Below, piece after piece: positions 1 through 64,000 of a stretch of DNA of 64,000 nucleotides. The stretch spans positions 124,001-188,000 of the forward strand of contig NZ_JMPJ01000065.1 in assembly GCF_000735345.1 (NCBI RefSeq), given 5' to 3'. The stretch comes from Ewingella americana ATCC 33852. GTDB lineage: Bacteria; Pseudomonadota; Gammaproteobacteria; Enterobacterales; Enterobacteriaceae. The notes below the pieces were generated by a model. That model saw only the letters and a program-made list of their open reading frames with translations, was not told where the DNA came from and searched no databases. Numbering within the stretch: the stretch's first letter is position 1; every line of letters begins with the position of its first letter. The position numbers and the translations under genes are program-made.

Positions 1-2
1 TG

Positions 3-707
3 TCAGCCAGCGAAGAGCTTGGGCAGTCTGGCGAGACGCCGACCGGGCTGCTGCGCATTAACATTCCCCGCAGCGCCCACCTGATTTTGCTTCAACCGAT
101 TTTGCGCCGCTTTCTCGACGCTTGGCCGGGTATTCAGTTGGAAGTGATGGTCGAGAACGCGCTGGTGGATATCGTCGGCCGCGCCTTCGATGCCGGAATT
201 CGTTTTGGCGAAATGGTGGATAAAGACATGGTGGCCGTGCCGCTCGGGCCGCCGCTAAAAACCTATATTGTCGCCACGCCGGAGTACCTTGAGCGCCACG
301 GCATGCCCGACAAGCCTACTGACCTGCTGCGCCACGACTGCATCGTTTTCCGCCATAACACCAGCGGCCAGCGCGAACGCTGGAGCCTAAGCAAAGATGG
401 CGAAGAGCTGACGCTGCCGGTCAATGGCCGCTTTATTATCAATGATTCGCTGGCGATGATGCAGGCCACGCTCGACGGCGTCGGCATCTCATGGATGGTC
501 AGCGGCTATGTGGAAAATCTGATTGCCGAGGGGCGATTGATTTCAATCCTTCCCGACTGGTGCCCGCAGGTGCCGGGTTTCTGCCTCTATTACCCTGATC
601 GCCGCCAGATATCATTGAAACTGCGCGTGTTTATCGACTTCTTAAAACAAGAGCTGGCGACTTCCGGCTCAACCATCGCTCGAGACAGCTTCGCCCACCA
701 GTTCTGA
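3..707 (+). CDS. LysR-family regulator, C-terminal part (cut by window start)
   Basis: The frame is open from the window edge, so the N-terminal helix-turn-helix lies outside. The visible ~234 residues form the LysR effector-binding domain: a TGLLRI beta strand opens it, followed by the usual LLQPILRRFL helix, a short EVMVENAL strand and a DAGIRFGE loop, as in LysR regulators of the AaeR/DmlR/YafC type. The strand order and the end about 20 residues past the last helix match full-length proteins of about 300 residues. It is 115 bp upstream of an SDR gene on the same strand, so it may regulate that gene, but tandem orientation is less telling than divergence. The effector is unknown. Confidence 0.85.
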   Translation, partial: SASEELGQSGETPTGLLRINIPRSAHLILLQPILRRFLDAWPGIQLEVMVENALVDIVGRAFDAGIRFGEMVDKDMVAVPLGPPLKTYIVATPEYLERHGMPDKPTDLLRHDCIVFRHNTSGQRERWSLSKDGEELTLPVNGRFIINDSLAMMQATLDGVGISWMVSGYVENLIAEGRLISILPDWCPQVPGFCLYYPDRRQISLKLRVFIDFLKQELATSGSTIARDSFAHQF

Positions 708-773
708 TTGTGAAGTTTCTCTTCATGACTCGACAACTTTTATACGGATTATCGCGCCGCGACCTGAGGAGTA

Positions 774-795
774 GCCTGTAGCTGATTCTACAGGC
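774..795. other. Perfect hairpin between LysR gene and SDR gene
   Basis: An 8-bp perfect inverted repeat (GCCTGTAG and CTACAGGC) with a 6-nt loop lies 66 nt after the LysR stop and 28 nt before the SDR start. No T-run follows, so it is not a clear intrinsic terminator. It could be a weak terminator, a leader hairpin or a protein-binding palindrome. Confidence 0.4.
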
Positions 796-822
796 ATCCC
801 TTCTGATAAATAAGGTCGCAAA

Positions 823-1668
823 ATGGCAGATTCATCTTCCGCAAAAACGCTTCTGATCACCGGTGTTTCCTCTGGGTTTGGCCGTGCCTTGGCCGAGCAG
901 GCGCTTAAAGAGGGTCACAGAGTGGTGGGCACACTGCGTAACGCGCAGGACACTCAGGCGTTCGAACAACTCAAACCGGGCAGCGCCTTCGGCTATGTGC
1001 TTGATGTCACTCACAATGAACTGATCCCCGCCACCATCGCCGATATCGAAGCCGAGGTCGGGTCGATTGACGTGCTGGTGAACAACGCCGGTTATGGCTA
1101 TGAGGGCGTGGTGGAAGAAGCCTCGCTGGACGCCGTGCGCCAGCAGTTTGAAGTCAACGTGTTTGGTGCGGTGGCGATGATTCAGGGCGTGCTGCCTTAC
1201 ATGCGTAAGCGCCGCGCCGGGCATATTCTCAATATCACCTCGATGGGCGGCATCATCACCCTGCCGGGGCTGGGCATCTATCACGGCAGCAAATTCGCGC
1301 TGGAAGGTATCTCGGAAAGTTTGGCCAAAGAGGTCAAAGGCTTGGGCATTCACGTCACCGCCGTGGAGCCGGGTGGTTTTCGCACCGACTGGGCGGGTCG
1401 CTCGATGACCCGCGGCGAGCGCAGCATCAGCGACTACGATGACGTGTTCGAGCCGCTGCGCCAGCGCCGTCAGGAGTACAGCGGCAAACAGTTGGGTGAC
1501 CCCGTCAAGGCCGCGCAGGTGATGCTGAAGCTGATCGCCACGCAAAACCCGCCGATGCACCTGCTGCTGGGCAGCGATGCAATCAAGCTGGTTGGCGAAA
1601 AGCTGGCATTCTTACAGCAGGAGTTCAGCGAGTGGGAAGCCGTTTCGCGCTCGACCGATTTCCAATAA
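823..1668 (+). CDS. Short-chain dehydrogenase/reductase (SDR), classical type
   Basis: A 281-residue NAD(P)-dependent oxidoreductase with a Rossmann fold. The nucleotide motif TGVSSGFG is at residues 13-20, the structural NNAG motif at 87-90, the catalytic Ser at 140 and YxxxK at Tyr153/Lys157. The length and the extended C-terminus (after the PGGFRTDW motif) resemble the classical SDRs annotated as 'SDR family oxidoreductase' next to LysR genes. There is no signal peptide, so it is cytoplasmic. The start ATG follows an AAGGT-type ribosome site. Substrate cannot be told from sequence. An intrinsic terminator follows, so it ends its transcript. Confidence 0.9.
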   Translation: MADSSSAKTLLITGVSSGFGRALAEQALKEGHRVVGTLRNAQDTQAFEQLKPGSAFGYVLDVTHNELIPATIADIEAEVGSIDVLVNNAGYGYEGVVEEASLDAVRQQFEVNVFGAVAMIQGVLPYMRKRRAGHILNITSMGGIITLPGLGIYHGSKFALEGISESLAKEVKGLGIHVTAVEPGGFRTDWAGRSMTRGERSISDYDDVFEPLRQRRQEYSGKQLGDPVKAAQVMLKLIATQNPPMHLLLGSDAIKLVGEKLAFLQQEFSEWEAVSRSTDFQ

Positions 1669-1690
1669 TCAGTGACTGACTCCCTTCGAC

Positions 1691-1717
1691 AAGAGGCTCC
1701 CCGAGCCTCTTTTTTTA
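1691..1717 (+). terminator. Intrinsic terminator after SDR gene
   Basis: Stem AAGAGGCTC/GAGCCTCTT with a short loop, followed directly by a T-run. It separates the SDR gene from dld. Confidence 0.85.
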
Positions 1718-1802
1718 GCTCATTTTCTTGGCTGACTTTCACATGCAATCTGTTCATAAATTGATAAAGTAGGAAGAAAACCAACTAAAACGAGCCCTTA
1801 CC

Positions 1803-3494
1803 ATGAACACCCCTCTGATAAACCAGTTAAAAGATGTGGTTGGACATAGCCATGTGCTGACCAAAGCCAATGACAAAGTGCCCTACACCAAAGGATTTCG
1901 CGTCGGCAAAGGCGAGGCGCTAGCCGTCGCGCTGCCAAGCTCACTGATGGAGATGTGGCAGTTGCTGAAAGTCTGCGTCGCCCATGACGTGATCATTCTG
2001 ATGCAAGCCTCCAACACCGGCGTGACCGGCGGTTCGACGCCGGACGGCAATGATTATGACCGCGACATCGTGATCATCAGCACCCGCAAGATTAATGGTT
2101 TGCACCTGCTGGATGACGCCAATCAGGTGCTGGCCTTCCCCGGCACGACCCTCACCGAGCTGGAAAATGCCCTAAAACCTTTCCACCGCGAGCCGCATTC
2201 GGTGATTGGCTCCTCCTGCATCGGCGCGTCGGTGATTGGCGGCATCTGCAATAACTCTGGCGGTTCGCTTATTCGCCGTGGGCCAGCTTTTACTGAGAAA
2301 TCGCTGTATGCCGCCATTGATGAACAGGGCCAGCTGCAGCTGATTAACCATCTGGGCATTGAGTTGGGCGAAACGCCCGAAGAGATCCTCGGTAATCTGG
2401 TCAGCAAAGACTACACCACCGGCGACGCAGCGGACTGGCAGGGGCGGATCTGGGCCGATGATTATGAGAAAAAGCTGCGCAATGTTGATTCCGACCAGCC
2501 GACGCGCTACAACGGCAACCCTGAATATCTGCATGAAAGTGCCGGCTCCAGCGGCAAGCTGGCGGTGTTCTCAGTGCGCCTGCCGACCTTTGAAAGCAGC
2601 CGTGGCACCACCACGTTTTACATCGGCGCCAATGATGAAACCGAGCTGGTGGAGCTGCGCCGCTTCTTGCTCAAGAACCTACAAGCCTCGCCGTTGCAGG
2701 CCGAATACATTCACCGTCAGGCGTTCGATTTAACCATTCGCTATGCCAAGCACGTCTATAAAGCCATCAGTAAACAGGGCGCGGCGAAGATCCCCGAGAT
2801 GTTCGCGCAGAAAAACCAGATTGATAAAATCGTTCGCGCCATCCCGATCCTGCCCAACCACGCCTTTGACAGCCTGATTCAAATCTATAACCGATTCACG
2901 CCCGACGGCGTCGAGCCGCGCATCATGGATTTCCACCACCAGTTTGAGCATCACCTGATGCTGAAAACCGAGCAAAAAGACGCGCAGGAGCTGAAAACGC
3001 TTTTGCAGAATTTCTTTGCCAGCCGACAGGGTAAATTCTTTGAATGCAGCAGCGCCGAAGAGAAGAATGCGTTTTTGATTCGCTTCGGCGTCGGGGGTTG
3101 TACGGTCTACTATTGCGAAGGCAAGGGGCTGGACATCAACCAGCGGCTGGTGGCGTTCGACGTGGCTTTGCGCTCTAACGACCCGGAATGGCGGCTGAAA
3201 TTACCGGCCCATTTACAGCAGCAGGTGCTGCTCGAGTCGTGCTGCGGCCACTTCTTCTGCTTTGTTAACCATCAGGATTATATTCTGAAGCCCGGCTACG
3301 ACCCGACGGCTTTCAAACACGGCGTGCTGGAATATATCGAAACGCGCGGCGCGAAATACCCGGCCGAGCACAATGTCGGCCACCAGTACCACGCCTCGCC
3401 GGACTACGAGCAGCATATGCATCGCCTCGACCCAACCAACAGCTTCAACGCCGGGGTGGGCAAAACCAGTAAGAACAAGTTCTGGCGGGTTTAA
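1803..3494 (+). CDS. dld: Quinone-dependent D-lactate dehydrogenase Dld
   Basis: A 563-residue FAD flavoprotein (E. coli Dld is 571). It oxidises D-lactate to pyruvate and passes electrons to quinone at the inner face of the cytoplasmic membrane. The N-terminal FAD-binding PCMH domain (about residues 40-210) carries the QASNTGVTGGSTP flavin loop and the SVIGSSCIGASVIGG segment. The C-terminal half is the Dld membrane-binding type domain, with the conserved end HRLDPTNSFNAGVGKTSK. The start ATG at 1803 opens the conserved N-terminus. It appears to be a single-gene unit: a terminator lies upstream and a converging gene follows 35 bp after its stop. Confidence 0.96.
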   Translation: MNTPLINQLKDVVGHSHVLTKANDKVPYTKGFRVGKGEALAVALPSSLMEMWQLLKVCVAHDVIILMQASNTGVTGGSTPDGNDYDRDIVIISTRKINGLHLLDDANQVLAFPGTTLTELENALKPFHREPHSVIGSSCIGASVIGGICNNSGGSLIRRGPAFTEKSLYAAIDEQGQLQLINHLGIELGETPEEILGNLVSKDYTTGDAADWQGRIWADDYEKKLRNVDSDQPTRYNGNPEYLHESAGSSGKLAVFSVRLPTFESSRGTTTFYIGANDETELVELRRFLLKNLQASPLQAEYIHRQAFDLTIRYAKHVYKAISKQGAAKIPEMFAQKNQIDKIVRAIPILPNHAFDSLIQIYNRFTPDGVEPRIMDFHHQFEHHLMLKTEQKDAQELKTLLQNFFASRQGKFFECSSAEEKNAFLIRFGVGGCTVYYCEGKGLDINQRLVAFDVALRSNDPEWRLKLPAHLQQQVLLESCCGHFFCFVNHQDYILKPGYDPTAFKHGVLEYIETRGAKYPAEHNVGHQYHASPDYEQHMHRLDPTNSFNAGVGKTSKNKFWRV

Positions 3495-3529
3495 GGCTGT
3501 AAAAAAGCTGTGAAAGAAGGCTGTGGGGA

Positions 3530-4549
3530 CTAGGCCACGCGCCATCTTCTGCGGCGGTTTTTCTCTTCATACATTTGGGCGTCGGCTTCGCGCAGCGCCA
3601 TGTCCGGCGTGGTGTCCGTTGGGTTAATGGCCACCGCGCCGATGCTTGGCCCGGCGTAGTCGATCAGACAAGACTGCAACTGATACTCGCCGGTCAGCAG
3701 CTCGGACAGGCGGGTTTTGAACGCCAGCGCCGCCTGTTGTGCTTCGCTAAACTCTGCAGGCCCTGCTCCGGCGACAATAAACTCGTCGCCTCCCACGCGG
3801 GCAATCACTTCATCGGCACGCACGCCCTCTTTCAGCTTCTGCCCAACAGCCACCAGAAAATCATCCCCCACTTCGTGGCCGTGGACGTCATTAATTTCTT
3901 TGAAATCATCCAGATCGGCGAAAGCGATCAGCACATAGCGCGAATTGGCGTGAGCCTGTGAGAACAGGGTTGGCAGCTGATTGAACAGCGAGCGGCGATT
4001 CGGCAAGCCGGTGAGTTCATCGGTATAGCTGGCGGTGGTCAGCGCGTCGTTGGCGAGCTGCAGCTTCTTCAGCAACTGCTCGCTCTGGATCTGCTGTGCA
4101 ATCAGGTTGGCGAACAGCTGAAGCACCTGCTCGCTGCGCTCGGATAATTCGCGGTGTTCAGAGCTGGCGGCACAGAGCGTGCCATAGAGTGAACCGTCGG
4201 CCAGCGTCACCGGCGTGCTGACATAAGTGGTGATCCCCAGCGCTTTCGCGGCTTCTGAATCGCCCCACACTCCGGCCACGTCACAGGTGTAGCGGCGACC
4301 TTCGTCCAGCGCGCGCTTGCACAATGTGTCTCCCCAAGGCACTGACAGCCCCTCAGGAATGTGCATATTGCTGCCGTTACGGGAAAAAAGAATGTGCTGC
4401 TGCGCACCATCTTCATCAATACGGGTCAGGTAGGTGGACTCCATATTGGTCACCAGCTCAAGCATCTCCAGCAACTGCCGAACCAGTCCTTCGAGCGTAT
4501 ATTCTGCTTCTAACGCTGTGGAAATGCGTTCGAGAAGATTATCTGTCAT
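3530..4549 (-). CDS. Diguanylate cyclase with N-terminal GAF domain
   Basis: A 339-residue cytoplasmic protein without membrane segments. Residues about 20-160 form a GAF-type sensor domain, and about 170-335 a GGDEF domain with an intact active-site motif GGDEF at 253-257 and the metal-binding Asp in FADLDD near 212. This predicts synthesis of cyclic di-GMP from two GTP. The inhibitory I-site (RxxD five residues before GGDEF) is changed to RADE at 244-247, so product inhibition may be weak. The GAF ligand is unknown. It converges with dld. The ATG at 4549 is preceded by AAAGG 11-12 nt upstream, a weak site. Confidence 0.92.
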   Translation of the reverse strand: MTDNLLERISTALEAEYTLEGLVRQLLEMLELVTNMESTYLTRIDEDGAQQHILFSRNGSNMHIPEGLSVPWGDTLCKRALDEGRRYTCDVAGVWGDSEAAKALGITTYVSTPVTLADGSLYGTLCAASSEHRELSERSEQVLQLFANLIAQQIQSEQLLKKLQLANDALTTASYTDELTGLPNRRSLFNQLPTLFSQAHANSRYVLIAFADLDDFKEINDVHGHEVGDDFLVAVGQKLKEGVRADEVIARVGGDEFIVAGAGPAEFSEAQQAALAFKTRLSELLTGEYQLQSCLIDYAGPSIGAVAINPTDTTPDMALREADAQMYEEKNRRRRWRVA

Positions 4550-4786
4550 ATGTCATGAAACCTTTGGTGGAGATAGTCGAGCGGGTGCGAATTTTGAAAG
4601 CGAACGTTTTAACATAAATTACTCTCCCTCGACACGGGAGTTGTGTAAAAAATCGTCGTTTAGCTATCAAGTGTGAAAGCGCGGCGTTCAGTTTGCGGCA
4701 ATAGAGTAACAAGCTAGACTCTCGGCTGACAAACGTGGACCATAAGCTATCACCTATGGTTAACGACACTTTTCCTTGAGACTTCA

Positions 4787-6418
4787 ATGAGCGACACCAA
4801 ACAACCCTTTGCCACGCGCAAACGCCCCATGAAACTGATGACCTCGGTCATTTTGATGATTGGCGCAGTGATCCTCTCCGTCCTGCTGGTTGTGCATTTG
4901 CTCTATCTTATTCAGGTCAGCGACACCACCCGCGACGGCGTGAAAGAGAAGGCGCTGGCCGTGGCCCGAACGCTGGCCGACCTGCCGGAAATCAAGCGCG
5001 GGCTGACGCAGCCTTCTGACAGCGGCATCATTCAGCCCATTGCCGACGCGGCGCAGAAGAGAAATGACCTGCTGTTCGTGGTAGTGACCAACATGAGCGG
5101 CATTCGCTTCTCACATCCGAATAAAGAGGTGATCAGCCGCCGCTTTATTGGTGATGATATCAATCCGGCCCTGCAAGGCCGAGAGAATGTGGCGATCAAC
5201 CACGGGGTGTTGGTGGAGGCACTGCGCGTGTTTACGCCGATTTATGATGAACAGCACAAGCAAATTGGCGTGGTGGCGATTGGCATTTCCCTCAGCAAAG
5301 TGACCGAGCAAATCAATAAGAGCCGCTGGAGCATTTTGTGGACCGTGCTGTTTGGTACTTTGGTCGGCGCGCTGGGCACTTTTGCCTTGGTGAAGATGCT
5401 CAAACGCATCTTGTTCGGGCTTGAACCTTATGAAATATCAACGCTTTTTGAGCAGCGACAGGCGATGTTGCAGTCGATCAAAGAGGGGGTGATTGCCGTC
5501 GACCAAGACGCGCGGGTGACGCTGATTAATCAGGAAGCGCGCCACCTGTTTGGCGAAACCGCGCCCGAGTTTTCGATTAATGTCGAGAACATCGGCGGCT
5601 CGCAGCCCCTGATCCATAACCTCAACGACGTGCTCCAAACCGGGGTGCCGCGTCAGGATGAAGAGATCAACGTTAAAGGCCGTTTACTGCTGAGTAACAC
5701 CGTGCCGGTGCGCAGCAATGGGGTGATTATCGGCGCTATCTGTACCTTCAGGGATAAGACCGAAGTCAGCCAGTTGATGCAGCGCCTGAGCGGCATGGTA
5801 AACTACGCCGATTCGCTGCGAGAGCGCTCGCACGAATTTATGAATAAGCTGCATGTGATCCTCGGGTTACTGCATATGAAGAGCTATACGCAGCTTGAGG
5901 ATTACATTCTCAAAACGGCCAACAATTATCAGACAGAAATTGGCTCGTTGCTGTTAAAAATCAAATCACCTGTTATTGCCGGTTTCTTGTTAAGCAAGAT
6001 GAAACGTGCCACGGATATGCACCATCAGCTGACGCTCAGCGATGACAGCCTGCTGCCCGACAATGCCAATGAAGATCAGGTGGCGGCGCTGATCACCGCG
6101 CTAGGTAATTTGATTGAGAATGCGCTGGACGCTCTGGGCCAGCAGCCGAACGGAGAGATAAGCGTGTTGCTGCATTACCAGAATGGCTGGCTCGCTGGCG
6201 TGGTCAGCGATGACGGCCCCGGCATTCCGCCTGAGCATATTGATGCTATTTTTGAGAAAGGGTTTTCGTCAAAAGGTGAAGAGCGCGGCGTCGGGTTGTC
6301 TCTGGCGAAGCAGCAAATTGAGAACCTCGGCGGAAGCATAAGCGTTGAGTCAGAACCTGATGTATACACCCAATTTTTTGTACAACTCCCGTGGGATAGT
6401 GAGAGGAAACCGGCATGA
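4787..6418 (+). CDS. dcuS: C4-dicarboxylate sensor histidine kinase DcuS
   Basis: A 543-residue kinase, exactly the length of E. coli DcuS. TM1 is at about 19-42, followed by a periplasmic PAS (CitA-type) domain, TM2 at about 183-204, a cytoplasmic PAS, and a histidine kinase/ATPase module. Ligand residues known in DcuS are present at the same numbers: Arg107, His110, Phe120 and Arg147. The phosphorylated His is 349 in the SHEFMNKLH motif. The N-box (GNLIENALDAL) and G-boxes (DDGPGIP, GVGLSLAK) are intact. It senses fumarate, succinate, malate and related acids. It overlaps dcuR by 4 bp (ATGA), so the two are translationally coupled. Confidence 0.97.
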   Translation: MSDTKQPFATRKRPMKLMTSVILMIGAVILSVLLVVHLLYLIQVSDTTRDGVKEKALAVARTLADLPEIKRGLTQPSDSGIIQPIADAAQKRNDLLFVVVTNMSGIRFSHPNKEVISRRFIGDDINPALQGRENVAINHGVLVEALRVFTPIYDEQHKQIGVVAIGISLSKVTEQINKSRWSILWTVLFGTLVGALGTFALVKMLKRILFGLEPYEISTLFEQRQAMLQSIKEGVIAVDQDARVTLINQEARHLFGETAPEFSINVENIGGSQPLIHNLNDVLQTGVPRQDEEINVKGRLLLSNTVPVRSNGVIIGAICTFRDKTEVSQLMQRLSGMVNYADSLRERSHEFMNKLHVILGLLHMKSYTQLEDYILKTANNYQTEIGSLLLKIKSPVIAGFLLSKMKRATDMHHQLTLSDDSLLPDNANEDQVAALITALGNLIENALDALGQQPNGEISVLLHYQNGWLAGVVSDDGPGIPPEHIDAIFEKGFSSKGEERGVGLSLAKQQIENLGGSISVESEPDVYTQFFVQLPWDSERKPA

Positions 6419-7134
6419 TCAATGTGCTGATAGTCGATGATGATGCCATGGTTGCAGAGCTTAACCGCTGTTATGTGACTCAGATTGAAGGGTTTACATG
6501 CACTGGCGTGGCCTCAACCTTACAACAAGCCAAAGATCTGGTGTTGAATTCTCAACATCCTATCGACCTTATTTTGCTTGATGTTTATATGCAGCAGGAG
6601 AACGGGCTGGACTTACTGCCGGTGCTGCGCGATGCCGGTCGCCCAATCGACGTGATTGTTATCTCTTCCGCCGCCGATGCCGCCACCATTAAGAAGTCGC
6701 TGAACTATGGCGTGGTGGATTACCTGATCAAGCCTTTCCAGTTCCCGCGTTTTGAAGAGGCGCTGACCCACTGGCAGCAGAAGAAAACGCTGATGGACCA
6801 TCATCAGTACTATGAGCAATCTGACGTGGATCGCCTGATACACGGCGAGCCGCAGACCACGTCTGACAATAAAAAGCTGCCGAAAGGCTTAACGCCGCAG
6901 ACCCTGCGCACCCTGTGCCAGTGGATTGATGCCCATCCTGACACCGAGTTCTCCACCGATGAACTGGCGCACTCGGTGAATATCTCGCGCGTTTCCTGCC
7001 GTAAGTACCTGATTTGGCTGGCTGACAGCCATATCCTGTTCACCAGCATTCATTACGGTGTGACGGGAAGGCCGGTCTATCGCTATCGGCTGCAAGAAGA
7101 TCATCACGCCCTGTTGAAACAGTACTGCCAGTAA
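6415..7134 (+). CDS. dcuR: Response regulator DcuR
   Basis: A 239-residue CitB-family response regulator, same length as E. coli DcuR. The receiver domain (1-120) has the acidic pocket VDDD at 7-10, the phosphorylated Asp56 in ILLDVYM and Lys107-type lysine in YLIKPF. The C-terminal helix-turn-helix is at about 180-200. In E. coli it activates fumarate respiration genes (dcuB, fumB, frdABCD). Here its likely targets are the reductase, transporter and fumarase genes directly downstream. It converges with apbE, with only 3 bp between the stops. Confidence 0.97.
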   Translation: MINVLIVDDDAMVAELNRCYVTQIEGFTCTGVASTLQQAKDLVLNSQHPIDLILLDVYMQQENGLDLLPVLRDAGRPIDVIVISSAADAATIKKSLNYGVVDYLIKPFQFPRFEEALTHWQQKKTLMDHHQYYEQSDVDRLIHGEPQTTSDNKKLPKGLTPQTLRTLCQWIDAHPDTEFSTDELAHSVNISRVSCRKYLIWLADSHILFTSIHYGVTGRPVYRYRLQEDHHALLKQYCQ

Positions 7135-7137
7135 GCC

Positions 7138-8097
7138 TCAGCGCAGCAGCTGGTAGCTATTATCCAGCAGCGTGAAGCCGAACTGGCGGTGGGACGAGCA
7201 GATAATCTGCTGCTGTTTAGTGACAAAAATCGCCTCGATATGTGCAAGGTCTTGCAGATACTCGAGGCTTTTTTCTACCCCCATGCCATACAGCAGCGTG
7301 GTGTAGATATCGCCGTCGATGGAATCCTCAGAAATCACCGTCACGCTCTGCAACTCGTTATCCAGCGGATAGCCGGTTTTCGGGTCGAGAATATGGTGAT
7401 AGCGGCGGCCGTCCAGCTCGAAATAACGCTCGTAGATGCCCGACGTGACCACCGATTTGTTGCTGACGTGGATCACCCCCAGCAGCGCATCTTCGGCGGC
7501 AAACGGCTTTTTCAGCCCAATCCCCCAGCCCTCTTGCCCACTGGCGCCCAGCGTCTGCACATTGCCGCCGAGGTTAATCAGCCCTTGCGGCACCTGCTCC
7601 GCCAGCAGGAAATCCCTCACCACGTCAGCGATATAACCTTTGGCTATCGCGCCTAAGTCGATTTCCATTCCGGCGTGCTGCAAGAAGACGGAACGCGCGG
7701 CGTCATCAAGTATCACGTCACGGGGGTTGGTCAGGGCAAGCAGGCTTTGCAGGTCACTGGCGGCAGGCACGCTGTGGCCGTTGAAGCCAATCTTCCAGCG
7801 TTTTACCAGCGGGCCGATGGTGAAGTTGAACAGGCTGTCGTTGAGCAAGCTCACGGCCTTGGCGCGTTTAATCAACTCGTAAACCGGCTGGCTGACCTCC
7901 ACCGGGTGGCTGCCCGCCGCGTGGTTTACCGCCATCACTTCAGAGTGCGGGCGATTGACCGTGAAAATGTTCTCTTGCTGTTTGATCAACCGGAAAACGC
8001 GTGACGCCAGACTCTCATTATGTTCAAACAGCTTGAGCAGAATGGGAGAGCCCATCAGCACGGCGGAGTAAGCATAAATTCGATCGTCTGGCGTCAT
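7138..8097 (-). CDS. apbE: ApbE-family FAD:protein FMN transferase, cytoplasmic form
   Basis: A 319-residue ApbE domain protein. Recognisable motifs are DLGAIAKGYIAD, NLGGN, and HHILDPKTGYP with the metal- and FAD-binding residues of the family. ApbE moves FMN from FAD onto a Thr/Ser of the target motif DxxTGAT. There is no signal peptide or lipobox, unlike the periplasmic NqrC/RnfG-modifying ApbE, so it should act in the cytoplasm. It lies 66 bp downstream of the fumarate reductase gene on the same strand. That gene carries the DxxTGAT target, so the pair very likely forms an enzyme-plus-maturase operon. Confidence 0.93.
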   Translation of the reverse strand: MTPDDRIYAYSAVLMGSPILLKLFEHNESLASRVFRLIKQQENIFTVNRPHSEVMAVNHAAGSHPVEVSQPVYELIKRAKAVSLLNDSLFNFTIGPLVKRWKIGFNGHSVPAASDLQSLLALTNPRDVILDDAARSVFLQHAGMEIDLGAIAKGYIADVVRDFLLAEQVPQGLINLGGNVQTLGASGQEGWGIGLKKPFAAEDALLGVIHVSNKSVVTSGIYERYFELDGRRYHHILDPKTGYPLDNELQSVTVISEDSIDGDIYTTLLYGMGVEKSLEYLQDLAHIEAIFVTKQQQIICSSHRQFGFTLLDNSYQLLR

Positions 8098-8163
8098 AGA
8101 TTTATCTCGTCAATCAAGTGGATAAAGCCTGCGCGCCGGGGAAGCGACACAGGCTATTCGCCG

Positions 8164-10941
8164 TTATTTCATGGAGAAGCGAGCGGCGTTGCGTCCTGCA
8201 AGAATACCGAAGATGATGATATCCGCAACGGCATTACCGCCAATTCGGTTGCCGCCGTGGATGCCGCCGACCACTTCACCGGCGGCGAATGCGCCGTTCA
8301 GCGCCTGCTGCTGGCTGTCCAGCACGCAGGTTTCGGTGTTAATGGTCACGCCGCCCATGGTGTGGTGAACCCCCGGCGCGATGCGAATGGCGTAGAACGG
8401 CCCCTGATTGATTGGGTGGCGCATCGCCGTGGTGCGGCCAAACTCGGCGTCGTGCTGCTTATCCACCGCCACGTTGTAAGTCTCGAGGGTGGCGAGGAAG
8501 GCGTGGAAATCCATCTCCAACTTGTTAGCCAGTTCACGCGGAGACTCGGCGCTAATCACAAAACCGCGCGCGATATACTCATCGGCAGCCTTGTTGTTCA
8601 GTCGAATTTGCTCATCAAACACCACGTACGCGTATTTTTCCGGCTGGGCGATGATTTGCGCCGAGACTTTGTCGCGGGTTTCCATCTCATTAAAGAAGCG
8701 TTTCCCGGCCTGATTGACCAGAATCGCCCCGCCGCCGCGAATGGCTTCTGAAATCAGGTAAGAGGTAGTTTGCTCAACCGTTGGGTGGATTTGAATTTCG
8801 CCCATATCCACGGTATCAGCGCCGATGTTCTGCAAAATCGCAATACCGCCGCCGGTTGCACCTTTATGGTTGGTGGTGACGAAGCCGTCCAGCTCAGGGC
8901 GATATTTCACCACCATGTCGCGGTTGGCGCTGAAACCGCCAGTCGCCACAATCACGCTTTTAGCATTAATGGTCAGCACTTCGTTTTCATCGTTTAACAG
9001 CTCGACGCCTTGCACCGCGCCCTGCTCATAACGAATCTGAGTCACCGAGGTGTCGAGCATCACGTCGATATTGCGTTTGTTGAGGTTTTTCACCAAGCCG
9101 CTAATCAGGAAGCCGCCGACCGCGCTGCGATCCGCCGGGCGGTGGGTACGGTCGATGCTCATCCCGCCAGTGATAGTGATATCACTCAGCTCGATGTCGT
9201 GCTCGGCTAGCCACTCCACGGCCTGCGGCGCGCGCTCGACGAACTCTCTCAGCAAGACTTTGTTGTTCTTGAACTGGCCGCCCTTCAGGCTCTCTTGGTA
9301 GAACAGCTCTTTGCTGTCTTCAATGCCTTTGAGTTTCTGGAAGCGCGTTTCCGCCGCGTTCATGCCGACAGAGGCTTTGATGGTGTTGCCGCCAATAGTC
9401 GACATTTTCTCAACCACCAGCACTTTGGCCCCTTCATCACAGGCTTGGATCGCCGCGGCCAAACCGGCACCGCCGCTGCCAACCACGACCACGTCATAGC
9501 TTTGCGGCGCTGACGGGCTGCCGCCCTCTTCCAACAGCTGGGCTTTGCAGGATTTAGCGATAGCTTTTGAAACCGCTTTCTTCACGGCTTCGCTCTGCGT
9601 GGTCGCGCCAGTGACGGCGTCGACGTGCGGGCTGTTGGCATCCAGAATGCGGCTGCGGATGATTTCGAAGCTGGTGGTGAAGGCCACGTCCAGCTCGGCG
9701 TCGGCATCCAGCTCGATATCAGCAATGCGGTCGGTTTCCAGACTGACGTTGATCGCCAGCTGATGGGTGTCGTCCTGCACTTTTTCATTAAACACGCCGG
9801 CTTTGAATTTTTTCGACGTCATGCTCATGTCGCAGATCATCGCGTCGACCAGTGAGAAGCGCCACAGCGGCTCGGGGATGGTCAAGGCTTCGCGCTGGGT
9901 GCTGTCGATAAACAGCTCGAGTTTCTTATCTTGGGTGATGCGATCCGCCCAGTCCGGGTAGGCGATACAGGCTTTGCCGACCGCTACCATGTCGTAACCG
10001 TGCTCCAACGCCAGCTCGGCATCTTCCATATTCACCACGCCACCGACGCCCATCACCGGCACTTTAGCCAGCGTCTCAGAGCGCATCGCGACATATTTGT
10101 CGATCAGCGGCGTTGGATCTTGGCTATCAACAATCGACGGACGCAGGGTGTAACCGACGGAGAAGTGCAGGTAATCCAGACCGCGCGCCGCCAGCTTTTC
10201 CAGCAGGTACATGGTGTCAGCGAAGCGAATGCCCGGCTCTTCAATCTCTTCTGGTGAGAAACGGTAGCCGATAATGAAAGAAGGATCGGCGTATTGCTGG
10301 GCCATCTGATGAGTGATTTCCAGTACCGCCAGCGGGAATTTGGCGCGGTTTTCGCGGCTGCCGCCCCATTGGTCGGTGCGCTGGTTGGAGTTTGGCGAGA
10401 AGAATTGCTGAATCAGGTAAGTGTTAGCGCCGTGGATCTCCACGCCGTCGAAACCGGCTTCAATGGCGCGACGCACCCCTTCGCCAAACTTGGCAATCAT
10501 GCCGTCCACTTCTTCGCTGGTCAGCGCAATCGGCGTTGCGGCACCTTCACGCGGCGCGGCCAAGGCACTTGGCGCGACCGGCGACTGGCCGCCAATCAGT
10601 TTTGGCTCGGTCATGCGGCCGCCGTGATAAATCTGCAATACGGCTTTTGAGCCTTTCTCTTTGATTGCTTGAGCAATTTTTGCCAGACCCGGCACTTTGC
10701 TGTCGCTGTCGATACCAATAGCGCCGGGGAAGGCCAGACCTTTGTCGTCGATAAAGCAGCACTCGACGATAACCGTGCCGATGCTGCCAGCACGGGCGCG
10801 GTAGTATTCCACCAGTTCGCTGTTCACCGAGCCGTCGTAGAAGCCAGTGCAGGTGGTCATCGGTGCCATCAGGAAACGGTTTTTCAACGCGGTGCCGTTT
10901 GGCAGAGTAATAGGACTCAATAACCGATCGCGATTTTTCAT
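8164..10941 (-). CDS. Soluble three-domain fumarate reductase (OYE-like / FMN-binding / FAD-binding)
   Basis: A 925-residue cytoplasmic flavoprotein. Residues ~5-365 are an Old-Yellow-Enzyme type NADH:flavin oxidoreductase domain (active-site HGAN at 170-173). About 375-465 is an FMN_bind domain with the flavinylation motif DAVTGAT at 441-447, the last Thr being the expected attachment site. About 482-925 is a fumarate reductase FAD domain with VVGSGGAGL, the NExxTRD catalytic Arg motif, HHTMGG and GNRIGGNA. There is no signal peptide and no haem CxxCH. This architecture matches the NADH:fumarate oxidoreductase described from Klebsiella. The ATG at 10941 has GGAG 9 nt upstream; an earlier TTG (10956) overlaps that site and is less likely. 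Confidence 0.92.
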   Translation of the reverse strand: MKNRDRLLSPITLPNGTALKNRFLMAPMTTCTGFYDGSVNSELVEYYRARAGSIGTVIVECCFIDDKGLAFPGAIGIDSDSKVPGLAKIAQAIKEKGSKAVLQIYHGGRMTEPKLIGGQSPVAPSALAAPREGAATPIALTSEEVDGMIAKFGEGVRRAIEAGFDGVEIHGANTYLIQQFFSPNSNQRTDQWGGSRENRAKFPLAVLEITHQMAQQYADPSFIIGYRFSPEEIEEPGIRFADTMYLLEKLAARGLDYLHFSVGYTLRPSIVDSQDPTPLIDKYVAMRSETLAKVPVMGVGGVVNMEDAELALEHGYDMVAVGKACIAYPDWADRITQDKKLELFIDSTQREALTIPEPLWRFSLVDAMICDMSMTSKKFKAGVFNEKVQDDTHQLAINVSLETDRIADIELDADAELDVAFTTSFEIIRSRILDANSPHVDAVTGATTQSEAVKKAVSKAIAKSCKAQLLEEGGSPSAPQSYDVVVVGSGGAGLAAAIQACDEGAKVLVVEKMSTIGGNTIKASVGMNAAETRFQKLKGIEDSKELFYQESLKGGQFKNNKVLLREFVERAPQAVEWLAEHDIELSDITITGGMSIDRTHRPADRSAVGGFLISGLVKNLNKRNIDVMLDTSVTQIRYEQGAVQGVELLNDENEVLTINAKSVIVATGGFSANRDMVVKYRPELDGFVTTNHKGATGGGIAILQNIGADTVDMGEIQIHPTVEQTTSYLISEAIRGGGAILVNQAGKRFFNEMETRDKVSAQIIAQPEKYAYVVFDEQIRLNNKAADEYIARGFVISAESPRELANKLEMDFHAFLATLETYNVAVDKQHDAEFGRTTAMRHPINQGPFYAIRIAPGVHHTMGGVTINTETCVLDSQQQALNGAFAAGEVVGGIHGGNRIGGNAVADIIIFGILAGRNAARFSMK

Positions 10942-11418
10942 AATAATTAACTCCAACCTAAAGTGTTTAATATTTTGTGAATTCGGTATCGGATTGATTA
11001 ATTCTTTTTAGTTAGTCTCCGCTCTCATGGTATTAATATATTACTTTCTTTACTTTCATAATCTCTAACCTTAGTTATTTAACTATTTACCTATTAATAT
11101 TCCGCTGTATTTATTAATGCATTGTTAAATGACAAATAGAATGTTCACAATTCATCAATTATCCACCAGCTTTATATTTAATTAGCCCCAACTACTTAAT
11201 GAGGAATAGCCCCCCAGCAGGCGCGTCTAGCGCAAAAAGATAAATAATCAATAAATTTCAATGAATTGAGATTAATTCACTTGCAAGCAAACCTCCTGAC
11301 GGCGAGAGAAAGAGCACTCATTACTAAAATTCCTAAATTAATTTCACTTAAAAACCCCCGCTAAAAATTAACCCTTATTTTTATGCATGATTAAAAAGTT
11401 AAATATAAATAGGTTTTC

Positions 11419-11432
11419 TTGATCCAGATCAA
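11419..11432. promoter_or_regulatory. FNR box, perfect consensus
   Basis: TTGATCCAGATCAA matches the FNR consensus TTGATNNNNATCAA at all ten fixed positions. Its centre (11425.5) is 28-29 bp before a candidate -10 hexamer at 11454-11459, the spacing of a class II FNR-activated promoter (site at about -41.5) firing rightward into the transporter gene. Confidence 0.8.
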
Positions 11433-11453
11433 AAGCAATAAATAGGAAAATCG

Positions 11454-11459
11454 CATTAT
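11454..11459 (+). promoter_or_regulatory. Candidate -10 element of the FNR-dependent promoter
   Basis: CATTAT, within CATTATATAAAT, placed for a start near 11466-11467. This would leave a leader of about 235 nt before the transporter ATG. No good -35 is present, as expected when FNR overlaps it. Confidence 0.5.
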
Positions 11460-11700
11460 ATAAATAACTCCTCCCCATTAAGGGGGATATCCCTACCAAA
11501 TAATGAATATCAATAATGGAGCAACGTAAATGCCGCCATTAAATAGCTTAAGAAAGTTAAGTAACTAAAAAAATCAAAAACAGACTGACTTTATTACGCA
11601 AACCTACCCAACAGAGCCGTTAAGAGCCCGCAGTGAACACTCCTGCCGCTCGCGAGATCTTGGGTACTCAGAATTCTCAACTACTTGTTAGGTCAAACCT

Positions 11701-13215
11701 ATGACTGATATCTCCAAAACAACCATGGTGACACCGCCGGTTAGCAAAGTGTCAGGCGGCAAAAAAAACCGCCTGATGATGATGCTTATGCCAATCCTGG
11801 TGGCAGTAATTCTGTTGCTCATTCCCGTTCCTGAAGGCTTGCAGCCTCACGCATGGCACTTCTTCGCGGTGTTCGTTGGCGTCATTGTGGGGCTGATTTT
11901 TGAGCCTCTCCCCGGCGCAGTGATCGGCCTAACCGGCGTGGTAGTGATTGCGCTGTTCAGCCAGTGGCTGCTGTTTAGCCCGGCAGAACTGGCTGACCCG
12001 AAATTCAAAATGGCAGCACAGTCCTTTAAGTGGGCAGTGAGCGGCTTCGGCAACTCCACCGTGTGGCTTATCTTCGGCGCATTCATGTTTGCCGCTGGCT
12101 ATGATAAAACCCAGTTTGGTCGCCGTCTGGCACTGATTTTAGTGAAGTATCTTGGCCGCCGCAGCCTGACGCTGGGCTACGCCATCGCCTTCGCCGACCT
12201 GCTGCTGGCGCCTTTCACTCCGTCAAACACGGCGCGCAGCGGTGGGACTATCTACCCAATCATCGCCAACTTGCCGCCGCTGTACGGCTCTAAACCGAAT
12301 GACCCAAGCGCGCGCAAAATCGGCTCTTACCTGATGTGGGTTGCCATCACCGCCGCCTGTATTACCAGCTCCATGTTCCTCTCCGCGTTGGCACCGAACT
12401 TGCTGGCACTGGGCATCGTTAACAGCATCACCGGCATCAATATCTCTTGGGGCATGTGGTTCTTCGCCTTCCTGCCAGTGGGTCTGTTACTGCTGCTGAC
12501 CATGCCGCTGCTGGCTTACTGGCTCTACCCGCCAGAAGTGAAAGTGAATGACGAAGTGCCGCGCTGGGCCACCGCCGAGCTGGCAAAACTGGGCAAAATG
12601 TCCCGTCATGAAATCCTGCTGCTGGTGTTCGTATGCTGCGCCCTGATGATGTGGATTTTCGCCGCCAGCTTCATCGAACCTGCGATGGCAGCCCTGCTGG
12701 TAGTGGTGCTGATGCTGTGGACCGGCGTGCTGAACTGGAACGACATCACCAGCAACAAACCGGCGTGGAACACCTTCGCATGGTTCGCCACTCTGGTGGC
12801 TCTGGCCGACGGCCTATCTCGCACCGGTTTCATCTCTTGGTTAGGTAAAGAAGGCGCGGTGATGATGGGTGGTATCTCTCCGGGGACAGCGACTATCGTG
12901 CTGCTGCTGGCGTTCTACCTGCTGCACTACCTGTTTGCCAGCACCACGGCGCACACCACCGCCCTGTTACCAGCGATGCTGACCATCGGTGCCGCAATCC
13001 CAGGCATCAACCTGCAAGTGTTCTGCCTGCTGATGGTCACCTCTCTCGGCGTGATGGGGATCATCACCCCATACGGTACTGGTCCAAGCCCGATTTACTA
13101 CGGCAGCGGTTATCTGCCAACCAAAGACTACTGGCGCTTAGGGACCATCTTCGGCGCACTGTTCTTAGCCGCCCTGCTGTTTATCGGCTACCCTTGGATG
13201 GCCATGCTGTTCTAA
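11701..13215 (+). CDS. DASS-family dicarboxylate transporter (CitT/TtdT-like antiporter)
   Basis: A 504-residue membrane protein with about 12-14 hydrophobic segments and the family motif TPSNTARSGG near residue 175. The second conserved repeat lies around LFASTTAHTTALLPAM and the TPYGTGPSPIYYGSG segment. Close relatives exchange citrate, tartrate or other di/tricarboxylates for succinate. Given DcuSR, fumarate reductase and fumarase next to it, uptake of fumarate, malate or tartrate with export of succinate is the likely role. The exact substrate is inference. It is the first gene of a rightward unit with an FNR-type promoter upstream. A strong AGGAGG sequence directly follows its stop. Confidence 0.9.
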   Translation: MTDISKTTMVTPPVSKVSGGKKNRLMMMLMPILVAVILLLIPVPEGLQPHAWHFFAVFVGVIVGLIFEPLPGAVIGLTGVVVIALFSQWLLFSPAELADPKFKMAAQSFKWAVSGFGNSTVWLIFGAFMFAAGYDKTQFGRRLALILVKYLGRRSLTLGYAIAFADLLLAPFTPSNTARSGGTIYPIIANLPPLYGSKPNDPSARKIGSYLMWVAITAACITSSMFLSALAPNLLALGIVNSITGINISWGMWFFAFLPVGLLLLLTMPLLAYWLYPPEVKVNDEVPRWATAELAKLGKMSRHEILLLVFVCCALMMWIFAASFIEPAMAALLVVVLMLWTGVLNWNDITSNKPAWNTFAWFATLVALADGLSRTGFISWLGKEGAVMMGGISPGTATIVLLLAFYLLHYLFASTTAHTTALLPAMLTIGAAIPGINLQVFCLLMVTSLGVMGIITPYGTGPSPIYYGSGYLPTKDYWRLGTIFGALFLAALLFIGYPWMAMLF

Positions 13216-13227
13216 AGGAGGATTAAT

Positions 13228-13266
13228 TTGATACTCAAGCCATTAACAGTGCTTTTACTCAAATAA
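13228..13266 (+). CDS. Possible 12-codon leader-type ORF with strong ribosome site
   Basis: A TTG start six nt after AGGAGG (13216-13221), which itself begins right after the transporter stop codon. It encodes 12 residues ([12 protein letters not shown]) and stops at TAA. A perfect hairpin follows at 13280-13310. No homologue is known to me. Alternatively the ribosome site is a leftover from a gene that was lost or moved. Confidence 0.25.
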
Positions 13267-13279
13267 AACATCCCCAGCC

Positions 13280-13310
13280 TGTTGCCAGCCAATCACCTAG
13301 GCTGGCAACA
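13280..13310 (+). other. Intercistronic hairpin between transporter and fumarase genes
   Basis: An 11-bp perfect inverted repeat, TGTTGCCAGCC and GGCTGGCAACA, with a 9-nt loop. No T-run follows, so it is more likely an mRNA-processing, stability or attenuation element than a simple terminator. Confidence 0.55.
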
Positions 13311-13406
13311 TACACACGAATAAAAACGTCGCCCCCGATCTACCCGAAGATCACCCCAGGAAGTCGTTGTACCCATGGCGGCAATAACGGATTAAGTGAG
13401 AAAACA

Positions 13407-15056
13407 ATGTCGAATAAAACTTTCCATTATCAAGATCCATTCCCTCTCGCCAAAGAGGACACCGAATACTATCTGTTAACCCGTGACCACGTTTCAGTTA
13501 GCCAGTTTGATGGCGAAGAAGTGCTGAAAGTCGCGCCAGAAGGTCTGACTTTGCTCGCACAGCAAGCTTTCCACGACGCCTCCTTCATGCTACGCCCAGC
13601 TCACCAGAAACAAGTAGCAGCCATCCTTGATGACCCGGAAGCCAGCGAGAATGACCGTTATGTCGCGCTGCAATTCCTCAGAAACTCTGAAATCGCCGCC
13701 AAAGGTATTCTGCCAACCTGTCAGGACACCGGGACTGCGATCATCATGGGTAAAAAAGGTCAGCGCGTGTGGACCGGCGGTGGCGACGAAGCCGCGCTTT
13801 CCAAAGGCGTGTACAACACCTTTATCGAAGACAACCTGCGTTACTCGCAAAACGCCCCGCTGGATATGTATAAAGAGGTGAACACTGGCACCAACCTGCC
13901 AGCGCAAATCGACCTCTACAGCGTGGATGGCGACGAATATAAATTCCTCTGCGTCGCTAAAGGCGGCGGCTCGGCCAACAAAACCTATCTTTATCAAGAA
14001 ACCAAAGCGCTGATCACCCCGGCTAAGCTGAAAGATTATCTGGTCGATAAAATGCGTACTTTGGGCACGGCTGCCTGCCCGCCGTACCACATCGCCTTCG
14101 TGATTGGCGGGACGTCAGCAGAAGCCACGCTGAAAACCGTGAAACTGGCCTCTACTCACTATTACGATGGCCTGCCAACCGAAGGTAACGAGCACGGTCA
14201 GGCGTTCCGCGACGTAGAGTTGGAAAAAGAGCTGCTGGTGGAAGCCAATAACCTCGGCCTCGGCGCACAGTTCGGCGGCAAATACTTCGCGCACGATATC
14301 CGCGTGGTTCGTCTGCCACGCCACGGCGCATCTTGCCCAGTCGGCATGGGCGTCTCCTGCTCCGCCGACCGTAATATCAAAGCCAAAATCAACCGCGACG
14401 GTATCTGGATCGAGAAGCTGGAAGACAATCCGGGTAAATACATCCCTGAAGCATTGCGCCAGCAGGGTGAAACCGGCGTGGTTGAAGTTGACCTCAACCG
14501 CCCGATGAAAGAGATCCTCGCGCAGTTGTCTGAGTATCCGGTCTCAACTCGCCTCTCACTGAGCGGCACCATCATCGTTGGCCGCGACATTGCGCACGCC
14601 AAGCTGAAAGAGCGTCTGGATAACGGCGAAGGTCTGCCACAGTATGTGAAAGATCACCCGATTTACTACGCGGGCCCGGCCAAAACTCCTGAAGGTTATG
14701 CTTCCGGCTCACTCGGCCCAACCACCGCGGGCCGCATGGACTCCTACGTCGACCTGCTGCAATCCAACGGCGGCAGCATGATCATGCTGGCAAAAGGCAA
14801 CCGTAGTCAGCAAGTCACCGACGCCTGCCACAAACACGGCGGTTTCTACCTCGGCAGCATCGGCGGCCCGGCTGCGGTACTGGCTCAGCAGAGCATTAAG
14901 AGCCTCGAGTGCGTCGAGTACCCTGAACTGGGGATGGAAGCTATCTGGAAAATCGAAGTGGAAAACTTCCCGGCGTTCATTCTGGTGGATGACAAAGGTA
15001 ACGACTTCTTCGAGCAGATCCGCATCAACCAGTGTGCTAAGTGCGTCGTGAAGTAA
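13407..15056 (+). CDS. Class I (iron-sulfur) fumarate hydratase
   Basis: A 549-residue fumarase of the FumA/FumB type (548 in E. coli), which interconverts fumarate and malate with an oxygen-sensitive [4Fe-4S] cluster. Candidate cluster cysteines are Cys105 in ILPTCQDTG, one in the [10 protein letters not shown] segment and one in the C-terminal half. The N-terminal alpha domain and C-terminal beta domain (with the TTAGRMDSY motif) are both complete. It lies 191 bp behind the transporter on the same strand and ends at a strong terminator. Context suggests the anaerobic FumB role, but sequence alone does not separate FumA from FumB. Confidence 0.96.
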
Positions 15057-15077
15057 GCTCGCTTAACGCTGAAATGC

Positions 15078-15106
15078 AAAAGCCCGCCATTCACGGCGGG
15101 CTTTTT
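15078..15106 (+). terminator. Intrinsic terminator after fumarase gene
   Basis: AGCCCGCC/GGCGGGCT stem with a 6-nt loop, followed by TTTTT. Confidence 0.9.
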
Positions 15107-15143
15107 ATGGTCTGGAGCAAGCAAATTCGGGCACCACACCCAT

Positions 15144-15168
15144 AAAAAAAGGCCGGATAACCGGCCTT
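15144..15168 (-). terminator. Intrinsic terminator of the small secreted protein gene
   Basis: Read on the minus strand: AAGGCCGG/CCGGCCTT with a TTAT-type loop, followed by a T-run. It is 20 bp past the stop of the gene at 15189-15518. Confidence 0.85.
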
Positions 15169-15188
15169 CAGTGTGGAGAACAAGTCGA

Positions 15189-15518
15189 TTAGTTAGTGAC
15201 TTTATTCTTCAGGTCTTCGCTACCCTGCTTGGTTTTATCCCAAGCTTTTTCCGAACCTTCTTTGGTTTTATCCCAGCCTTTTTTGGTGCCTTCAGACACT
15301 TTGCTGGTGGTAGAGTCGCGCTTACCTTCTGCGGCGTGCTTAGCTTTCTGCTTCTGCTCTTCGCCTTTATTCTGCTCTTTGTGCAGTTTTTCTTTCGCAG
15401 TATCTGCACCTTTGTGCGCTTCAGCGACAGTTTCATCCGTTGCGTGGCTGACGGTATCAGCAGCAAACACTGGGGAAGCCAGTAAAATCGCGGACAGAGC
15501 AATAATTGCCTTTTTCAT
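15189..15518 (-). CDS. Small secreted lysine-rich repetitive protein, unknown function
   Basis: 109 residues. A signal peptide of about 19 residues (MKKAIIALSAILLASPVFA) precedes a very hydrophilic mature part rich in Lys, Glu, Thr and Ala. The C-terminal half shows 11-residue repeats (WDKTKEGSEKA, WDKTKQGSEDL), a pattern like LEA-type amphipathic helices. No cysteine and no known domain. It is a single gene with its own terminator; an AT-rich stretch with a GAGGGAATATT ribosome site precedes the ATG. A periplasmic stress-protective role is plausible but only inferred. Confidence 0.8.
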   Translation of the reverse strand: MKKAIIALSAILLASPVFAADTVSHATDETVAEAHKGADTAKEKLHKEQNKGEEQKQKAKHAAEGKRDSTTSKVSEGTKKGWDKTKEGSEKAWDKTKQGSEDLKNKVTN

Positions 15519-15720
15519 AATATTCCCTCATTGGACAGATACGTTTATTACAACCTGATATCAGCATGGACCCGTTTTAGTGCATACGCTGTAAGAATAG
15601 GACTAAAACAGAAGAATGCTCAGCGTTCTGCATAAAAATTGAGCATATAAAACGTTTAGAGGGGATATAAACAGCGTTTAGTAAGCTTTGGGGCGGCGGA
15701 ACGGTCTGGTACGGAAGATT

Positions 15721-15794
15721 TGGAGCGGGTGAAGGGAATCGAACCCTCGTATGCAGCTTGGGAAGCTACCGTTCTACCATTGAACTACACCCGC
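15721..15794 (-). tRNA. glyU: tRNA-Gly, anticodon CCC
   Basis: 74 nt including the encoded CCA end. The acceptor stem GCGGGTG pairs with CACCCGC, the D-loop is AGTTCAATGGTAGAA, and the anticodon stem-loop GTAGC-TTCCCAA-GCTGC gives anticodon CCC. The T-arm is AGGGTTCGATTCCCT. It closely resembles E. coli glyU. It stands alone, between the small secreted protein gene and lysS. Confidence 0.97.
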
Positions 15795-15901
15795 TTAGGT
15801 GTGCGTGGGCATTATAACCCGTTACGTGTGGTGAGCAAGGCGTGTTTTGCGATATGCGCTTGAGATTTAAGCGGTTAGTTTTTCGCGGGGCTTTGGGCAT
15901 C

Positions 15902-15923
15902 AAAAAGGGAGCCGAAGCTCCCC
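15902..15923 (-). terminator. Intrinsic terminator of lysS
   Basis: On the minus strand: GGGGAGC-TTCG-GCTCCC followed by TTTTT. A stable UUCG tetraloop. Confidence 0.88.
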
Positions 15924-15947
15924 TTTGTTTTACTGGCCGTGACGAAC

Positions 15948-17492
15948 TTACTTCGTTGGGCGCAGCGCTGGGAACAGGATCACGTCGCGGATGGTGTGGC
16001 TGTTGGTGAAAAGCATAACCATACGGTCGATACCGATACCCAAGCCAGCCGTCGGCGGCAGGCCGTGCTCCAGCGCGGTGACGTAGTCTTCGTCGAAGAA
16101 CATCGCTTCGTCGTCGCCTGCGTCTTTGGCTGCAACCTGATCGGCGAAACGCTGTGCCTGATCTTCTGCATCGTTCAGCTCGGAGAAGCCGTTACCGATT
16201 TCACGACCGCCGATGAAGAACTCGAAGCGATCGGTCACTTCTGGGTTCTCGTCGTTACGGCGCGCCAGCGGAGAAACCTCTGCTGGGTATTCGGTGATGA
16301 AGGTTGGCTGGATCAGCTGCGCTTCAGCGGTCTCTTCGAAGATCTCAGTTACGATGCGGCCAAGGCCCCAGTTCTTCTCAATCTTGATACCGATGGACTC
16401 CGCGATCGCCGTGGCTTTCGCCATGTCGTCGAGGTCAGCAACGTTGGTTTCAGGACGGTATTTGCAGATGGCTTCTTTCATCGTCAACTTGGCAAAAGGC
16501 TTGCCGAAGTCGAAGGTCTGGTCGCCATAAACGATCTGCGGGTTGCCGTCATTGACTTGCTCAGCCAGCGTACGGAACAGGCTCTCGGTCAGGATGATCA
16601 GGTCTTTGTAATCCGCGTACGCCATATAGAGTTCCATCATGGTGAACTCTGGGTTGTGACGCGGAGAAACGCCTTCGTTACGGAAGTTGCGGTTGATTTC
16701 GAATACGCGATCAAAGCCGCCAACCACTAAACGCTTCAGGTACAGTTCCGGCGCGATACGCAGGTACATGTCGATATCAAGCGCGTTATGGTGAGTGATG
16801 AACGGACGAGCCGCAGCGCCGCCTGGGATCACTTGCATCATCGGCGTTTCCACTTCCATGAAGCCCTGATTGACCATAAAGGTACGGATCGCAGCCATGA
16901 TTTGTGAACGCACTTTGAAGGTTTTGCGCGATTCGTCGTTAGCAATCAGGTCGAGATAACGCTGACGGTAACGCGTTTCCTGATCCGCCAGACCGTGGAA
17001 TTTGTCCGGCAATGGACGCAGCGCTTTGGTCAGCAGACGCAGTTCAGAACAGTGGATAGACAACTCACCGGTCTTAGTTTTGAACAACTTACCGCGAGCA
17101 CCCAGGATATCGCCCAAGTCCCACTTCTTGAATTGTTCGTTGTAAATGCCTTCGGCCAGATCATCACGAGCAACGTAAAGCTGAATACGACCGCCCACGT
17201 CCTGCAAGGTAACGAAAGAGGCTTTACCCATAATACGACGCGTCATCATGCGGCCAGCGACGGTTACTTCAACGCCTAAATCTTCCAGCTCTTCGTTCTC
17301 TTTGCTGTCATATTTAGCGTGAATTTCGTCAGAAATGCTGTCACGACGGAAGTCGTTCGGGAAAGCGATGCCGGTTTCACGCAGTGCAGCCAGCTTCTCA
17401 CGACGCGCCTTCAGCTCGTTGTTCAGATCTGGTACTTGCTCAGCGCCCTGCGCTTTTGATTGCTGTTCAGCGGACGGTTGTTGCTCAGACAT
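15948..17492 (-). CDS. lysS: Lysyl-tRNA synthetase LysS (class II)
   Basis: 514 residues (E. coli 505). It charges tRNA-Lys with lysine in the cytoplasm. An N-terminal OB-fold anticodon-binding domain (about 65-150) precedes the class II catalytic core with motif 1 (MEVETPMMQ), motif 2 ([15 protein letters not shown]) and motif 3 ([13 protein letters not shown]). The N-terminus carries a Gln/Glu-rich tail. The ATG at 17492 has AGGA upstream and is 9 bp behind the prfB stop, the same prfB-lysS operon as in E. coli. A terminator follows. Confidence 0.98.
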
Positions 17493-17501
17493 TTTGGTTC
17501 C

Positions 17502-18600
17502 TCATAACCCGGCTTTCAAACTTGCTTCAATGAATTTATCCAGGTCGCCATCCAAAACGGCCTGCGTGTTTCGTGTCTCAACGCCAGTGCGCAGATCTTT
17601 GATACGTGCGTCATCGAGCACGTAAGAACGAATCTGGCTACCCCAGCCGATGTCTGACTTGTTGTCTTCCATCTGCTGTTTATCAGCATTTTTCTTTTGC
17701 ATCTCAAACTCATAAAGCTTGGCTTTCATCTGCTTCATGGCCTGATCTTTGTTCTTATGCTGAGAACGGTCGTTCTGGCATTGGGTCACAATGTTGGTTG
17801 GAAGGTGGGTAATACGTACCGCAGATTCCGTTTTGTTAACGTGCTGACCACCCGCACCTGACGCGCGGTATACGTCGATACGCAGGTCGGCAGGGTTAAT
17901 TTCAATCTCGATATCGTCATCCACTTCTGGGTAAACGAAGGCCGAGCTGAAGGAGGTGTGACGACGGCCGCCGGAGTCGAACGGGCTTTTACGAACCAGA
18001 CGGTGGACGCCGGTTTCCGTGCGCAGCCAGCCGAAAGCGTAGTCACCGGTTATCTTGATGGTGGCTGATTTGAGGCCCGCGACGTCGCCGTCAGACTCTT
18101 CAATCATCTCTGTTTTGAAGCCTTTGGCTTCGGCCCAGCGCAGGTACATACGCACCAACATGCTGGCCCAGTCCTGAGCTTCTGTGCCGCCGGAACCGGC
18201 TTGGATATCCAGATAGCAGCTTGCGCTGTCGTATTCACCGGAGAACATGCGACGGAATTCCAACTGCTCAAGCTTGGCGGTCAGTTGGTCGAGTTCTTCT
18301 ACGGCTTCGTGGAAAGTCTCTTCGTCGTCAGCTTCAACCGCCAGTTCCAGCAAGCCTGACACATCGTCACGGCCCTGAGTTAACTGGTCGATGGTTTCAA
18401 CGATAGCTTCCAGTGCGGAACGCTCTTTGCCCAGCGCCTGTGCGCGCTCTGGCTCGTTCCAAACGTCCGGCTGTTCCAGCTCGGCGTTAACTTCTTCTAG
18501 GCGCTCTTTCTTGGCATCATAGTCAAAGATACCCCCTAAGGACGTTTGTCCGCTCGGACAGGTCCTGAATTCGGTTTTTTACCGGATTAATTTCAAACAT
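17502..18600 (-). CDS. prfB: Peptide chain release factor 2 (RF2), with programmed +1 frameshift
   Basis: RF2 recognises UGA and UAA stop codons. The first reading frame has 25 codons from ATG at 18600 and ends at TGA (18525-18523). A +1 shift there joins it to the 340-codon second frame starting with GAC, giving 365 residues as in E. coli. The stop-recognition SPF motif (KSPFDSGG) and catalytic GGQ motif ([11 protein letters not shown]) are both present. The frameshift lets RF2 level set its own synthesis. A simple gene finder would call only the second frame from an internal ATG (18362). It is cotranscribed with lysS. Confidence 0.97.
18522..18541 (-). promoter_or_regulatory. prfB programmed frameshift site
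   Basis: On the minus strand: internal Shine-Dalgarno AGGGGG, 3-nt spacer TAT, then slippery CTT-TGA-C. The spacing equals the E. coli signal exactly. Confidence 0.96.
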
Positions 18601-18751
18601 GATTTTCGCGTCTTACGTTGATTCGGAGTTGGCCCAATGCCATTCGAACCGCTGATTCTAGCGGAATTAGCGGCCCTTTTATAGCAAGTTGCTGTTTTTT
18701 TAGCGCCGTCGGTTTGAGGACGCCAAGGCTATCGGCAGGGGTGAAAATGGC

Positions 18752-20485
18752 CTATTTCGGCCACAAATGCTGAATGATCAGCTGAACGCTGCGATTTCCG
18801 CGATATTCATTAATATCCAGACGATATGCCAGTTCAACTTCTCGCACGCTGCTGTCCGGCCAAAAAGTCGGATCGATGTTAAACGCAATGCCATCGAGCA
18901 GTGGCCCGCCGCCAATAGGCTCAATCATCAGCTTCAGGTGGCGCTCTTTCAGCAGCTTTTGTTGCAGAATGCGGAAACGCCCGTCGAAGGTCGGCTCGGG
19001 GAAGGACTGCCCCCAAGGGCCGCCGTCGCGCAGCAGCTCGGCGGTATCAATCGTCAGCTCCTGACCCGCCAGCTCGCCATCAGACCAAATCACGCCTTCC
19101 AGATGTGACGGATCCAGCCATTCGCCAACCAGCTCGGCAAAACGGTCGCGGAACTCGTCGAACTTGGCCTCTTCCAGCGATAAACCTGCCGCCATCGCGT
19201 GCCCGCCGAACTTCATCATCAGCCCCGGATGCAGCGTGTCGATACGCTCAAGGGCATCACGCATATGTAACCCAGCAATCGAGCGGCCAGAGCCTTTCAG
19301 TACGCCGTCGCCAGCAGGAGCAAAAGCAATGACCGGACGGTTGAAACGCTCTTTGAGGCGTGAAGCCAAAATGCCCACCACGCCCTGATGCCACTCGGGG
19401 TGATACATCGCCAGACCATAAGGCAGCGCGTCGCTGCTGCTTTCCAGCTTATCGCACAGCGCCAGCGCTTCGACCTGCATCCCCTGCTCGATTTCCCGAC
19501 GGGTTTGGTTCAGTGCGTCTAAATCACTGGCCAACGCCCGCGCCTGAGCGATGTCGTCACTGAGCAGTAACGCCACGCCAACGGACATATCGTCTAGACG
19601 CCCGGCCGCATTCAAACGCGGGCCGAGGGCAAAGCCGAGGTCACTGGCCGCCAACGTGCGCGCTTCGCGATTCGCCACCTCTAATAAAGCGCGGATCCCC
19701 GGACGGCACTTGCCGGCGCGAATACGGTTCAGACCCTGATAAACCAAAATGCGGTTATTGGCATCGAGAGGCACCACGTCAGCCACGGTGCCCAGCGCCA
19801 CTAAATCCAGCCACTCGGCGAGGTTCGGCGCGGTCAGCCCCTGCTCTTCAAACCAGCCGCTTTTATTCAATGCGGCGCGAAGGGCCAGCATCAAGTAGAA
19901 GGCTACGCCAACGCCCGCCAGCGATTTGGAGGGGAATTCGCAACCGTGCAAATTAGGGTTAATGATGGCTTCGGCGGCAGGCAGGGTGTCGCCCGGCAAG
20001 TGGTGGTCGGTGACCAACACCTGAATACCTTTCTCGTGGGCTAAGTCGACGCCCGCGTGGGAGGAAATGCCGTTATCTACCGTCAGGATCAACTCGGCAC
20101 CGCGCGCGGCGGCCTGCTCAACCACTTCCGGGCTAAGCCCGTAACCATCTTCAAAACGGTTAGGCACCAGATACTTTATCTCGCTGCAACCCATGCTGCG
20201 CAGCGATAACACGGTCAGTGCGGTGCTGGTCGCGCCATCGGCATCGAAGTCGCCCACCACCATAATGCGCAGGCGGTCGCGCAGGGCTTTCTGCAATAAT
20301 TCTACGGCAGCATCAATGCCATCAAGTTGCTGATATCCCAGCAATCCTTTAACACCGCGCTCAAGCTCCTGCGAACCTTTAATACCGCGCGCGCTGTATA
20401 AGCGGCGCAGTAACGGGGAAAGCTCAGCAGGAAGGTTAGCGCCGTCAGTTGCCTGACGACGACGAAGTTGGGTCTGCAAAGTCAC
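18752..20485 (-). CDS. recJ: Single-strand-specific 5'-3' exonuclease RecJ
   Basis: 577 residues, as in E. coli. A DHH-superfamily nuclease of recombination and mismatch repair. The DHH-domain motifs DFDADGATST and VTDHHLPGD supply metal-binding Asp/His residues, with a DHHA1 domain (GGHAMAAGL) and a C-terminal OB fold. It starts at GTG (20485), 6 bp after the dsbC stop, with GGTGG as ribosome site, so it is coupled to dsbC. Confidence 0.97.
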   Translation of the reverse strand: MTLQTQLRRRQATDGANLPAELSPLLRRLYSARGIKGSQELERGVKGLLGYQQLDGIDAAVELLQKALRDRLRIMVVGDFDADGATSTALTVLSLRSMGCSEIKYLVPNRFEDGYGLSPEVVEQAAARGAELILTVDNGISSHAGVDLAHEKGIQVLVTDHHLPGDTLPAAEAIINPNLHGCEFPSKSLAGVGVAFYLMLALRAALNKSGWFEEQGLTAPNLAEWLDLVALGTVADVVPLDANNRILVYQGLNRIRAGKCRPGIRALLEVANREARTLAASDLGFALGPRLNAAGRLDDMSVGVALLLSDDIAQARALASDLDALNQTRREIEQGMQVEALALCDKLESSSDALPYGLAMYHPEWHQGVVGILASRLKERFNRPVIAFAPAGDGVLKGSGRSIAGLHMRDALERIDTLHPGLMMKFGGHAMAAGLSLEEAKFDEFRDRFAELVGEWLDPSHLEGVIWSDGELAGQELTIDTAELLRDGGPWGQSFPEPTFDGRFRILQQKLLKERHLKLMIEPIGGGPLLDGIAFNIDPTFWPDSSVREVELAYRLDINEYRGNRSVQLIIQHLWPK

Positions 20486-20491
20486 TTAAAA

Positions 20492-21211
20492 TCAACCACC
20501 GGTTTTTTGTGAAGGTTCCTGCGCGTCGAGCATGGCGGCCATCTCTTTTGGCGGTTGGTAACCTGGGATCATAGTGCCATTTTCAAGCACAATCGCCGGG
20601 GTTCCAGATACACCAAACTGCACGCCCAATTGGAAATGTTTGGAGATGTCAGTTTTGCAGCTGGCTGGCGAAATATCGTCGCCACGCATCGCAGCGTCAA
20701 AGGACTGCTTGCGGTTGCCGGTACACCAGATGGACTGCATGTCTTTTTCTGCTTTAGAGTTCAGGCCCTGACGAGGGAAAGCCAGATAACGCACGGTAAT
20801 GCCGAGGTCGTTATAGTCCTGCATCTGCTGGTGCAGCTTGTGGCAATAGCCGCAGGTGATGTCGGTAAATACCGTGATCACGTGTTTTTCTTTCGCGGCT
20901 TTATAGATGATCATTTCGCTTTTCAGCGAATCTAACTTCTTGATAAGCATCTGGTTGGTGACATTCACCGGCTGGGTGCCACTGACATCAAACATCGGGC
21001 CTTGCAGAACGTGTTTACCGTCTTCGGTAACATAAATCACGCCGTTGTCAGTCGTTACGGCTCTCAAACCGGCGACCGGCGAGGGCTGGACTTCAACGTT
21101 TTTCATGCCGAGCTTGTTCAGGGTTCCCTGGACTGCCGCATCGTCAGCCTGGGCCGCGCCGGTAATACAGGCAGCCAGTAACGTTAACAGCATTAAACCT
21201 TTTTTCATCAT
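20492..21211 (-). CDS. dsbC: Periplasmic disulfide isomerase DsbC
   Basis: 239 residues (E. coli 236). The signal peptide is about residues 1-22 (ends AAQA). A dimerisation domain follows, then a thioredoxin fold with the active-site CGYC at 120-123 and the cis-Pro loop GVSGTPAIV. It reshuffles wrong disulfides in periplasmic proteins and is kept reduced by DsbD. It lies 23 bp after xerD and 6 bp before recJ, the conserved xerD-dsbC-recJ operon. Confidence 0.97.
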   Translation of the reverse strand: MMKKGLMLLTLLAACITGAAQADDAAVQGTLNKLGMKNVEVQPSPVAGLRAVTTDNGVIYVTEDGKHVLQGPMFDVSGTQPVNVTNQMLIKKLDSLKSEMIIYKAAKEKHVITVFTDITCGYCHKLHQQMQDYNDLGITVRYLAFPRQGLNSKAEKDMQSIWCTGNRKQSFDAAMRGDDISPASCKTDISKHFQLGVQFGVSGTPAIVLENGTMIPGYQPPKEMAAMLDAQEPSQKTGG

Positions 21212-21234
21212 TTCGTCCTTTATCTCCTCGCGCG

Positions 21235-22140
21235 TTAGCCACGAGGGTGATGTTGTTGATGTAGCTGTTTGAGTCGTTCAGTCGCTACATGGGTATAAAT
21301 TTGGGTGGTCGACAAGTCGCTGTGACCTAATAGCATTTGTACGACACGCAAGTCAGCCCCGTGGTTCAGTAAGTGGGTGGCAAAAGCGTGTCGCAAGACG
21401 TGCGGAGAGAGCCGCTCTGCGTCGATACCCGCAAGGATCGCATAGTGTTTGATGCGATGCCAGAAAGTCTGGCGAGTCATTTTCTGCGCGCGATTGCTCG
21501 GGAATACCACATCGACTGAAGCACCGTTGAGCATCCACGGGCGGCCATGTTCGAAGTAGTTTTCAATCCAGTACACCGCCTCTTCCCCCATTGGCACCAG
21601 CCGCTCTTTGTCACCTTTACCGATGACCCGCACCACGCCTTGGCGCAGGCTGATATCGCTGAGCGTCAGCCCCACCAGCTCCGACACGCGCAGGCCGGTG
21701 GCATAAAGCAGCTCCAGCATCGCCTTGTCCCGCAGCTCCAATGGGATATCAACGTTGGGCGCAGCCAGCAGCGCGTCGACCTGCGCCTCGCTAAGATCTT
21801 TTGGCAAACGCTGGGGCAGTTTTGGCGAGGAGAGCAGCGCCGTTGGGTCATCATGGCGCAGCGATTCGCGGTTCATATATTGAAACAGGCGACGCATCGC
21901 GCTGAGCAGCCGAGCCGAACTGGTTGCCTTATAGCCACCCTCGACGCGTTCAGCCAGAAAAGCCTGAAGATCGGCGGCCTGCACGTTGGTCAGGTCGGTT
22001 TCATGGTGGCTCAACCAGCCGAGCAGGGATTTCAAATCCAGACGATAAGACGCCAGCGTATTTTCCGCGAGGTTACGCTCTATCCACAGCGTATCCAAAA
22101 ACTGCTCGCAAAGAGCCTGATCATGGTCGGCGTTCGGCAC
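21235..22140 (-). CDS. xerD: Site-specific tyrosine recombinase XerD
   Basis: 301 residues (E. coli 298). With XerC and FtsK it resolves chromosome dimers at dif. The N-terminal SAM-like DNA-binding domain (about 5-95) is followed by the catalytic domain with Arg in ATGLRVSELVGL, the HVLRHAFATHLL box (HxxR) and Tyr in TTQIYTHV. GTG start at 22140 with AAGGAG six nt upstream. First gene of xerD-dsbC-recJ; divergent from fldB. Confidence 0.98.
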   Translation of the reverse strand: MPNADHDQALCEQFLDTLWIERNLAENTLASYRLDLKSLLGWLSHHETDLTNVQAADLQAFLAERVEGGYKATSSARLLSAMRRLFQYMNRESLRHDDPTALLSSPKLPQRLPKDLSEAQVDALLAAPNVDIPLELRDKAMLELLYATGLRVSELVGLTLSDISLRQGVVRVIGKGDKERLVPMGEEAVYWIENYFEHGRPWMLNGASVDVVFPSNRAQKMTRQTFWHRIKHYAILAGIDAERLSPHVLRHAFATHLLNHGADLRVVQMLLGHSDLSTTQIYTHVATERLKQLHQQHHPRG

Positions 22141-22291
22141 GTTGACTCCTTAATTTCATTCCGCTGCGACCTCAACGAAAGTCTCAGCCGCAGACGACTA
22201 GCCCTCATTATGCCTGCCATTGTGACGGAGTGCCGAGCAAATCTGTTACACTATCTGCCATTCACATTCTTATGACGTTACGGCAACAAGC

Positions 22292-22813
22292 ATGAAGATT
22301 GGACTTTTTTACGGCTCAAGCACCTGCTACACCGAAATGGCTGCGGAGAAAATCCGCGAAATTCTGGGTGAAGAGCTGGTCGATTTGCACAATTTGAAAG
22401 ATGTCGATCCGGTCAAAATGGAAGAGTATGACATTCTGATCCTCGGCATTCCGACCTGGGATTTCGGTGAAATACAGGAAGATTGGGAAGCTATTTGGGA
22501 CAAACTTCCGACGCTGGATCTCAACGGGAAAATCATCGCCATGTACGGCATGGGAGACCAACTGGGCTACGGCGAATGGTTCCTCGACGCACTCGGCATG
22601 CTACACGACCGCTTATTACCGCTGGGCGTGCAGTTTATTGGCTTCTGGCCAATTGAAGGTTTTGAATTCACCAGTCCAAAACCGCTGAGTGCAGACGGCA
22701 AGCACTTCGTCGGGCTGGCGCTTGATGAAGTTAACCAGTACGACCTGAGCGAAGAACGCCTGCAAGACTGGTGTGACCAAATCCTGATAGAGATGGACGC
22801 GCTGCTCGGCTAA
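22292..22813 (+). CDS. fldB: Flavodoxin FldB
   Basis: 173 residues, as in E. coli FldB. FMN-binding electron carrier. The phosphate loop GSSTCYTE is at residues 8-15, with the flavin-stacking Trp in PTWDFGE (about 57-60) and Tyr in [10 protein letters not shown]. In E. coli fldB belongs to the SoxRS regulon; no SoxS box was identified here. Divergent from xerD. Confidence 0.96.
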
Positions 22814-22827
22814 AGCCGTTCACCACT

Positions 22828-22853
22828 AGAGGCTCTGAAAGCGGGCCTCTTTG
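22828..22853 (+). terminator. Probable intrinsic terminator after fldB
   Basis: AGAGGC/GCCTCT stem 14 bp past the fldB stop, followed by only TTTGG, so it is of moderate strength. Confidence 0.5.
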
Positions 22854-22880
22854 GTGACACCTTTTGGCTCCCCAAAGGGG

Positions 22881-23330
22881 TTACTGCTGGCCATTTTCCT
22901 GCTGCTGAGCGCTGAGTAACAGCTGGCGCAAACGTCGCCACTCTTCCTGACTCATGCTGTCTGAAGAAAGCCACAGTTTTTGCCGTGAACTCTTCATCGC
23001 CTGTCTTAAGCCACCTTTGCGTTTTTCACGCTGCAATGACAAAAGCATGCCGCTTTTCAGCATCCACGCCGGTTTGGTGATAACCCACTCTTGCTGCTGC
23101 CAAATAACCCGTTGGTTATCGAGCAGGCTGATTTCACCGTGGCGCGACGTAATGCGCCGCTGGCTGCGAATACATTCGAAAATGACCACCAGCAGAAGCG
23201 TCATCCACACCGGCCAGTAACCCGCAGACCATGGCGCCAGCAGAATAAGCAGCATTATCGCACCGTGGATCCCCAGTGAGATGAGCTGCGAGCGCCATGA
23301 AACGCGTAAATCACATTGCCACAGGGCCAC
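22881..23330 (-). CDS. ygfX: YgfX/CptA family inner membrane protein
   Basis: 149 residues from the GTG at 23330 (E. coli 135). Starting there gives the conserved N-terminus [13 protein letters not shown]. Two adjacent hydrophobic helices (about 18-55) form a membrane hairpin, followed by a basic cytoplasmic domain with [16 protein letters not shown]. In E. coli it was reported as a toxin-like protein affecting cytoskeletal proteins (CptA); in Serratia it was linked to pigment production. It overlaps the end of sdhE by 20 bp, so it is translationally coupled. A longer upstream extension is possible but lies wholly inside sdhE. Confidence 0.9.
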
Positions 23331-23595
23331 GGTCTTTATTTCGCGTCTGAATGAGGGCCACCATCCGTTGTAACTCGGCATCCTTTGGCTCGCCGTGATT
23401 CATCAACCAGTTGAATAAATCCGGGTCATCACAGGTCAACAGACGGGCGAACAGTGCCTTATCGGTGTCATCAAGGCTGTCATACTCATATTCAAAAAAA
23501 GGCATGATAGAGATATCAAGCTCGCGCATTCCGCGACGACAAGCCCAGTGAATGCGGGACTTGTTATGAATATCCAGTGGGGCTTTGCTTTCCAT
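23311..23595 (-). CDS. sdhE: FAD assembly factor SdhE
   Basis: 94 residues from ATG at 23595 (88 in E. coli and Serratia). A small helical protein that promotes covalent FAD attachment to SdhA and FrdA. The RGxxE motif appears as RRGMRELD, and the end NKDRGPVAM matches Serratia closely. The N-terminus has six to seven extra residues before [10 protein letters not shown]. An alternative ATG at 23619 would add eight more and has no better ribosome site. Coupled to ygfX. Confidence 0.93.
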
Positions 23596-23855
23596 AGGCT
23601 GACTCTTTATTGGGTACATTAATGATTATTTTATCGGTCTGGGAAGATTCTACCAGCCTGCACAGCTCAGGCGTAACCTTTACATGCCTCAATGTTCATA
23701 TCTCCATCACGCCTCGCACAATGGCAAGCAACGATGATGTAACGCGCCATTCTGCTGCGAGGTGTCTTGGAAATGGCATAAATTGAGTTTGCAAAGCAGG
23801 CTAGCTCTTTTACCATGAAGTTAATTGTCCATTTACCTCAGCCTAGGATTGCATC

Positions 23856-24848
23856 ATGGCGTACAAGTTTCCGTTTCCACCGCAAAAACCTTCAGCTTCT
23901 TCACGTCTGCCGCTGACTTTAATTTCACTGGAAGATTGGGCGATGGTCACCATGACCGGCGCTGATACGGTGAAATATTTGCAAGGTCAGGTCACGGCCG
24001 ACGTCGAGGCGCTCTCTCCAGACCAACACATTCTTTGTGCTCATTGCGATGCAAAAGGCAAAATGTGGAGCAACATGCGTCTGTTCAAGCGCGGTGATGG
24101 CATGGCTTTCATCGAGCGCCGCAACCTGCGTAACCAGCAGATGACCGAAATGAAAAAGTACGCCGTGTTCTCCAAAGTGACGTTCACTGAAGATGACGAC
24201 GTGGTGCTGCTGGGCGTGGCCGGTTTTCAGGCTAATGCCGCGCTGAAAGGCGTATTCTCTACTTTACCGACTGCCGAGCAGCCGGTAGTTCAGCAAGATG
24301 AAAGCACCCTGCTTTACTTGCCGCTGCCAGCCGAGCGCTATCTGATTGTCACCAGCCCTGAAAAGGCGGAACAAGTGGTGACTGAGATTGGCGATCAGGC
24401 CCAGTTGAATGACAGCCAGCAGTGGCTGGCACTGGAAATTGAGGCGGGTTACCCGGTGATTGATACCGTTAACACCGTGCAGTTTATCCCGCAGGCCACC
24501 AATATTCAGGCGCTGGACGGCATTAGCTTCAGCAAAGGCTGCTACGCCGGCCAGGAGATGGTTGCTCGTGCTAAATACCGTGGCGCTAATAAACGCGCGC
24601 TGTATTGGCTGGCGGGTAAAGCCAGCAAAGTTCCTGCTGCCGGGGATGATTTAGAGTTACAACTGGGTGAGAACTGGCGTCGTACCGGCACCATTCTGGC
24701 CGCCAGCCAGCTCAACGACGGTTCAGTGTGGGTGCAAGCCGTGCTCAACAATGACCTCGACGCCGACGCCAACCTGCGCGTACGCGACGACGCGGCAAGC
24801 CAGCTGAGCATTCAGCCACTGCCGTATTCGTTGGTGGAAGAGAAGTAA
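23856..24848 (+). CDS. ygfZ: Folate-binding Fe-S protein maturation factor YgfZ
   Basis: 330 residues (E. coli 326), GcvT-related fold. It supports repair or assembly of some [4Fe-4S] enzymes such as MiaB. The diagnostic motif KGCYAGQEM with its essential Cys is near residue 227-235. Divergent from sdhE-ygfX across a 260-bp gap, as in E. coli. A hairpin and an ERIC repeat follow. Confidence 0.96.
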
Positions 24849-24856
24849 TTGAAATA

Positions 24857-24881
24857 ATGGAGGAAAGATATTTTCCTCCAT
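24857..24881. terminator. Palindromic hairpin after ygfZ
   Basis: ATGGAGGAAA and TTTCCTCCAT, ten perfect pairs with a five-nt loop, 9 nt past the ygfZ stop. The stem provides a T-rich arm but no T-run follows. A probable terminator for ygfZ and perhaps for yqfA, which converges. Confidence 0.6.
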
Positions 24882-24896
24882 CAATAGCAGACGCTG

Positions 24897-25025
24897 GATT
24901 TACCTAAATCATTCGCACTGTATCAAGGCGGCAAGGGGATGAATCCCTGGGAGCTTACACTGGTAAGTGACCAGAGTGAGTCCCCGCAGCCAACGCTGAG
25001 ACAGTGCGAAGGATGACGGTAAATC
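24897..25025. repeat. ERIC (intergenic repeat unit), copy 1
   Basis: About 129 bp with the ERIC core GAATCCCTGGGAGCTTAC, then GTAAGTGACCAGAGTGAG, bounded by inverted ends GATTTACC...GGTAAATC and CATTCGCACTGT...ACAGTGCGAA. The right end runs into the last two bases of the yqfA stop codon (TGA on the minus strand), so the insertion sits flush against yqfA. Confidence 0.9.
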
Positions 25026-25668
25026 AGATATAGAAGTAGACGGCGAAGAAATGGCAGGCACACCCGCCCAGCACAAAGCCGTGCCAGATAGCATGCCCGA
25101 AGCGAATTCGCTTAGAGGCGTAGAAAATCACCCCCAGCGTATACAGCAACCCGCCGATCGCCAGTAGCGCTACGCCGCCCGCAGACAGACGCACCGCTAG
25201 CTGGTAAATAACAATCAGCGACAGCCAGCCCATGGTCAGATAAGTGATCAGCGACAGCACTTCAAACCGGTGTGCAAAGGCCATTTTAAAAATCACGCCG
25301 AACAGCGCCAGCCCCCAAATAACAGCCATCAAGCCCTTCGCCAGCGGCGAATTCAGACCCACCAGCAGGAACGGCGTATAGGTACCAGCAATTAAGATAT
25401 AGATGGCACAGTGATCGAGCTTTTTCAGCCAGTATTTGGCCTTCTCATGCGGAATGGCATGGTACAGAGTGGAAGCCAAAAACAGCAGGATCATACTGCC
25501 GCCGTAAAGGCTATAGCTAGTGATTGCCATCGCGCCAGCATTGGTCGCCACGGCCTGAACAAGAAGTAAAACCAGTCCTACAATACCCAACACCAAGCCG
25601 ACGCCATGGCTCAGGCTGTTGGCTATCTCTTCGGCCCAGGGATAAGCCTGAGGCAACGTTTTAGTCAT
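25024..25668 (-). CDS. yqfA: Hemolysin III/TrhA family membrane protein YqfA
   Basis: 214 residues (E. coli 219), seven transmembrane helices. Conserved motifs of the PAQR/hemolysin III family are SHGVGL near the N-terminus, the metal-site HA/SD pattern in STLYHAIP and [16 protein letters not shown], and the C-terminal [15 protein letters not shown] box. In E. coli the protein affects membrane energetics or lipid homeostasis; biochemical role is uncertain. Stop codon abuts ERIC copy 1. Confidence 0.93.
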
Positions 25669-25993
25669 AACTTACTAACCCTCGAGGTAATTTTGATAAA
25701 AGATTGAGAAGAAAAATTGGTCAAAAATTTACCTGCTCAGTAGGGTAACTGAGAACAATTCCAGTGTACATGTGTAAGCTAAAAATTAGTATTAACTGTT
25801 GTAACAAGCTCTTAGCTTGGTAAGCATTTAGGAACAAGCCGAGTCTGAAGCCCTTCTAATCGTTCAATTTATTAATAATTTCACTGAATTATCATTTGAG
25901 AAAAACCTCGGCTGATTTATGTAAAGACATGATTTTTTTGCCTCATCGGATTATCGTATAGGGGAATTCCCTGCCAATGACTGAGGTTTGATT
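25669..25993. other. Intergenic stretch between yqfA and the HD-domain gene
   Basis: About 325 bp, AT-rich, between two divergent genes. It must hold both promoters. I see no recognisable operator, repeat, RNA gene or ORF with a ribosome site. It marks the left edge of the accessory block. Confidence 0.6.
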
Positions 25994-26602
25994 ATGTCTG
26001 TAGCTTCTTCCGCGCTGAATTTCGGCTCAATGACCGAAGTTTTTCAGTTCCTGATGGAAATCGACAAACTGAAAAGCGTACAACGCCGCACTAAGGTGCT
26101 CGGCACTCAGCGTCAGGAAAACTCAGCAGAGCACAGCTGGCACTTCGCTGTGGCGGCTATGTCCCTCGCGCCCTACGCGCCTAAAGATGTCGATATTCAG
26201 AAAGTGATCCGCATGGCTCTGGTGCACGACATCGTGGAAATCGACGCCGGTGACGTGCTGGTGTATGACCTTGCCGCCCGTGAAGCCGTGCATGACCAAG
26301 AAGTGTTGGCGGCTAAACGCCTATTTGGCATGCTGCCTGCGCCACTGGATCAGCAGTTCCTTGATTTGTGGAATGAGTATGAAGCCGGTGAAACCGCTGA
26401 AGCGCGCTTTGCGCTGGTGATTGACCGCATTCTGCCGGTAGTGATGAACCTGAACAATAAAGGTCAAAGCTGGGTGGAGAACAATATCCGTCTGGAACAG
26501 GTTCTGGCACGCAATTCTTTCATTGGCGACATCAACCCAGAGCTGTGGCAACACATTCGCGGCCATCTGGACAATGCCCAAGCTCAAGGCTGGCTGAAAT
26601 AA
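25994..26602 (+). CDS. HD-domain phosphohydrolase (HDDC2/YfbR-like)
   Basis: 202 residues from ATG at 25994, which has GAGG seven nt upstream; a TTG six bases earlier is in frame but unlikely. The HD metal site is visible as ENSAEHSWH, then ALVHDIVEIDAGD, and a late Asp in FALVIDRILP. Relatives hydrolyse nucleoside 5'-monophosphates, mostly deoxynucleotides. It is not the orthologue of E. coli YfbR by sequence, and function is inferred from fold only. Monocistronic; a hairpin follows. Confidence 0.85.
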   Translation: MSVASSALNFGSMTEVFQFLMEIDKLKSVQRRTKVLGTQRQENSAEHSWHFAVAAMSLAPYAPKDVDIQKVIRMALVHDIVEIDAGDVLVYDLAAREAVHDQEVLAAKRLFGMLPAPLDQQFLDLWNEYEAGETAEARFALVIDRILPVVMNLNNKGQSWVENNIRLEQVLARNSFIGDINPELWQHIRGHLDNAQAQGWLK

Positions 26603-26608
26603 TGCTTT

Positions 26609-26633
26609 CTCCTCCCTCATGGCGAGGGAGGAG
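26609..26633. terminator. Hairpin between convergent HD-domain and ABC genes
   Basis: CTCCTCCCTC/GAGGGAGGAG, ten perfect pairs with a 5-nt loop. No long T-run on either side. It likely acts as a bidirectional stop. Confidence 0.6.
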
Positions 26634-26643
26634 TCATTAACAC

Positions 26644-27963
26644 TTATTTCGGCACGCTGAGCGCCGTCTGGTCTACATACGGCTTCATGATGGCATCCGC
26701 TTTTTCCTGCGCAGCGGCAGCAGCAGCCTGTGGCGTGACTTTCTGGTCATTGACCAAGGCCCCGAGCTGATTTTCCATCGCCTGACGCACGGCCACCGTC
26801 TCATAGGTTGAATACCACGGATAGGCGTATTTCAGCTGTTGCAGAGCGATTTCGGCACGCGGGTCTTTCGCCAGATAATCCTTCATTTCCGGCAAATCAT
26901 AAGAGGCGATACGCGGTGAGAAGTAGCCGGTGAAGCGACTCCACGCCCCGTTCACTTTCGGGCTAACCAGATATTGCAGGAAGGTATAAGCCGCCTTTTT
27001 CTGATCATCGGTGATGCCTTTAAAGCTCACCAGACTTGCTCCGCCGATGCTCACACCATTACGCACCTTCTGCGGCATCATCGCCACGCCCAGCTCGAAA
27101 TCTTTGGTGTTTTCACGCATAAAGCCCAGCGCGCCGGTACTCAGCATGGTCATACCCAGCTTGCCGGAGAAGAACGCTGCGCTGATCTGCTTGGAGTTCA
27201 ACACGCCGGATGGCATCACGTTGTCGCGATAAATCAGGTTTTGCCAGAACTGCAATGCACCCACGGTGGAAGCCGTGTTGTAGTACACCTCGCCCGGATA
27301 GTCGGCGTTGAAGTATTGCCCGCCGTTGGCACGAGTCAGCGCAGAGAGGATCCAGCCGCCGTAGTCATCATTGGTCGATGGCAACATGATGCCCCACTGC
27401 CCTTTGGCTTTATCCGTCAGCTTTTTGGCGTCTTCTAGCAATTCATCCCAGTTCTTCGGTGGCGCAGAAATGCCCGCTTTGGCGAACAAGTCTTTGTTGT
27501 AATAGAGAATTGGCGTTGAGTTGTGGAATGGGATCGCATAAGTCACGCCGTTAACTTGGGCATTTTGGCGCATGGCGGGCCAGAAGTTTTCAGTCAGGAA
27601 AGGCGTGGCTTTTTGGTTGCCGTATTTGAACAAGTCGTCCATCGGCAGAATTTCATTTTTGATGGCTAAGTCTGCAGTGAAGTTGGCAGACATAATCACC
27701 AGCGCCGGAGGCTGGCCTGATTTAGCCGCCGCTTCCGCTTTCACTTTGGTGGTGTCGTAGTTGCCGGTGAAGATACCGCGCACTTCGACATCGTTTTGAG
27801 AGTCGTTGAACTCTTTGATAACACGGGTCATTTCCATGGTCAGCTTGCCGTCAACCGGCGCCGGGAACATGAAATCGATATTCTGTTTTGCTGACGCCGC
27901 GCCAGCCGACAGCAGCCCGAGGGCAAGCGTCAGCGCGTGGAGCTTAGGCATAGTGAAACGCAT
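26644..27963 (-). CDS. ABC transporter periplasmic binding protein, UgpB-like
   Basis: 439 residues, extracellular solute-binding family 1. The signal peptide ends near residue 25 (AGAASA). The NSTPILYYNKDLF segment and GGASLVSFKG match glycerol-3-phosphate/glycerophosphodiester binding proteins of the UgpB kind. The ATG at 27963 has AGGAG seven nt upstream and overlaps the ATPase gene by 20 bp. It is the last gene of the five-gene permease-permease-gpdQ-ATPase-binding protein operon. Substrate inferred from GpdQ in the operon. Confidence 0.9.
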   Translation of the reverse strand: MRFTMPKLHALTLALGLLSAGAASAKQNIDFMFPAPVDGKLTMEMTRVIKEFNDSQNDVEVRGIFTGNYDTTKVKAEAAAKSGQPPALVIMSANFTADLAIKNEILPMDDLFKYGNQKATPFLTENFWPAMRQNAQVNGVTYAIPFHNSTPILYYNKDLFAKAGISAPPKNWDELLEDAKKLTDKAKGQWGIMLPSTNDDYGGWILSALTRANGGQYFNADYPGEVYYNTASTVGALQFWQNLIYRDNVMPSGVLNSKQISAAFFSGKLGMTMLSTGALGFMRENTKDFELGVAMMPQKVRNGVSIGGASLVSFKGITDDQKKAAYTFLQYLVSPKVNGAWSRFTGYFSPRIASYDLPEMKDYLAKDPRAEIALQQLKYAYPWYSTYETVAVRQAMENQLGALVNDQKVTPQAAAAAAQEKADAIMKPYVDQTALSVPK

Positions 27964-29089
27964 GTTGGATCTCCTGGTGAAGATTTTGCTGGTTTTGGCC
28001 CGAAAAAAGATGAAGGTCGTGCAAAGAGAAGTACAAGGTCACGCGGTCGCCCGGCTGTGGGATAACCAAAGTGGATTCCCCCTCGGCCTGAATACGCCGC
28101 AGATTTTTAACATTTTGATTTTTCAATAAATAACGAATGTGACCATAGCCCGTGTCGGCATGGCACAGGTACTCAGCTCCCAGCAACTCGCGATGGTTCA
28201 GCGTGACGCTAAGGGCTAAAGTGCGTTCTTCATTCGGCTGGTCACTTAAGTGCTCTGGGCGAATGCCCAAATAGACCTCGTTCAAGCCATGGGCGTGCTC
28301 GCTCTCTGGCAAGGCAATGGCGTGATCGCCAAACTGCAACACGCCCTGCTGACAAGGCAGCTTGAAGATGTTCATCGACGGTGTGCCGATAAATCCGGCA
28401 ACAAACAGGTTAGCGGGCTGGGCATACAAGGTTTCTGGCGCGCCGATTTGCTGCAAGTGGCCTTTGTCCAACACCGCAATGCGGTCGGCCATGGTCATGG
28501 CTTCCATCTGGTCATGAGTCACGTAAACCGTGCTGGTTTTCAACTGTTTATGCAGCGTCATGATGCCGTCTCGCACCTCGGTACGCAGGCGCGCATCAAG
28601 GTTCGACAGCGGCTCATCCATCAAAAACAGCTTCGGGTCACGCACAATGGCGCGCGCCATTGCCACGCGCTGGCGCTGGCCGCCGGAGAGTTTCCCCGGC
28701 TTGCGTTCCAGCAGCGGTTCGAGCTGCAACAGCGCCGCCACGCGGTCTACGCGCGCACGATGCTGAGATTTCGGCTCATTGCGCATCCGCATGCCAAAGG
28801 TGATGTTCTGCTCGACGGTCATGTGCGGGAACAGCGCGTAGTTCTGGAAAATCATCGAGAAGTTGCGCTCGCGCGGCTCCAGCGCGGTAATGTCTTCGCC
28901 ATCCAGCAAAATTCGCCCACTGCTGACGTTTTCCAGCCCCGCCAATAGGCGCAGCAAGGTGCTTTTGCCACAGCCGGACGGCCCCACCAGCACCAGAAAT
29001 TCGCCGTCGGCGATCTCCAGCGACAGATTATTCACCGCCATGCTGCCTTCAAACTGCTTGCAGATATTTTCGAGACGAATTCGCGACAT
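27944..29089 (-). CDS. ABC transporter ATPase, UgpC/MalK-like
   Basis: 381 residues. Walker A GPSGCGKST (about 38-46), signature LSGGQRQR, Walker B LFLMDEPLSNLDA and H-loop VTHDQMEAM are all intact. The C-terminal 140 residues form a MalK-type regulatory OB domain (YLGIRPEHL). It powers the importer. Start and the gpdQ stop share a base (TAATG), so translation is coupled. Confidence 0.94.
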   Translation of the reverse strand: MSRIRLENICKQFEGSMAVNNLSLEIADGEFLVLVGPSGCGKSTLLRLLAGLENVSSGRILLDGEDITALEPRERNFSMIFQNYALFPHMTVEQNITFGMRMRNEPKSQHRARVDRVAALLQLEPLLERKPGKLSGGQRQRVAMARAIVRDPKLFLMDEPLSNLDARLRTEVRDGIMTLHKQLKTSTVYVTHDQMEAMTMADRIAVLDKGHLQQIGAPETLYAQPANLFVAGFIGTPSMNIFKLPCQQGVLQFGDHAIALPESEHAHGLNEVYLGIRPEHLSDQPNEERTLALSVTLNHRELLGAEYLCHADTGYGHIRYLLKNQNVKNLRRIQAEGESTLVIPQPGDRVTLYFSLHDLHLFSGQNQQNLHQEIQHAFHYA

Positions 29090-29916
29090 TATTCGTCATC
29101 CACCGGGCAGCTGATGGTGGCGTCATACAGGTACGGCCCCGGATATTGCGAAAGCGGGTGCAAGTAGCTGACTAAGCCGGTTTTCTCTACCAGACGGTGC
29201 ATCACGCAGGCGGCAGGTTCGAGGTTATAGAAAGGCGCCGGATTGTGGTGATAGTACGGCACTTGGTGCACGGTACCCGGAATAGTGGTGATGATGGCTT
29301 GGCGATACTGAGTGAAAATCAGGCGGTGCGTGTGACCGCAGAATACACGACACAGCGACGGAAAACGGTCAATCAACGCCAGCAGTTCGTCGCCGTTCTC
29401 GCAGGAGATGGAGTCCATCTGCGCCGAACCGACTTTAACCGGCGGATGGTGCATAAACACCGCCGTTGGCTTGTCGCCGCCTGCTTTCAACTGCTCTTCC
29501 AGCCATGACAGGGTTTCTGGCGTCAAGAAGCCTTTGGATTCACCCGCCAAACTGCTGTCGATAAACAGCAAACGCATGTCGAAATCGTCCACCGCGTAAC
29601 GCATGTTTTGCGGGTCGTGACCCAGCTCAGGGCACAGCGGGTGCAGCGCTTCGAGGAACTGCGCTTTGTCGTCATGGTTGCCCGGAATGATGTACAGCGG
29701 GTAGTGCAGGTTTTGCAGCGTACGGCGCGCCACCAGATATTCGGCTGGCAGGCCGCAGTTGACGATGTCACCGGTGATCACCACCGCGTCAGGGCGCTCT
29801 TCCAGCGCATTCAGCTGGTTAACCACCTCGGCATTGCAGGCGTTGACGTCGATAAAGTCATACAGCTTGCGGCCCTGACTACGGAAATGCATATCGGAAA
29901 TTTGTGCGAGAAACAT
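29089..29916 (-). CDS. gpdQ: Glycerophosphodiesterase GpdQ, binuclear metallohydrolase
   Basis: 275 residues, very similar over its full length to GpdQ of Klebsiella (Enterobacter) aerogenes (about 274). All metal ligands known there are present at the same numbers: Asp8, His10, Asp50, Asn80, His156, His195 and His197. It hydrolyses glycerophosphodiesters such as glycerophosphoethanolamine to glycerol-3-phosphate plus alcohol and is promiscuous for other phosphodiesters. There is no signal peptide, so it acts in the cytoplasm after uptake. It sits inside the ABC importer operon between a permease and the ATPase gene. Confidence 0.95.
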
Positions 29917-29942
29917 CGGTAACCCCTTTATTTAACGGCAGT

Positions 29943-30836
29943 TTATTTAATGCCTGAAAAGCCAAAGCTTTTAAGAAATTGTTTCTGGAACAGAACGAAT
30001 GCCAGCATCAGCGGCAGGCACACCATCAGGGTTCCTGCGGTGATAAGCCCCCATTGCCCGCCTGACTCAGCCCCCATGGCGAAGGAGACCAGCCCGACGG
30101 TGAGCACCTGCTTGTCCGGATCGTTGAGCACCATCAGCGGCCAGAGATATTCATTCCAGTGATAGGTGATGCTGACGGTGGCAAAGGCCAAAATGGCTGG
30201 CCACGACATCGGGATCAGCACGCGAAACACCACTTGCCACCAGCGGCAGCCTTCCATCAGCGCCGCCTCTTCGATTTCGCGCGGGATGCTGAGAAACGCC
30301 TGACGCATCAAGAACACGCCAAACGCCGACGCGAAGTAAGGCATCATCACGCCGGTCAATGTATTGAGCAGGCCGAACTGTTTGAGGATCATCATGTTCG
30401 GCACCATCATCACCACCGGCATGATCATCAGTTGGATCAGCAGCAGGTAGAACAGCGTCTGTTTGCCACGAAACTCGTGGTAGGCGAAAACGTAGCCCGC
30501 CGTGGTGATGGTCACCAGTTGGACCAAGAAGGTGCCGAAAGAGAAGAAGATGGTGTTGGCGTAGAGCCGCAGCCAGTCGGCGCTGTCCCACGCGTCGCGG
30601 AAGTTTTGCAGCGTCAGCGGGAAGCGCGGCAGCAGCGACGCCATGCCCGGCCCGAAACTGCTTTCGCTAAAGGAGGCCGACAGCATCCAGATAAATGGCG
30701 CGACCCACAGCAGCGCGCCACAGACCAGCAGCAGAGGCAGCGTGGAACGGCGCGCGCCGCGCAGTAACATAGATGGCTGGCGGCTGCGGCTTTTCGCGCC
30801 GGTCACCAGCAGGTTGTCAGACGTTTCAACGCTCAT
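29943..30836 (-). CDS. ABC transporter permease, UgpE-like
   Basis: 297 residues with six hydrophobic helices and the inner-membrane EAA loop (EIEEAALMEGCRWW), the docking site for the ATPase. An N-terminal cytoplasmic tail of about 35 residues is present. It overlaps the upstream permease gene by 11 bp and lies 26 bp before gpdQ. Confidence 0.93.
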   Translation of the reverse strand: MSVETSDNLLVTGAKSRSRQPSMLLRGARRSTLPLLLVCGALLWVAPFIWMLSASFSESSFGPGMASLLPRFPLTLQNFRDAWDSADWLRLYANTIFFSFGTFLVQLVTITTAGYVFAYHEFRGKQTLFYLLLIQLMIMPVVMMVPNMMILKQFGLLNTLTGVMMPYFASAFGVFLMRQAFLSIPREIEEAALMEGCRWWQVVFRVLIPMSWPAILAFATVSITYHWNEYLWPLMVLNDPDKQVLTVGLVSFAMGAESGGQWGLITAGTLMVCLPLMLAFVLFQKQFLKSFGFSGIK

Positions 30837-31698
30837 AGTGCGCCCCTCTTTCCAGCACTCGCAGGTTCATCACCGAGAAACCAAACAGCAAAATCAGCGT
30901 CAGGAAGGTCGCCGCCGAGGCTTTGCCTAAATCGTGGGTGTCGTTGGCTAAACTTTGGATGTAATAGAGCATCACGGTGGTGGCGTTATTCGGCCCGCCC
31001 TGCGTCATTACCGGCACGTGGTCGATTTGGGTGATGGCATAAATCAGCGCGATGGTGACCACAAAGCTGATGGTCGGGCGCAGCAGCGGCAAGGTGACAT
31101 AAAAGAAGGTTTGGGTGCGCGATGCCCCTTCCATCATCGCCGCCTCACGCGCCGAAGCTGGAATGGACTGCAATCCGGCAAGGAAAAACAGCATGTAGTA
31201 ACCGGCGAATTTCCACACGCCAATCACGCTCAGCGCAATCAGCGCGCTGTCGCTCGCGCCGAGGTAGTTGTTGTTCATCGGCCCGAAGAACTTCGCCAAG
31301 TAGTAGTCGATAAGCCCCAGCCCCGGCATAAAGATAAACAGCCATAGGGTCGCGGCGCTGACCAGCGGGATAATCATCGGGAAGAAAAAGGCAGTGCGCA
31401 GCCAGCGATTGAGCACGGTGTTTTCCCACAGCGCCACCGCCAGCAGCAGCGCCAGCACGATGCCGGGGATCACTGTCATCAGAATGTAAGACAGGTTGTT
31501 GAGCAGCGCGCGCCAGAACACGTCGTCTTGCAGCAGGCGAACATAGTTCTGCAAACCAACAAACGGCGGGTTATCGGAGTTCATCCGACTGTCATACAGA
31601 CTGTCGGCCGCAGAGCGGAATAAAGGGAAATAGGTGAATAAAAACAGGAAGATCAGGGTGGGCATCAGCACCAGCCAAGGGAACAGCGAACGGCGCAT
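30826..31698 (-). CDS. ABC transporter permease, UgpA-like
   Basis: 290 residues, six transmembrane helices, EAA motif SAREAAMMEGASR. First gene of the importer-GpdQ operon. A Pho-box-like direct repeat lies 48 bp upstream, pointing to induction by phosphate starvation through PhoB, as for E. coli ugp. Confidence 0.93.
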   Translation of the reverse strand: MRRSLFPWLVLMPTLIFLFLFTYFPLFRSAADSLYDSRMNSDNPPFVGLQNYVRLLQDDVFWRALLNNLSYILMTVIPGIVLALLLAVALWENTVLNRWLRTAFFFPMIIPLVSAATLWLFIFMPGLGLIDYYLAKFFGPMNNNYLGASDSALIALSVIGVWKFAGYYMLFFLAGLQSIPASAREAAMMEGASRTQTFFYVTLPLLRPTISFVVTIALIYAITQIDHVPVMTQGGPNNATTVMLYYIQSLANDTHDLGKASAATFLTLILLFGFSVMNLRVLERGAHYER

Positions 31699-31745
31699 TT
31701 CTCATTACCGGTCAGTCAAATAAGCCGTTACGCTAAGCTTTCTGT

Positions 31746-31763
31746 GTGTCAGTCATGTGTCAG
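31746..31763 (-). promoter_or_regulatory. Candidate Pho box of the Ugp-GpdQ operon
   Basis: On the minus strand CTGACAC-ATGA-CTGACAC: two identical 7-mers spaced by 4 bp, the layout of a PhoB box (CTGTCAT-N4-CTGTCAT/C). Each 7-mer has six of seven consensus bases. It is 48-65 bp upstream of the first permease gene. Confidence 0.65.
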
Positions 31764-31846
31764 CCAGATGATACTTTTTTGTATGAAAATCGAGCGAATG
31801 TTACTGAACGAAGTGTGAGAAACCTAAGTGTTAAACTTCCCTAATC

Positions 31847-31865
31847 TGTCGCCCTTAAGGCGACA
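31847..31865 (-). terminator. Hairpin after the ribokinase-like gene
   Basis: TGTCGCC and GGCGACA with a 5-nt loop, 22 bp past the stop of the ribokinase-like gene. No T-run; a weak terminator or operon boundary signal. Confidence 0.45.
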
Positions 31866-31886
31866 AATCAGGAAACCAGCTTTAAC

Positions 31887-32816
31887 TCAAACCACCGCAG
31901 TCTGCCGCTCTTTGGCTTCGGCGTAGGTTGGCATTGATGAGGCGGCGCCGGCTCGTTCGACACAGACTGAGGCGTAGGCTGAGGCGAATTGCGCGGCGTC
32001 GGCGAGGTCGGCTCCGGCGGCGAGCTGGGAGGCGAGCGCGCCGTTGAAGGCGTCGCCTGCCCCCGTGGTGTCTACCGGGATAGCCGGGAAGGCGGCCACG
32101 AGGTCCGTTTTACCCGCCACCGAGAGCAGCGCGCCTTGGGTGCCGAGGGTGATGATCAGCGCCTTGATGCCTTTGTCGTGCAGCGCCTTTGCGGCCACTT
32201 TGGCGGACGCCACGTCATGCACTTCAATGCCGGTGAGCAAGGTGCATTCAGTGGCATTCGGCGTCAGTAAATCGACCTGCGCCAGCAGGCTGTCGGGCAC
32301 CGGCTGGAAAGGCGCGGGGTTGAGAATAATAAAGGTGCCGTTATCTTTGGCGATGCCAATCAGCTTCTCAATCGCCGACAAGTTATTTTCCAACTGGGTC
32401 AGCAGAATGTCGGCGGCGGCAATGGCCGGGCGGCACTGCTCCACTTCGTCGTCGGTCACGGTGAGATTCGCGCCGGGGTCGACGGCAATCATGTTCTCCG
32501 CATCGGCTCCTGCCACGTAAATCAGCGCGTTGCCGGTCGGGCATTCGGCGGTGGAGAACAGCGTCACGGCATCAAACCCGGCGCTGTCGAGATGGCGACG
32601 CGCAAAGGTGCCGAAGTCATCGCGCCCGACTTTGCCGATGTAGTGAACCCGCGCACCGGCGCGCAGCGCGGCGACGGCCTGATTGGCTCCTTTGCCCCCC
32701 GCGCCCATCATGCTGTTGCGGGCAATCAGCGACTCACCCGGCTGAGGAAAACGGGTCATTCCGGCGACAATGTCGAGGTTGAATGATCCAAATACACATA
32801 CCTTGCCTCTGTTCAT
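31887..32816 (-). CDS. rbsK: PfkB-family sugar kinase, ribokinase-like
   Basis: 309 residues. Ribokinase signature GAGGKGANQAV near residue 40-50 and the C-terminal DTTGAGDAFNGAL with the catalytic Asp. It phosphorylates a pentose or hexose with ATP. Last gene of the als-like operon; its ATG overlaps the stop of the ROK kinase by 4 bp. Since the operon already has a ROK kinase, one of the two probably acts on the imported sugar and the other on a related sugar. Substrate not fixed; true rbsK function is only one option. Confidence 0.85.
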   Translation of the reverse strand: MNRGKVCVFGSFNLDIVAGMTRFPQPGESLIARNSMMGAGGKGANQAVAALRAGARVHYIGKVGRDDFGTFARRHLDSAGFDAVTLFSTAECPTGNALIYVAGADAENMIAVDPGANLTVTDDEVEQCRPAIAAADILLTQLENNLSAIEKLIGIAKDNGTFIILNPAPFQPVPDSLLAQVDLLTPNATECTLLTGIEVHDVASAKVAAKALHDKGIKALIITLGTQGALLSVAGKTDLVAAFPAIPVDTTGAGDAFNGALASQLAAGADLADAAQFASAYASVCVERAGAASSMPTYAEAKERQTAVV

Positions 32817-33748
32817 GCCTCTCTCCTGAGTGAAAAATGTCGCGGTGAAGGTCGCTGCTGCTCGAAACGCCGCTGCGCCGCCAGACAGGCTCCGCGACAG
32901 CCCGTTTCGTCCGAGACGCCGCTGATAGCGATAGTTAAGCCATTGGCCGGATGCGGGCTGCGCAAATGTGAGCGAATCTGCTGCTGTAGCTTCTCAATGG
33001 GGAAAGCCGTCATCGACAGCACGCCGCCGCCCAGCACCAGATATTGCGGGTCGAGGATATTCATTTCGCTGGCGACAGTGCGCGCCAGACGCTCGATAAA
33101 CTCCAGCAAATCCGGGTGTTCGCCGTGTTTAACGAACAAGTCTGACATCGCGGTTTGCGGCACGTTTTGTCTGGCCCAGCCGCTAAGCCAGTTGCCAGAA
33201 GTCAGGGTTTCGACGCAGCCCGTTTTGCCACAAGGGCACAGCAATTTATTGTCTTTTAACGGGATATGACCAATTTCACCCGCGCCGCCGTGAGCTCCGT
33301 GATAAAAGTCATTATTCAGCCACAGGCTGTTGCCAAACCCGGTACCGAGGTAGACCCCAACGGCGACGTCGGGCAGCACGTCGAGACGAGTTAAATCCCA
33401 CCACATCAAGTGGTTAACGTCTTTATCCATACTTACCGGCAGGCCGAGACGTGCCGAAAGCTGCTTCGCCACCGGCTGGTTATCGAGTGCCGGAATAAAA
33501 GGCAGCGATAACACGGTATTGCGGTCGCGGGACAAAATCCCCGGCAACCCGAGCATCACCCCAGACACCTGTATAGAAGTGCCTTGCAGGTACGCGGCAA
33601 GCAGTTGCTCAAGCCCGCCGAGTGGGTCAGCCAGTTCGGCCCAAGAGCGGGTCGGCACCTTCTGATATCCCTGAAAAACCTGCTGGTCGTTCATCAGCAT
33701 TAGCCGCGTGTTGGTGCCGCCAATGTCTACGCCGAGAAAATGCTCCAT
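32813..33748 (-). CDS. alsK: ROK-family sugar kinase, AlsK-like
   Basis: 311 residues from ATG at 33748, which has GGGAGAGG upstream and opens the conserved phosphate motif LGVDIGGTNTR. An upstream in-frame start would lie inside the epimerase gene. The ROK zinc motif is CPCGKTGCVET, and the catalytic Asp is in SMDKDVN. It resembles E. coli D-allose kinase AlsK (309). It phosphorylates the sugar at the 6-position. It lies 14 bp after alsE and overlaps the next kinase gene by 4 bp. Confidence 0.85.
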   Translation of the reverse strand: MEHFLGVDIGGTNTRLMLMNDQQVFQGYQKVPTRSWAELADPLGGLEQLLAAYLQGTSIQVSGVMLGLPGILSRDRNTVLSLPFIPALDNQPVAKQLSARLGLPVSMDKDVNHLMWWDLTRLDVLPDVAVGVYLGTGFGNSLWLNNDFYHGAHGGAGEIGHIPLKDNKLLCPCGKTGCVETLTSGNWLSGWARQNVPQTAMSDLFVKHGEHPDLLEFIERLARTVASEMNILDPQYLVLGGGVLSMTAFPIEKLQQQIRSHLRSPHPANGLTIAISGVSDETGCRGACLAAQRRFEQQRPSPRHFSLRREA

Positions 33749-33762
33749 AGCCTCTCCCGCCC

Positions 33763-34443
33763 TTAGGCCGCTTGACGCGCCTGACGCATCTGGTCGAGCA
33801 TTTTGTCCCACGCACTGTCCAAATCCTTATCCAGATTGAACAGACCGGAGCTGCCGACGATCAGCACTTCCGCCCCCGCGCCCATCAGATCCTGATAGGT
33901 ATTCACATTGCAGGATCCGTCGATTTCGATCAGATAGCGGTAGTTCTTCTGCTGCTTGAGGTCACGCAGTTGAGCGATTTTATGCAGCATTTCAGGGATA
34001 AACGGCTGGCCCGCGTAGCCCGGATCCACGGTCATCACGGTGATTTTATCCAGCAGGTGAATATAGTGCTGGATGAACTCAACCGGGGTGGCTGGGTTGA
34101 GCACCACGCCCACTTTTTTACCCAGCGAGCGAATCTGATTGATCACCCGGAAGGCGTCACGGTTGATGGTTTCGGCATGCGGGCAGATGTAATCCGCTCC
34201 GGCTTTAGCAATCGGCTCGATAAAATCGGTCGGGTTTTCCACCATCATGTGTACGTCGAGCACCAGCTGCGTGTGCGGGCGGATCTGCTCGATAAAGAAC
34301 GGCGACAGGGTGATATTTTTCACATAGTGACCATCCATGATGTCGATGTGCAGCATGTCAGCGCGGCGGTTCAGCACCGCCAGTTGCTGTTTGATGTCGA
34401 TCAGGCTCATGCACATCAGCGACGGAGAGATTTTGTATTCCAT
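33763..34443 (-). CDS. alsE: D-allulose-6-phosphate 3-epimerase AlsE
   Basis: 226 residues (E. coli AlsE 231), ribulose-phosphate epimerase TIM barrel. Metal and catalytic residues are visible in ISPSLMCM, LHIDIMDGHYV, MTVDPGYAGQPFIPEM and IEIDGSCN. It converts D-allulose 6-phosphate to fructose 6-phosphate. The match to AlsE is closer than to Rpe (HIDIMDGHY, SPFF). Cotranscribed with the transporter and kinases. Confidence 0.9.
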   Translation of the reverse strand: MEYKISPSLMCMSLIDIKQQLAVLNRRADMLHIDIMDGHYVKNITLSPFFIEQIRPHTQLVLDVHMMVENPTDFIEPIAKAGADYICPHAETINRDAFRVINQIRSLGKKVGVVLNPATPVEFIQHYIHLLDKITVMTVDPGYAGQPFIPEMLHKIAQLRDLKQQKNYRYLIEIDGSCNVNTYQDLMGAGAEVLIVGSSGLFNLDKDLDSAWDKMLDQMRQARQAA

Positions 34444-34504
34444 AGTCTGTTCCTGGGTTCAGAGAGATTGAAAATGCGTGTTGTTAAGCCATTAAAAATG
34501 AGGT

Positions 34505-35599
34505 CTAAGGCGCGGCGGCTCTGGCCTTCGCTGCGCTCATCCGCCCTGCTCTTTTCTGCATATAGCGGTTGCGGAAGAACTTCAGGCCGAGCACCACAAT
34601 CAGCACCGCGCCCCACATTGCTAGACTGAAGTGCGGGCTGACGTTCAACAGGTTAAGGCCGGTGGAGATCACCTGTAGCACCACCAGAGAGAGCACCACG
34701 CCGGTTACTCTGCCGAAGCCGCCGAAGGGGTCGGTACCGCCCAAAATAATCGCCAGCACGGTGAGCAGCAGGTAGGAGTCGCCGTAGCCCATGCGCGCCG
34801 AGTTAAAGCGCGCCATCATCACCAGCCCGGCAATCACGCAGAGCATGCTCGACAGCACGTAGATGGCGATCAGCACGCGGTGGGTGTTGACGCCGCTGAA
34901 GTGGGTGGCGTTGATGTTGCTGCCGCTCATGTAGATGTATTTGCCCAGACGAGTGCGTTCGAGGAACACCGCGATCAGCACCGCCGTGACTAAGAAGATG
35001 ATCAGCGGCACCGGAATGCCCAGCAGGGTATCCGCGCCGATGTAGCGTACGATGTCCGGCATGCCGCTGATGGCCGCGCCGCGCGAGAGATAGATGCCAA
35101 TGCCGTTCACCATGGTCATGGTCGCCAGCGTCACCAAAATCGGGTGCGCGCCGACATAGGCCACCAGTGCGCCGGTCAGCATGCCGATAGCAATCGCCAG
35201 CACCATCGCGCCGACCAGTGCCAGCGTCAGCCAGACGGCTTGCAGCCCGAGGCTAGCGTCTGGCGGCAGGTAGGTCAGAAACACCCACGCCATCAGCAAG
35301 CTGGTCAGGTTGGAAGTGGCGATAATGCACAGATTCAGGCCGCCGCTGAGGATTGGGATGAACATCGCCAGCGTCAGCAGGCCCAGCTCCGGCAACTGGA
35401 AAGCCACACTCATAAAGGTAGAGTCGCTGAAAAAACGGCCGGGCATCGCCAGACTGAAACCGACAATCACCACCACCAGCAGCAGGCTCAGGCCCAGCGT
35501 GGTGTTATCAAATTTGAAGCGCGGGCCCGTGCCGCTGGACTTCATTTTTAGGCTCTTGGTTTTGGTTAACATTGCAGATTCCTCACGCGAAGCCGACAT
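34505..35599 (-). CDS. Sugar ABC transporter permease 2, RbsC/AlsC family
   Basis: 364 residues with 8-10 hydrophobic helices and the BPD_transp_2 signature GGTDPFGGFGRV. N-terminal basic tail of about 30 residues. It overlaps the first permease gene by 17 bp if the first start (35599) is used; ATG codons a few codons later (35572) are also possible. A second different permease next to it suggests a heterodimeric channel, unlike the single AlsC of E. coli. Confidence 0.88.
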   Translation of the reverse strand: MSASREESAMLTKTKSLKMKSSGTGPRFKFDNTTLGLSLLLVVVIVGFSLAMPGRFFSDSTFMSVAFQLPELGLLTLAMFIPILSGGLNLCIIATSNLTSLLMAWVFLTYLPPDASLGLQAVWLTLALVGAMVLAIAIGMLTGALVAYVGAHPILVTLATMTMVNGIGIYLSRGAAISGMPDIVRYIGADTLLGIPVPLIIFLVTAVLIAVFLERTRLGKYIYMSGSNINATHFSGVNTHRVLIAIYVLSSMLCVIAGLVMMARFNSARMGYGDSYLLLTVLAIILGGTDPFGGFGRVTGVVLSLVVLQVISTGLNLLNVSPHFSLAMWGAVLIVVLGLKFFRNRYMQKRAGRMSAAKARAAAP

Positions 35600-36572
35600 C
35601 GGTTTCTTTGCGTTTTTTGTAGTGAGTGACGGTGATAGCCACCACGATCACCACGCCGATAACGATGTTCATGAAGTAGTTGGAGACGCCAATCAGGTTC
35701 AGGCCGTTCTTGAGGATCCCAATCAGGAATACGCCCATCAGGGTACCGACCACGCTGCCTTTGCCGCCATTTAGGCTGGCTCCGCCGAGCACGGCGGCCG
35801 CTAAAACGTCCAGCTCGCCGCCGACCAGCGCGTTGGGCACCACTTCCCCCACGCGATAGACCTGCACCAGCCCGCCAATTGCCGCCATTGCGCCGAGATA
35901 GCCGTAAGCGAACAGGTGCAGCACGCCGACGCGAATACCAATGCGTCGCGCCGATTCCTGATCGCCGCCGACCGCAAACAGCTGGCGACCAAGATGGGTT
36001 TTATTGAGCAGCACCCAAGTCAGCGCCGCGACTGCCAGCATCACCACCAGCGGCAAACCAATCTGATAGTGTTGCGTGCCGACGCTGAACGGCAGCACCT
36101 TGAGCGGCGTCACCAGCCAGTCCGGCAGGTCATACAGGCTGGTGCCGTTGGTCAGCCACATCAGCATGCCGAACAACAGCGACTGCATGCTGATGGTGAC
36201 GATGATCGACACGATGCGCAGGCAGTAGATCAGAATGGCGTTGATCATGCCGAAGATGGAACCGATGGCGATCGCCAGCAAAATCGTGCCGGTCGGGCTG
36301 GCGAGGCCGTAGTGGATCGCCAGCGTGGCGATGGTGTATTGCACCACCGAGGCCACGGCGGCGAAGGAGATATCGATACCGCCGGTGACCAGCACCACAA
36401 ACAGCCCGAGGGCGAAAATGCCGCTGACGGCGTAGCTTTCAGACAGGTCCAGCAGGTTTTGCAGGGTCAAAAACTGGTTAGTCAGCAGCGAGAAGGTGAC
36501 GATCACCACGACCAGCACCCAGGCCAGATAGCCTTCGTTGGTGGACGGGCGTAAACGGTTGAGATTAAGCAT
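35583..36572 (-). CDS. Sugar ABC transporter permease 1, RbsC/AlsC family
   Basis: 329 residues, 8-10 transmembrane helices, signature AVLGGASLNGGKGSV. It overlaps the ATPase gene by 8 bp and the second permease gene by 17 bp, so the three are coupled. Paired permeases are typical for LsrCD- or RhaPQ-like importers. Confidence 0.92.
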   Translation of the reverse strand: MLNLNRLRPSTNEGYLAWVLVVVIVTFSLLTNQFLTLQNLLDLSESYAVSGIFALGLFVVLVTGGIDISFAAVASVVQYTIATLAIHYGLASPTGTILLAIAIGSIFGMINAILIYCLRIVSIIVTISMQSLLFGMLMWLTNGTSLYDLPDWLVTPLKVLPFSVGTQHYQIGLPLVVMLAVAALTWVLLNKTHLGRQLFAVGGDQESARRIGIRVGVLHLFAYGYLGAMAAIGGLVQVYRVGEVVPNALVGGELDVLAAAVLGGASLNGGKGSVVGTLMGVFLIGILKNGLNLIGVSNYFMNIVIGVVIVVAITVTHYKKRKETDVGFA

Positions 36573-38097
36573 TCACCGCCTCCGCAAGTTGTTGTTGGCT
36601 GATATTGGCGGGCAGATACTCGCCTTTCACCGTGCCTTCGCTAAAGTGCAGCACTCGGTCACAGTTGAAGTAGACTTCCGGCACTTCGTCCGAAATCAGC
36701 AGGATGGAAATCCCCTCTTCCGCCAGTTGGTGGATCAACTGATAGATGCTGGCTTTGGCCCCGACATCGACGCCAACGGTTGGCGAATCAAGGATCAGGA
36801 TCTTCGGCTGAGTCAGCACCCATTTCGCCAAGACGATCTTTTGCTGGTTGCCGCCGGACAGGGTAGAAATGGCCTGATCCGGGCTGGCGACTTTGACCCC
36901 CAGCTTTTCGATCCACTGCTGGATAATCTTGTTTTTGCGGTATTCGTCGATCAGATGAAAACGGCTGCGCAGCTGATCCATGATCGCCAGCACGGTGTTG
37001 TCACCCACCGACTGCTGCTGGATCAGTCCCAGCGTCAGACGGTCTTCCGAGACATAACCGATGCCAGACTTAATGGCATCTTCATGGCCGCGAAAACGCA
37101 CCGGTTTGCTGTCGAGATAGATTTTTCCGCTGTCCGGCTTGGTCATGCCAAACAGGCTTAGCGCCAGCTCGGTACGCCCGGAGCCGAGCAGCCCGCACAG
37201 GCCGAGCACTTCCCCGGCGTGCAGCTTGAGGCTAACGTCGTGGTACTGGCCTTCGCGGCTCAGCTTGTCCAGCTCGAGCATGATGCGCTGGTCATTCTGG
37301 TTAGCGGCTTTCAGCCGATAGTCGAGTTTTAGGCCGGTCATCAGCTCGGTCAGGCGTTCGCTGCTGACTTCAGACGCCGGGTAAGTGCCGACACGCTTGC
37401 CGTCGCGAATGACCGTTACGCTGTCGGAAATCTCCAGCACTTCGTCCAATCGGTGGCTGACGAACACCACGCTGATGCCTTTGCTTTTCAGGTAATGCAC
37501 GGTGCGCAGCAGCTGATTGACCTCGGTACGGGTCAAAGAGGCCGTCGGCTCATCCATAATTACCAGTCGCGCATCTGCCACCAGCGCGCGGCAAATAGCC
37601 ACCTGCTGGCGCTGGGCAATCGGCAGCGACGCCACTTTGGCATCGACATCCAGCTGATAATTCAGCTCGCTGAGAATGCGCTTGGCGGTATCGCGCAGGC
37701 GTGACGGGCGATACCAGCCCATCAGCCCGTGCAGGTTGTGGTCGAAGGCAATGTTCTCCGCCACGCTCAGATTGGGGAACAGCGACAGGTCCTGATAAAT
37801 CACCTGCACCCCAAAGCTGCGCGCCTGCTCCGGGCTAAGGCGGCTGAAGGTTTGCGGGTTAAAATTTTTATCCGCGAGGGTAATACTGCAACCGTTGTCC
37901 GGCTGGTAGACCCCCGAGATAATCTTGATCAACGTGCTTTTGCCACAGCCATTGGTGCCCGCCAGACAGTGAACTTCGCCGGGCATCAGCTGTAGTGAAA
38001 TATCATTCAATGCGCGCTGACCGCCAAAGGTCACCGACAGATTCTGCACATCAATCAGCGGCATCGTTTGGGTATCAAATGTCTCGGAGATCGCCAT
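36565..38097 (-). CDS. Sugar ABC transporter ATPase with two nucleotide-binding domains (AlsA/RbsA type)
   Basis: 510 residues, two fused ABC domains. First Walker A GTNGCGKST (about 42-50), Walker B LVIMDEPTASL. The second domain has the usual degenerate P-loop GLLGSGRTE but an intact signature LSGGNQQK and ILILDSPTVGVD, where the usual Glu/Pro pair is DSPT. It lies 2 bp after the binding-protein gene. Confidence 0.93.
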   Translation of the reverse strand: MAISETFDTQTMPLIDVQNLSVTFGGQRALNDISLQLMPGEVHCLAGTNGCGKSTLIKIISGVYQPDNGCSITLADKNFNPQTFSRLSPEQARSFGVQVIYQDLSLFPNLSVAENIAFDHNLHGLMGWYRPSRLRDTAKRILSELNYQLDVDAKVASLPIAQRQQVAICRALVADARLVIMDEPTASLTRTEVNQLLRTVHYLKSKGISVVFVSHRLDEVLEISDSVTVIRDGKRVGTYPASEVSSERLTELMTGLKLDYRLKAANQNDQRIMLELDKLSREGQYHDVSLKLHAGEVLGLCGLLGSGRTELALSLFGMTKPDSGKIYLDSKPVRFRGHEDAIKSGIGYVSEDRLTLGLIQQQSVGDNTVLAIMDQLRSRFHLIDEYRKNKIIQQWIEKLGVKVASPDQAISTLSGGNQQKIVLAKWVLTQPKILILDSPTVGVDVGAKASIYQLIHQLAEEGISILLISDEVPEVYFNCDRVLHFSEGTVKGEYLPANISQQQLAEAVNA

Positions 38098-38099
38098 AA

Positions 38100-39086
38100 T
38101 TACAGCCCCATTTTCACCAGTTTTGGCAGGTTCGCCTTGTCGAGACTTTCGGTTTTGTTACCGAGGATGGTGTGGGTGGCTTCATCCACTTTCACTTTGC
38201 CCATGCCTTCGATATCCATGCCGTCAGTGATCGGCGTACCTTTGGAGATCATGCCCGCAACGCGCACGAAGACTTCACCGGCCACCATTGGGTTCCAGAT
38301 ATAGCCGCCGTTAATGGCGCCGCTTTTAACCAGTGATGCACCCTGACCCGGGCTAAACGGGCCGAAGACGCAGATGTCGCCGTTTTTGCCACGGTTTTGC
38401 ACCGCGCGTCCGGCACCGATTGGACCTTGGGAGCCAATCGCCAGAATGCCTTTCAGGTTCTGGTCTTTCGACATCAGGTCATTGGTGGTGCGGATGGTGT
38501 CATCGAGGGATTCGCCGACGCCAAACTTGTCGCCAACTTGGTGCATATTCGGATAGTGCTCTTTCTGGTAGTTGACCGCCGCATCGGCCCATTTCTGGTG
38601 CAGAGGCACGGTTAGGCTGCCGACGTAAACCGCGTAATCGCCGGTCTCTTTCATGCATTTCGCCAACGCAATCATGTGGCTAACACCGAGCTGGGTGGCA
38701 TCGACCATTTCGAAGTCCCAGTTAGCGTATTTCTGATCCGGTGACTCGTGGGTGATGACTTTGATACCGGCATCGCGGGCGCGCTTCAGCACCGGCTCCA
38801 GCACTTTGGCGTCATTTGGCACCACGCCGATGATGTCCACCTTCTGCGCGATCAGGTCTTCAATCGCACGCACTTGTAACGCCGGGTCATCGCTGGTTGG
38901 GCCGACCTGCCATGCGTCGATACCCTCTTTGGCCGCTTCGTTTTTGATGCCCACTTCCATGGCGTTGAACCAAGCGTTACCGCCGACTTTGACTACGACA
39001 CCCATGCGAATTTTGTCCGCAGCGTGCGCGGCTGAAACGGATAACAGAGCTGAAGCAAACAAACAGGCCAGTACAGACTTTTTCAT
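38100..39086 (-). CDS. Periplasmic sugar-binding protein of the als-like importer
   Basis: 328 residues, periplasmic binding protein family 4. Signal peptide about 1-22 (SAAHA). Pattern GVVVKVGGNAWFNAMEVG resembles LsrB/RhaS-type binding proteins as much as AlsB. First structural gene of the transport operon. It lies 58 bp after the DeoR-type regulator gene on the same strand. Ligand inferred as a hexose related to allose or allulose. Confidence 0.9.
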   Translation of the reverse strand: MKKSVLACLFASALLSVSAAHAADKIRMGVVVKVGGNAWFNAMEVGIKNEAAKEGIDAWQVGPTSDDPALQVRAIEDLIAQKVDIIGVVPNDAKVLEPVLKRARDAGIKVITHESPDQKYANWDFEMVDATQLGVSHMIALAKCMKETGDYAVYVGSLTVPLHQKWADAAVNYQKEHYPNMHQVGDKFGVGESLDDTIRTTNDLMSKDQNLKGILAIGSQGPIGAGRAVQNRGKNGDICVFGPFSPGQGASLVKSGAINGGYIWNPMVAGEVFVRVAGMISKGTPITDGMDIEGMGKVKVDEATHTILGNKTESLDKANLPKLVKMGL

Positions 39087-39144
39087 GATGTTTCTCCACA
39101 GATGTTCAATTTATGCCGCAGTCGTTGTGCAAAATGCCCAGTCG

Positions 39145-39975
39145 CTACGGTTGTTTTTTGGTTTTCTTTTGTAGGGGTAAAGGGGCAACTTCAATGACAT
39201 TGACGTTGCTCCAGGCCAGCTCCTGCCGAAACTCTTCATCATCCAGATGGTCGGTGATCAGTGTGTCTATTTCCCGGTAGTGGCATATCCGCGCAAACGA
39301 GCTGCGGCCGAATTTGCTGGCATCCGCCAGCAAAATTTTGTGTTCTGAGGAGAGCAGCATTTGCTGTTTTAACCGCGCATGGTGCTCATTACTTTCCCTG
39401 ATCCCCCCGTCATGGCTGATGCTGTGACAGGAGAAAAACAATTTGTTAATCACGAACTCTTTCAGCATCTGTTCGGCGTAAACACCGATAAAATCTTCAT
39501 ACTTGGCCGAGTACTCGCCGCCCAGACCAATGGTTCTGACGTTGGCTTTCACCGCCAGCGCCTGAATGATGTGCAGCGAGTTGGTCAGCACCACCAGCGG
39601 GATATCCGGCAGTTGGCGCGCTAAAAACCAGCTGGTCGAGCTACTGTCGAGCAGCAAACAGTCTCCCGGATTGATGAACTGCAAGGCGCGTTTGGCGATC
39701 CGCGTTTTGCTGTCTGGAGCCTGATTACTGCGGTCGCGGAATGACTCACCTTGCTCAATCTGCGACGGCACGTACTGCTTCTCGGCATGATGGTGTTCAA
39801 CAAACACCGCGCCGCCGTGACTGCGAACCAACAACCCACGCTTCTCCAGCAGAGCCAAATCACGACGCGCCGTTTCCAGCGAGATATGACAAAGCTCGGC
39901 CACTTCCTGAACCAGGACGCGTCCTCGTTGTGCAAGGACTTCGGTAATAAAGCGGTGACGTTCTACAGGCAGCAT
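39145..39975 (-). CDS. DeoR/GlpR-family transcriptional regulator of the sugar operon
   Basis: 276 residues from ATG at 39975 (GAGG eight nt upstream). N-terminal DeoR helix-turn-helix VAELCHISLETARRDLALLEK at about 20-40 (pattern SxETxRRDL), C-terminal sugar-phosphate sensor domain with LLLDSSST and the ADASKFGRSSFARI end. It would repress the transport/kinase genes until a sugar phosphate binds. Repeated TGACCG elements lie about 190-280 bp upstream and may be its operators. E. coli uses an RpiR-type AlsR instead. Confidence 0.88.
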   Translation of the reverse strand: MLPVERHRFITEVLAQRGRVLVQEVAELCHISLETARRDLALLEKRGLLVRSHGGAVFVEHHHAEKQYVPSQIEQGESFRDRSNQAPDSKTRIAKRALQFINPGDCLLLDSSSTSWFLARQLPDIPLVVLTNSLHIIQALAVKANVRTIGLGGEYSAKYEDFIGVYAEQMLKEFVINKLFFSCHSISHDGGIRESNEHHARLKQQMLLSSEHKILLADASKFGRSSFARICHYREIDTLITDHLDDEEFRQELAWSNVNVIEVAPLPLQKKTKKQP

Positions 39976-40166
39976 GGTTTTTTCCTCTTCCCGATGTTCA
40001 ATAGGATACGCAGACCACGGAATGTGGAATGCGGGCTTCCTCAAAAGCGGCCGCGCACTCTTTGCGCTGCGCTGACCATGTGATAGTTGTCAAAAAAATC
40101 GATGAAAAGATGAAATGTTAAATTTCGGATCTGTGGTGATCACGGCAATAAATCGCGTTTGAGTTT

Positions 40167-40257
40167 GCAAACGGACAAAAAGATTTCAGCAAACGGTCAC
40201 AAATCCTCGTGATAAAAAATGACCGAGTGTGACCGTTTATGTGGGGATGACCGTTTT
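40167..40257. promoter_or_regulatory. Repeat cluster, probable operator of the DeoR-type regulator
   Basis: GCAAACGG occurs at 40167-40174 and 40189-40196, 22 bp apart. AAACGGTCACA (40191-40201) is an exact inverted copy of TGTGACCGTTT (40228-40238). TGACCG recurs at 40220, 40230 and 40248. Such spaced direct and inverted copies upstream of a DeoR gene suggest regulator binding sites. Confidence 0.55.
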
Positions 40258-40271
40258 GGGGAGGGGAAAAC

Positions 40272-40297
40272 AAAAAAACCGCCCGAAAGGGGCGGCT
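40272..40297 (-). terminator. Intrinsic terminator of the toxin-antitoxin operon
   Basis: On the minus strand: GCCGCCCC-TTTC-GGGCGG then a long T-run. 20 bp past the antitoxin stop. Confidence 0.85.
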
Positions 40298-40316
40298 TCT
40301 TTACATGCGATGTGAT

Positions 40317-40691
40317 TTAACTCATGACCAATTGAGTCGGGCGACAGCCGTAGAGTTCAGCCAGCCGCAGTAGGTTCTCCGGGCGCGGGTTATCTGACTT
40401 TTCAAATTGCGATACGGCGGCTTGTTTTATGCCCAGCTTCTCCGCGACTTCTTTTTGCGTCATCCCACGGTGCAGTCGCCACGCTGCTTGAATCGTCACA
40501 TCTTTATTGACCATGATTTCAACTACCTCGTGCGGAATGAGTTCATCATTTTGCCCGCCCTCAGCCTGATATAATTCTGGTGCCAACGCCGCTAAATCCA
40601 CTTGTTTAATCAACCGCTCAAACACGTTAATCGGCACCACGACGGACACTTTAACGCCCTGCTCGTCGGTAATAAATTGAATACCTGTCAT
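40317..40691 (-). CDS. XRE-family antitoxin, HigA-type
   Basis: 124 residues from ATG at 40691 (GGAG seven nt upstream; an in-frame ATG 33 nt earlier lacks a ribosome site). The C-terminal half is a Cro/CI helix-turn-helix: LHRGMTQKEVAEKLGIKQAAVSQFEKS. The N-terminal half looks like a Phd-type antitoxin dimerisation arm. It should bind the toxin and repress the operon. It lies 82 bp after the toxin gene, the HigBA order (toxin first). Confidence 0.85.
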   Translation of the reverse strand: MTGIQFITDEQGVKVSVVVPINVFERLIKQVDLAALAPELYQAEGGQNDELIPHEVVEIMVNKDVTIQAAWRLHRGMTQKEVAEKLGIKQAAVSQFEKSDNPRPENLLRLAELYGCRPTQLVMS

Positions 40692-40773
40692 GATTTTTAC
40701 TCCGGTGTATGGCTTATATTTCAAGTAGTAAGGTAGCTGCTAAGCAGCTTCATAGCCCTTAGCACGCGGGCTA

Positions 40774-41043
40774 TTAATAGGTTTTAGACGTTCGCCTTAG
40801 CACGTGCTCAATAGTGAGAATAATTGGCGTGCCTTTCACCACGATAAATAAGACTCGGTATTCCCCAACGCGCATTCGGTACCTTCCATTCGCGCCAGAG
40901 AGGGGCTTAATGTCGAGGTTAGGTCGCACATGGGGAAAATCAGCTAACTCGGCAACCATGCTCACAATTTTTTTCCTTTGGCTGGCCGGAACATCCTTTT
41001 TAAGCTCTTTAATCGACCTCATGGACCAATTCAGAGTTGCCAT
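40774..41043 (-). CDS. RelE/HigB-type toxin of a type II toxin-antitoxin pair
   Basis: 89 residues from ATG at 41043, with AAGGGA upstream. Core motif SIKELKKDVPASQRKK, and the C-terminal RMRVGEYRVLFIVV-type strand resemble ParE/RelE mRNA interferases. Catalytic residues cannot be confirmed by eye. First gene of the pair, directly behind a strong promoter overlapped by repeats. Confidence 0.82.
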   Translation of the reverse strand: MATLNWSMRSIKELKKDVPASQRKKIVSMVAELADFPHVRPNLDIKPLSGANGRYRMRVGEYRVLFIVVKGTPIILTIEHVLRRTSKTY

Positions 41044-41088
41044 AATTTCCCTTAGATTCCTTAAATCTTCTCCATTTCCGAGCAAATG

Positions 41089-41132
41089 AATATAAGGATT
41101 GATACTTATATTATCAAATTAATACTTATATT
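41089..41132 (-). promoter_or_regulatory. Promoter and operator of the toxin-antitoxin operon
   Basis: On the minus strand: -35 TTGATA (41117-41112), 17-bp spacer, -10 TATATT (41094-41089). Overlapping it are AATATAAG half-sites: AATATAAG at 41089-41096 inverted against CTTATATT at 41105-41112, and a second CTTATATT at 41125-41132, exactly 20 bp on. Typical of autoregulated toxin-antitoxin promoters. Confidence 0.75.
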
Positions 41133-41197
41133 TGTCGAGGGGTATCGCAAAACAGGGATCCTTCCCCGTTCTGTCGATCAATTGATGTGTTTTCATT

Positions 41198-42529
41198 TTA
41201 TAGCGGTTTGTGTGCCGTCTCTTTGGCGGCGAAAACTGAAACCAGCGTGATGAGCAGAGCCAGCGCGACGTAGAGCGAGATTGCTAACGTGCTGTTGTAC
41301 TCTTTAAACAGCGTGGTGATGATAAGTGGAGCAAAGCCGCCGCCGATAATACCTGCCAGCGTGTAGGCTAAAGAGGAACCGGCGTAGCGCACGCGGGTCG
41401 GGAATTGTTCGGTCACGAACGCCGCCTGCGGGCCGTACATAATGGCGTGAATCAGCAACCCGCCGATGACCGCCAGACAGATCAGCACGGGCTGAGTGCT
41501 GTCGAGCAATACGAAGAACACAAACGCCCAGATAATCGCCGCCACCGCGCCGAAGATATACACCGGACGACGGCCGAAACGGTCAGACAGCGCGCCAAAC
41601 ATCGGCACCGTCACGGCATTCCCCAACGCACCCAGCATGGTCGCGGTCAGCGCCAGCGGACGAGGTAAATGCAGAACCGTGGTGACGTAGGTCAGGGTAA
41701 ACACCACCACCAGCGCGTAAAGCACGTCAGAACCAATGCGCGAACCACCGGCAATCAGCAGAGCACGCGGGTGTTGGGTGAACACCTCTTTCAGCGGAGT
41801 GTGCGTGGTGTTTTTACTCTGCTCCAGCTTGAGAAATGCAGGCGTTTCGCCAATACCGCGACGCAGCCACAGGCCGAAGAACACCAGCACCAGACTGAGC
41901 AGGAACGGAATACGCCAGCCCCAGCTCTGGAAATCATCGGCCGAGAGCAGCACGGTGATCAGGGTAATCAATCCAGTGCCAATCAGAGTGCCACAAGAGG
42001 GACCAACCTGCGCGAAAGAGGCGTTGCGCCCGCGCTGGTGCGACTTGCCGTGCTCCATCGACAGCAATACCGCCCCCGCCCATTCGCCGCCGAGGGCGAT
42101 ACCCTGCACAAAACGCAGCGTGACCAGCAGCAGCGGACTCCAAATACCCCAGCTCGCATAGCCCGGCAGTAGCCCCATCAGCGCGGTCGTCACTCCCATA
42201 ATGACCAGAGTAGTGACTAGCACGAAGCGCCGCCCCAGCACATCACCGAGATGGCCGAACACCATGCCGCCGATTGGTCGCGACACATAGCCGACGGCGT
42301 AGGTGGAAAACGCCAAAATCGTGCCGACCAGCGGGTCGAATGACGGGAAGAAGACGTGATTGAAAATCAGCGCCGCCATGATGTTGTAGACCGTAAAGTC
42401 ATACCACTCCAGCGCGGTACCAATGGAGCTGGCAGCCGCCAAACGCCCGGTTTTCGGCGGGCTGTGGGTGGTATCGGCCTGATGCGTGCTGCCCTTAATG
42501 CCTGCATTTTCAGTGGTGGAAAGGCTCAT
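41198..42529 (-). CDS. MFS transporter, metabolite:H+ symporter (MHS) family
   Basis: 443 residues, 12 predicted helices. The MFS motif GHLGDVLGRR between TM2 and TM3 and the repeated DRFGRRP between TM8 and TM9 are clear. Family members move shikimate, alpha-ketoglutarate, citrate or similar organic acids with protons. The N-terminal tail (about 30 residues) is cytoplasmic. Overlaps the upstream gene by 4 bp (ATGA). Last gene of the amidase operon, so it probably imports the amide or acid the operon degrades. Confidence 0.92.
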   Translation of the reverse strand: MSLSTTENAGIKGSTHQADTTHSPPKTGRLAAASSIGTALEWYDFTVYNIMAALIFNHVFFPSFDPLVGTILAFSTYAVGYVSRPIGGMVFGHLGDVLGRRFVLVTTLVIMGVTTALMGLLPGYASWGIWSPLLLVTLRFVQGIALGGEWAGAVLLSMEHGKSHQRGRNASFAQVGPSCGTLIGTGLITLITVLLSADDFQSWGWRIPFLLSLVLVFFGLWLRRGIGETPAFLKLEQSKNTTHTPLKEVFTQHPRALLIAGGSRIGSDVLYALVVVFTLTYVTTVLHLPRPLALTATMLGALGNAVTVPMFGALSDRFGRRPVYIFGAVAAIIWAFVFFVLLDSTQPVLICLAVIGGLLIHAIMYGPQAAFVTEQFPTRVRYAGSSLAYTLAGIIGGGFAPLIITTLFKEYNSTLAISLYVALALLITLVSVFAAKETAHKPL

Positions 42530-43191
42530 GATTTCAACTCCTGCGCGGTAAGTTGCCAGCTGAGACCGTAGTGCAGCGCCTCAGTATTAGGAATATGCAA
42601 AGCCTGACATGCCAGTTCAGTCAGTTTCTGGCAGGACTCGGCGCTGCTGCTGTCAATCAACATCATGGGGATCATCGGGCGGTCTTCTGCCGACTCTTTC
42701 GGTAAAGGAGAACTGAGGGAAACATCCGGCGTTAACAGCCGTGAACGGATAAAACCGGGCTGAGCAAACAGGGTTTCGCCCAGATGCGCAATGCGCGCCG
42801 TCAGGGCTTCTCCGGCGACATGTGACGCCAGCGGGATGATCGCCAGATGGCGGCCGCTGCCAAAACCAATCACCGCTTCGACAGCACAAACGCGGCGCAT
42901 CGGGTTAATCATTTTATCCAGACTGGCGACGGACCACGGCGTCTGGCGGGTGAACGCCGCGCGATAGGCGTCGGTTGAGAAACTGTTCAGGGATTCCGTC
43001 TGATACAGCCCGAGGTACTTGCGCCCCTGTCCCGTCGCACCGATCAATTGATATCGCGTGCCAGACAAAAAGCCATCAATACGCACGCGCTCTTCCACGT
43101 GCTCACGGTCATACCATTGGTTGAAATCTGCTTCGTCTTTCTCGGCAACGTTGGTCGCCACAAACAGCATGCCATTGGGTAAAGTGCTCAT
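42526..43191 (-). CDS. Putative dimeric alpha/beta-barrel protein in the amidase operon
   Basis: 221 residues, no signal peptide or helix in membrane. The N-terminus (FNQWYDREHVEERVRIDGFLSGTRYQ) resembles EthD/DUF4286-like ferredoxin-fold proteins, which have WY-x-EH patterns. The second half looks like a weaker repeat of the same fold. No catalytic assignment is possible. Strong AGGAG ribosome site; it lies 13 bp after the amidase stop and overlaps the MHS gene. Confidence 0.75.
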   Translation of the reverse strand: MSTLPNGMLFVATNVAEKDEADFNQWYDREHVEERVRIDGFLSGTRYQLIGATGQGRKYLGLYQTESLNSFSTDAYRAAFTRQTPWSVASLDKMINPMRRVCAVEAVIGFGSGRHLAIIPLASHVAGEALTARIAHLGETLFAQPGFIRSRLLTPDVSLSSPLPKESAEDRPMIPMMLIDSSSAESCQKLTELACQALHIPNTEALHYGLSWQLTAQELKS

Positions 43192-43204
43192 GATTTTTCT
43201 CCTG

Positions 43205-44554
43205 TTATTGGGCTTTGAGGCAGCGTTCGATTTGCAATGACCAGCTCAGCAGGGTGTCATCCTGCTGTGACAGCGCGGCCACCATGAGCCCTACCGGCGC
43301 CTCTCCCGCCTGATGGCAAGGCAGTGAAACCGCGCAGCCATCGAGGAAGTTGATCACTGAAGGGTTACGCAGCGCCGCGCCGTTAGCCTTGAAATAGGTC
43401 TCATCGTCGGCGGCCAGTTCGGTGATACTCGGGGCGATCATCGGCACGGTTGGCATCAGCAGGGCATCAAACTGGCCGATGGTTTTCGCCACCCGCTGCT
43501 GCCAGTCGGCGCGCTGCTGCTCCAGACGCTCTCTGTCTGCCTGCCCCAGCGTCGCACCGCGACGAATACGCGACACCACGCGCGGGTCATACTGCTCGCC
43601 CTGCTGCTCGATAAATTTCTGATGCCACGCCCAAGACTCCAGCGCGGTAAAGCCGCCGGTGGCGTTGATCTCAGCCAGCTCGGCGAACTCATGGCAAGGT
43701 ATCTCCTCAACCTGCGCACCGGCCTGCTTTAACTTCTCAATGGCACGGGTGAAGGCGCGCTGCACGTCGGCATCGATGCCGTCTAACACCAGCGTTTGTG
43801 GAATCGCAAAACGCCCCTGCGCGAGGGCTTTTTCAATGGTTTTCACCGGCGAGTCGGCAATCACGCCGTCCAACGCCAGACAGGAGGCGAGGTCATGGGC
43901 GATGACGCCAATAGAGTCCAACGCTGCCGACAGCGGCAGTACGCCTTGTTGCGAGATGCGTCGCGCCGTCGGCTTGTAACCGGTCAAGCCGCAGAAGGCG
44001 GCCGGAATACGCACCGATCCGCCGGTGTCGCTGCCAATCGCTCCCAGCGACATGCCGTCGCTGACCGATACCGCCGCGCCGGAAGAAGATCCGCCGGGAA
44101 TGCGGCGCGTCGCGCGATCAAAGGGGTTAGCCGGGGTGCCGTAGTGCGGATTGATACCCAGCCCCGAGTAAGCGAATTCGGTCATATTGGTTTTGCCGAT
44201 GATCACCACGCCCGCGTCCAATAGCTTCTGGACCACTGCCGAATGCGCTTTGGCTGCCGGGGCATCACGCAGCACTTTCGAGCCAGCCGTAGTGCTTTCA
44301 CCCGCGACGTCGAACAGGTCTTTGATAGAGACTGGAATGCCATCCAGCGCGGACAGCGGCCTGCCCGCTTTGCGACGTGCGTCGGACGCTGCCGCCTGCT
44401 GCAAGGCTTGCTGATGATAGATGTGGGTGAAGACCTTCGCGCCTTCCCCCTGTGGGTCTTCACTGCGCGCTAACGCCGCCTCGGTCAGAGCCAGCGAGGA
44501 AGTCTCCTGCGCCGCCAGCTGTTGCAGCGCCTGACTCAGGGTGAGCTGTTTCAT
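43205..44554 (-). CDS. Amidase, amidase-signature (AS) family
   Basis: 449 residues from ATG at 44554, chosen for AAGGAG seven nt upstream; GTG (44575) and ATG (44572) earlier lack good sites and would overlap the DUF2848 gene end. The Ser-Ser-Lys triad is visible: Lys in SIKDLFDVAG, the Gly/Ser loop GGSSSGAA, and nucleophile Ser in GSDTGGSVRIPAAFCG. It hydrolyses C-N bonds of amides, perhaps a ureido or carbamoyl compound as in allophanate hydrolase relatives. Too short for AtzF and not GatA, since gatB/gatC are absent. Confidence 0.92.
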   Translation of the reverse strand: MKQLTLSQALQQLAAQETSSLALTEAALARSEDPQGEGAKVFTHIYHQQALQQAAASDARRKAGRPLSALDGIPVSIKDLFDVAGESTTAGSKVLRDAPAAKAHSAVVQKLLDAGVVIIGKTNMTEFAYSGLGINPHYGTPANPFDRATRRIPGGSSSGAAVSVSDGMSLGAIGSDTGGSVRIPAAFCGLTGYKPTARRISQQGVLPLSAALDSIGVIAHDLASCLALDGVIADSPVKTIEKALAQGRFAIPQTLVLDGIDADVQRAFTRAIEKLKQAGAQVEEIPCHEFAELAEINATGGFTALESWAWHQKFIEQQGEQYDPRVVSRIRRGATLGQADRERLEQQRADWQQRVAKTIGQFDALLMPTVPMIAPSITELAADDETYFKANGAALRNPSVINFLDGCAVSLPCHQAGEAPVGLMVAALSQQDDTLLSWSLQIERCLKAQ

Positions 44555-44571
44555 CGTCAACTCCTTAGTCA

Positions 44572-45258
44572 TCACGCCACCACCGGCAATTCAGCACTTT
44601 GATAGGCATGGCTGATGGTGCGGCCCAGCACTTCGTCCACCAGCTCCATGCGGAATTCCGTTGCAGGACGGATGCCACCTATCGCCGCCACCGTGCCACA
44701 GGTCATCGCCAGTCCGTTTTCCGGCTGGGCGCTGCCGTCAAGATAGCGCCCCAGCAGGTCATCGGGCTTACGCAGGCTGGACAGGCGGCCTTCTTGGTAC
44801 AGGCGGAATTCGCCCTCTTCTTTGATCCACGAGCGCAGGATCAGTTGATCCCAGTGATCGGCGACATCGGCCATTTTCCAAGCCTGACGGGCAACTGGCT
44901 TGACGCAGATCTGTTTGGAAAGCGCCACGCTATGGGCTTCAAGCTCGCGATCGGTGTGATCGGAGGCCAGCGACACAAACTGCTCGCCCTGATGAGTGAA
45001 AACAAAAGGTTCGGCTTCGCCAGACGTGGCGCTGCCCACCACTTCAATAGTTTCGCTTTGAGTCAGCTGATTGGTCGCGACGCGATAAAACAGAGGAACT
45101 GCACTCGGGCGGGGCACGCCCAGTGCCTCAAGCTCACTGATATGGTGCAAGATCGCCTCGTGATCGCGCCCGGTCCAGCCAGCGATCACCAACTGATCGA
45201 CATGGATGTTTAATGAGGTTTCGCCAGTGTTTGCAGGTAAGGTAAAGGTTAATTTCAT
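44572..45258 (-). CDS. DUF2848 family protein
   Basis: 228 residues. Sequence matches the DUF2848 family as I recall it (conserved VIAGWTGRD, SGEAEPFVF, LASDHTDRELE, KPVARQAWK). Function is unknown, but the family is often next to amidase and transporter genes in catabolic operons. The ribosome site is poor. First gene of the leftward operon, divergent from the GntR gene across 136 bp. Confidence 0.85.
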   Translation of the reverse strand: MKLTFTLPANTGETSLNIHVDQLVIAGWTGRDHEAILHHISELEALGVPRPSAVPLFYRVATNQLTQSETIEVVGSATSGEAEPFVFTHQGEQFVSLASDHTDRELEAHSVALSKQICVKPVARQAWKMADVADHWDQLILRSWIKEEGEFRLYQEGRLSSLRKPDDLLGRYLDGSAQPENGLAMTCGTVAAIGGIRPATEFRMELVDEVLGRTISHAYQSAELPVVA

Positions 45259-45299
45259 CTTTTAAGGCTCGCTTATTGACTGTTTTATTAGAAAGCACA

Positions 45300-45311
45300 G
45301 TGAAATTTCAC
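45300..45311. promoter_or_regulatory. Palindrome in the GntR/DUF2848 divergent promoter region
   Basis: GTGAAATTTCAC, a perfect 12-bp palindrome near the middle of the 136-bp gap. A candidate GntR operator serving both directions. Confidence 0.5.
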
Positions 45312-45394
45312 TATAGCTTCAGTTATTAAATAAGCGATTTCCGTGCCATAATTTTGTGTAGAATGTCTAAAAATTTCCTTCGCAGGAGTCATGC

Positions 45395-46072
45395 GTGAAA
45401 TCTGTTGCAGCAGAAAGCCGCCCACAACCGGCGTTGGATGACGTGGGTTTATCGCAAAATGAGTTGGCTTATCGTCGTTTTAAGCAGGCGTTGGTCACCC
45501 TGAGCTATAAACCGGGTGAATATTTGAATACCGCGCAGGTGATGGCGGAGCTAGAAATGGGCCGCACGCCGATTAATCAGGCGATCCACCGGCTGGCCAA
45601 TGAAGGCTTATTGCAGATAATCCCGCGCAAAGGGGTGATGGTTTCTCCGCTGTCGATTGATGACGCGCTGGAGCTGATCGAAGTGCGTCTCGCCAATGAG
45701 ATGCTGTGCATGAAGCTGGCCTGTAAGCACGTCTCAAAGCAGGATATCGCGACATTAACGGCGGTAAATGAAGAGATGAATGTCGCCGTGCAGACGCGGG
45801 ATCGCAACCGCATGGTGTCGCTGGACCACCATTTCCACCATCTGCTGGCGGAGATCGCCGGAAACCTGATGCTCAAGGACATTCTCAGCGTGCTGCACGC
45901 CAGAGCGCAACGCTTCTGGGCCAGTTCGCTGTCGAAAGAAGACCACATGGTTGAGGTTATCGAGGAGCATCGCGCGATTATTTCCGCACTGGAAACGCAA
46001 GATACCCAAGCCGCCGCAGCAGCAGCCGAAGCGCATATTTTGTCGTTTAGGGATGCTTTGTTGCGAGGTTGA
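45395..46072 (+). CDS. GntR-family (FadR subfamily) transcriptional regulator
   Basis: 225 residues from GTG at 45395 (GGAG six nt upstream). Winged helix at about 25-90 (LNTAQVMAELEMGRTPINQAIHRL pattern) followed by an FCD-type helical effector domain with candidate metal residues in DHHFHHLLAEI and EEHRAIISALE. It likely controls the divergent amidase operon. Ligand unknown. Confidence 0.92.
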   Translation: MKSVAAESRPQPALDDVGLSQNELAYRRFKQALVTLSYKPGEYLNTAQVMAELEMGRTPINQAIHRLANEGLLQIIPRKGVMVSPLSIDDALELIEVRLANEMLCMKLACKHVSKQDIATLTAVNEEMNVAVQTRDRNRMVSLDHHFHHLLAEIAGNLMLKDILSVLHARAQRFWASSLSKEDHMVEVIEEHRAIISALETQDTQAAAAAAEAHILSFRDALLRG

Positions 46073-46130
46073 AGAAGGAGAGGGGGTCACTGCACGGCAA
46101 CATTGATTTGCCTGCAATACCCCCTAACAG

Positions 46131-46152
46131 CCTCCCCCTTTTCAGGGGGAGG
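46131..46152. terminator. Hairpin between GntR gene and gcvP
   Basis: CCTCCCCC-TTTTCA-GGGGGAGG, eight pairs, between convergent genes. A probable bidirectional stop without a long T-run. Confidence 0.55.
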
Positions 46153-46173
46153 AGCAGAACAGCTTTTGATTAA

Positions 46174-49047
46174 TTACTCGTATTCACTCATCGGTACACA
46201 GGAGCAGAACAGGTTTCTGTCGCCGTAAACGTCATCAAGACGCTTCACGCTCGGCCAGTACTTGTTGTCGCTGCCCGCTGGGAATACCGCCAGTTCGCGG
46301 GTGTACGGGTGGGACCACTCGCTGACCAGCTCGGCTTGTACGTGCGGCGCATTGACCAGCGGGTTGTCTTCCAGCGGCCATTCACCTTTGGCAACGCGGT
46401 CGATTTCAGCGCGGATTGCCAGCAAAGCGTCAACAAAACGGTCGATTTCCACTTTGCTTTCAGACTCGGTTGGCTCAACCATCAGCGTGCCCGCGACCGG
46501 GAACGACATGGTTGGCGCGTGGAAACCGAAATCAATCAAGCGTTTAGCAATATCCATTTCACTGATCCCGACGCTCTCTTTCAGCGGACGGATATCCAGA
46601 ATACATTCGTGCGCCACGCGACCGTCGCGGCCGGTGTACAGCACTGGGTAAGCATCTTTCAGGCGAGTGGCGATGTAGTTGGCATTCAAAATTGCCACCT
46701 GACTTGCCTGCTTCAGACCCTGCGCGCCCATCATGCGGATATACATCCAGCTGATTGGCAGGATAGAAGCGCTGCCGAACGGCGCCGCAGAAACCGCGCC
46801 ATTCTGAGTCAGAACGCCATCAATCTGCACCACGCTGTGACCCGGAACGAACGGAGCCAGATGCGATTTCACGCCGATTGGACCCATGCCCGGACCGCCA
46901 CCGCCGTGTGGGATACAGAAGGTTTTGTGTAAGTTAAGGTGCGACACGTCCGCGCCGATGTAGCCCGGCGTGGTGATCCCCACCTGTGCGTTCATGTTCG
47001 CGCCGTCGAGGTAAACCTGACCGCCGTACTGGTGAACAATCTGGCACACTTCGCGGATGGTTTCTTCATACACGCCGTGGGTTGACGGGTAGGTCACCAT
47101 GATGCACGACAGCTCATCACCGGCCTGAGCGGCTTTCTCGCGCAGGTCGCTTAAATCAATGTTGCCCTGCTTGTCACAAGCCACCACGACCACGGTCATG
47201 CTGGCCATTTGCGCCGATGCCGGGTTGGTGCCGTGAGCAGAACTTGGGATCAGACAGATATGACGGCTGCCTTCGTTACGGCTTTCGTGGTAACGGCGGA
47301 TAGCCAGCAGGCCAGCATATTCACCCTGTGCGCCGGAGTTTGGTTGGATACAAACCGCGTCGTAGCCCGTCAGCTGCACCAGCCACTGGGAGAGCTGGCC
47401 GATCATCTGCTGGTAGCCCGCAGCTTGTTCAACCGGGCAGAACGGGTGCAGCTCGGAGAATTCAGGCCAAGTGATTGGGATCATCTCGGCAGCGGCGTTG
47501 AGTTTCATGGTGCAAGAACCCAGCGGGATCATCGCCTGATTCAGCGCCAGATCCTTTTTCTCCAGACGGTGCATGTAGCGCATCATCTCGGTTTCGCTGT
47601 GGTACTGGTTGAACACCGGGTGAGTCAGGATCGGGTCTACGCGCAGCATGGCGGCTGGGATAGACGCGTTATCGCTACTCACGGCTTTATCAAGCTGATC
47701 GATGTCCAGACCGTTGTCGTCACCCAGCAGGGCGGCGAACAGCACTTGCACGTCTTCGCGTGAAGTGGCTTCGTCCAGCGTGATGCCCACGGCGCCGTGG
47801 ATGTCAGTGCGCAGGTTTAGGCCGAAGCTCAAAGCGCGTTCCAGCGTCGCGGCTTTGTCTTTCACTTCAACCGTCAGGGTGTCAAACCAGCTGTCGTGGC
47901 GCAGCGTCAGGCCGCCTTTTTTCAGGCCAGCGGCCAGAATGTCGGTCAGACGGTGAATACGGCTGGCGATGCGTTTCAGGCCAACCGGGCCGTGGAATAC
48001 CGCGTACAGGCTGGCGATGTTGGCCAACAGAACCTGCGAGGTACAGATGTTGGAGTTGGCTTTCTCGCGGCGAATATGCTGCTCGCGGGTCTGCATCGCC
48101 ATGCGCAGCGCGGTATTGCCCGCCGCGTCGCGAGATACGCCGATAATACGGCCCGGCATGGAGCGTTTGAATTCGTCAACGCAGGCGAAGAATGCGGCGT
48201 GCGGGCCGCCGTAGCCCATTGGCACGCCGAAGCGTTGGGCGGAACCGAACACCACGTCTGCGCCCTGTGCGCCCGGCGCGGCCAGCAGCACTAACGCCAT
48301 AATGTCGGCGGCAACGCTGGTGATGATTTTGCGTGATTTTAGCTCAGCCAGCAGTGCGCGGTAATCGTGAACCTGCCCGGTGGTGCCCACTTGTTGCAGC
48401 AGCACGCCGAACACGCCTTCCAGCTCGAGCACTTTTTCTGCTTTATCGACGATAATGTCGAAACCAAAGGTTTCAGCACGAGTGCGGACTACGTCCAGCG
48501 TTTGCGGATGCACGTCGTCAGCCACGAAGAAGCGATTGGCGTTCTTCAGTTTGCTGGCGCGTTTGGCAAGGGCCATGGCTTCGGCAGCGGCGGTCGCTTC
48601 GTCAAGCAGAGAAGCAGACGCGAGGTCCAGACCGGTAAGGTCGAGGGTTAACTGTTGGAAGTTCAGCAAGGCTTCAAGACGGCCCTGAGAGACTTCTGGC
48701 TGATAAGGGGTGTAGGCCGTGTACCAGCCTGGATTTTCCAGCATGTTGCGCAGGATAACCGGCGGGGTCAGCACCGCGCTGTAGCCCATACCAATATAAG
48801 ATTTGTAGCGCTGATTCTGGCTGGCGATAGCTTTCAGCTCAGCCAGTGCCTGATGTTCGGTAACGGAATCACCCACGGCTGGCGGGCCCGGCAATTGGAT
48901 GTCCACCGGCACGATTTGCTGGATCAGGGCATTTAACGAGTCGGCACCGACCGTTTCCAGCATCTGTTGTTGCTGCTGAGAAGACGGGCCAATGTGACGG
49001 CCGATAAAGGATTCACTGTGTTCGAGTTGGCTGAGAGTCTGAGTCAT
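46174..49047 (-). CDS. gcvP: Glycine dehydrogenase (decarboxylating), P-protein GcvP
   Basis: 957 residues, same as E. coli. PLP enzyme of the glycine cleavage system; it decarboxylates glycine and loads the aminomethyl group on lipoyl-GcvH. The PLP lysine is in [18 protein letters not shown] near residue 705. Both halves of the internal duplication are complete. Third gene of gcvTHP, 104 bp after gcvH. Confidence 0.98.
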
Positions 49048-49151
49048 TTGCTACGCATTCCTGAATCTGCATGGTGGTGTCGAAGGACAACCGATAACGG
49101 GCAAGCGGGGACTAAACCTGCCCCGTAAACGGCTTACGGGGCAGCACTTCA

Positions 49152-49538
49152 TTACTCGTCGATACCTGAAAGATAGGCGTCGGCGCTGAGTAAGTTAGCG
49201 ATTTCGCTTTCATCAGAGGCTTTAATCTGGAACAGGAAACCGTCGCCGTATGGCTCGCTGTTGACCAGCTCTGGTGAACTCTCCAGCTCGGCGTTTACTG
49301 CAATGATTTCGCCGCTGATTGGGGAGTAGATGTCAGACGCCGCCTTGACCGACTCGGCAACGGCGCAGTCTTCACCGGCAGCCACTTGGCGGCCCACTTC
49401 TGGCAGGTCGACGAAAACCATGTCGCCCAGCAATTCTTGCGCGTGTTCGGTAATCCCTACGGTGTAAACGCCGTTACCCTCTGAACGAACCCATTCGTGT
49501 GACGCGGCGTATTTCAATTCTGATGGAACATTGCTCAT
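49152..49538 (-). CDS. gcvH: Glycine cleavage system H protein GcvH
   Basis: 128 residues (E. coli 129). The lipoylated lysine is Lys65 in AESVKAAS. It shuttles the aminomethyl intermediate between P-, T- and L-proteins. 42 bp after gcvT. Confidence 0.98.
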
Positions 49539-49580
49539 GAAAGAATCTCCAAAAATTTTCAGATATTAATGAATTCGTTA

Positions 49581-50675
49581 TTAAACCAACGGCTTACCGT
49601 TACGAACAAAACCAGGTTTGGTCACTCTGACTGGCATTTCGCGGTTACGGATCTGCACGATGGCGTTTTCGCCGATGCCAGCCGGAACGCGAGCCAGCGC
49701 GATGCTGTAACCCAAAGTCGGTGAGAATGAGCCGCTGGTGATGACGCCTTCCTGCTGGTTGCCCGCAGCGTCGGTGAAACGCACCGGCAGCTCATTACGT
49801 AATACGCCTTTTTCGGTCATGATCAATCCGACCAGTTCTTCGGTCCCCTGCTCACGCTGTTTTTCCAGCGCAGCGCGGCCGATGAAATCGCGATCTTCCG
49901 GCACCCAGGCGATGGTCCAGCCCATGTTGGCCGCCAGTGGAGACACGCCTTCATCCATCTCCTGACCGTATAAGTTCATGCCTGCTTCCAGACGCAGGGT
50001 GTCGCGCGCGCCCAGCCCGGCAGGTTTGACGCCAGCCTTGAGGAGTTTCTGCCACAGGTCAGCGGCTTGCTCTTTCTTCACGGCAATTTCGTAGCCCGCT
50101 TCGCCGGTGTAGCCAGTGGTGGCGATAAACAGGTCACCGGCCTGAACGCCGAAGAATGGTTTCATTCCGGCCACGGCTTGCTTCTGCTCTTCAGTGAACA
50201 GCGTGCCAGCGCGCTCTTTGGCCTGAGGGCCTTGAACGGCAATCAGCGCCAAGTCATCACGCACGGTGACTTCAACGCCGTAGGCTTCTGCATGCTGCGA
50301 AATCCATGCCAAATCTTTGTCGCGCGTGGCGGAGTTCACCACCAAGCGGAAATAATCTTCAGTAAAGAAGTAGATAATCAGGTCGTCAATCACGCCGCCG
50401 GATGCGTTAAGCATGCCGGTATAAAGCGCTTTGCCGGGAACGGTCAGCTTGGCAACATCGTTGGCCACCAAATAGCGCAGGAATTCACGAGTACGGGCGC
50501 CGTGCAGATCAACAATCGTCATGTGGGAGACATCGAACATGCCAGCGTCCTGACGCACCGCGTGGTGCTCATCAAGCTGTGAGCCGTAGTGCAACGGCAT
50601 CATCCAACCGTGGAAATCAACCATACGCGCACCGCACGCCACGTGTTGTTCATAAAGCTGAGTCTGCTTAACCAT
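49581..50675 (-). CDS. gcvT: Glycine cleavage system aminomethyltransferase GcvT
   Basis: 364 residues from ATG at 50675 (AGGA upstream), as in E. coli; a start four codons earlier is less likely. Folate-binding T-protein that makes methylene-THF and releases ammonia. Motifs [22 protein letters not shown] and the C-terminal [14 protein letters not shown] are conserved. First gene of gcvTHP. An ERIC repeat lies about 70-190 bp upstream, within or before its leader. Confidence 0.97.
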
Positions 50676-50743
50676 CTTGATCCTCATTAACCTGCGAATG
50701 CAAAAACGAAGTCGGAATATCGGAATATAAATTGCTCTCGTTT

Positions 50744-50862
50744 CCCCTAAATCATTCGCGCTGTATCAAGGCGGCAACTGAGTGAGTTCCAGCAGCTTAC
50801 TCAAGTAAGTGACTGGGTGAATCAGGGCAGCCAACACCAAAATAGCGCGAAGGACCAAGGGC
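50744..50862. repeat. ERIC (intergenic repeat unit), copy 2
   Basis: About 119 bp, clearly the same family as copy 1 (shared start CCTAAATCATTCGC-CTGTATCAAGGCGGCAA and core AGCTTACTCAAGTAAGTGACTGGGTGA). Terminal inverted repeats ATTCGCGCT and AGCGCGAA. It stands about 70 bp upstream of the gcvT start. Confidence 0.88.
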
Positions 50863-51052
50863 GACGCAAACGTTATCCTATAGCTCGAACTTATCACCGA
50901 ATCTCCCTGCTAACCATAAGTTAAAATATCAGTATCTGGAGAAACAGCAGGGATAAGCGAGGAGTATTGTGCAGAGTTTCTGACTAGAAAAATGGGGTTT
51001 ATGGCGCAAAATCTACAAATGAACCACAAAAATCTCGATGTTATATAACGAA

Positions 51053-51096
51053 GAGGCCGGATATCTCACCATTTGCAGAGTGGGATATCCGGCCTC
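51053..51096 (-). terminator. Long hairpin after ubiI
   Basis: GAGGCCGGATATC and GATATCCGGCCTC, 13 perfect pairs, plus CAC/GTG pairs inside. 40 bp past the ubiI stop. The T-run is poor, so it may act as a structural terminator or an mRNA end protector. Confidence 0.6.
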
Positions 51097-51136
51097 GCAT
51101 TATAAAAAGTAATGGGAAAAAGGCGCTGAAATTAGA

Positions 51137-52363
51137 TTATTTCAATCGAACGGGATCCTGCTCCAGCCATTCGGGTAAATCATTCAATCCCATTGCCTGA
51201 CGCACCAGTTTTGGCTTCACGCCCGGCAGGGAATCCGCCAGCGTCAGCCCGATGTCGCGCAGCAGTTTTTTCGCCGGGTTATCGCCGTTGAACAGTTCGC
51301 GGAACCCCTGCATGCCCGCCAGCATCAGCGCGGCGCTGTGTTTGCGGCGGCGCTCATAGCGGCGCAGATACATGTGCTGGCCGAAGTCTTTGCCCGCGCG
51401 CTGCAAACGTCTGATTTCAGACGCCAATTCGGCGGCGTCCATAAAACCAAGGTTCACCCCCTGCCCGGCCAGCGGATGCACGGTGTGCGCGGCGTCGCCC
51501 ACCAGCGCCAGACGCTGGGCGGCAAAACTGCGCGCGTAGCGGCCAGTCAGTGGGAAGGTAAGACGTTCGCTTTCAACCGAGCACAGCCCCAAACGCAGGT
51601 CGAAGGTGCTAGCGAGGACTTTATTGAACTCGTCATTAGATAGAGCAGACAGCCGTTGGGCTTCTTCTGGAGAAACTGACCAAACGATGGAAGACAGATG
51701 CGGGTCAGCCAGCGGCAGGAATGCCAGAATGCCTTCGCCATGAAATACCTGCCGCGCCACCGACTGGTGAGGCTCGGCGGTGCGAATAGTGGCGACCAGC
51801 GCATGGTGGCGATAGTCCCAGAATGTCAGCGGGATATCGGCATGCTGGCGCAGCCAAGACTGCGCGCCGTCCGCGCCAACCACTAAACGGGCGCTGAGCT
51901 GGCGATCGTCGTTCAAGGTAACAAAGGCGTCGTTTTCGCCCCAAGCCACGTTTTTCAAGGTCGCCGGGCAGAGCAAAGTGATGTCAGAAGATTGCTCGGC
52001 TTTTTGCCAAAGCGCGCGCAGGATCACCTCGTTTTCGATGATGTGACCCAAGTGGCTGAAACCATACTCTTCGCCACGGAAAGCGATTTTGCCGAAGCTG
52101 TCGCGGTCCCACACTTCCATGCCTTGATATGCATTGACGCGCTGGGCGGTGATGTTGTCCCACACGCCGATATATTGCAGCAGGCGCTCGCTGGCGGCAT
52201 TAATGGCCGAAACGCGCAGACCCGGAGCTGCTGGCAGTGGAGAGTCGAGGTCGGGTTGGTGGCTGTCCACCACGGCAACGCGCAGGCCACTGCCCTGTAA
52301 CCCACAGGCCAGCGCGAGTCCAACCATGCCGCCACCGGCGATAACTACATCAAAAGATTGCAT
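51137..52363 (-). CDS. ubiI: Ubiquinone C5-hydroxylase UbiI (VisC)
   Basis: 408 residues (E. coli 400). FAD monooxygenase of aerobic ubiquinone synthesis. Dinucleotide fold VIAGGGMVGLALA, second FAD motif LVGDAAHTVHPLAGQGVNLG. It lies 22 bp after ubiH in the pepP-ubiH-ubiI operon. Confidence 0.97.
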   Translation of the reverse strand: MQSFDVVIAGGGMVGLALACGLQGSGLRVAVVDSHQPDLDSPLPAAPGLRVSAINAASERLLQYIGVWDNITAQRVNAYQGMEVWDRDSFGKIAFRGEEYGFSHLGHIIENEVILRALWQKAEQSSDITLLCPATLKNVAWGENDAFVTLNDDRQLSARLVVGADGAQSWLRQHADIPLTFWDYRHHALVATIRTAEPHQSVARQVFHGEGILAFLPLADPHLSSIVWSVSPEEAQRLSALSNDEFNKVLASTFDLRLGLCSVESERLTFPLTGRYARSFAAQRLALVGDAAHTVHPLAGQGVNLGFMDAAELASEIRRLQRAGKDFGQHMYLRRYERRRKHSAALMLAGMQGFRELFNGDNPAKKLLRDIGLTLADSLPGVKPKLVRQAMGLNDLPEWLEQDPVRLK

Positions 52364-52385
52364 AAATTTTCCTGTGGGAAGAGGT

Positions 52386-53564
52386 TCAGCGGCTCACCCA
52401 ACCTAGCGTCCGGCGTGTAAAGGCATCACGCAGGGGGGAAATGCCTTCCATCGCCATTAGGCCGAGATTACGCCCGACCATCAAGGGAACATAGCGATTG
52501 GCGAAAAGGTGGATCAGGCCGTCGGTCACGCCGACCGTCGCCTGCTGGTCTGGCTGGCGACGCTGCTGATAGCCACTTAACACGCGGTAGCTGCCAATGT
52601 CATTGCCGGCCAGATGCGCCGTCGCCACGGTTTCGGCCAAGGTCATGACGTCACGCAGGCCAAGGTTAAAGCCCTGACCTGCTATCGGATGCAGGGTTTG
52701 CGAGGCGTTGCCGACCAGCGCCAGCCGATGGCTAATGTGGCTGCTGGCGGTCTGCAATTGCAGCGGATAGCTGAATCGCGTGCCCGCCTGCTGCATTTTA
52801 CCCAAGCGCCAGCCAAAGGCTTTTTGCAGCTCGGCGAGGAATTTCTCTTCGCTCCAGCTATCAATGTCAGCCTGCGCCTCGCGAGGATGGCACCAGACCA
52901 AAGAGCTGCGCCCTTTCGACATCGGAAGCAGAGCCAGCGGGCCGTGCTCGGTAAAACGCTCAAAAGCCCGGCCGCGATGAGGTTCGCTGGTGACCACGTT
53001 GGCGATCACCGCAATCTGGCCGTAATCCTCGCGCTGCCAGCGAATATTGCAGGCTTTGCCGAGCATCGAATGAGAACCGTCCGCCGCCACCAGCAGCTTG
53101 CCGTCGAGCACCTCGCCGTTGTCGAGCGTGACGCTGGCACCGTCTACCCTACGCTGCACGTCGGTGACTTTCGCCGGGCAGTGCAACATGACGCCAGGTG
53201 CCTCTTTCAGTCTGGCGAACAGCCGTTGGCCCACGCCGTGCAGCTCAACCACCTGACCCAACGCTTCCACGCCATAATGCCCGGCATTGAGATTCACAAA
53301 AGCCGCATGGCCGCGATCGCTGACATGAATGTCGCTGATCGGCGTGGCGATATCCGCTAAAGCAGACCACAACCCGATGCGCGCCAGCTGCTGGCAAGTG
53401 CCTTGGGCCAGCGCGATGGATCGGGCGTCAAACCCCGGATGGCCACTGCCACCCAGCGAAGAAGCCTCAATCAGATGTACCGGCAGTTGGCCTTGGGTCA
53501 GCGAGGAGATAGCCAGTGCCAGCGTGGCGCCGGTCATCCCGCCGCCAACAATAATAATGCTCAT
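52386..53564 (-). CDS. ubiH: Ubiquinone C6-hydroxylase UbiH
   Basis: 392 residues, as in E. coli. FAD monooxygenase; IIVGGGMTGATLALAI at the N-terminus and LVGNASQTLHPIAGQGFNLG near 290. It lies 1 bp after the pepP stop; the operon order ygfB-pepP-ubiH-ubiI is as in E. coli. Confidence 0.97.
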   Translation of the reverse strand: MSIIIVGGGMTGATLALAISSLTQGQLPVHLIEASSLGGSGHPGFDARSIALAQGTCQQLARIGLWSALADIATPISDIHVSDRGHAAFVNLNAGHYGVEALGQVVELHGVGQRLFARLKEAPGVMLHCPAKVTDVQRRVDGASVTLDNGEVLDGKLLVAADGSHSMLGKACNIRWQREDYGQIAVIANVVTSEPHRGRAFERFTEHGPLALLPMSKGRSSLVWCHPREAQADIDSWSEEKFLAELQKAFGWRLGKMQQAGTRFSYPLQLQTASSHISHRLALVGNASQTLHPIAGQGFNLGLRDVMTLAETVATAHLAGNDIGSYRVLSGYQQRRQPDQQATVGVTDGLIHLFANRYVPLMVGRNLGLMAMEGISPLRDAFTRRTLGWVSR

Positions 53565-53565
53565 A

Positions 53566-54882
53566 TTATTTACGGGCCGCCGCCATCAGGGCTTCAATCT
53601 CATCGGCCTCTTTCACCACGTCGCCGGTAAAGATTTCAATGCCGTCGGCGGTGATCAGGATGTCGTCTTCAATGCGTATACCAATACCGCGATACTGCTC
53701 GGGCACATCGGCATCTGGCGCGATATACAGGCCCGGCTCGACAGTCAGCACCATGCCCGGCTCAAGAGTACGGGTGCGCTCAGGACTGCCGTAGTTGCCG
53801 ACGTCATGCACATCCAGACCCAGCCAGTGGGACAGGCCGTGCATAAAGAACGGGCGGTGCGCCTGCTCGCTATAAAGGGTGTCGACGTCGCCGTGCAGGA
53901 TGCCAAGCTTGACCAAGCCTTCCAGCATCACGCGGACGGCGGCTTCATTGGCTTCTTGGATGCTGCTGCCCGGACGTAACACTTCCAGCGCTTTGTATTC
54001 GGAAGCCAGCACGATGTCATAGATTTCGCGCTGCGCTTTGCTGAACTTGCCGCTCACCGGGAAGGTGCGGGTGATATCACCGGCATAGCCTTGGAACTCA
54101 CAGCCCGCGTCAATCAGCACTAAATCGCCGTCGCGCAGCTGGGATTCATTTTCGGTGTAGTGCAGGATGCAGCCGTTTTCGCCGCTGCCAACAATGGTGT
54201 TATAGGAAGGGAAGCGCGCGCCGTGGCGGTTAAATTCGTGATGAATTTCGCCTTCAAGGTGGTATTCAAACAGGCCAGCGCGGCATTTTTCCATCGCGCG
54301 AGTATGGGCCAGAGCGGTGATCTCCCCCGCGCGGCGCATCACGGCAATTTCTTCCGGCGATTTGAACAGGCGCATTTCATGCACGATAGGACGCCAGTCG
54401 ATGACGGTGTCCGGCGCACTCAGGCTTTGGCGCGAACCTTTGCGCAGCTTGTCCATGGCGCGATTGACGATCTCGTCGGCATAGGCGTATTCGCCCTGCG
54501 CGTGATACAGCGCATCAAGACCGTTAAAGAGAAGATGAAGTTGGGTGTTGATGTCGTCAAACGGCAGCGCGCGGTCGATACCCAACTTGGCAGGTGCCGC
54601 GTCCTGACCCAGACGGCGACCGAACCAGATCTCAGCAGTCAAATCACGCACGCGGTTAAACAGCACGCTGTGGTTGTGATTCTCATCGCTTTTCACCAGC
54701 ACCAGCGCGGCTTCCGGCTCGTTAAACCCAGTGAGATACCAGAAGTCGCTGTTTTGACGGAAAGGATAATCACTGTCAGCACTGCGCAATGCTTCTGGGG
54801 CAGCGAAGATAATTGCCGCGCTGCCCGGTGCCATCTTGGCTAACAGAGCCTGACGGCGATTTTCGAATTCCTGCTGAGTCAT
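53566..54882 (-). CDS. pepP: Xaa-Pro aminopeptidase PepP
   Basis: 438 residues from ATG at 54882 (GGAG ten nt upstream); a TTG five codons earlier is possible. Cleaves N-terminal residues before proline. Pita-bread fold with dinuclear Mn ligands in IDAGCEFQGYAGDITRTF, HGLSHWLGLDVHD, TVEPGLY and GIRIEDD. N-terminal tetramer domain complete. Confidence 0.97.
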   Translation of the reverse strand: MTQQEFENRRQALLAKMAPGSAAIIFAAPEALRSADSDYPFRQNSDFWYLTGFNEPEAALVLVKSDENHNHSVLFNRVRDLTAEIWFGRRLGQDAAPAKLGIDRALPFDDINTQLHLLFNGLDALYHAQGEYAYADEIVNRAMDKLRKGSRQSLSAPDTVIDWRPIVHEMRLFKSPEEIAVMRRAGEITALAHTRAMEKCRAGLFEYHLEGEIHHEFNRHGARFPSYNTIVGSGENGCILHYTENESQLRDGDLVLIDAGCEFQGYAGDITRTFPVSGKFSKAQREIYDIVLASEYKALEVLRPGSSIQEANEAAVRVMLEGLVKLGILHGDVDTLYSEQAHRPFFMHGLSHWLGLDVHDVGNYGSPERTRTLEPGMVLTVEPGLYIAPDADVPEQYRGIGIRIEDDILITADGIEIFTGDVVKEADEIEALMAAARK

Positions 54883-54927
54883 CACTTCATCTCCCAAAAC
54901 GGTTTTAATTTATTGTTATGTGACTAA

Positions 54928-55500
54928 TTAATGCAGCGTGCGCGGGCTTTCCGGTGCCAGCGGGTGGCTGTGACCAAATTCGCCGAAGCATAAGATAGCC
55001 GCCACGCGAACGTACTCGACCACCTCCTCCAGAGAAGAAGCCAGTTGCTCTTGGTCTTCATCTTCTTCATAACCGAGCTGGGCAATGCTGCGCAGGTCGT
55101 CAATGGCTTCGCCCACTTCGCCTTTCACTTTGGCAAGCTTCGGCTGCATCATACCCAGCCCCAGCAGGAAGTGGTTCACCCAACCGGCTAATGCATCGGC
55201 GCGTTCGAAAATGTGCTTTTCGTCGTCCGGCATTAACATGTTGAATTCAAAGCTGTCATCTTCCAGCGTGTCAGCCGTGGCTTTGCGCAGCTGTTGCAGC
55301 AAATCTGCCAGCGTGTGGGGGAAGGCCATGCCTTCATTGGTCAGGTCATGCACCAGCGTCAGCCAGCTGCCGTCACGGTTACCGCCGCACAGCAGGCCAC
55401 TGATAAGTCCGTGCATTTCCGCCGCGGTCAGCGCGACAGATTGCTGTTTCAGCGCGTGATCCAACGAATCATAAGTAGGATAAGTATTCTCAATAGACAT
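54928..55500 (-). CDS. ygfB: YgfB family (UPF0149) protein
   Basis: 190 residues (E. coli 192), all-helical, acidic. Conserved GLICG-type [11 protein letters not shown] and [10 protein letters not shown]. Molecular role in enterics is not settled; in Pseudomonas a YgfB homologue influences ampC and pyocin expression through AlpA. It heads the ygfB-pepP-ubiH-ubiI operon, divergent from zapA. Confidence 0.95.
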
Positions 55501-55760
55501 GCGTATTCGCCATCGTTGGTCGGTTAAGTTCGTGTTATGCTACCACCAAGGTCAGTCGTAGTACCAGATTAGCAGACCAGCGAATGGCAGTTGTTGAGCC
55601 TCTCTTTGGCCGGCAAATGCACTGGACAAACATCCAGCAATCAGTTCGTCATGGGGTTGTAACCTGGTATTGAGATAGTTATAGTGAGGCCGCTTCCAAC
55701 GACCTGTGCGAGTCAAAGTGCTTGTGTTGGCGCGGCGTTCAAAGAAGGCAGGAAGGTGGC

Positions 55761-56090
55761 ATGTCTGCACAACCGGTAGATATTCAAATTTTTGGCCGCT
55801 CGTTAAGAGTGAATTGTCCGCCAGAACAACAAGAAGCATTGAACATGGCTGCTGAGGATCTTAATCAGCGGTTGCAAGATCTTAAAGTTCGCACTAGAGT
55901 CACCAATACAGAGCAGTTAGTTTTCATCGCGGCACTGAATGTGTGTCACGAACTTGCTCAAGAACGGTTGAAAACCCGTGACTATGCCTCCAATATGGAA
56001 CAACGTATTCGGATGCTGCAACAAACCATCGAGCAGGCTTTGCTCGAACAAGGTAAGATATCGGAACGCGAAGGGGCTCCTTTCGAGTAA
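55761..56090 (+). CDS. zapA: Cell division protein ZapA
   Basis: 109 residues from ATG at 55761 (GGAAGG upstream), as in E. coli. Binds and bundles FtsZ at the division ring. N-terminal FtsZ-binding globular part ([16 protein letters not shown]) and C-terminal coiled coil. A longer in-frame start upstream has no support. 6S RNA follows. Confidence 0.97.
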
Positions 56091-56153
56091 GTTCGATAAC
56101 TAATACTAAGTTGTTGATTCGCTGGTCACAGGCAGTCAGCAATGAGTAAAAAA

Positions 56154-56337
56154 ATTTCTCTGAGATGTTCGCCAGCGGGCCCGTCCCCTGAGCCGATAAT
56201 TAGTACCAACAGAATGTGATGATCCGTAATCGGTGCGCATGCTCGGTCCGTCCGAGAAGCCTAAAGATTACGACAGCACGTTCACCTTGAACCATGGGTT
56301 CAAGGGTTACAGCCTGCGACGGCATCTCGGAGATTCC
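56154..56337 (+). ncRNA. ssrS: 6S RNA (SsrS)
   Basis: 184 nt, same as E. coli 6S. Starts ATTTCTCTGAGATGTTCG and ends CATCTCGGAGATTCC, which pair as the closing stem. The conserved blocks GCATGCTCGGTCCGTCCGAG and CACCTTGAACC...GGGTTCAAGGGTTACAG are present. It binds sigma-70 RNA polymerase as an open-promoter mimic. It lies between zapA and fau as in E. coli. Confidence 0.98.
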
Positions 56338-56376
56338 CCTTTCTAGTCGGTACACCCCATTTTGGTTGTTGTATCT

Positions 56377-56973
56377 ATGTCGCACACTCCCCAGCACGCA
56401 TCAATCCGCCAACAGATTCGCACTGAAGTCCGTCAACGCAGAAAAAATCTTACTTCCGAGCAGCAAAGTCTCTTTGCCCAGCAAGCCGCTGATCGCGTGG
56501 CGACACATCCGCGTATTCAAGCTGCCAGCACGATCTCAGTGTTTCTCTCTTTTGATGGCGAACTGGATACCGCGCCGCTGATTAAGCGACTGTGGCAAGA
56601 AGGCAAGCAGCTCTGTCTGCCGGTGCTGCACCCTTTCACATCCGGCAATTTGCTTTTTCTGCGCTACAACCCCGACACCCCTCTGGTGCGCAATAAGCTG
56701 AAGATCCTCGAGCCTGTCCTCGACGCCACGCAGATTGTGCCTTTATCCCAATTGGACATTATACTTACGCCGCTGGTCGCCTTTGATAGTCACGGACAGC
56801 GTTTAGGCATGGGCGGCGGCTTCTATGACCGCACGCTGGAAAACTGGCAGGACGGCGGCCCTTATCCCATCGGGCTGGCGCACGATTGCCAGCAAGTCGA
56901 CAACCTGCCGGTAGAGCATTGGGACGTGCCGCTGCCTGAAGTGATCACACCGAGCAAAGTGTGGCAGTGGTAA
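56377..56973 (+). CDS. fau: 5-formyltetrahydrofolate cyclo-ligase (Fau/YgfA)
   Basis: 198 residues from ATG at 56377, slightly longer than E. coli YgfA at the N-terminus. ATP-dependent conversion of 5-formyl-THF to 5,10-methenyl-THF. Motifs FLSFDGELDT, PLVAFDSHGQRLGMGGGFYDR and PSKVW. Cotranscribed with 6S RNA in E. coli. It also serves the one-carbon pool fed by nearby gcvTHP and serA. Confidence 0.97.
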   Translation: MSHTPQHASIRQQIRTEVRQRRKNLTSEQQSLFAQQAADRVATHPRIQAASTISVFLSFDGELDTAPLIKRLWQEGKQLCLPVLHPFTSGNLLFLRYNPDTPLVRNKLKILEPVLDATQIVPLSQLDIILTPLVAFDSHGQRLGMGGGFYDRTLENWQDGGPYPIGLAHDCQQVDNLPVEHWDVPLPEVITPSKVWQW

Positions 56974-57272
56974 AATTGGTCTAATCCTTCTGATCCCTAA
57001 GATTCCTTTTCTCCCTCCCATTGTTTCTAACCCTTTGTATTCCTCAAATGTATGCAAGAAGTCCAGTATGTTGTAACTAAGTAGTCAATTTGTACATTTT
57101 CAACGTCACAGGAAAACATTAATTCATTGATATTTATGCGTTTTTTGTTTGTACAGAGCGTTACACGCCGAAACCAATCACTCACGGACAATGTTGTTCG
57201 ACACGCCTATTATTCTTCCATCGGCCCCGCAGTGGGGTAGACACATAAACCGAAATTCTTGAGGAATTAAAC

Positions 57273-57704
57273 ATGAAAAAAGTATTAGCTCTGGTTGTTG
57301 CCGCTGCAATGGGTCTGTCTTCTGTAGCTTTCGCTGCTGACACTACTGCCGCACCAGCTCCTGCTGCTGCCCCAGCTGCAACTACCGCTGCTCCAGCGGC
57401 TGCTGCTCCAGCTGCAAAAGCACCAACTAAACACGCTGTTAAGCATAAGAAAGCACACAAGAAAGCTGCCCAGAAAGCTCAGGCTGCTAAGAAACACAAG
57501 AAAGCGAAGAAAGCCGCACCAGCTCAGAAAGCCCAGGCTGCTAAAAAGCACGTAAAACACGCTAAAAAAGCTGCACCAGCTCAGAAAGCCCAGGCTGCTA
57601 AAAAGCACGTAAAACACGCTAAAAAAGCTGCTCCGGCACAGAAAGCTCAGGCTGCTAAAAAACACGTGAAACATGCTAAAAAAGCTGCTCCAGCAGCTAA
57701 ATAA
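57273..57704 (+). CDS. asr: Acid shock protein Asr, extended repeat form
   Basis: 143 residues (E. coli Asr 102). Signal peptide 1-21 ([22 protein letters not shown]) nearly identical to E. coli Asr. An Ala/Pro-rich linker follows, then a strongly basic Lys/His/Ala region with three exact 19-residue repeats (81-99, 100-118, 119-137, unit begins [13 protein letters not shown]) after a degenerate one at 62-80. Periplasmic, intrinsically disordered, induced by low pH via RstA/PhoB in E. coli. The upstream 299 bp holds its promoter; a GTTACA half of an RstA box is at 57072-57077 on the minus strand, not a full match. GAGGAATTAAAC precedes the ATG. Confidence 0.95.
57513..57683 (+). repeat. 57-bp tandem repeat inside asr
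   Basis: Three copies in frame, identical in protein and nearly identical in DNA, so likely to expand or shrink by slippage or recombination. Confidence 0.92.
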
Positions 57705-57756
57705 GTAAGAAGTCTTGGTGAGCGTATTCACTCACTGTTAGTAAGACTGATTATTC

Positions 57757-57783
57757 AACACCCGGTTCGCCGGGTGTTTTTTT
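57757..57783 (+). terminator. Intrinsic terminator after asr
   Basis: ACACCCGG-TTCG-CCGGGTGT with a following run of T. UUCG tetraloop. Confidence 0.92.
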
Positions 57784-57812
57784 CTCTGGTTTACTATCTT
57801 GAGGGGCTGATA

Positions 57813-57911
57813 ATGATGCTGCGCCGCTACCTTTTTGAAATTACACTCAGTTCTTTGATCCTCTGCGGTCTGATCACCCTCTCCTTCCTGATGCAGTTCG
57901 AAGTGCTCTGA
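57813..57911 (+). CDS. Small single-pass membrane protein downstream of asr
   Basis: 32 residues from ATG at 57813, preceded by GAGGGG seven nt upstream, a strong ribosome site. Sequence starts MMLRRYLFEITLSS and has one hydrophobic helix (about 11-27). It is too short for ordinary gene calls. In E. coli a similarly short membrane-protein gene (ydgU) lies just downstream of asr; this may be its counterpart, recalled from memory and not verified. The asr terminator lies between, so expression would need readthrough or its own promoter. Confidence 0.6.
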   Translation: MMLRRYLFEITLSSLILCGLITLSFLMQFEVL

Positions 57912-57986
57912 GGCTCAGCGTTAACTCTTTTTACTTTTCCCACAATTCCCCTCTCTCCAAGCTAACAACTCACCCAATTTCAGACA

Positions 57987-58012
57987 TAAAAAAACCGCCT
58001 TGCGGCGGCTTT
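57987..58012 (-). terminator. Intrinsic terminator of serA
   Basis: On the minus strand: GCCGCC-GCAA-GGCGG followed by a run of seven T. 24 bp past the serA stop. Confidence 0.9.
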
Positions 58013-58035
58013 GTTATTTGTTTCAGCAGGTTAAA

Positions 58036-59274
58036 TCAGTACAGAAGACGGGCGCGAATGGTGCCTGGGATCGCCTTCATCAGCTGAAGTGCCGTTGACA
58101 GCGTCGCGGTGTCGGTTTCGACATCGATAACCACGTAACCAATCTGCGGGCTAGTCTGCAAGTACTGCGCGGCAATGTTGATGCCCTGCTCGGCGAAGAT
58201 CTGGTTGATGCTGGTCAGCACGCCCGGACGGTTCTCATGGATATGCAGCAAGCGGCTGACGTTAGCGCCGTGCGCTGGCAGAGAGGCTTCTGGGAAGTTA
58301 ACGGCTGACAGAGTTGAACCATTGTCAGAGTATTTCGCCAGTTTACCCGCCACTTCCAGACCGATGCCTTCCTGCGCTTCCATGGTGGAACCACCGATGT
58401 GCGGAGTCAGGATCACGTTATCAAATTCACACAGCGGCGAATGGAACGGGTCGCTGTTGGTGGCAGGCTCTTCTGGGAAGACGTCGATAGCCGCGCCAGA
58501 AAGATGCTTGCTACGCAGCGCGTCGCACAGCGCCGGGATATCAATAACCGTGCCGCGTGAGGCGTTGATCAGCAGCGAGCCCGGCTTCATCTGTGCCAGT
58601 TGCTCAGCGCCAATCATGTCTTTGGTGTTCAGGGTTTCAGGCACGTGCAGCGTGACCACGTCGCTGGTTTGCAGCAGTTCATTCAGGCTCGCTATCTGTT
58701 GCGCGTTGCCCAGTGGCAGTTTGCTTTCGATATCATAGAAGAAGACGCGCATCCCCAGCCCTTCGGCCAGAATACCCAGCTGGGTACCGATATGGCCGTA
58801 ACCAATGATACCCAGACGCTTACCGCGCGCTTCAAACGAGCCGACGGCCAGTTTATGCCACACGCCACGGTGTGCTTTGGCATTAGCAGCCGGGATACCG
58901 CGCATCATCAGCAGCATTTCGCCCAGCACCATTTCGGCGACTGAACGGGTGTTAGAGAACGGCGCGTTGAAGACCGGGATACCGCGCTTGGTGGCTGCAT
59001 TCAGGTCAACCTGATTGGTCCCGATGCAGAAACAGCCTACGGCAACCAGTTTTTCAGCGGCAGCGAATACTTCTTCAGTCAGTTGAGTACGCGATCGGAG
59101 TCCAACAAAGTGCGCATCACGGATCGACTCTTTCAGCGATTCGTTATCTAAAGCACCTTTGTGAAATTCAATATTGGTGTAACCCGCGGCGCGGAGTGTA
59201 TCAACCGCACTTTGGTGGACGCCTTCCACTAACAAAAATTTAATCTTGTCTTTCTCAAGTGATACTTTTGCCAT
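58036..59274 (-). CDS. serA: D-3-phosphoglycerate dehydrogenase SerA
   Basis: 412 residues (E. coli 410). First step of serine synthesis: 3-phosphoglycerate to 3-phosphohydroxypyruvate. NAD fold GIIGYGHIGTQLG (about 158-170), catalytic Arg/Glu/His (INASRGTVID, HIGGSTMEAQ). C-terminal ACT domain with serine-binding HIHENRPGVLTSIN, so feedback inhibition by serine is expected. A CRP-like site lies 244 bp upstream. Confidence 0.98.
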   Translation of the reverse strand: MAKVSLEKDKIKFLLVEGVHQSAVDTLRAAGYTNIEFHKGALDNESLKESIRDAHFVGLRSRTQLTEEVFAAAEKLVAVGCFCIGTNQVDLNAATKRGIPVFNAPFSNTRSVAEMVLGEMLLMMRGIPAANAKAHRGVWHKLAVGSFEARGKRLGIIGYGHIGTQLGILAEGLGMRVFFYDIESKLPLGNAQQIASLNELLQTSDVVTLHVPETLNTKDMIGAEQLAQMKPGSLLINASRGTVIDIPALCDALRSKHLSGAAIDVFPEEPATNSDPFHSPLCEFDNVILTPHIGGSTMEAQEGIGLEVAGKLAKYSDNGSTLSAVNFPEASLPAHGANVSRLLHIHENRPGVLTSINQIFAEQGINIAAQYLQTSPQIGYVVIDVETDTATLSTALQLMKAIPGTIRARLLY

Positions 59275-59670
59275 TTCCCGACCCTATTTGTTCTGACTGA
59301 TTATTCTGACTGACGACGTGTGCAACCGATGGTGTTTTTTACCGCTGACGTGGCGGCCGTGAGGCAGCAACATAGCCAACATAACAAAAAATTCGCCATC
59401 ATCAATACAAACGATTGCCTCGTGGCTAGCAGAAGGCTCAGTCAGTCGAGGGCTTTACAGAATTTAATGCTGAGTAAGAAATTTGGAGCCGGATGTTACC
59501 GAGGTATGAGGCAGGAATGTGACATAAGTCACCAAATTCGGCCCTGTGAAGAAAAGATGATTCAGGCGGTAAATTATCATCTTCATAACATTGCATTATG
59601 ACCGCTGTGTAACTGGCTGCGCGCAAACTCACGCAGCCAGATCTTCTACTTATCGCTCAGGTCAGTCAGA
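59275..59670. promoter_or_regulatory. rpiA-serA intergenic region
   Basis: 396 bp upstream of serA. Contains a CRP-like site (59518-59533). Lrp sites are known for E. coli serA but cannot be assigned here by eye. No gene or RNA recognised in it. Confidence 0.6.
59518..59533. promoter_or_regulatory. CRP-like site upstream of serA
   Basis: TGTGA-CATAAG-TCACC matches nine of ten core positions of TGTGA-N6-TCACA. In E. coli the second serA promoter is CRP-activated. Confidence 0.6.
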
Positions 59671-60333
59671 TCACTTGAGCGTGACGGTTTTGACCCCGTC
59701 TGCAGTGCCGACCAGCGCGATATCCGCGCCACGGTTAGCAAACAGGCCGACGGTCACCACACCGGCAATGCTGTTGATCTTATTTTCCAGCGCGATGGCG
59801 TCGAGAATCGACAAGTTGTGCACGTCCAGAATCACGTTGCCGTTGTCGGTAACCACATTTTGGCGATACTCCGGCAGGCCGCCCAGCTTGACCAATTCGC
59901 GCGCCACGTAAGAACGCGCCATCGGGATCACTTCGACCGGCAGCGGGAATTTACCCAGTACGTCGACCTGCTTAGAAGCATCAACGATACAAACGAACCT
60001 TTTGCTGATCGCCGCAATAATCTTTTCACGCGTCAGTGCCGCACCGCCGCCTTTGATCATCTGCATCTGGTGGTTGATTTCATCAGCACCGTCAACATAC
60101 ACCGCCAGTTCATCCACTTCGTTACTGTCGAAAACGTGGATACCCAAGCTTTTGAGTTTGGCGGTCGAGGCGTCTGAGCTGGATACCGCGCCTTCGATTT
60201 GATGTTTGATCGAGCCTAATGCGTCAATAAAATGGGCGGCGGTAGAGCCGGTGCCAACGCCAACAATGGTGCCGGGAGTCACGTAGTCAAGCGCGGCCCA
60301 ACCAACTGCTTTCTTTAATTCTTCCTGAGTCAT
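59671..60333 (-). CDS. rpiA: Ribose-5-phosphate isomerase A
   Basis: 220 residues from ATG at 60333 (E. coli 219). Interconverts ribose 5-phosphate and ribulose 5-phosphate. Motifs VGVGTGSTA (about 23-31), SSSDAST, VDGADEI and [13 protein letters not shown] with the catalytic Glu. An extra ATG precedes the chosen one directly. Divergent from argP. Confidence 0.97.
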
Positions 60334-60570
60334 CATGGCTTCTCTGCTGTTTTGCGTACGGGGGAACGACGCCAATGATTATAAAGCATGTCCCCGTAAA
60401 TTGGGCAGTCGCCTTCCGAGCCAGATCACACTTATATAAGCCGACCGAGCAAGTTATGGCGCACTGGCGGCTGGCAATAACTTGCGGGAAGACCCGTTTT
60501 AGTCCACCCCAAATGCGCTAAATCTGTGGCATAGTGTTTGAATAAATTAAATCCAAGGGACAGAACTCCG

Positions 60571-61473
60571 ATGAAACGCCCAGACTATAGAACGCTTCAG
60601 GCGCTGGACGCTGTGATCCGCGAGCGCGGTTTTGAGCGCGCCGCGCAGAAGCTTTGCATCACTCAATCGGCGGTATCTCAACGCATTAAGCAGCTCGAGA
60701 ATTTGTTCGGCCAGCCGCTTCTGGTCAGAACCGTACCGCCGCGCCCCACTGAGCAAGGGCAAAAATTGCTGGCGCTGTTGCATCAGGTAGAACTGTTGGA
60801 AGAGGAGTGGCTGGGCAATGACAGCGGCACCGACAGCAATGACACGCCGCTGCTGCTGTCGCTGGCGGTCAACGCCGACAGTCTGGCAACCTGGCTGCTG
60901 CCCGCGCTGAAATCCGTGCTGGTCGACTCGCCAATTCGCCTGAACTTGCAGGTTGAAGATGAAACGCGCACCCAAGAGCGCTTACGTCGCGGCGAAGTGG
61001 TGGGCGCGGTAAGTATTCAGCCGCAGCCTTTACCCAGCTGTCTGGTGGACCAACTGGGCGCGCTGGACTATCTGTTTGTCGCCTCCAAGCCTTTTGCCGA
61101 TCGCTACTTCCCCAACGGCGTGACCCGCTCGGCGCTGCTAAAAGCCCCGGCCGTGGCCTTTGACCATCTTGACGACATGCATCAAGCCTTCTTGCAGCAG
61201 AATTTCGATTTATCGCCGGGCAGCGTGCCGTGCCACATCGTTAACTCGTCAGAAGCCTTTGTGCAGCTGGCTCGTCAGGGAACTACCTGCTGTATGATCC
61301 CACATCTGCAAATTGAGAAAGAGCTGGAAAGCGGCGAACTGATCGACCTGACGCCGGGCCTGTTCCAGCGCCGGATGCTGTTCTGGCACCGTTTCGCGCC
61401 AGAAAGCCGCATGATGCGTAAAGTCACCGACGCCCTGCTGGCCCACGGCCGTCAGGTGCTGCGTCAGGATTGA
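60571..61473 (+). CDS. argP: LysR-type regulator ArgP (IciA)
   Basis: 300 residues from ATG at 60571 (E. coli 297). Helix-turn-helix [20 protein letters not shown] at about 18-38. Activates argO with arginine and is held inactive by lysine; also reported to bind oriC 13-mers. The inserted Asn/Asp/Ser stretch around residues 92-98 (DSGTDSNDT) accounts for the extra length. Its target argO lies 930 bp downstream on the other strand. Confidence 0.97.
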
Positions 61474-61487
61474 TTTCGCTTCCCCAT

Positions 61488-61514
61488 AAAAAAACCCGCC
61501 GAGGCGGGTTTTTC
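61488..61514. terminator. Bidirectional intrinsic terminator between argP and yggE
   Basis: ACCCGC-CGAG-GCGGGT flanked by A-run and T-run, so it can work for both converging genes. Confidence 0.9.
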
Positions 61515-61559
61515 TTTTCAAGCAGTCAATTCAAACAATCAACTTAAGCAATCAACGAC

Positions 61560-62279
61560 TTAGCGTTGCAGTTCAAACACCACGTCGACCTGATCGTCAA
61601 AGTGGATGCTCTGCTGCTCATAAGTTTGCGCCGCATCGCTTTGCGCCGAGGCTTCAGCCGCTTTGTACATACGCGCTACCGGCATTGGCTGGTAGTTGGC
61701 GACGTGATAGCGAATGCTGTAAACCGGACCCAGTTTAGCGTGGAAGCCTTCGGCCAGTGATTTAGCCTGCTCTGTGGCGTTATCAATCGCTTTCTGACGA
61801 GCCTGATCGCGGAAGCTTGCTGGGTTCGCAACCCCAAGCTCTACCGAGCGAATTTCATTCAGACCGGAGCTCAGCGCACCATCCAGCAGGTCATTCAGCT
61901 TGTCTAATTGACGCAGAGTTACCTGCACCTGACGCACGGCACGATAGCCTTTCAGCTCGGTGCCACCGTCTTTCAGGTAGTTATATTCCGGTTGAGTACT
62001 CAGGTTAGCGGCGTTGATGTCCTTCTTCTCAATACCGTTTTTCTGCAAGAAAGCAAAATACTCCGCCACGCGCTGGTCAGCCTGTTTCTTCGCTGACGCG
62101 GCGTCCTTGGCCGATACATTGACTTCAATCGCCAGTGTCGCAATATCCGGCGTTGCGTCCACGCTGGCAGTCCCTGACGTTACTACGTGGGGACCCGCAG
62201 GTACCTCAGCAGCCTGAAGTGCAGCAGGTAACGTCCCTAATCCCAACATTGCAGCCATCGCCAATGCTTTCAATTTCAC
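61560..62279 (-). CDS. yggE: SIMPL-domain protein YggE (oxidative stress defence)
   Basis: 239 residues from GTG at 62279, which follows GGAGG and gives the signal peptide VKLKALAMAAMLGLG... ending AALQA, as in E. coli YggE (246). An ATG 18 nt upstream is possible. Periplasmic SIMPL fold; motif VTSGTASVDATPDIATLAIEV. E. coli YggE lowers reactive oxygen levels; mechanism unknown. Confidence 0.94.
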   Translation of the reverse strand: MKLKALAMAAMLGLGTLPAALQAAEVPAGPHVVTSGTASVDATPDIATLAIEVNVSAKDAASAKKQADQRVAEYFAFLQKNGIEKKDINAANLSTQPEYNYLKDGGTELKGYRAVRQVQVTLRQLDKLNDLLDGALSSGLNEIRSVELGVANPASFRDQARQKAIDNATEQAKSLAEGFHAKLGPVYSIRYHVANYQPMPVARMYKAAEASAQSDAAQTYEQQSIHFDDQVDVVFELQR

Positions 62280-62405
62280 AGTGCCTCCATTAATCATTCC
62301 AGATTTGGCATTAAATTCGTTCACTAACCTCAAAACCCTAGCATAGTAGAGCAATTTGTAGATGAAGATTAGGGACAAAATCTTAAAAATGCCCGGCCAG
62401 AAGGT

Positions 62406-63023
62406 TTACATGTGCAGCGTTTGGCGAGCCAACTGAACGGCAATTCCCCACATGATCGCACCGACCACGAAGTTAATGATCCGCTGTACTTTGCCACTGT
62501 TGAGCCAAGGGGAGAGCATCGCCGCCAGTAGCGCCAAGCCGAAGAACCAGATGCCCGACGCCATTACGGCACCCAATGCGAACCACGAGCGCTCGTCGCT
62601 GCTCAGGCTGCCGCCGAGGCTGCCCAGCACCACAAAGGTGTCGAGGTAAACGTGCGGGTTGAGCCAAGTGACTGCCAGCATGCTGACCACGATTTTCCAG
62701 CGACTCTGCTTGGCGACTTCTGCCTGCGCGAGTTCAGGATTTTTGGCGAAGGCGGTGCGAAACGCTCCCCAACCGTACCACAGCAGGAAAGCCACGCCGC
62801 CCCAGCTAACCAGCGCCAGAATGGTCGGTGACTGGCTGAGCAGCGCGCTGCCGCCGAAGATACCGGCGCAAATCAGCAGGGCGTCGCTGATGGCACACAG
62901 CGAGGCGATCATCAGGTGATATTGCTTACGGATCCCCTGATTCATCACAAAGGCGTTTTGCGGTCCGATGGGTAAGATCATGGCCGCGCTCATCGCTAAC
63001 CCTTGAAAAAATATTGCCAGCAC
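62406..63023 (-). CDS. argO: Arginine exporter ArgO
   Basis: 205 residues from GTG at 63023 with AAGGA seven nt upstream (E. coli 211); a TTG eight codons earlier lacks a site. LysE-family exporter with six helices; conserved [13 protein letters not shown] and [10 protein letters not shown] motifs. Expression depends on ArgP, encoded nearby. Confidence 0.96.
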
Positions 63024-63152
63024 GTCGAAATCCTTAAAAAAGTCCAAAAGTGGAATGACGCGCAGTGTATGCGAGCTTTGTCATTAGCGGAAATTGATAA
63101 TTCTAATCCCACATAAGCTTTGCTAATCACCAAACTGGCTGAGTCTCTGACA

Positions 63153-63177
63153 TAAAAAAGGCGCCCGTAGGCGCCTG
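63153..63177 (-). terminator. Intrinsic terminator of mscS
   Basis: On the minus strand: GGCGCC-TACG-GGCGCC followed by TTTTTTA. Confidence 0.9.
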
Positions 63178-63200
63178 TTTGAGTTCGAACTGAGGGAGGC

Positions 63201-64000
63201 TTATTCCGCCACGCCTTTTTGCTCGATTGAACGCTGATCTTCCTGCTGGCTCGCCGCGGCATCGGCCACGTGATAGAGGTGAACATCCATTTGCGGGTAA
63301 GCAATATTGATGTTGTTTTTATCCAGCGCGCGTTTGAAGGCTTCAAGCAGATCCCAGTTCACTTCCTGCGCGTCGCCGTTGGTGGTCCAAACGCGCACCA
63401 CGAAGTTCAGAGTGGAAGCCGCCATTTCGTTCAGACGAACGGTAACGCCTTTGTCGTGTTGGATACGCTTGTCGGCCGCGATAATGTCGCCCAGCACCTT
63501 CTTCACCGTGTCGATATCCGAGTCATAACCTACGCCGACGATGATCTCGGTACGGCGGTTTGGCTCGCGAGAAGTGTTGATGATGTTACCGGCGATGATT
63601 TTGCCGTTTGGCACCACAATCACTTTGTCGTCAACGGTACGCAGCGTGGTAGAGAAGATCTGCACCTGCGTCACGGTACCCGCAACGCCGCCTAAATCGA
63701 CATATTCACCGGCGCGGAATGGGCGGAAGATAACCAGCAGCACGCCCGCAGCGAAGTTCGACAGCGAACCTTGCAGCGCCAAACCTACGGCCAAACCGGC
63801 GGCACCGATAACCGCAATGACGGAGGTGGTCTGCACGCCGATACGGCCCAGCACGGCAATCAGCGTGAAGGCGATAATGGCATAACGCACCAGCGCGGCG
63901 AGGAAGTCGGACACGGTCAGATCAATGCCACGCAGCTTCATCACACGGCTCACAGCGCCTGACAGCACGCGAGCCACAATCAAACCGACGATCAGGATAA
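63201..64000 (-). CDS. mscS: Small-conductance mechanosensitive channel MscS (N-terminus outside window)
   Basis: About 266 codons visible; the first transmembrane part (about 40 residues) lies beyond the window. TM3 pore helix motif [20 protein letters not shown] is intact and the beta domain ([29 protein letters not shown]) follows. It opens on membrane tension and releases solutes during osmotic downshock. The C-terminal tail is longer and Gln-rich compared with E. coli. Neighbour of argO as in E. coli. Confidence 0.97.

Follow-up and report, generated by a model that had tools for sequence, protein, structure and literature searches.

Between positions 4787 and 15056 of the window (the whole 64-kb stretch of DNA that was analyzed) lie six clustered genes, an arrangement that many relatives of E. 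coli share and that would probably serve to sense, import and reduce fumarate. The six ORFs, all without internal stops, encode (i) the C4-dicarboxylate sensor histidine kinase DcuS, with sCache_3_2, PAS and HATPase domains (4787-6418, + strand), (ii) the response regulator DcuR (6415-7134, +), (iii) ApbE, an FAD:protein FMN transferase without a lipoprotein-type N-terminus (7138-8097, −), (iv) a predicted soluble NADH:fumarate reductase (8164-10941, −; 925 aa with ATG as the start codon, 930 aa with a TTG instead), (v) a DASS-family di/tricarboxylate carrier (11701-13215, +) and (vi) FumA, a class I (Fe-S) fumarase (13407-15056, +). The earlier note had described genes for sensing, transport, malate-fumarate interconversion, reduction and flavin attachment as grouped together, and all six are indeed in place, their families recognized far above chance.

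The reductase-apbE pair and the DASS-fumA pair are divergent, and the 759-bp region between them (10942-11700) contains a perfect FNR-consensus box, TTGATCCAGATCAA (11419-11432, 268 bp before the DASS ATG), and a candidate DcuR operator, TTAGTTATTTAACTATTTA (11071-11089, 129 bp from the reductase ATG), which is a dyad found by enrichment. A weaker copy of the dyad, with one mismatch, is tentatively placed nearer the DASS ATG (11554-11567). The dcuSR genes, transcribed convergently towards apbE, have a separate upstream region (4550-4786). The proposal of a single shared control region therefore holds for the four structural genes, but not for dcuSR.

The domain search suggested for the 925-residue protein located all three expected domains in a single chain: an OYE-like FMN domain (residues 7-341; PF00724, 1.3e-76), FMN_bind (405-461; PF04205, 1.2e-5) and FAD_binding_2 (483-905; PF00890, 3.2e-77). 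The Klebsiella enzyme has its domains in this order, which fits the end-to-end match of the reductase in a K. pneumoniae record. Residues 461-925 align with the FAD domain of Shewanella flavocytochrome c3 (8.9e-116), and the equivalents of H365, E378, R402, H504 and R544 of that protein, the residues counted as the fumarate site, are retained as H719, E732, R756, H859/H860 and R899. At the positions of M375 and T377 in flavocytochrome c3 the window's protein has Leu729 and Ser731 (the same Leu and Ser occur in the K. pneumoniae record), so that the substrate range could differ from that of flavocytochrome c3. The flavinylation motif D-x-x-[ST]-G-A-[ST], as given in PMC12052999, reads DAVTGAT at residues 441-447. 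The FMN-linking Thr447, the OYE residues and the fumarate-site residues are identical in 87/87 distinct full-length relatives, 86 of which carry the full motif D-x-x-[ST]-G-A-T. The window's genome contains a second copy of the reductase with no apbE beside it, which indicates that adjacency of apbE is not required.

The ApbE protein matches PF02424 (6.6e-82), scores 132.7 bits against NF007774 (below the cut-off of 498) and is 23.5% identical to the other ApbE of the genome, which passes that cut-off; its N-terminus, read by eye, has no lipobox-like stretch and no apparent signal peptide, which points to the cytoplasmic type. DcuS (NF008298, 829 bits; cut-off 520) and DcuR (NF007750 equivalog, 455.5 bits; cut-off 262) are 68.6% and 74.9% identical to their E. 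coli counterparts. In the alignment, DcuS keeps R107, H110, R147, F149 and H349 of the E. coli protein, the ligand residues among them. The fumarase (PF05681, 1.7e-80; PF05683, 1.3e-87, i.e. Fumerase and Fumerase_C; NF011919, 1210 bits, cut-off 1105) is 87.4% identical to E. coli FumB, with nine of nine Cys in common. The carrier matches PF00939 (Na_sulph_symp, 8.1e-160) and TIGR00785 (500.7 bits; cut-off 198.6). Its cargo is uncertain because the nearest E. coli carrier, TtdT (54.1% identity), is of the tartrate/succinate type. The DASS family handles a wide range of cargo. The term antiporter, used in the earlier note, is not supported as written, as it follows from family membership only.

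A survey of gene order, set against the possibility that the cluster is absent from all relatives, found it to be widespread. A full-length reductase is present in 43 of 198 family genomes, and all six genes occur together in at least 29 of 49 loci; the fumarase and DcuSR adjoin the reductase in 29/49 and 24/51 loci, respectively. No reductase match at 1e-100 was obtained in 151 of the 198 genomes. Among these is a genome of the same genus, in which dcuR was not detected either at the thresholds applied. The reductase-apbE pair persists in loci without DASS, fumA and dcuSR, e.g. in Pectobacterium and Dickeya. In a scan of named genomes, which possibly lacked the window's own, the nearest reductases are those of Rahnella (up to 89% identical), followed by Rouxiella aceris, Hafnia psychrotolerans, Ewingella and Mangrovibacter (85-86%).

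The FNR box is the sole match to the FNR consensus in the 64 kb (0.07 expected). Of 70 distinct intergenic regions from relatives, the window's own included, 60 contain a perfect box (63/73 before removal of duplicates, 0.25 expected); among the 30 promoters belonging to the best 30 dcuB matches, none has one. We do not claim a CRP site: with the CRP consensus, the best match had no more than two mismatches in 27 of 60 FNR-box regions versus 12 of 60 shuffled ones (one shuffle each), an excess without a clear site. A scan of 4400-15300 for sigma-70 promoters was set aside (6 matches, 7.6 expected).

Where dcuR lies nearby, the exact core of the dyad, AGTTNNNNAACT, is present in 45 of 55 regions and missing from the other 10; where dcuR is absent, the count is 0 of 14. 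The comparison is confounded by shared descent. At dcuB promoters (best 30 dcuB matches) the exact core occurs in 4/30, with 0.52 expected; it is found in one of the 12 that have dcuR adjacent, and three of the four core-bearing promoters have no dcuR in the examined stretch. We regard the dyad as a candidate DcuR operator, with weak backing at dcuB promoters. It bears only a loose resemblance to the published EHEC DcuR footprint, and the E. coli dcuR-dcuB intergenic region carries AAAGTTAATTAACTATTAT. The chance that the dyad instead serves another regulator, or forms part of the reductase operon's promoter, is somewhat short of even: its AT-richness, its closeness to the reductase start, the result at dcuB promoters and the dcuR-associated regions lacking the exact core all speak for this, while the association with dcuR, for all its confounding, and the E. 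coli intergenic sequence speak against it.

Taken together, the gene content and order, the domain make-up, the motif, the catalytic residues and the conserved sites make it very probable that the cluster is a Klebsiella-type module for the anaerobic use of C4-dicarboxylates. DcuS would respond to fumarate, malate or succinate outside the cell, DcuR would activate the divergent promoters, and FNR would add the signal that oxygen is lacking. Malate, fumarate or tartrate would enter via the DASS carrier, probably in exchange for succinate, and malate would be converted to fumarate by FumA. Hydride from NADH would be accepted by the OYE-like FMN domain of the soluble reductase, and the electrons would then pass via the FMN on Thr447, attached by the neighbouring ApbE, to the FAD domain, where fumarate would be reduced to succinate. 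Cytoplasmic NADH would thus be re-oxidized with no electrons routed through the membrane. The earlier note's reading of what the genes encode, of the reductase's domains, of its flavinylation by the adjacent ApbE and of a role in fumarate metabolism is backed by the domains, the motif, the catalytic residues and the reported Klebsiella enzyme.

It is improbable that the main substrate of the reductase is a different unsaturated acid (such as acrylate, a cinnamate or urocanate) and that it has fumarate genes as neighbours for other reasons. A urocanate reductase is among its solved relatives (281 bits, above the 214 bits of the yeast-type fumarate reductase 2), the NCBIfam vinyl phenol reductase was matched below cut-off, and the two neighbours of the fumarate site differ from flavocytochrome c3; however, the 17 best solved-structure matches are all fumarate reductases of the flavocytochrome c3 type (335 to 391 bits), every fumarate-site residue tested is retained, the fumarase and DcuSR frequently adjoin the gene, and PMC12052999 and PMC11325843 describe the corresponding Klebsiella enzyme as a fumarate reductase. 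An aerobic locus for the uptake of malate, tartrate or succinate, with the reductase idle, would accord with the relationship to TtdT and the broad cargo of the DASS family, but it is very improbable given the conservation of the FNR box and the retention of the reductase-apbE pair in Pectobacterium and Dickeya.

Close dcuR orthologues lie beside the reductase in 33/48 cases and beside dcuB in 11/48, and the reductase is present in none of the 11 genomes of the latter kind. A doubtful but conceivable reading is that DcuSR is an exchangeable regulator that has changed partners (DcuB and FumB versus DASS and a soluble NADH-linked reductase), that the DASS carrier may have replaced DctA/DcuB as co-sensor of DcuS, and that the two arrangements are mutually exclusive per genome. 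The two homes of dcuSR, exclusive among the sampled genomes, offer a testable case of a sensor switching its carrier partner. More broadly, the module of the Klebsiella type suggests that fumarate can act as a soluble NADH sink in many Enterobacterales, with FNR control that is conserved and DcuR control that is probable; in this genome the sink would exist alongside FrdABCD. Since this kind of enzyme is already known, the locus itself is unsurprising; the fresher points are the control DNA and the location of the sensor genes.

The contrast drawn with E. coli, in which these functions were said to be spread over several loci, needs correction, as dcuS-dcuR-dcuB-fumB lie together there. Both loci group a sensor, a regulator, a C4-dicarboxylate carrier and a class I fumarase, but the E. 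coli stretch has DcuB rather than DASS, contains neither a fumarate reductase gene nor apbE, and its four genes are co-directional; no match to E. coli DcuB was found in the host genome at 1e-150. Nor does the opposition of a soluble to a membrane enzyme stand as written: the host genome also has frdABCD, so the soluble reductase would supplement the membrane enzyme. FrdABCD likewise reduces fumarate and has a related FAD domain, but works in complex with Fe-S and anchor subunits, none of which is encoded among the ORFs of 4787-15056 (frdABCD lies elsewhere in the genome). Shewanella flavocytochrome c3, a periplasmic protein with a haem domain, shares the FAD domain and fumarate residues, but not the OYE and FMN_bind domains.

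The closest parallel is K. pneumoniae, from which Bertsova (2014 and 2020) reportedly described a soluble NADH:fumarate reductase with a cytoplasmic ApbE. PMC11325843, citing Bertsova 2020, terms this enzyme 'ETC-independent, NADH-dependent', and the review PMC12052999 calls the cytoplasmic ApbE of K. pneumoniae essential for flavinylating a soluble fumarate reductase. The main text of PMC12772337, on K. pneumoniae DcuSR, mentions neither apbE nor frd, and no description of the gene order, or of the FNR and dyad sites, was found in literature with little coverage of subscription journals, which does not establish absence from print. The K. pneumoniae record has the identical six genes in identical order, and its reductase, assumed to be the enzyme studied, shows 77% identity (approx. 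23% difference) across the longer of the two pieces, with the same motif and residues there; the second reductase copy and the lack of a DcuB match at 1e-150 set the window's genome apart from that system. The cluster belongs to an established kind, of which it is an ordinary example.

The six-gene cluster recognized in the earlier note is present at positions 4787-15056 of the window, with no internal stops and with unambiguous Pfam and NCBIfam matches. Its order is dcuS and dcuR (forward), apbE and the reductase gene (reverse), then the DASS carrier gene and fumA (forward), dcuSR being convergent (head-on) with apbE. The one shared control region proposed for the cluster applies to only four of its genes: the pairs reductase-apbE and DASS-fumA are oriented away from each other on either side of 759 bp (10942-11700), whereas dcuSR has a separate 237-bp upstream region, adjoining a diguanylate cyclase gene. 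Directly upstream of dcuS (1803-4549) lie genes for a D-lactate dehydrogenase (dld) and the GAF-GGDEF diguanylate cyclase; among the loci compared, L040 of the same-genus genome G169 is alone in sharing the cyclase-dcuS adjacency. A prfB-like frame at 17502-18362 has a late GTG start, in keeping with the programmed frameshift of release factor 2.

The reductase gene can be read from an ATG at 10941 (925 residues), with GGAG nine bases ahead of it (read by eye), or from an upstream TTG (930 residues). The domain search of the 925-residue protein proposed in the earlier note matched an OYE-like domain (residues 7-341), FMN_bind (405-461) and FAD_binding_2 (483-905). The FAD domain (residues 461-925) aligns to Shewanella flavocytochrome c3 (8.9e-116); the equivalents of H365, E378, R402, H504 and R544, which we take to act at the fumarate site, are retained, while M375 and T377 are replaced by Leu729 and Ser731. 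The reductase alignment comprised 103 rows, of which 92 were full-length (11 that were partial or contained a stop were dropped) and 87 distinct. In all 87, every fumarate-site position checked (Leu729 and Ser731 included) is identical, and the OYE residues H170, N173 and Y175 and the flavin attachment threonine are invariant. The attachment motif, DAVTGAT (residues 441-447), fits the flavinylation pattern D-x-x-[ST]-G-A-[ST] given in the ApbE review PMC12052999; its fourth position is Thr in 64 of the 87, Ser in 22 and Ala in one.

A reductase match at 1e-100 was obtained in 47 of 198 family genomes (full-length in 43) and was absent at this threshold from 151, including the same-genus G024. 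All six genes were found in at least 29 of 49 full-length-reductase loci from these genomes (paralogues and the window included) and apbE in at least 41; in the named loci, which share some genomes with this set, all six occur in at least 24 of 51, these counts being lower bounds because contigs end within several of the loci. The first 43 named loci (L087-L129, all Enterobacterales by title) all contain apbE. In the Pectobacterium and Dickeya loci the reductase and apbE were the sole members of the six seen, and this pair therefore looks like the core of the cluster. Near the pair, the Dickeya-type loci L045 and L127 encode an additional ApbE that is only distantly related (27-29% identical). 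In the listed Rahnella, Duffyella and Pantoea records (L005, L006 and further matches), the reductase is carried on large plasmids (approx. 280-720 kb). Seven loci (L130-L136; mostly lactic acid bacteria, one Coriobacteriales bin) match in the FAD part alone, at 46-56% identity, and lack the OYE domain. In L137, from the Type-B symbiont of Plautia stali, the best reductase match is small and stop-containing and adjoins a long fumA match (86%); the locus is probably decaying in this insect symbiont.

The reductase-DASS intergenic region contains, at 11419-11432, the sole perfect FNR-consensus box of the window, TTGATCCAGATCAA (0.07 expected). Such a box is present in 63 of 73 reductase-DASS intergenic regions (0.25 expected from dinucleotide shuffles), or 60 of 70 after removal of identical sequences, and its inner four bases vary among relatives. 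It is absent from all seven reductase-plus-DASS loci lacking apbE, of which six are second copies and one is the sole copy in genome G086.

An unguided spaced-word search revealed TAGT-N5-AACT in 43 of the 60 FNR-box regions and in none of three shuffles. The long form of this dyad, TTAGTTNNNNAACTATTTA, has exact matches in 34 of 70 regions; in the window it occupies 11071-11089, at a distance of 129 bp from the start of the reductase gene. The dyad core, AGTTNNNNAACT, occurs in 45 of the 55 regions whose locus includes dcuR versus 0 of 14 without (69 distinct regions, L137 excluded), although the Fisher value of 1.3e-8 overstates the evidence, since related sequences share descent. Seven of the ten regions with dcuR but without the exact core are Erwiniaceae loci. 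The E. coli dcuR-dcuB intergenic region carries AAAGTTAATTAACTATTAT, and the exact core is found in only 4 of 30 dcuB upstream regions fetched (0.52 expected); the 12 with dcuR adjacent include one exact core and five one-base variants. The DcuR footprint published for the EHEC LEE1 promoter (PMC10636207) resembles the dyad only loosely (AT-rich, TTA start). We lean slightly towards DcuR binding the dyad.

The partner of dcuSR changes among relatives. At 66% identity or more, the 198 genomes contain 48 matches to dcuR. Of these, 33 are within 6 kb of the reductase (including the one in the half-complete genome G028, where the reductase match was only a fragment), 11 are no more than 5 kb from dcuB, and four are near neither gene. 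None of the 11 genomes with dcuR adjoining dcuB has a full-length reductase, and a close dcuB (approx. 86% or more; DcuB relatives of 54-68% left out) occurs elsewhere in the genome for six of the 33. Another 21 matches of 61% or less (two adjoining dcuB), probably paralogues or divergent forms, were kept apart. According to PMC8307970, E. coli DcuS is permanently on without DctA; the DASS carrier may take the role of DctA toward DcuS in this cluster.

The host genome carries a second reductase (L037, 9965-12760), 76.6% identical to the window copy and retaining the flavin motif, with a divergent DASS gene (7878-9389; 83.2% identical); neither apbE nor a fumarase gene was found in the fetched stretch around it. 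The following gene (12903-14330) encodes a 475-residue protein that matched no Pfam or NCBIfam family; among the loci compared, it recurs only in the same-genus locus L056. In the reductase tree the second copy groups with those of G169, G173 and G035 (99% SH-aLRT), apart from the window copy, and this clade is nested in an eight-row set (98%) holding two Erwinia loci; G071 and G192 have second copies that are placed elsewhere. G086, whose sole reductase lacks an apbE neighbour, encodes two ApbEs elsewhere, and flavinylation in trans of such reductases is therefore plausible.

FrdA, FrdB, FrdC and FrdD are all encoded in the host genome, each above its cut-off, and the soluble reductase is therefore an addition to the membrane complex. 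The genome also encodes a single DcuS orthologue (just one further match, of 30% identity, was obtained at 1e-20), a single class I fumarase from the family of the cluster's own enzyme and one DcuA/DcuB-family carrier; E. coli DcuB gave no match at 1e-150.

In PMC12052999, K. pneumoniae is described as having two ApbEs, the one without a signal peptide being essential for flavinylation of its soluble fumarate reductase, which is abolished when the FMN-linking Thr is replaced by Ala; PMC11325843, citing Bertsova 2020, terms the enzyme ETC-independent and NADH-dependent. The K. pneumoniae record CP125156.1 (filed as a plasmid, yet 5.4 Mb) agrees with the window in all six genes and in their order. 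Its reductase and fumA matches each fall in two overlapping pieces, which were read separately, and neither gene is annotated; the record has either a broken frame or a sequencing error there. The longer reductase piece has the same motif and residues as the window protein, and we assume, from its kind and its ApbE neighbour, that this gene encodes the enzyme studied. The published enzyme and this record mean that the kind is already known and that the window holds a further member. The earlier interpretation is mostly sound; its contrast with E. coli was overstated, as dcuS, dcuR, dcuB and fumB are adjacent there. What is worth keeping are the control sites and the change of dcuSR partner.
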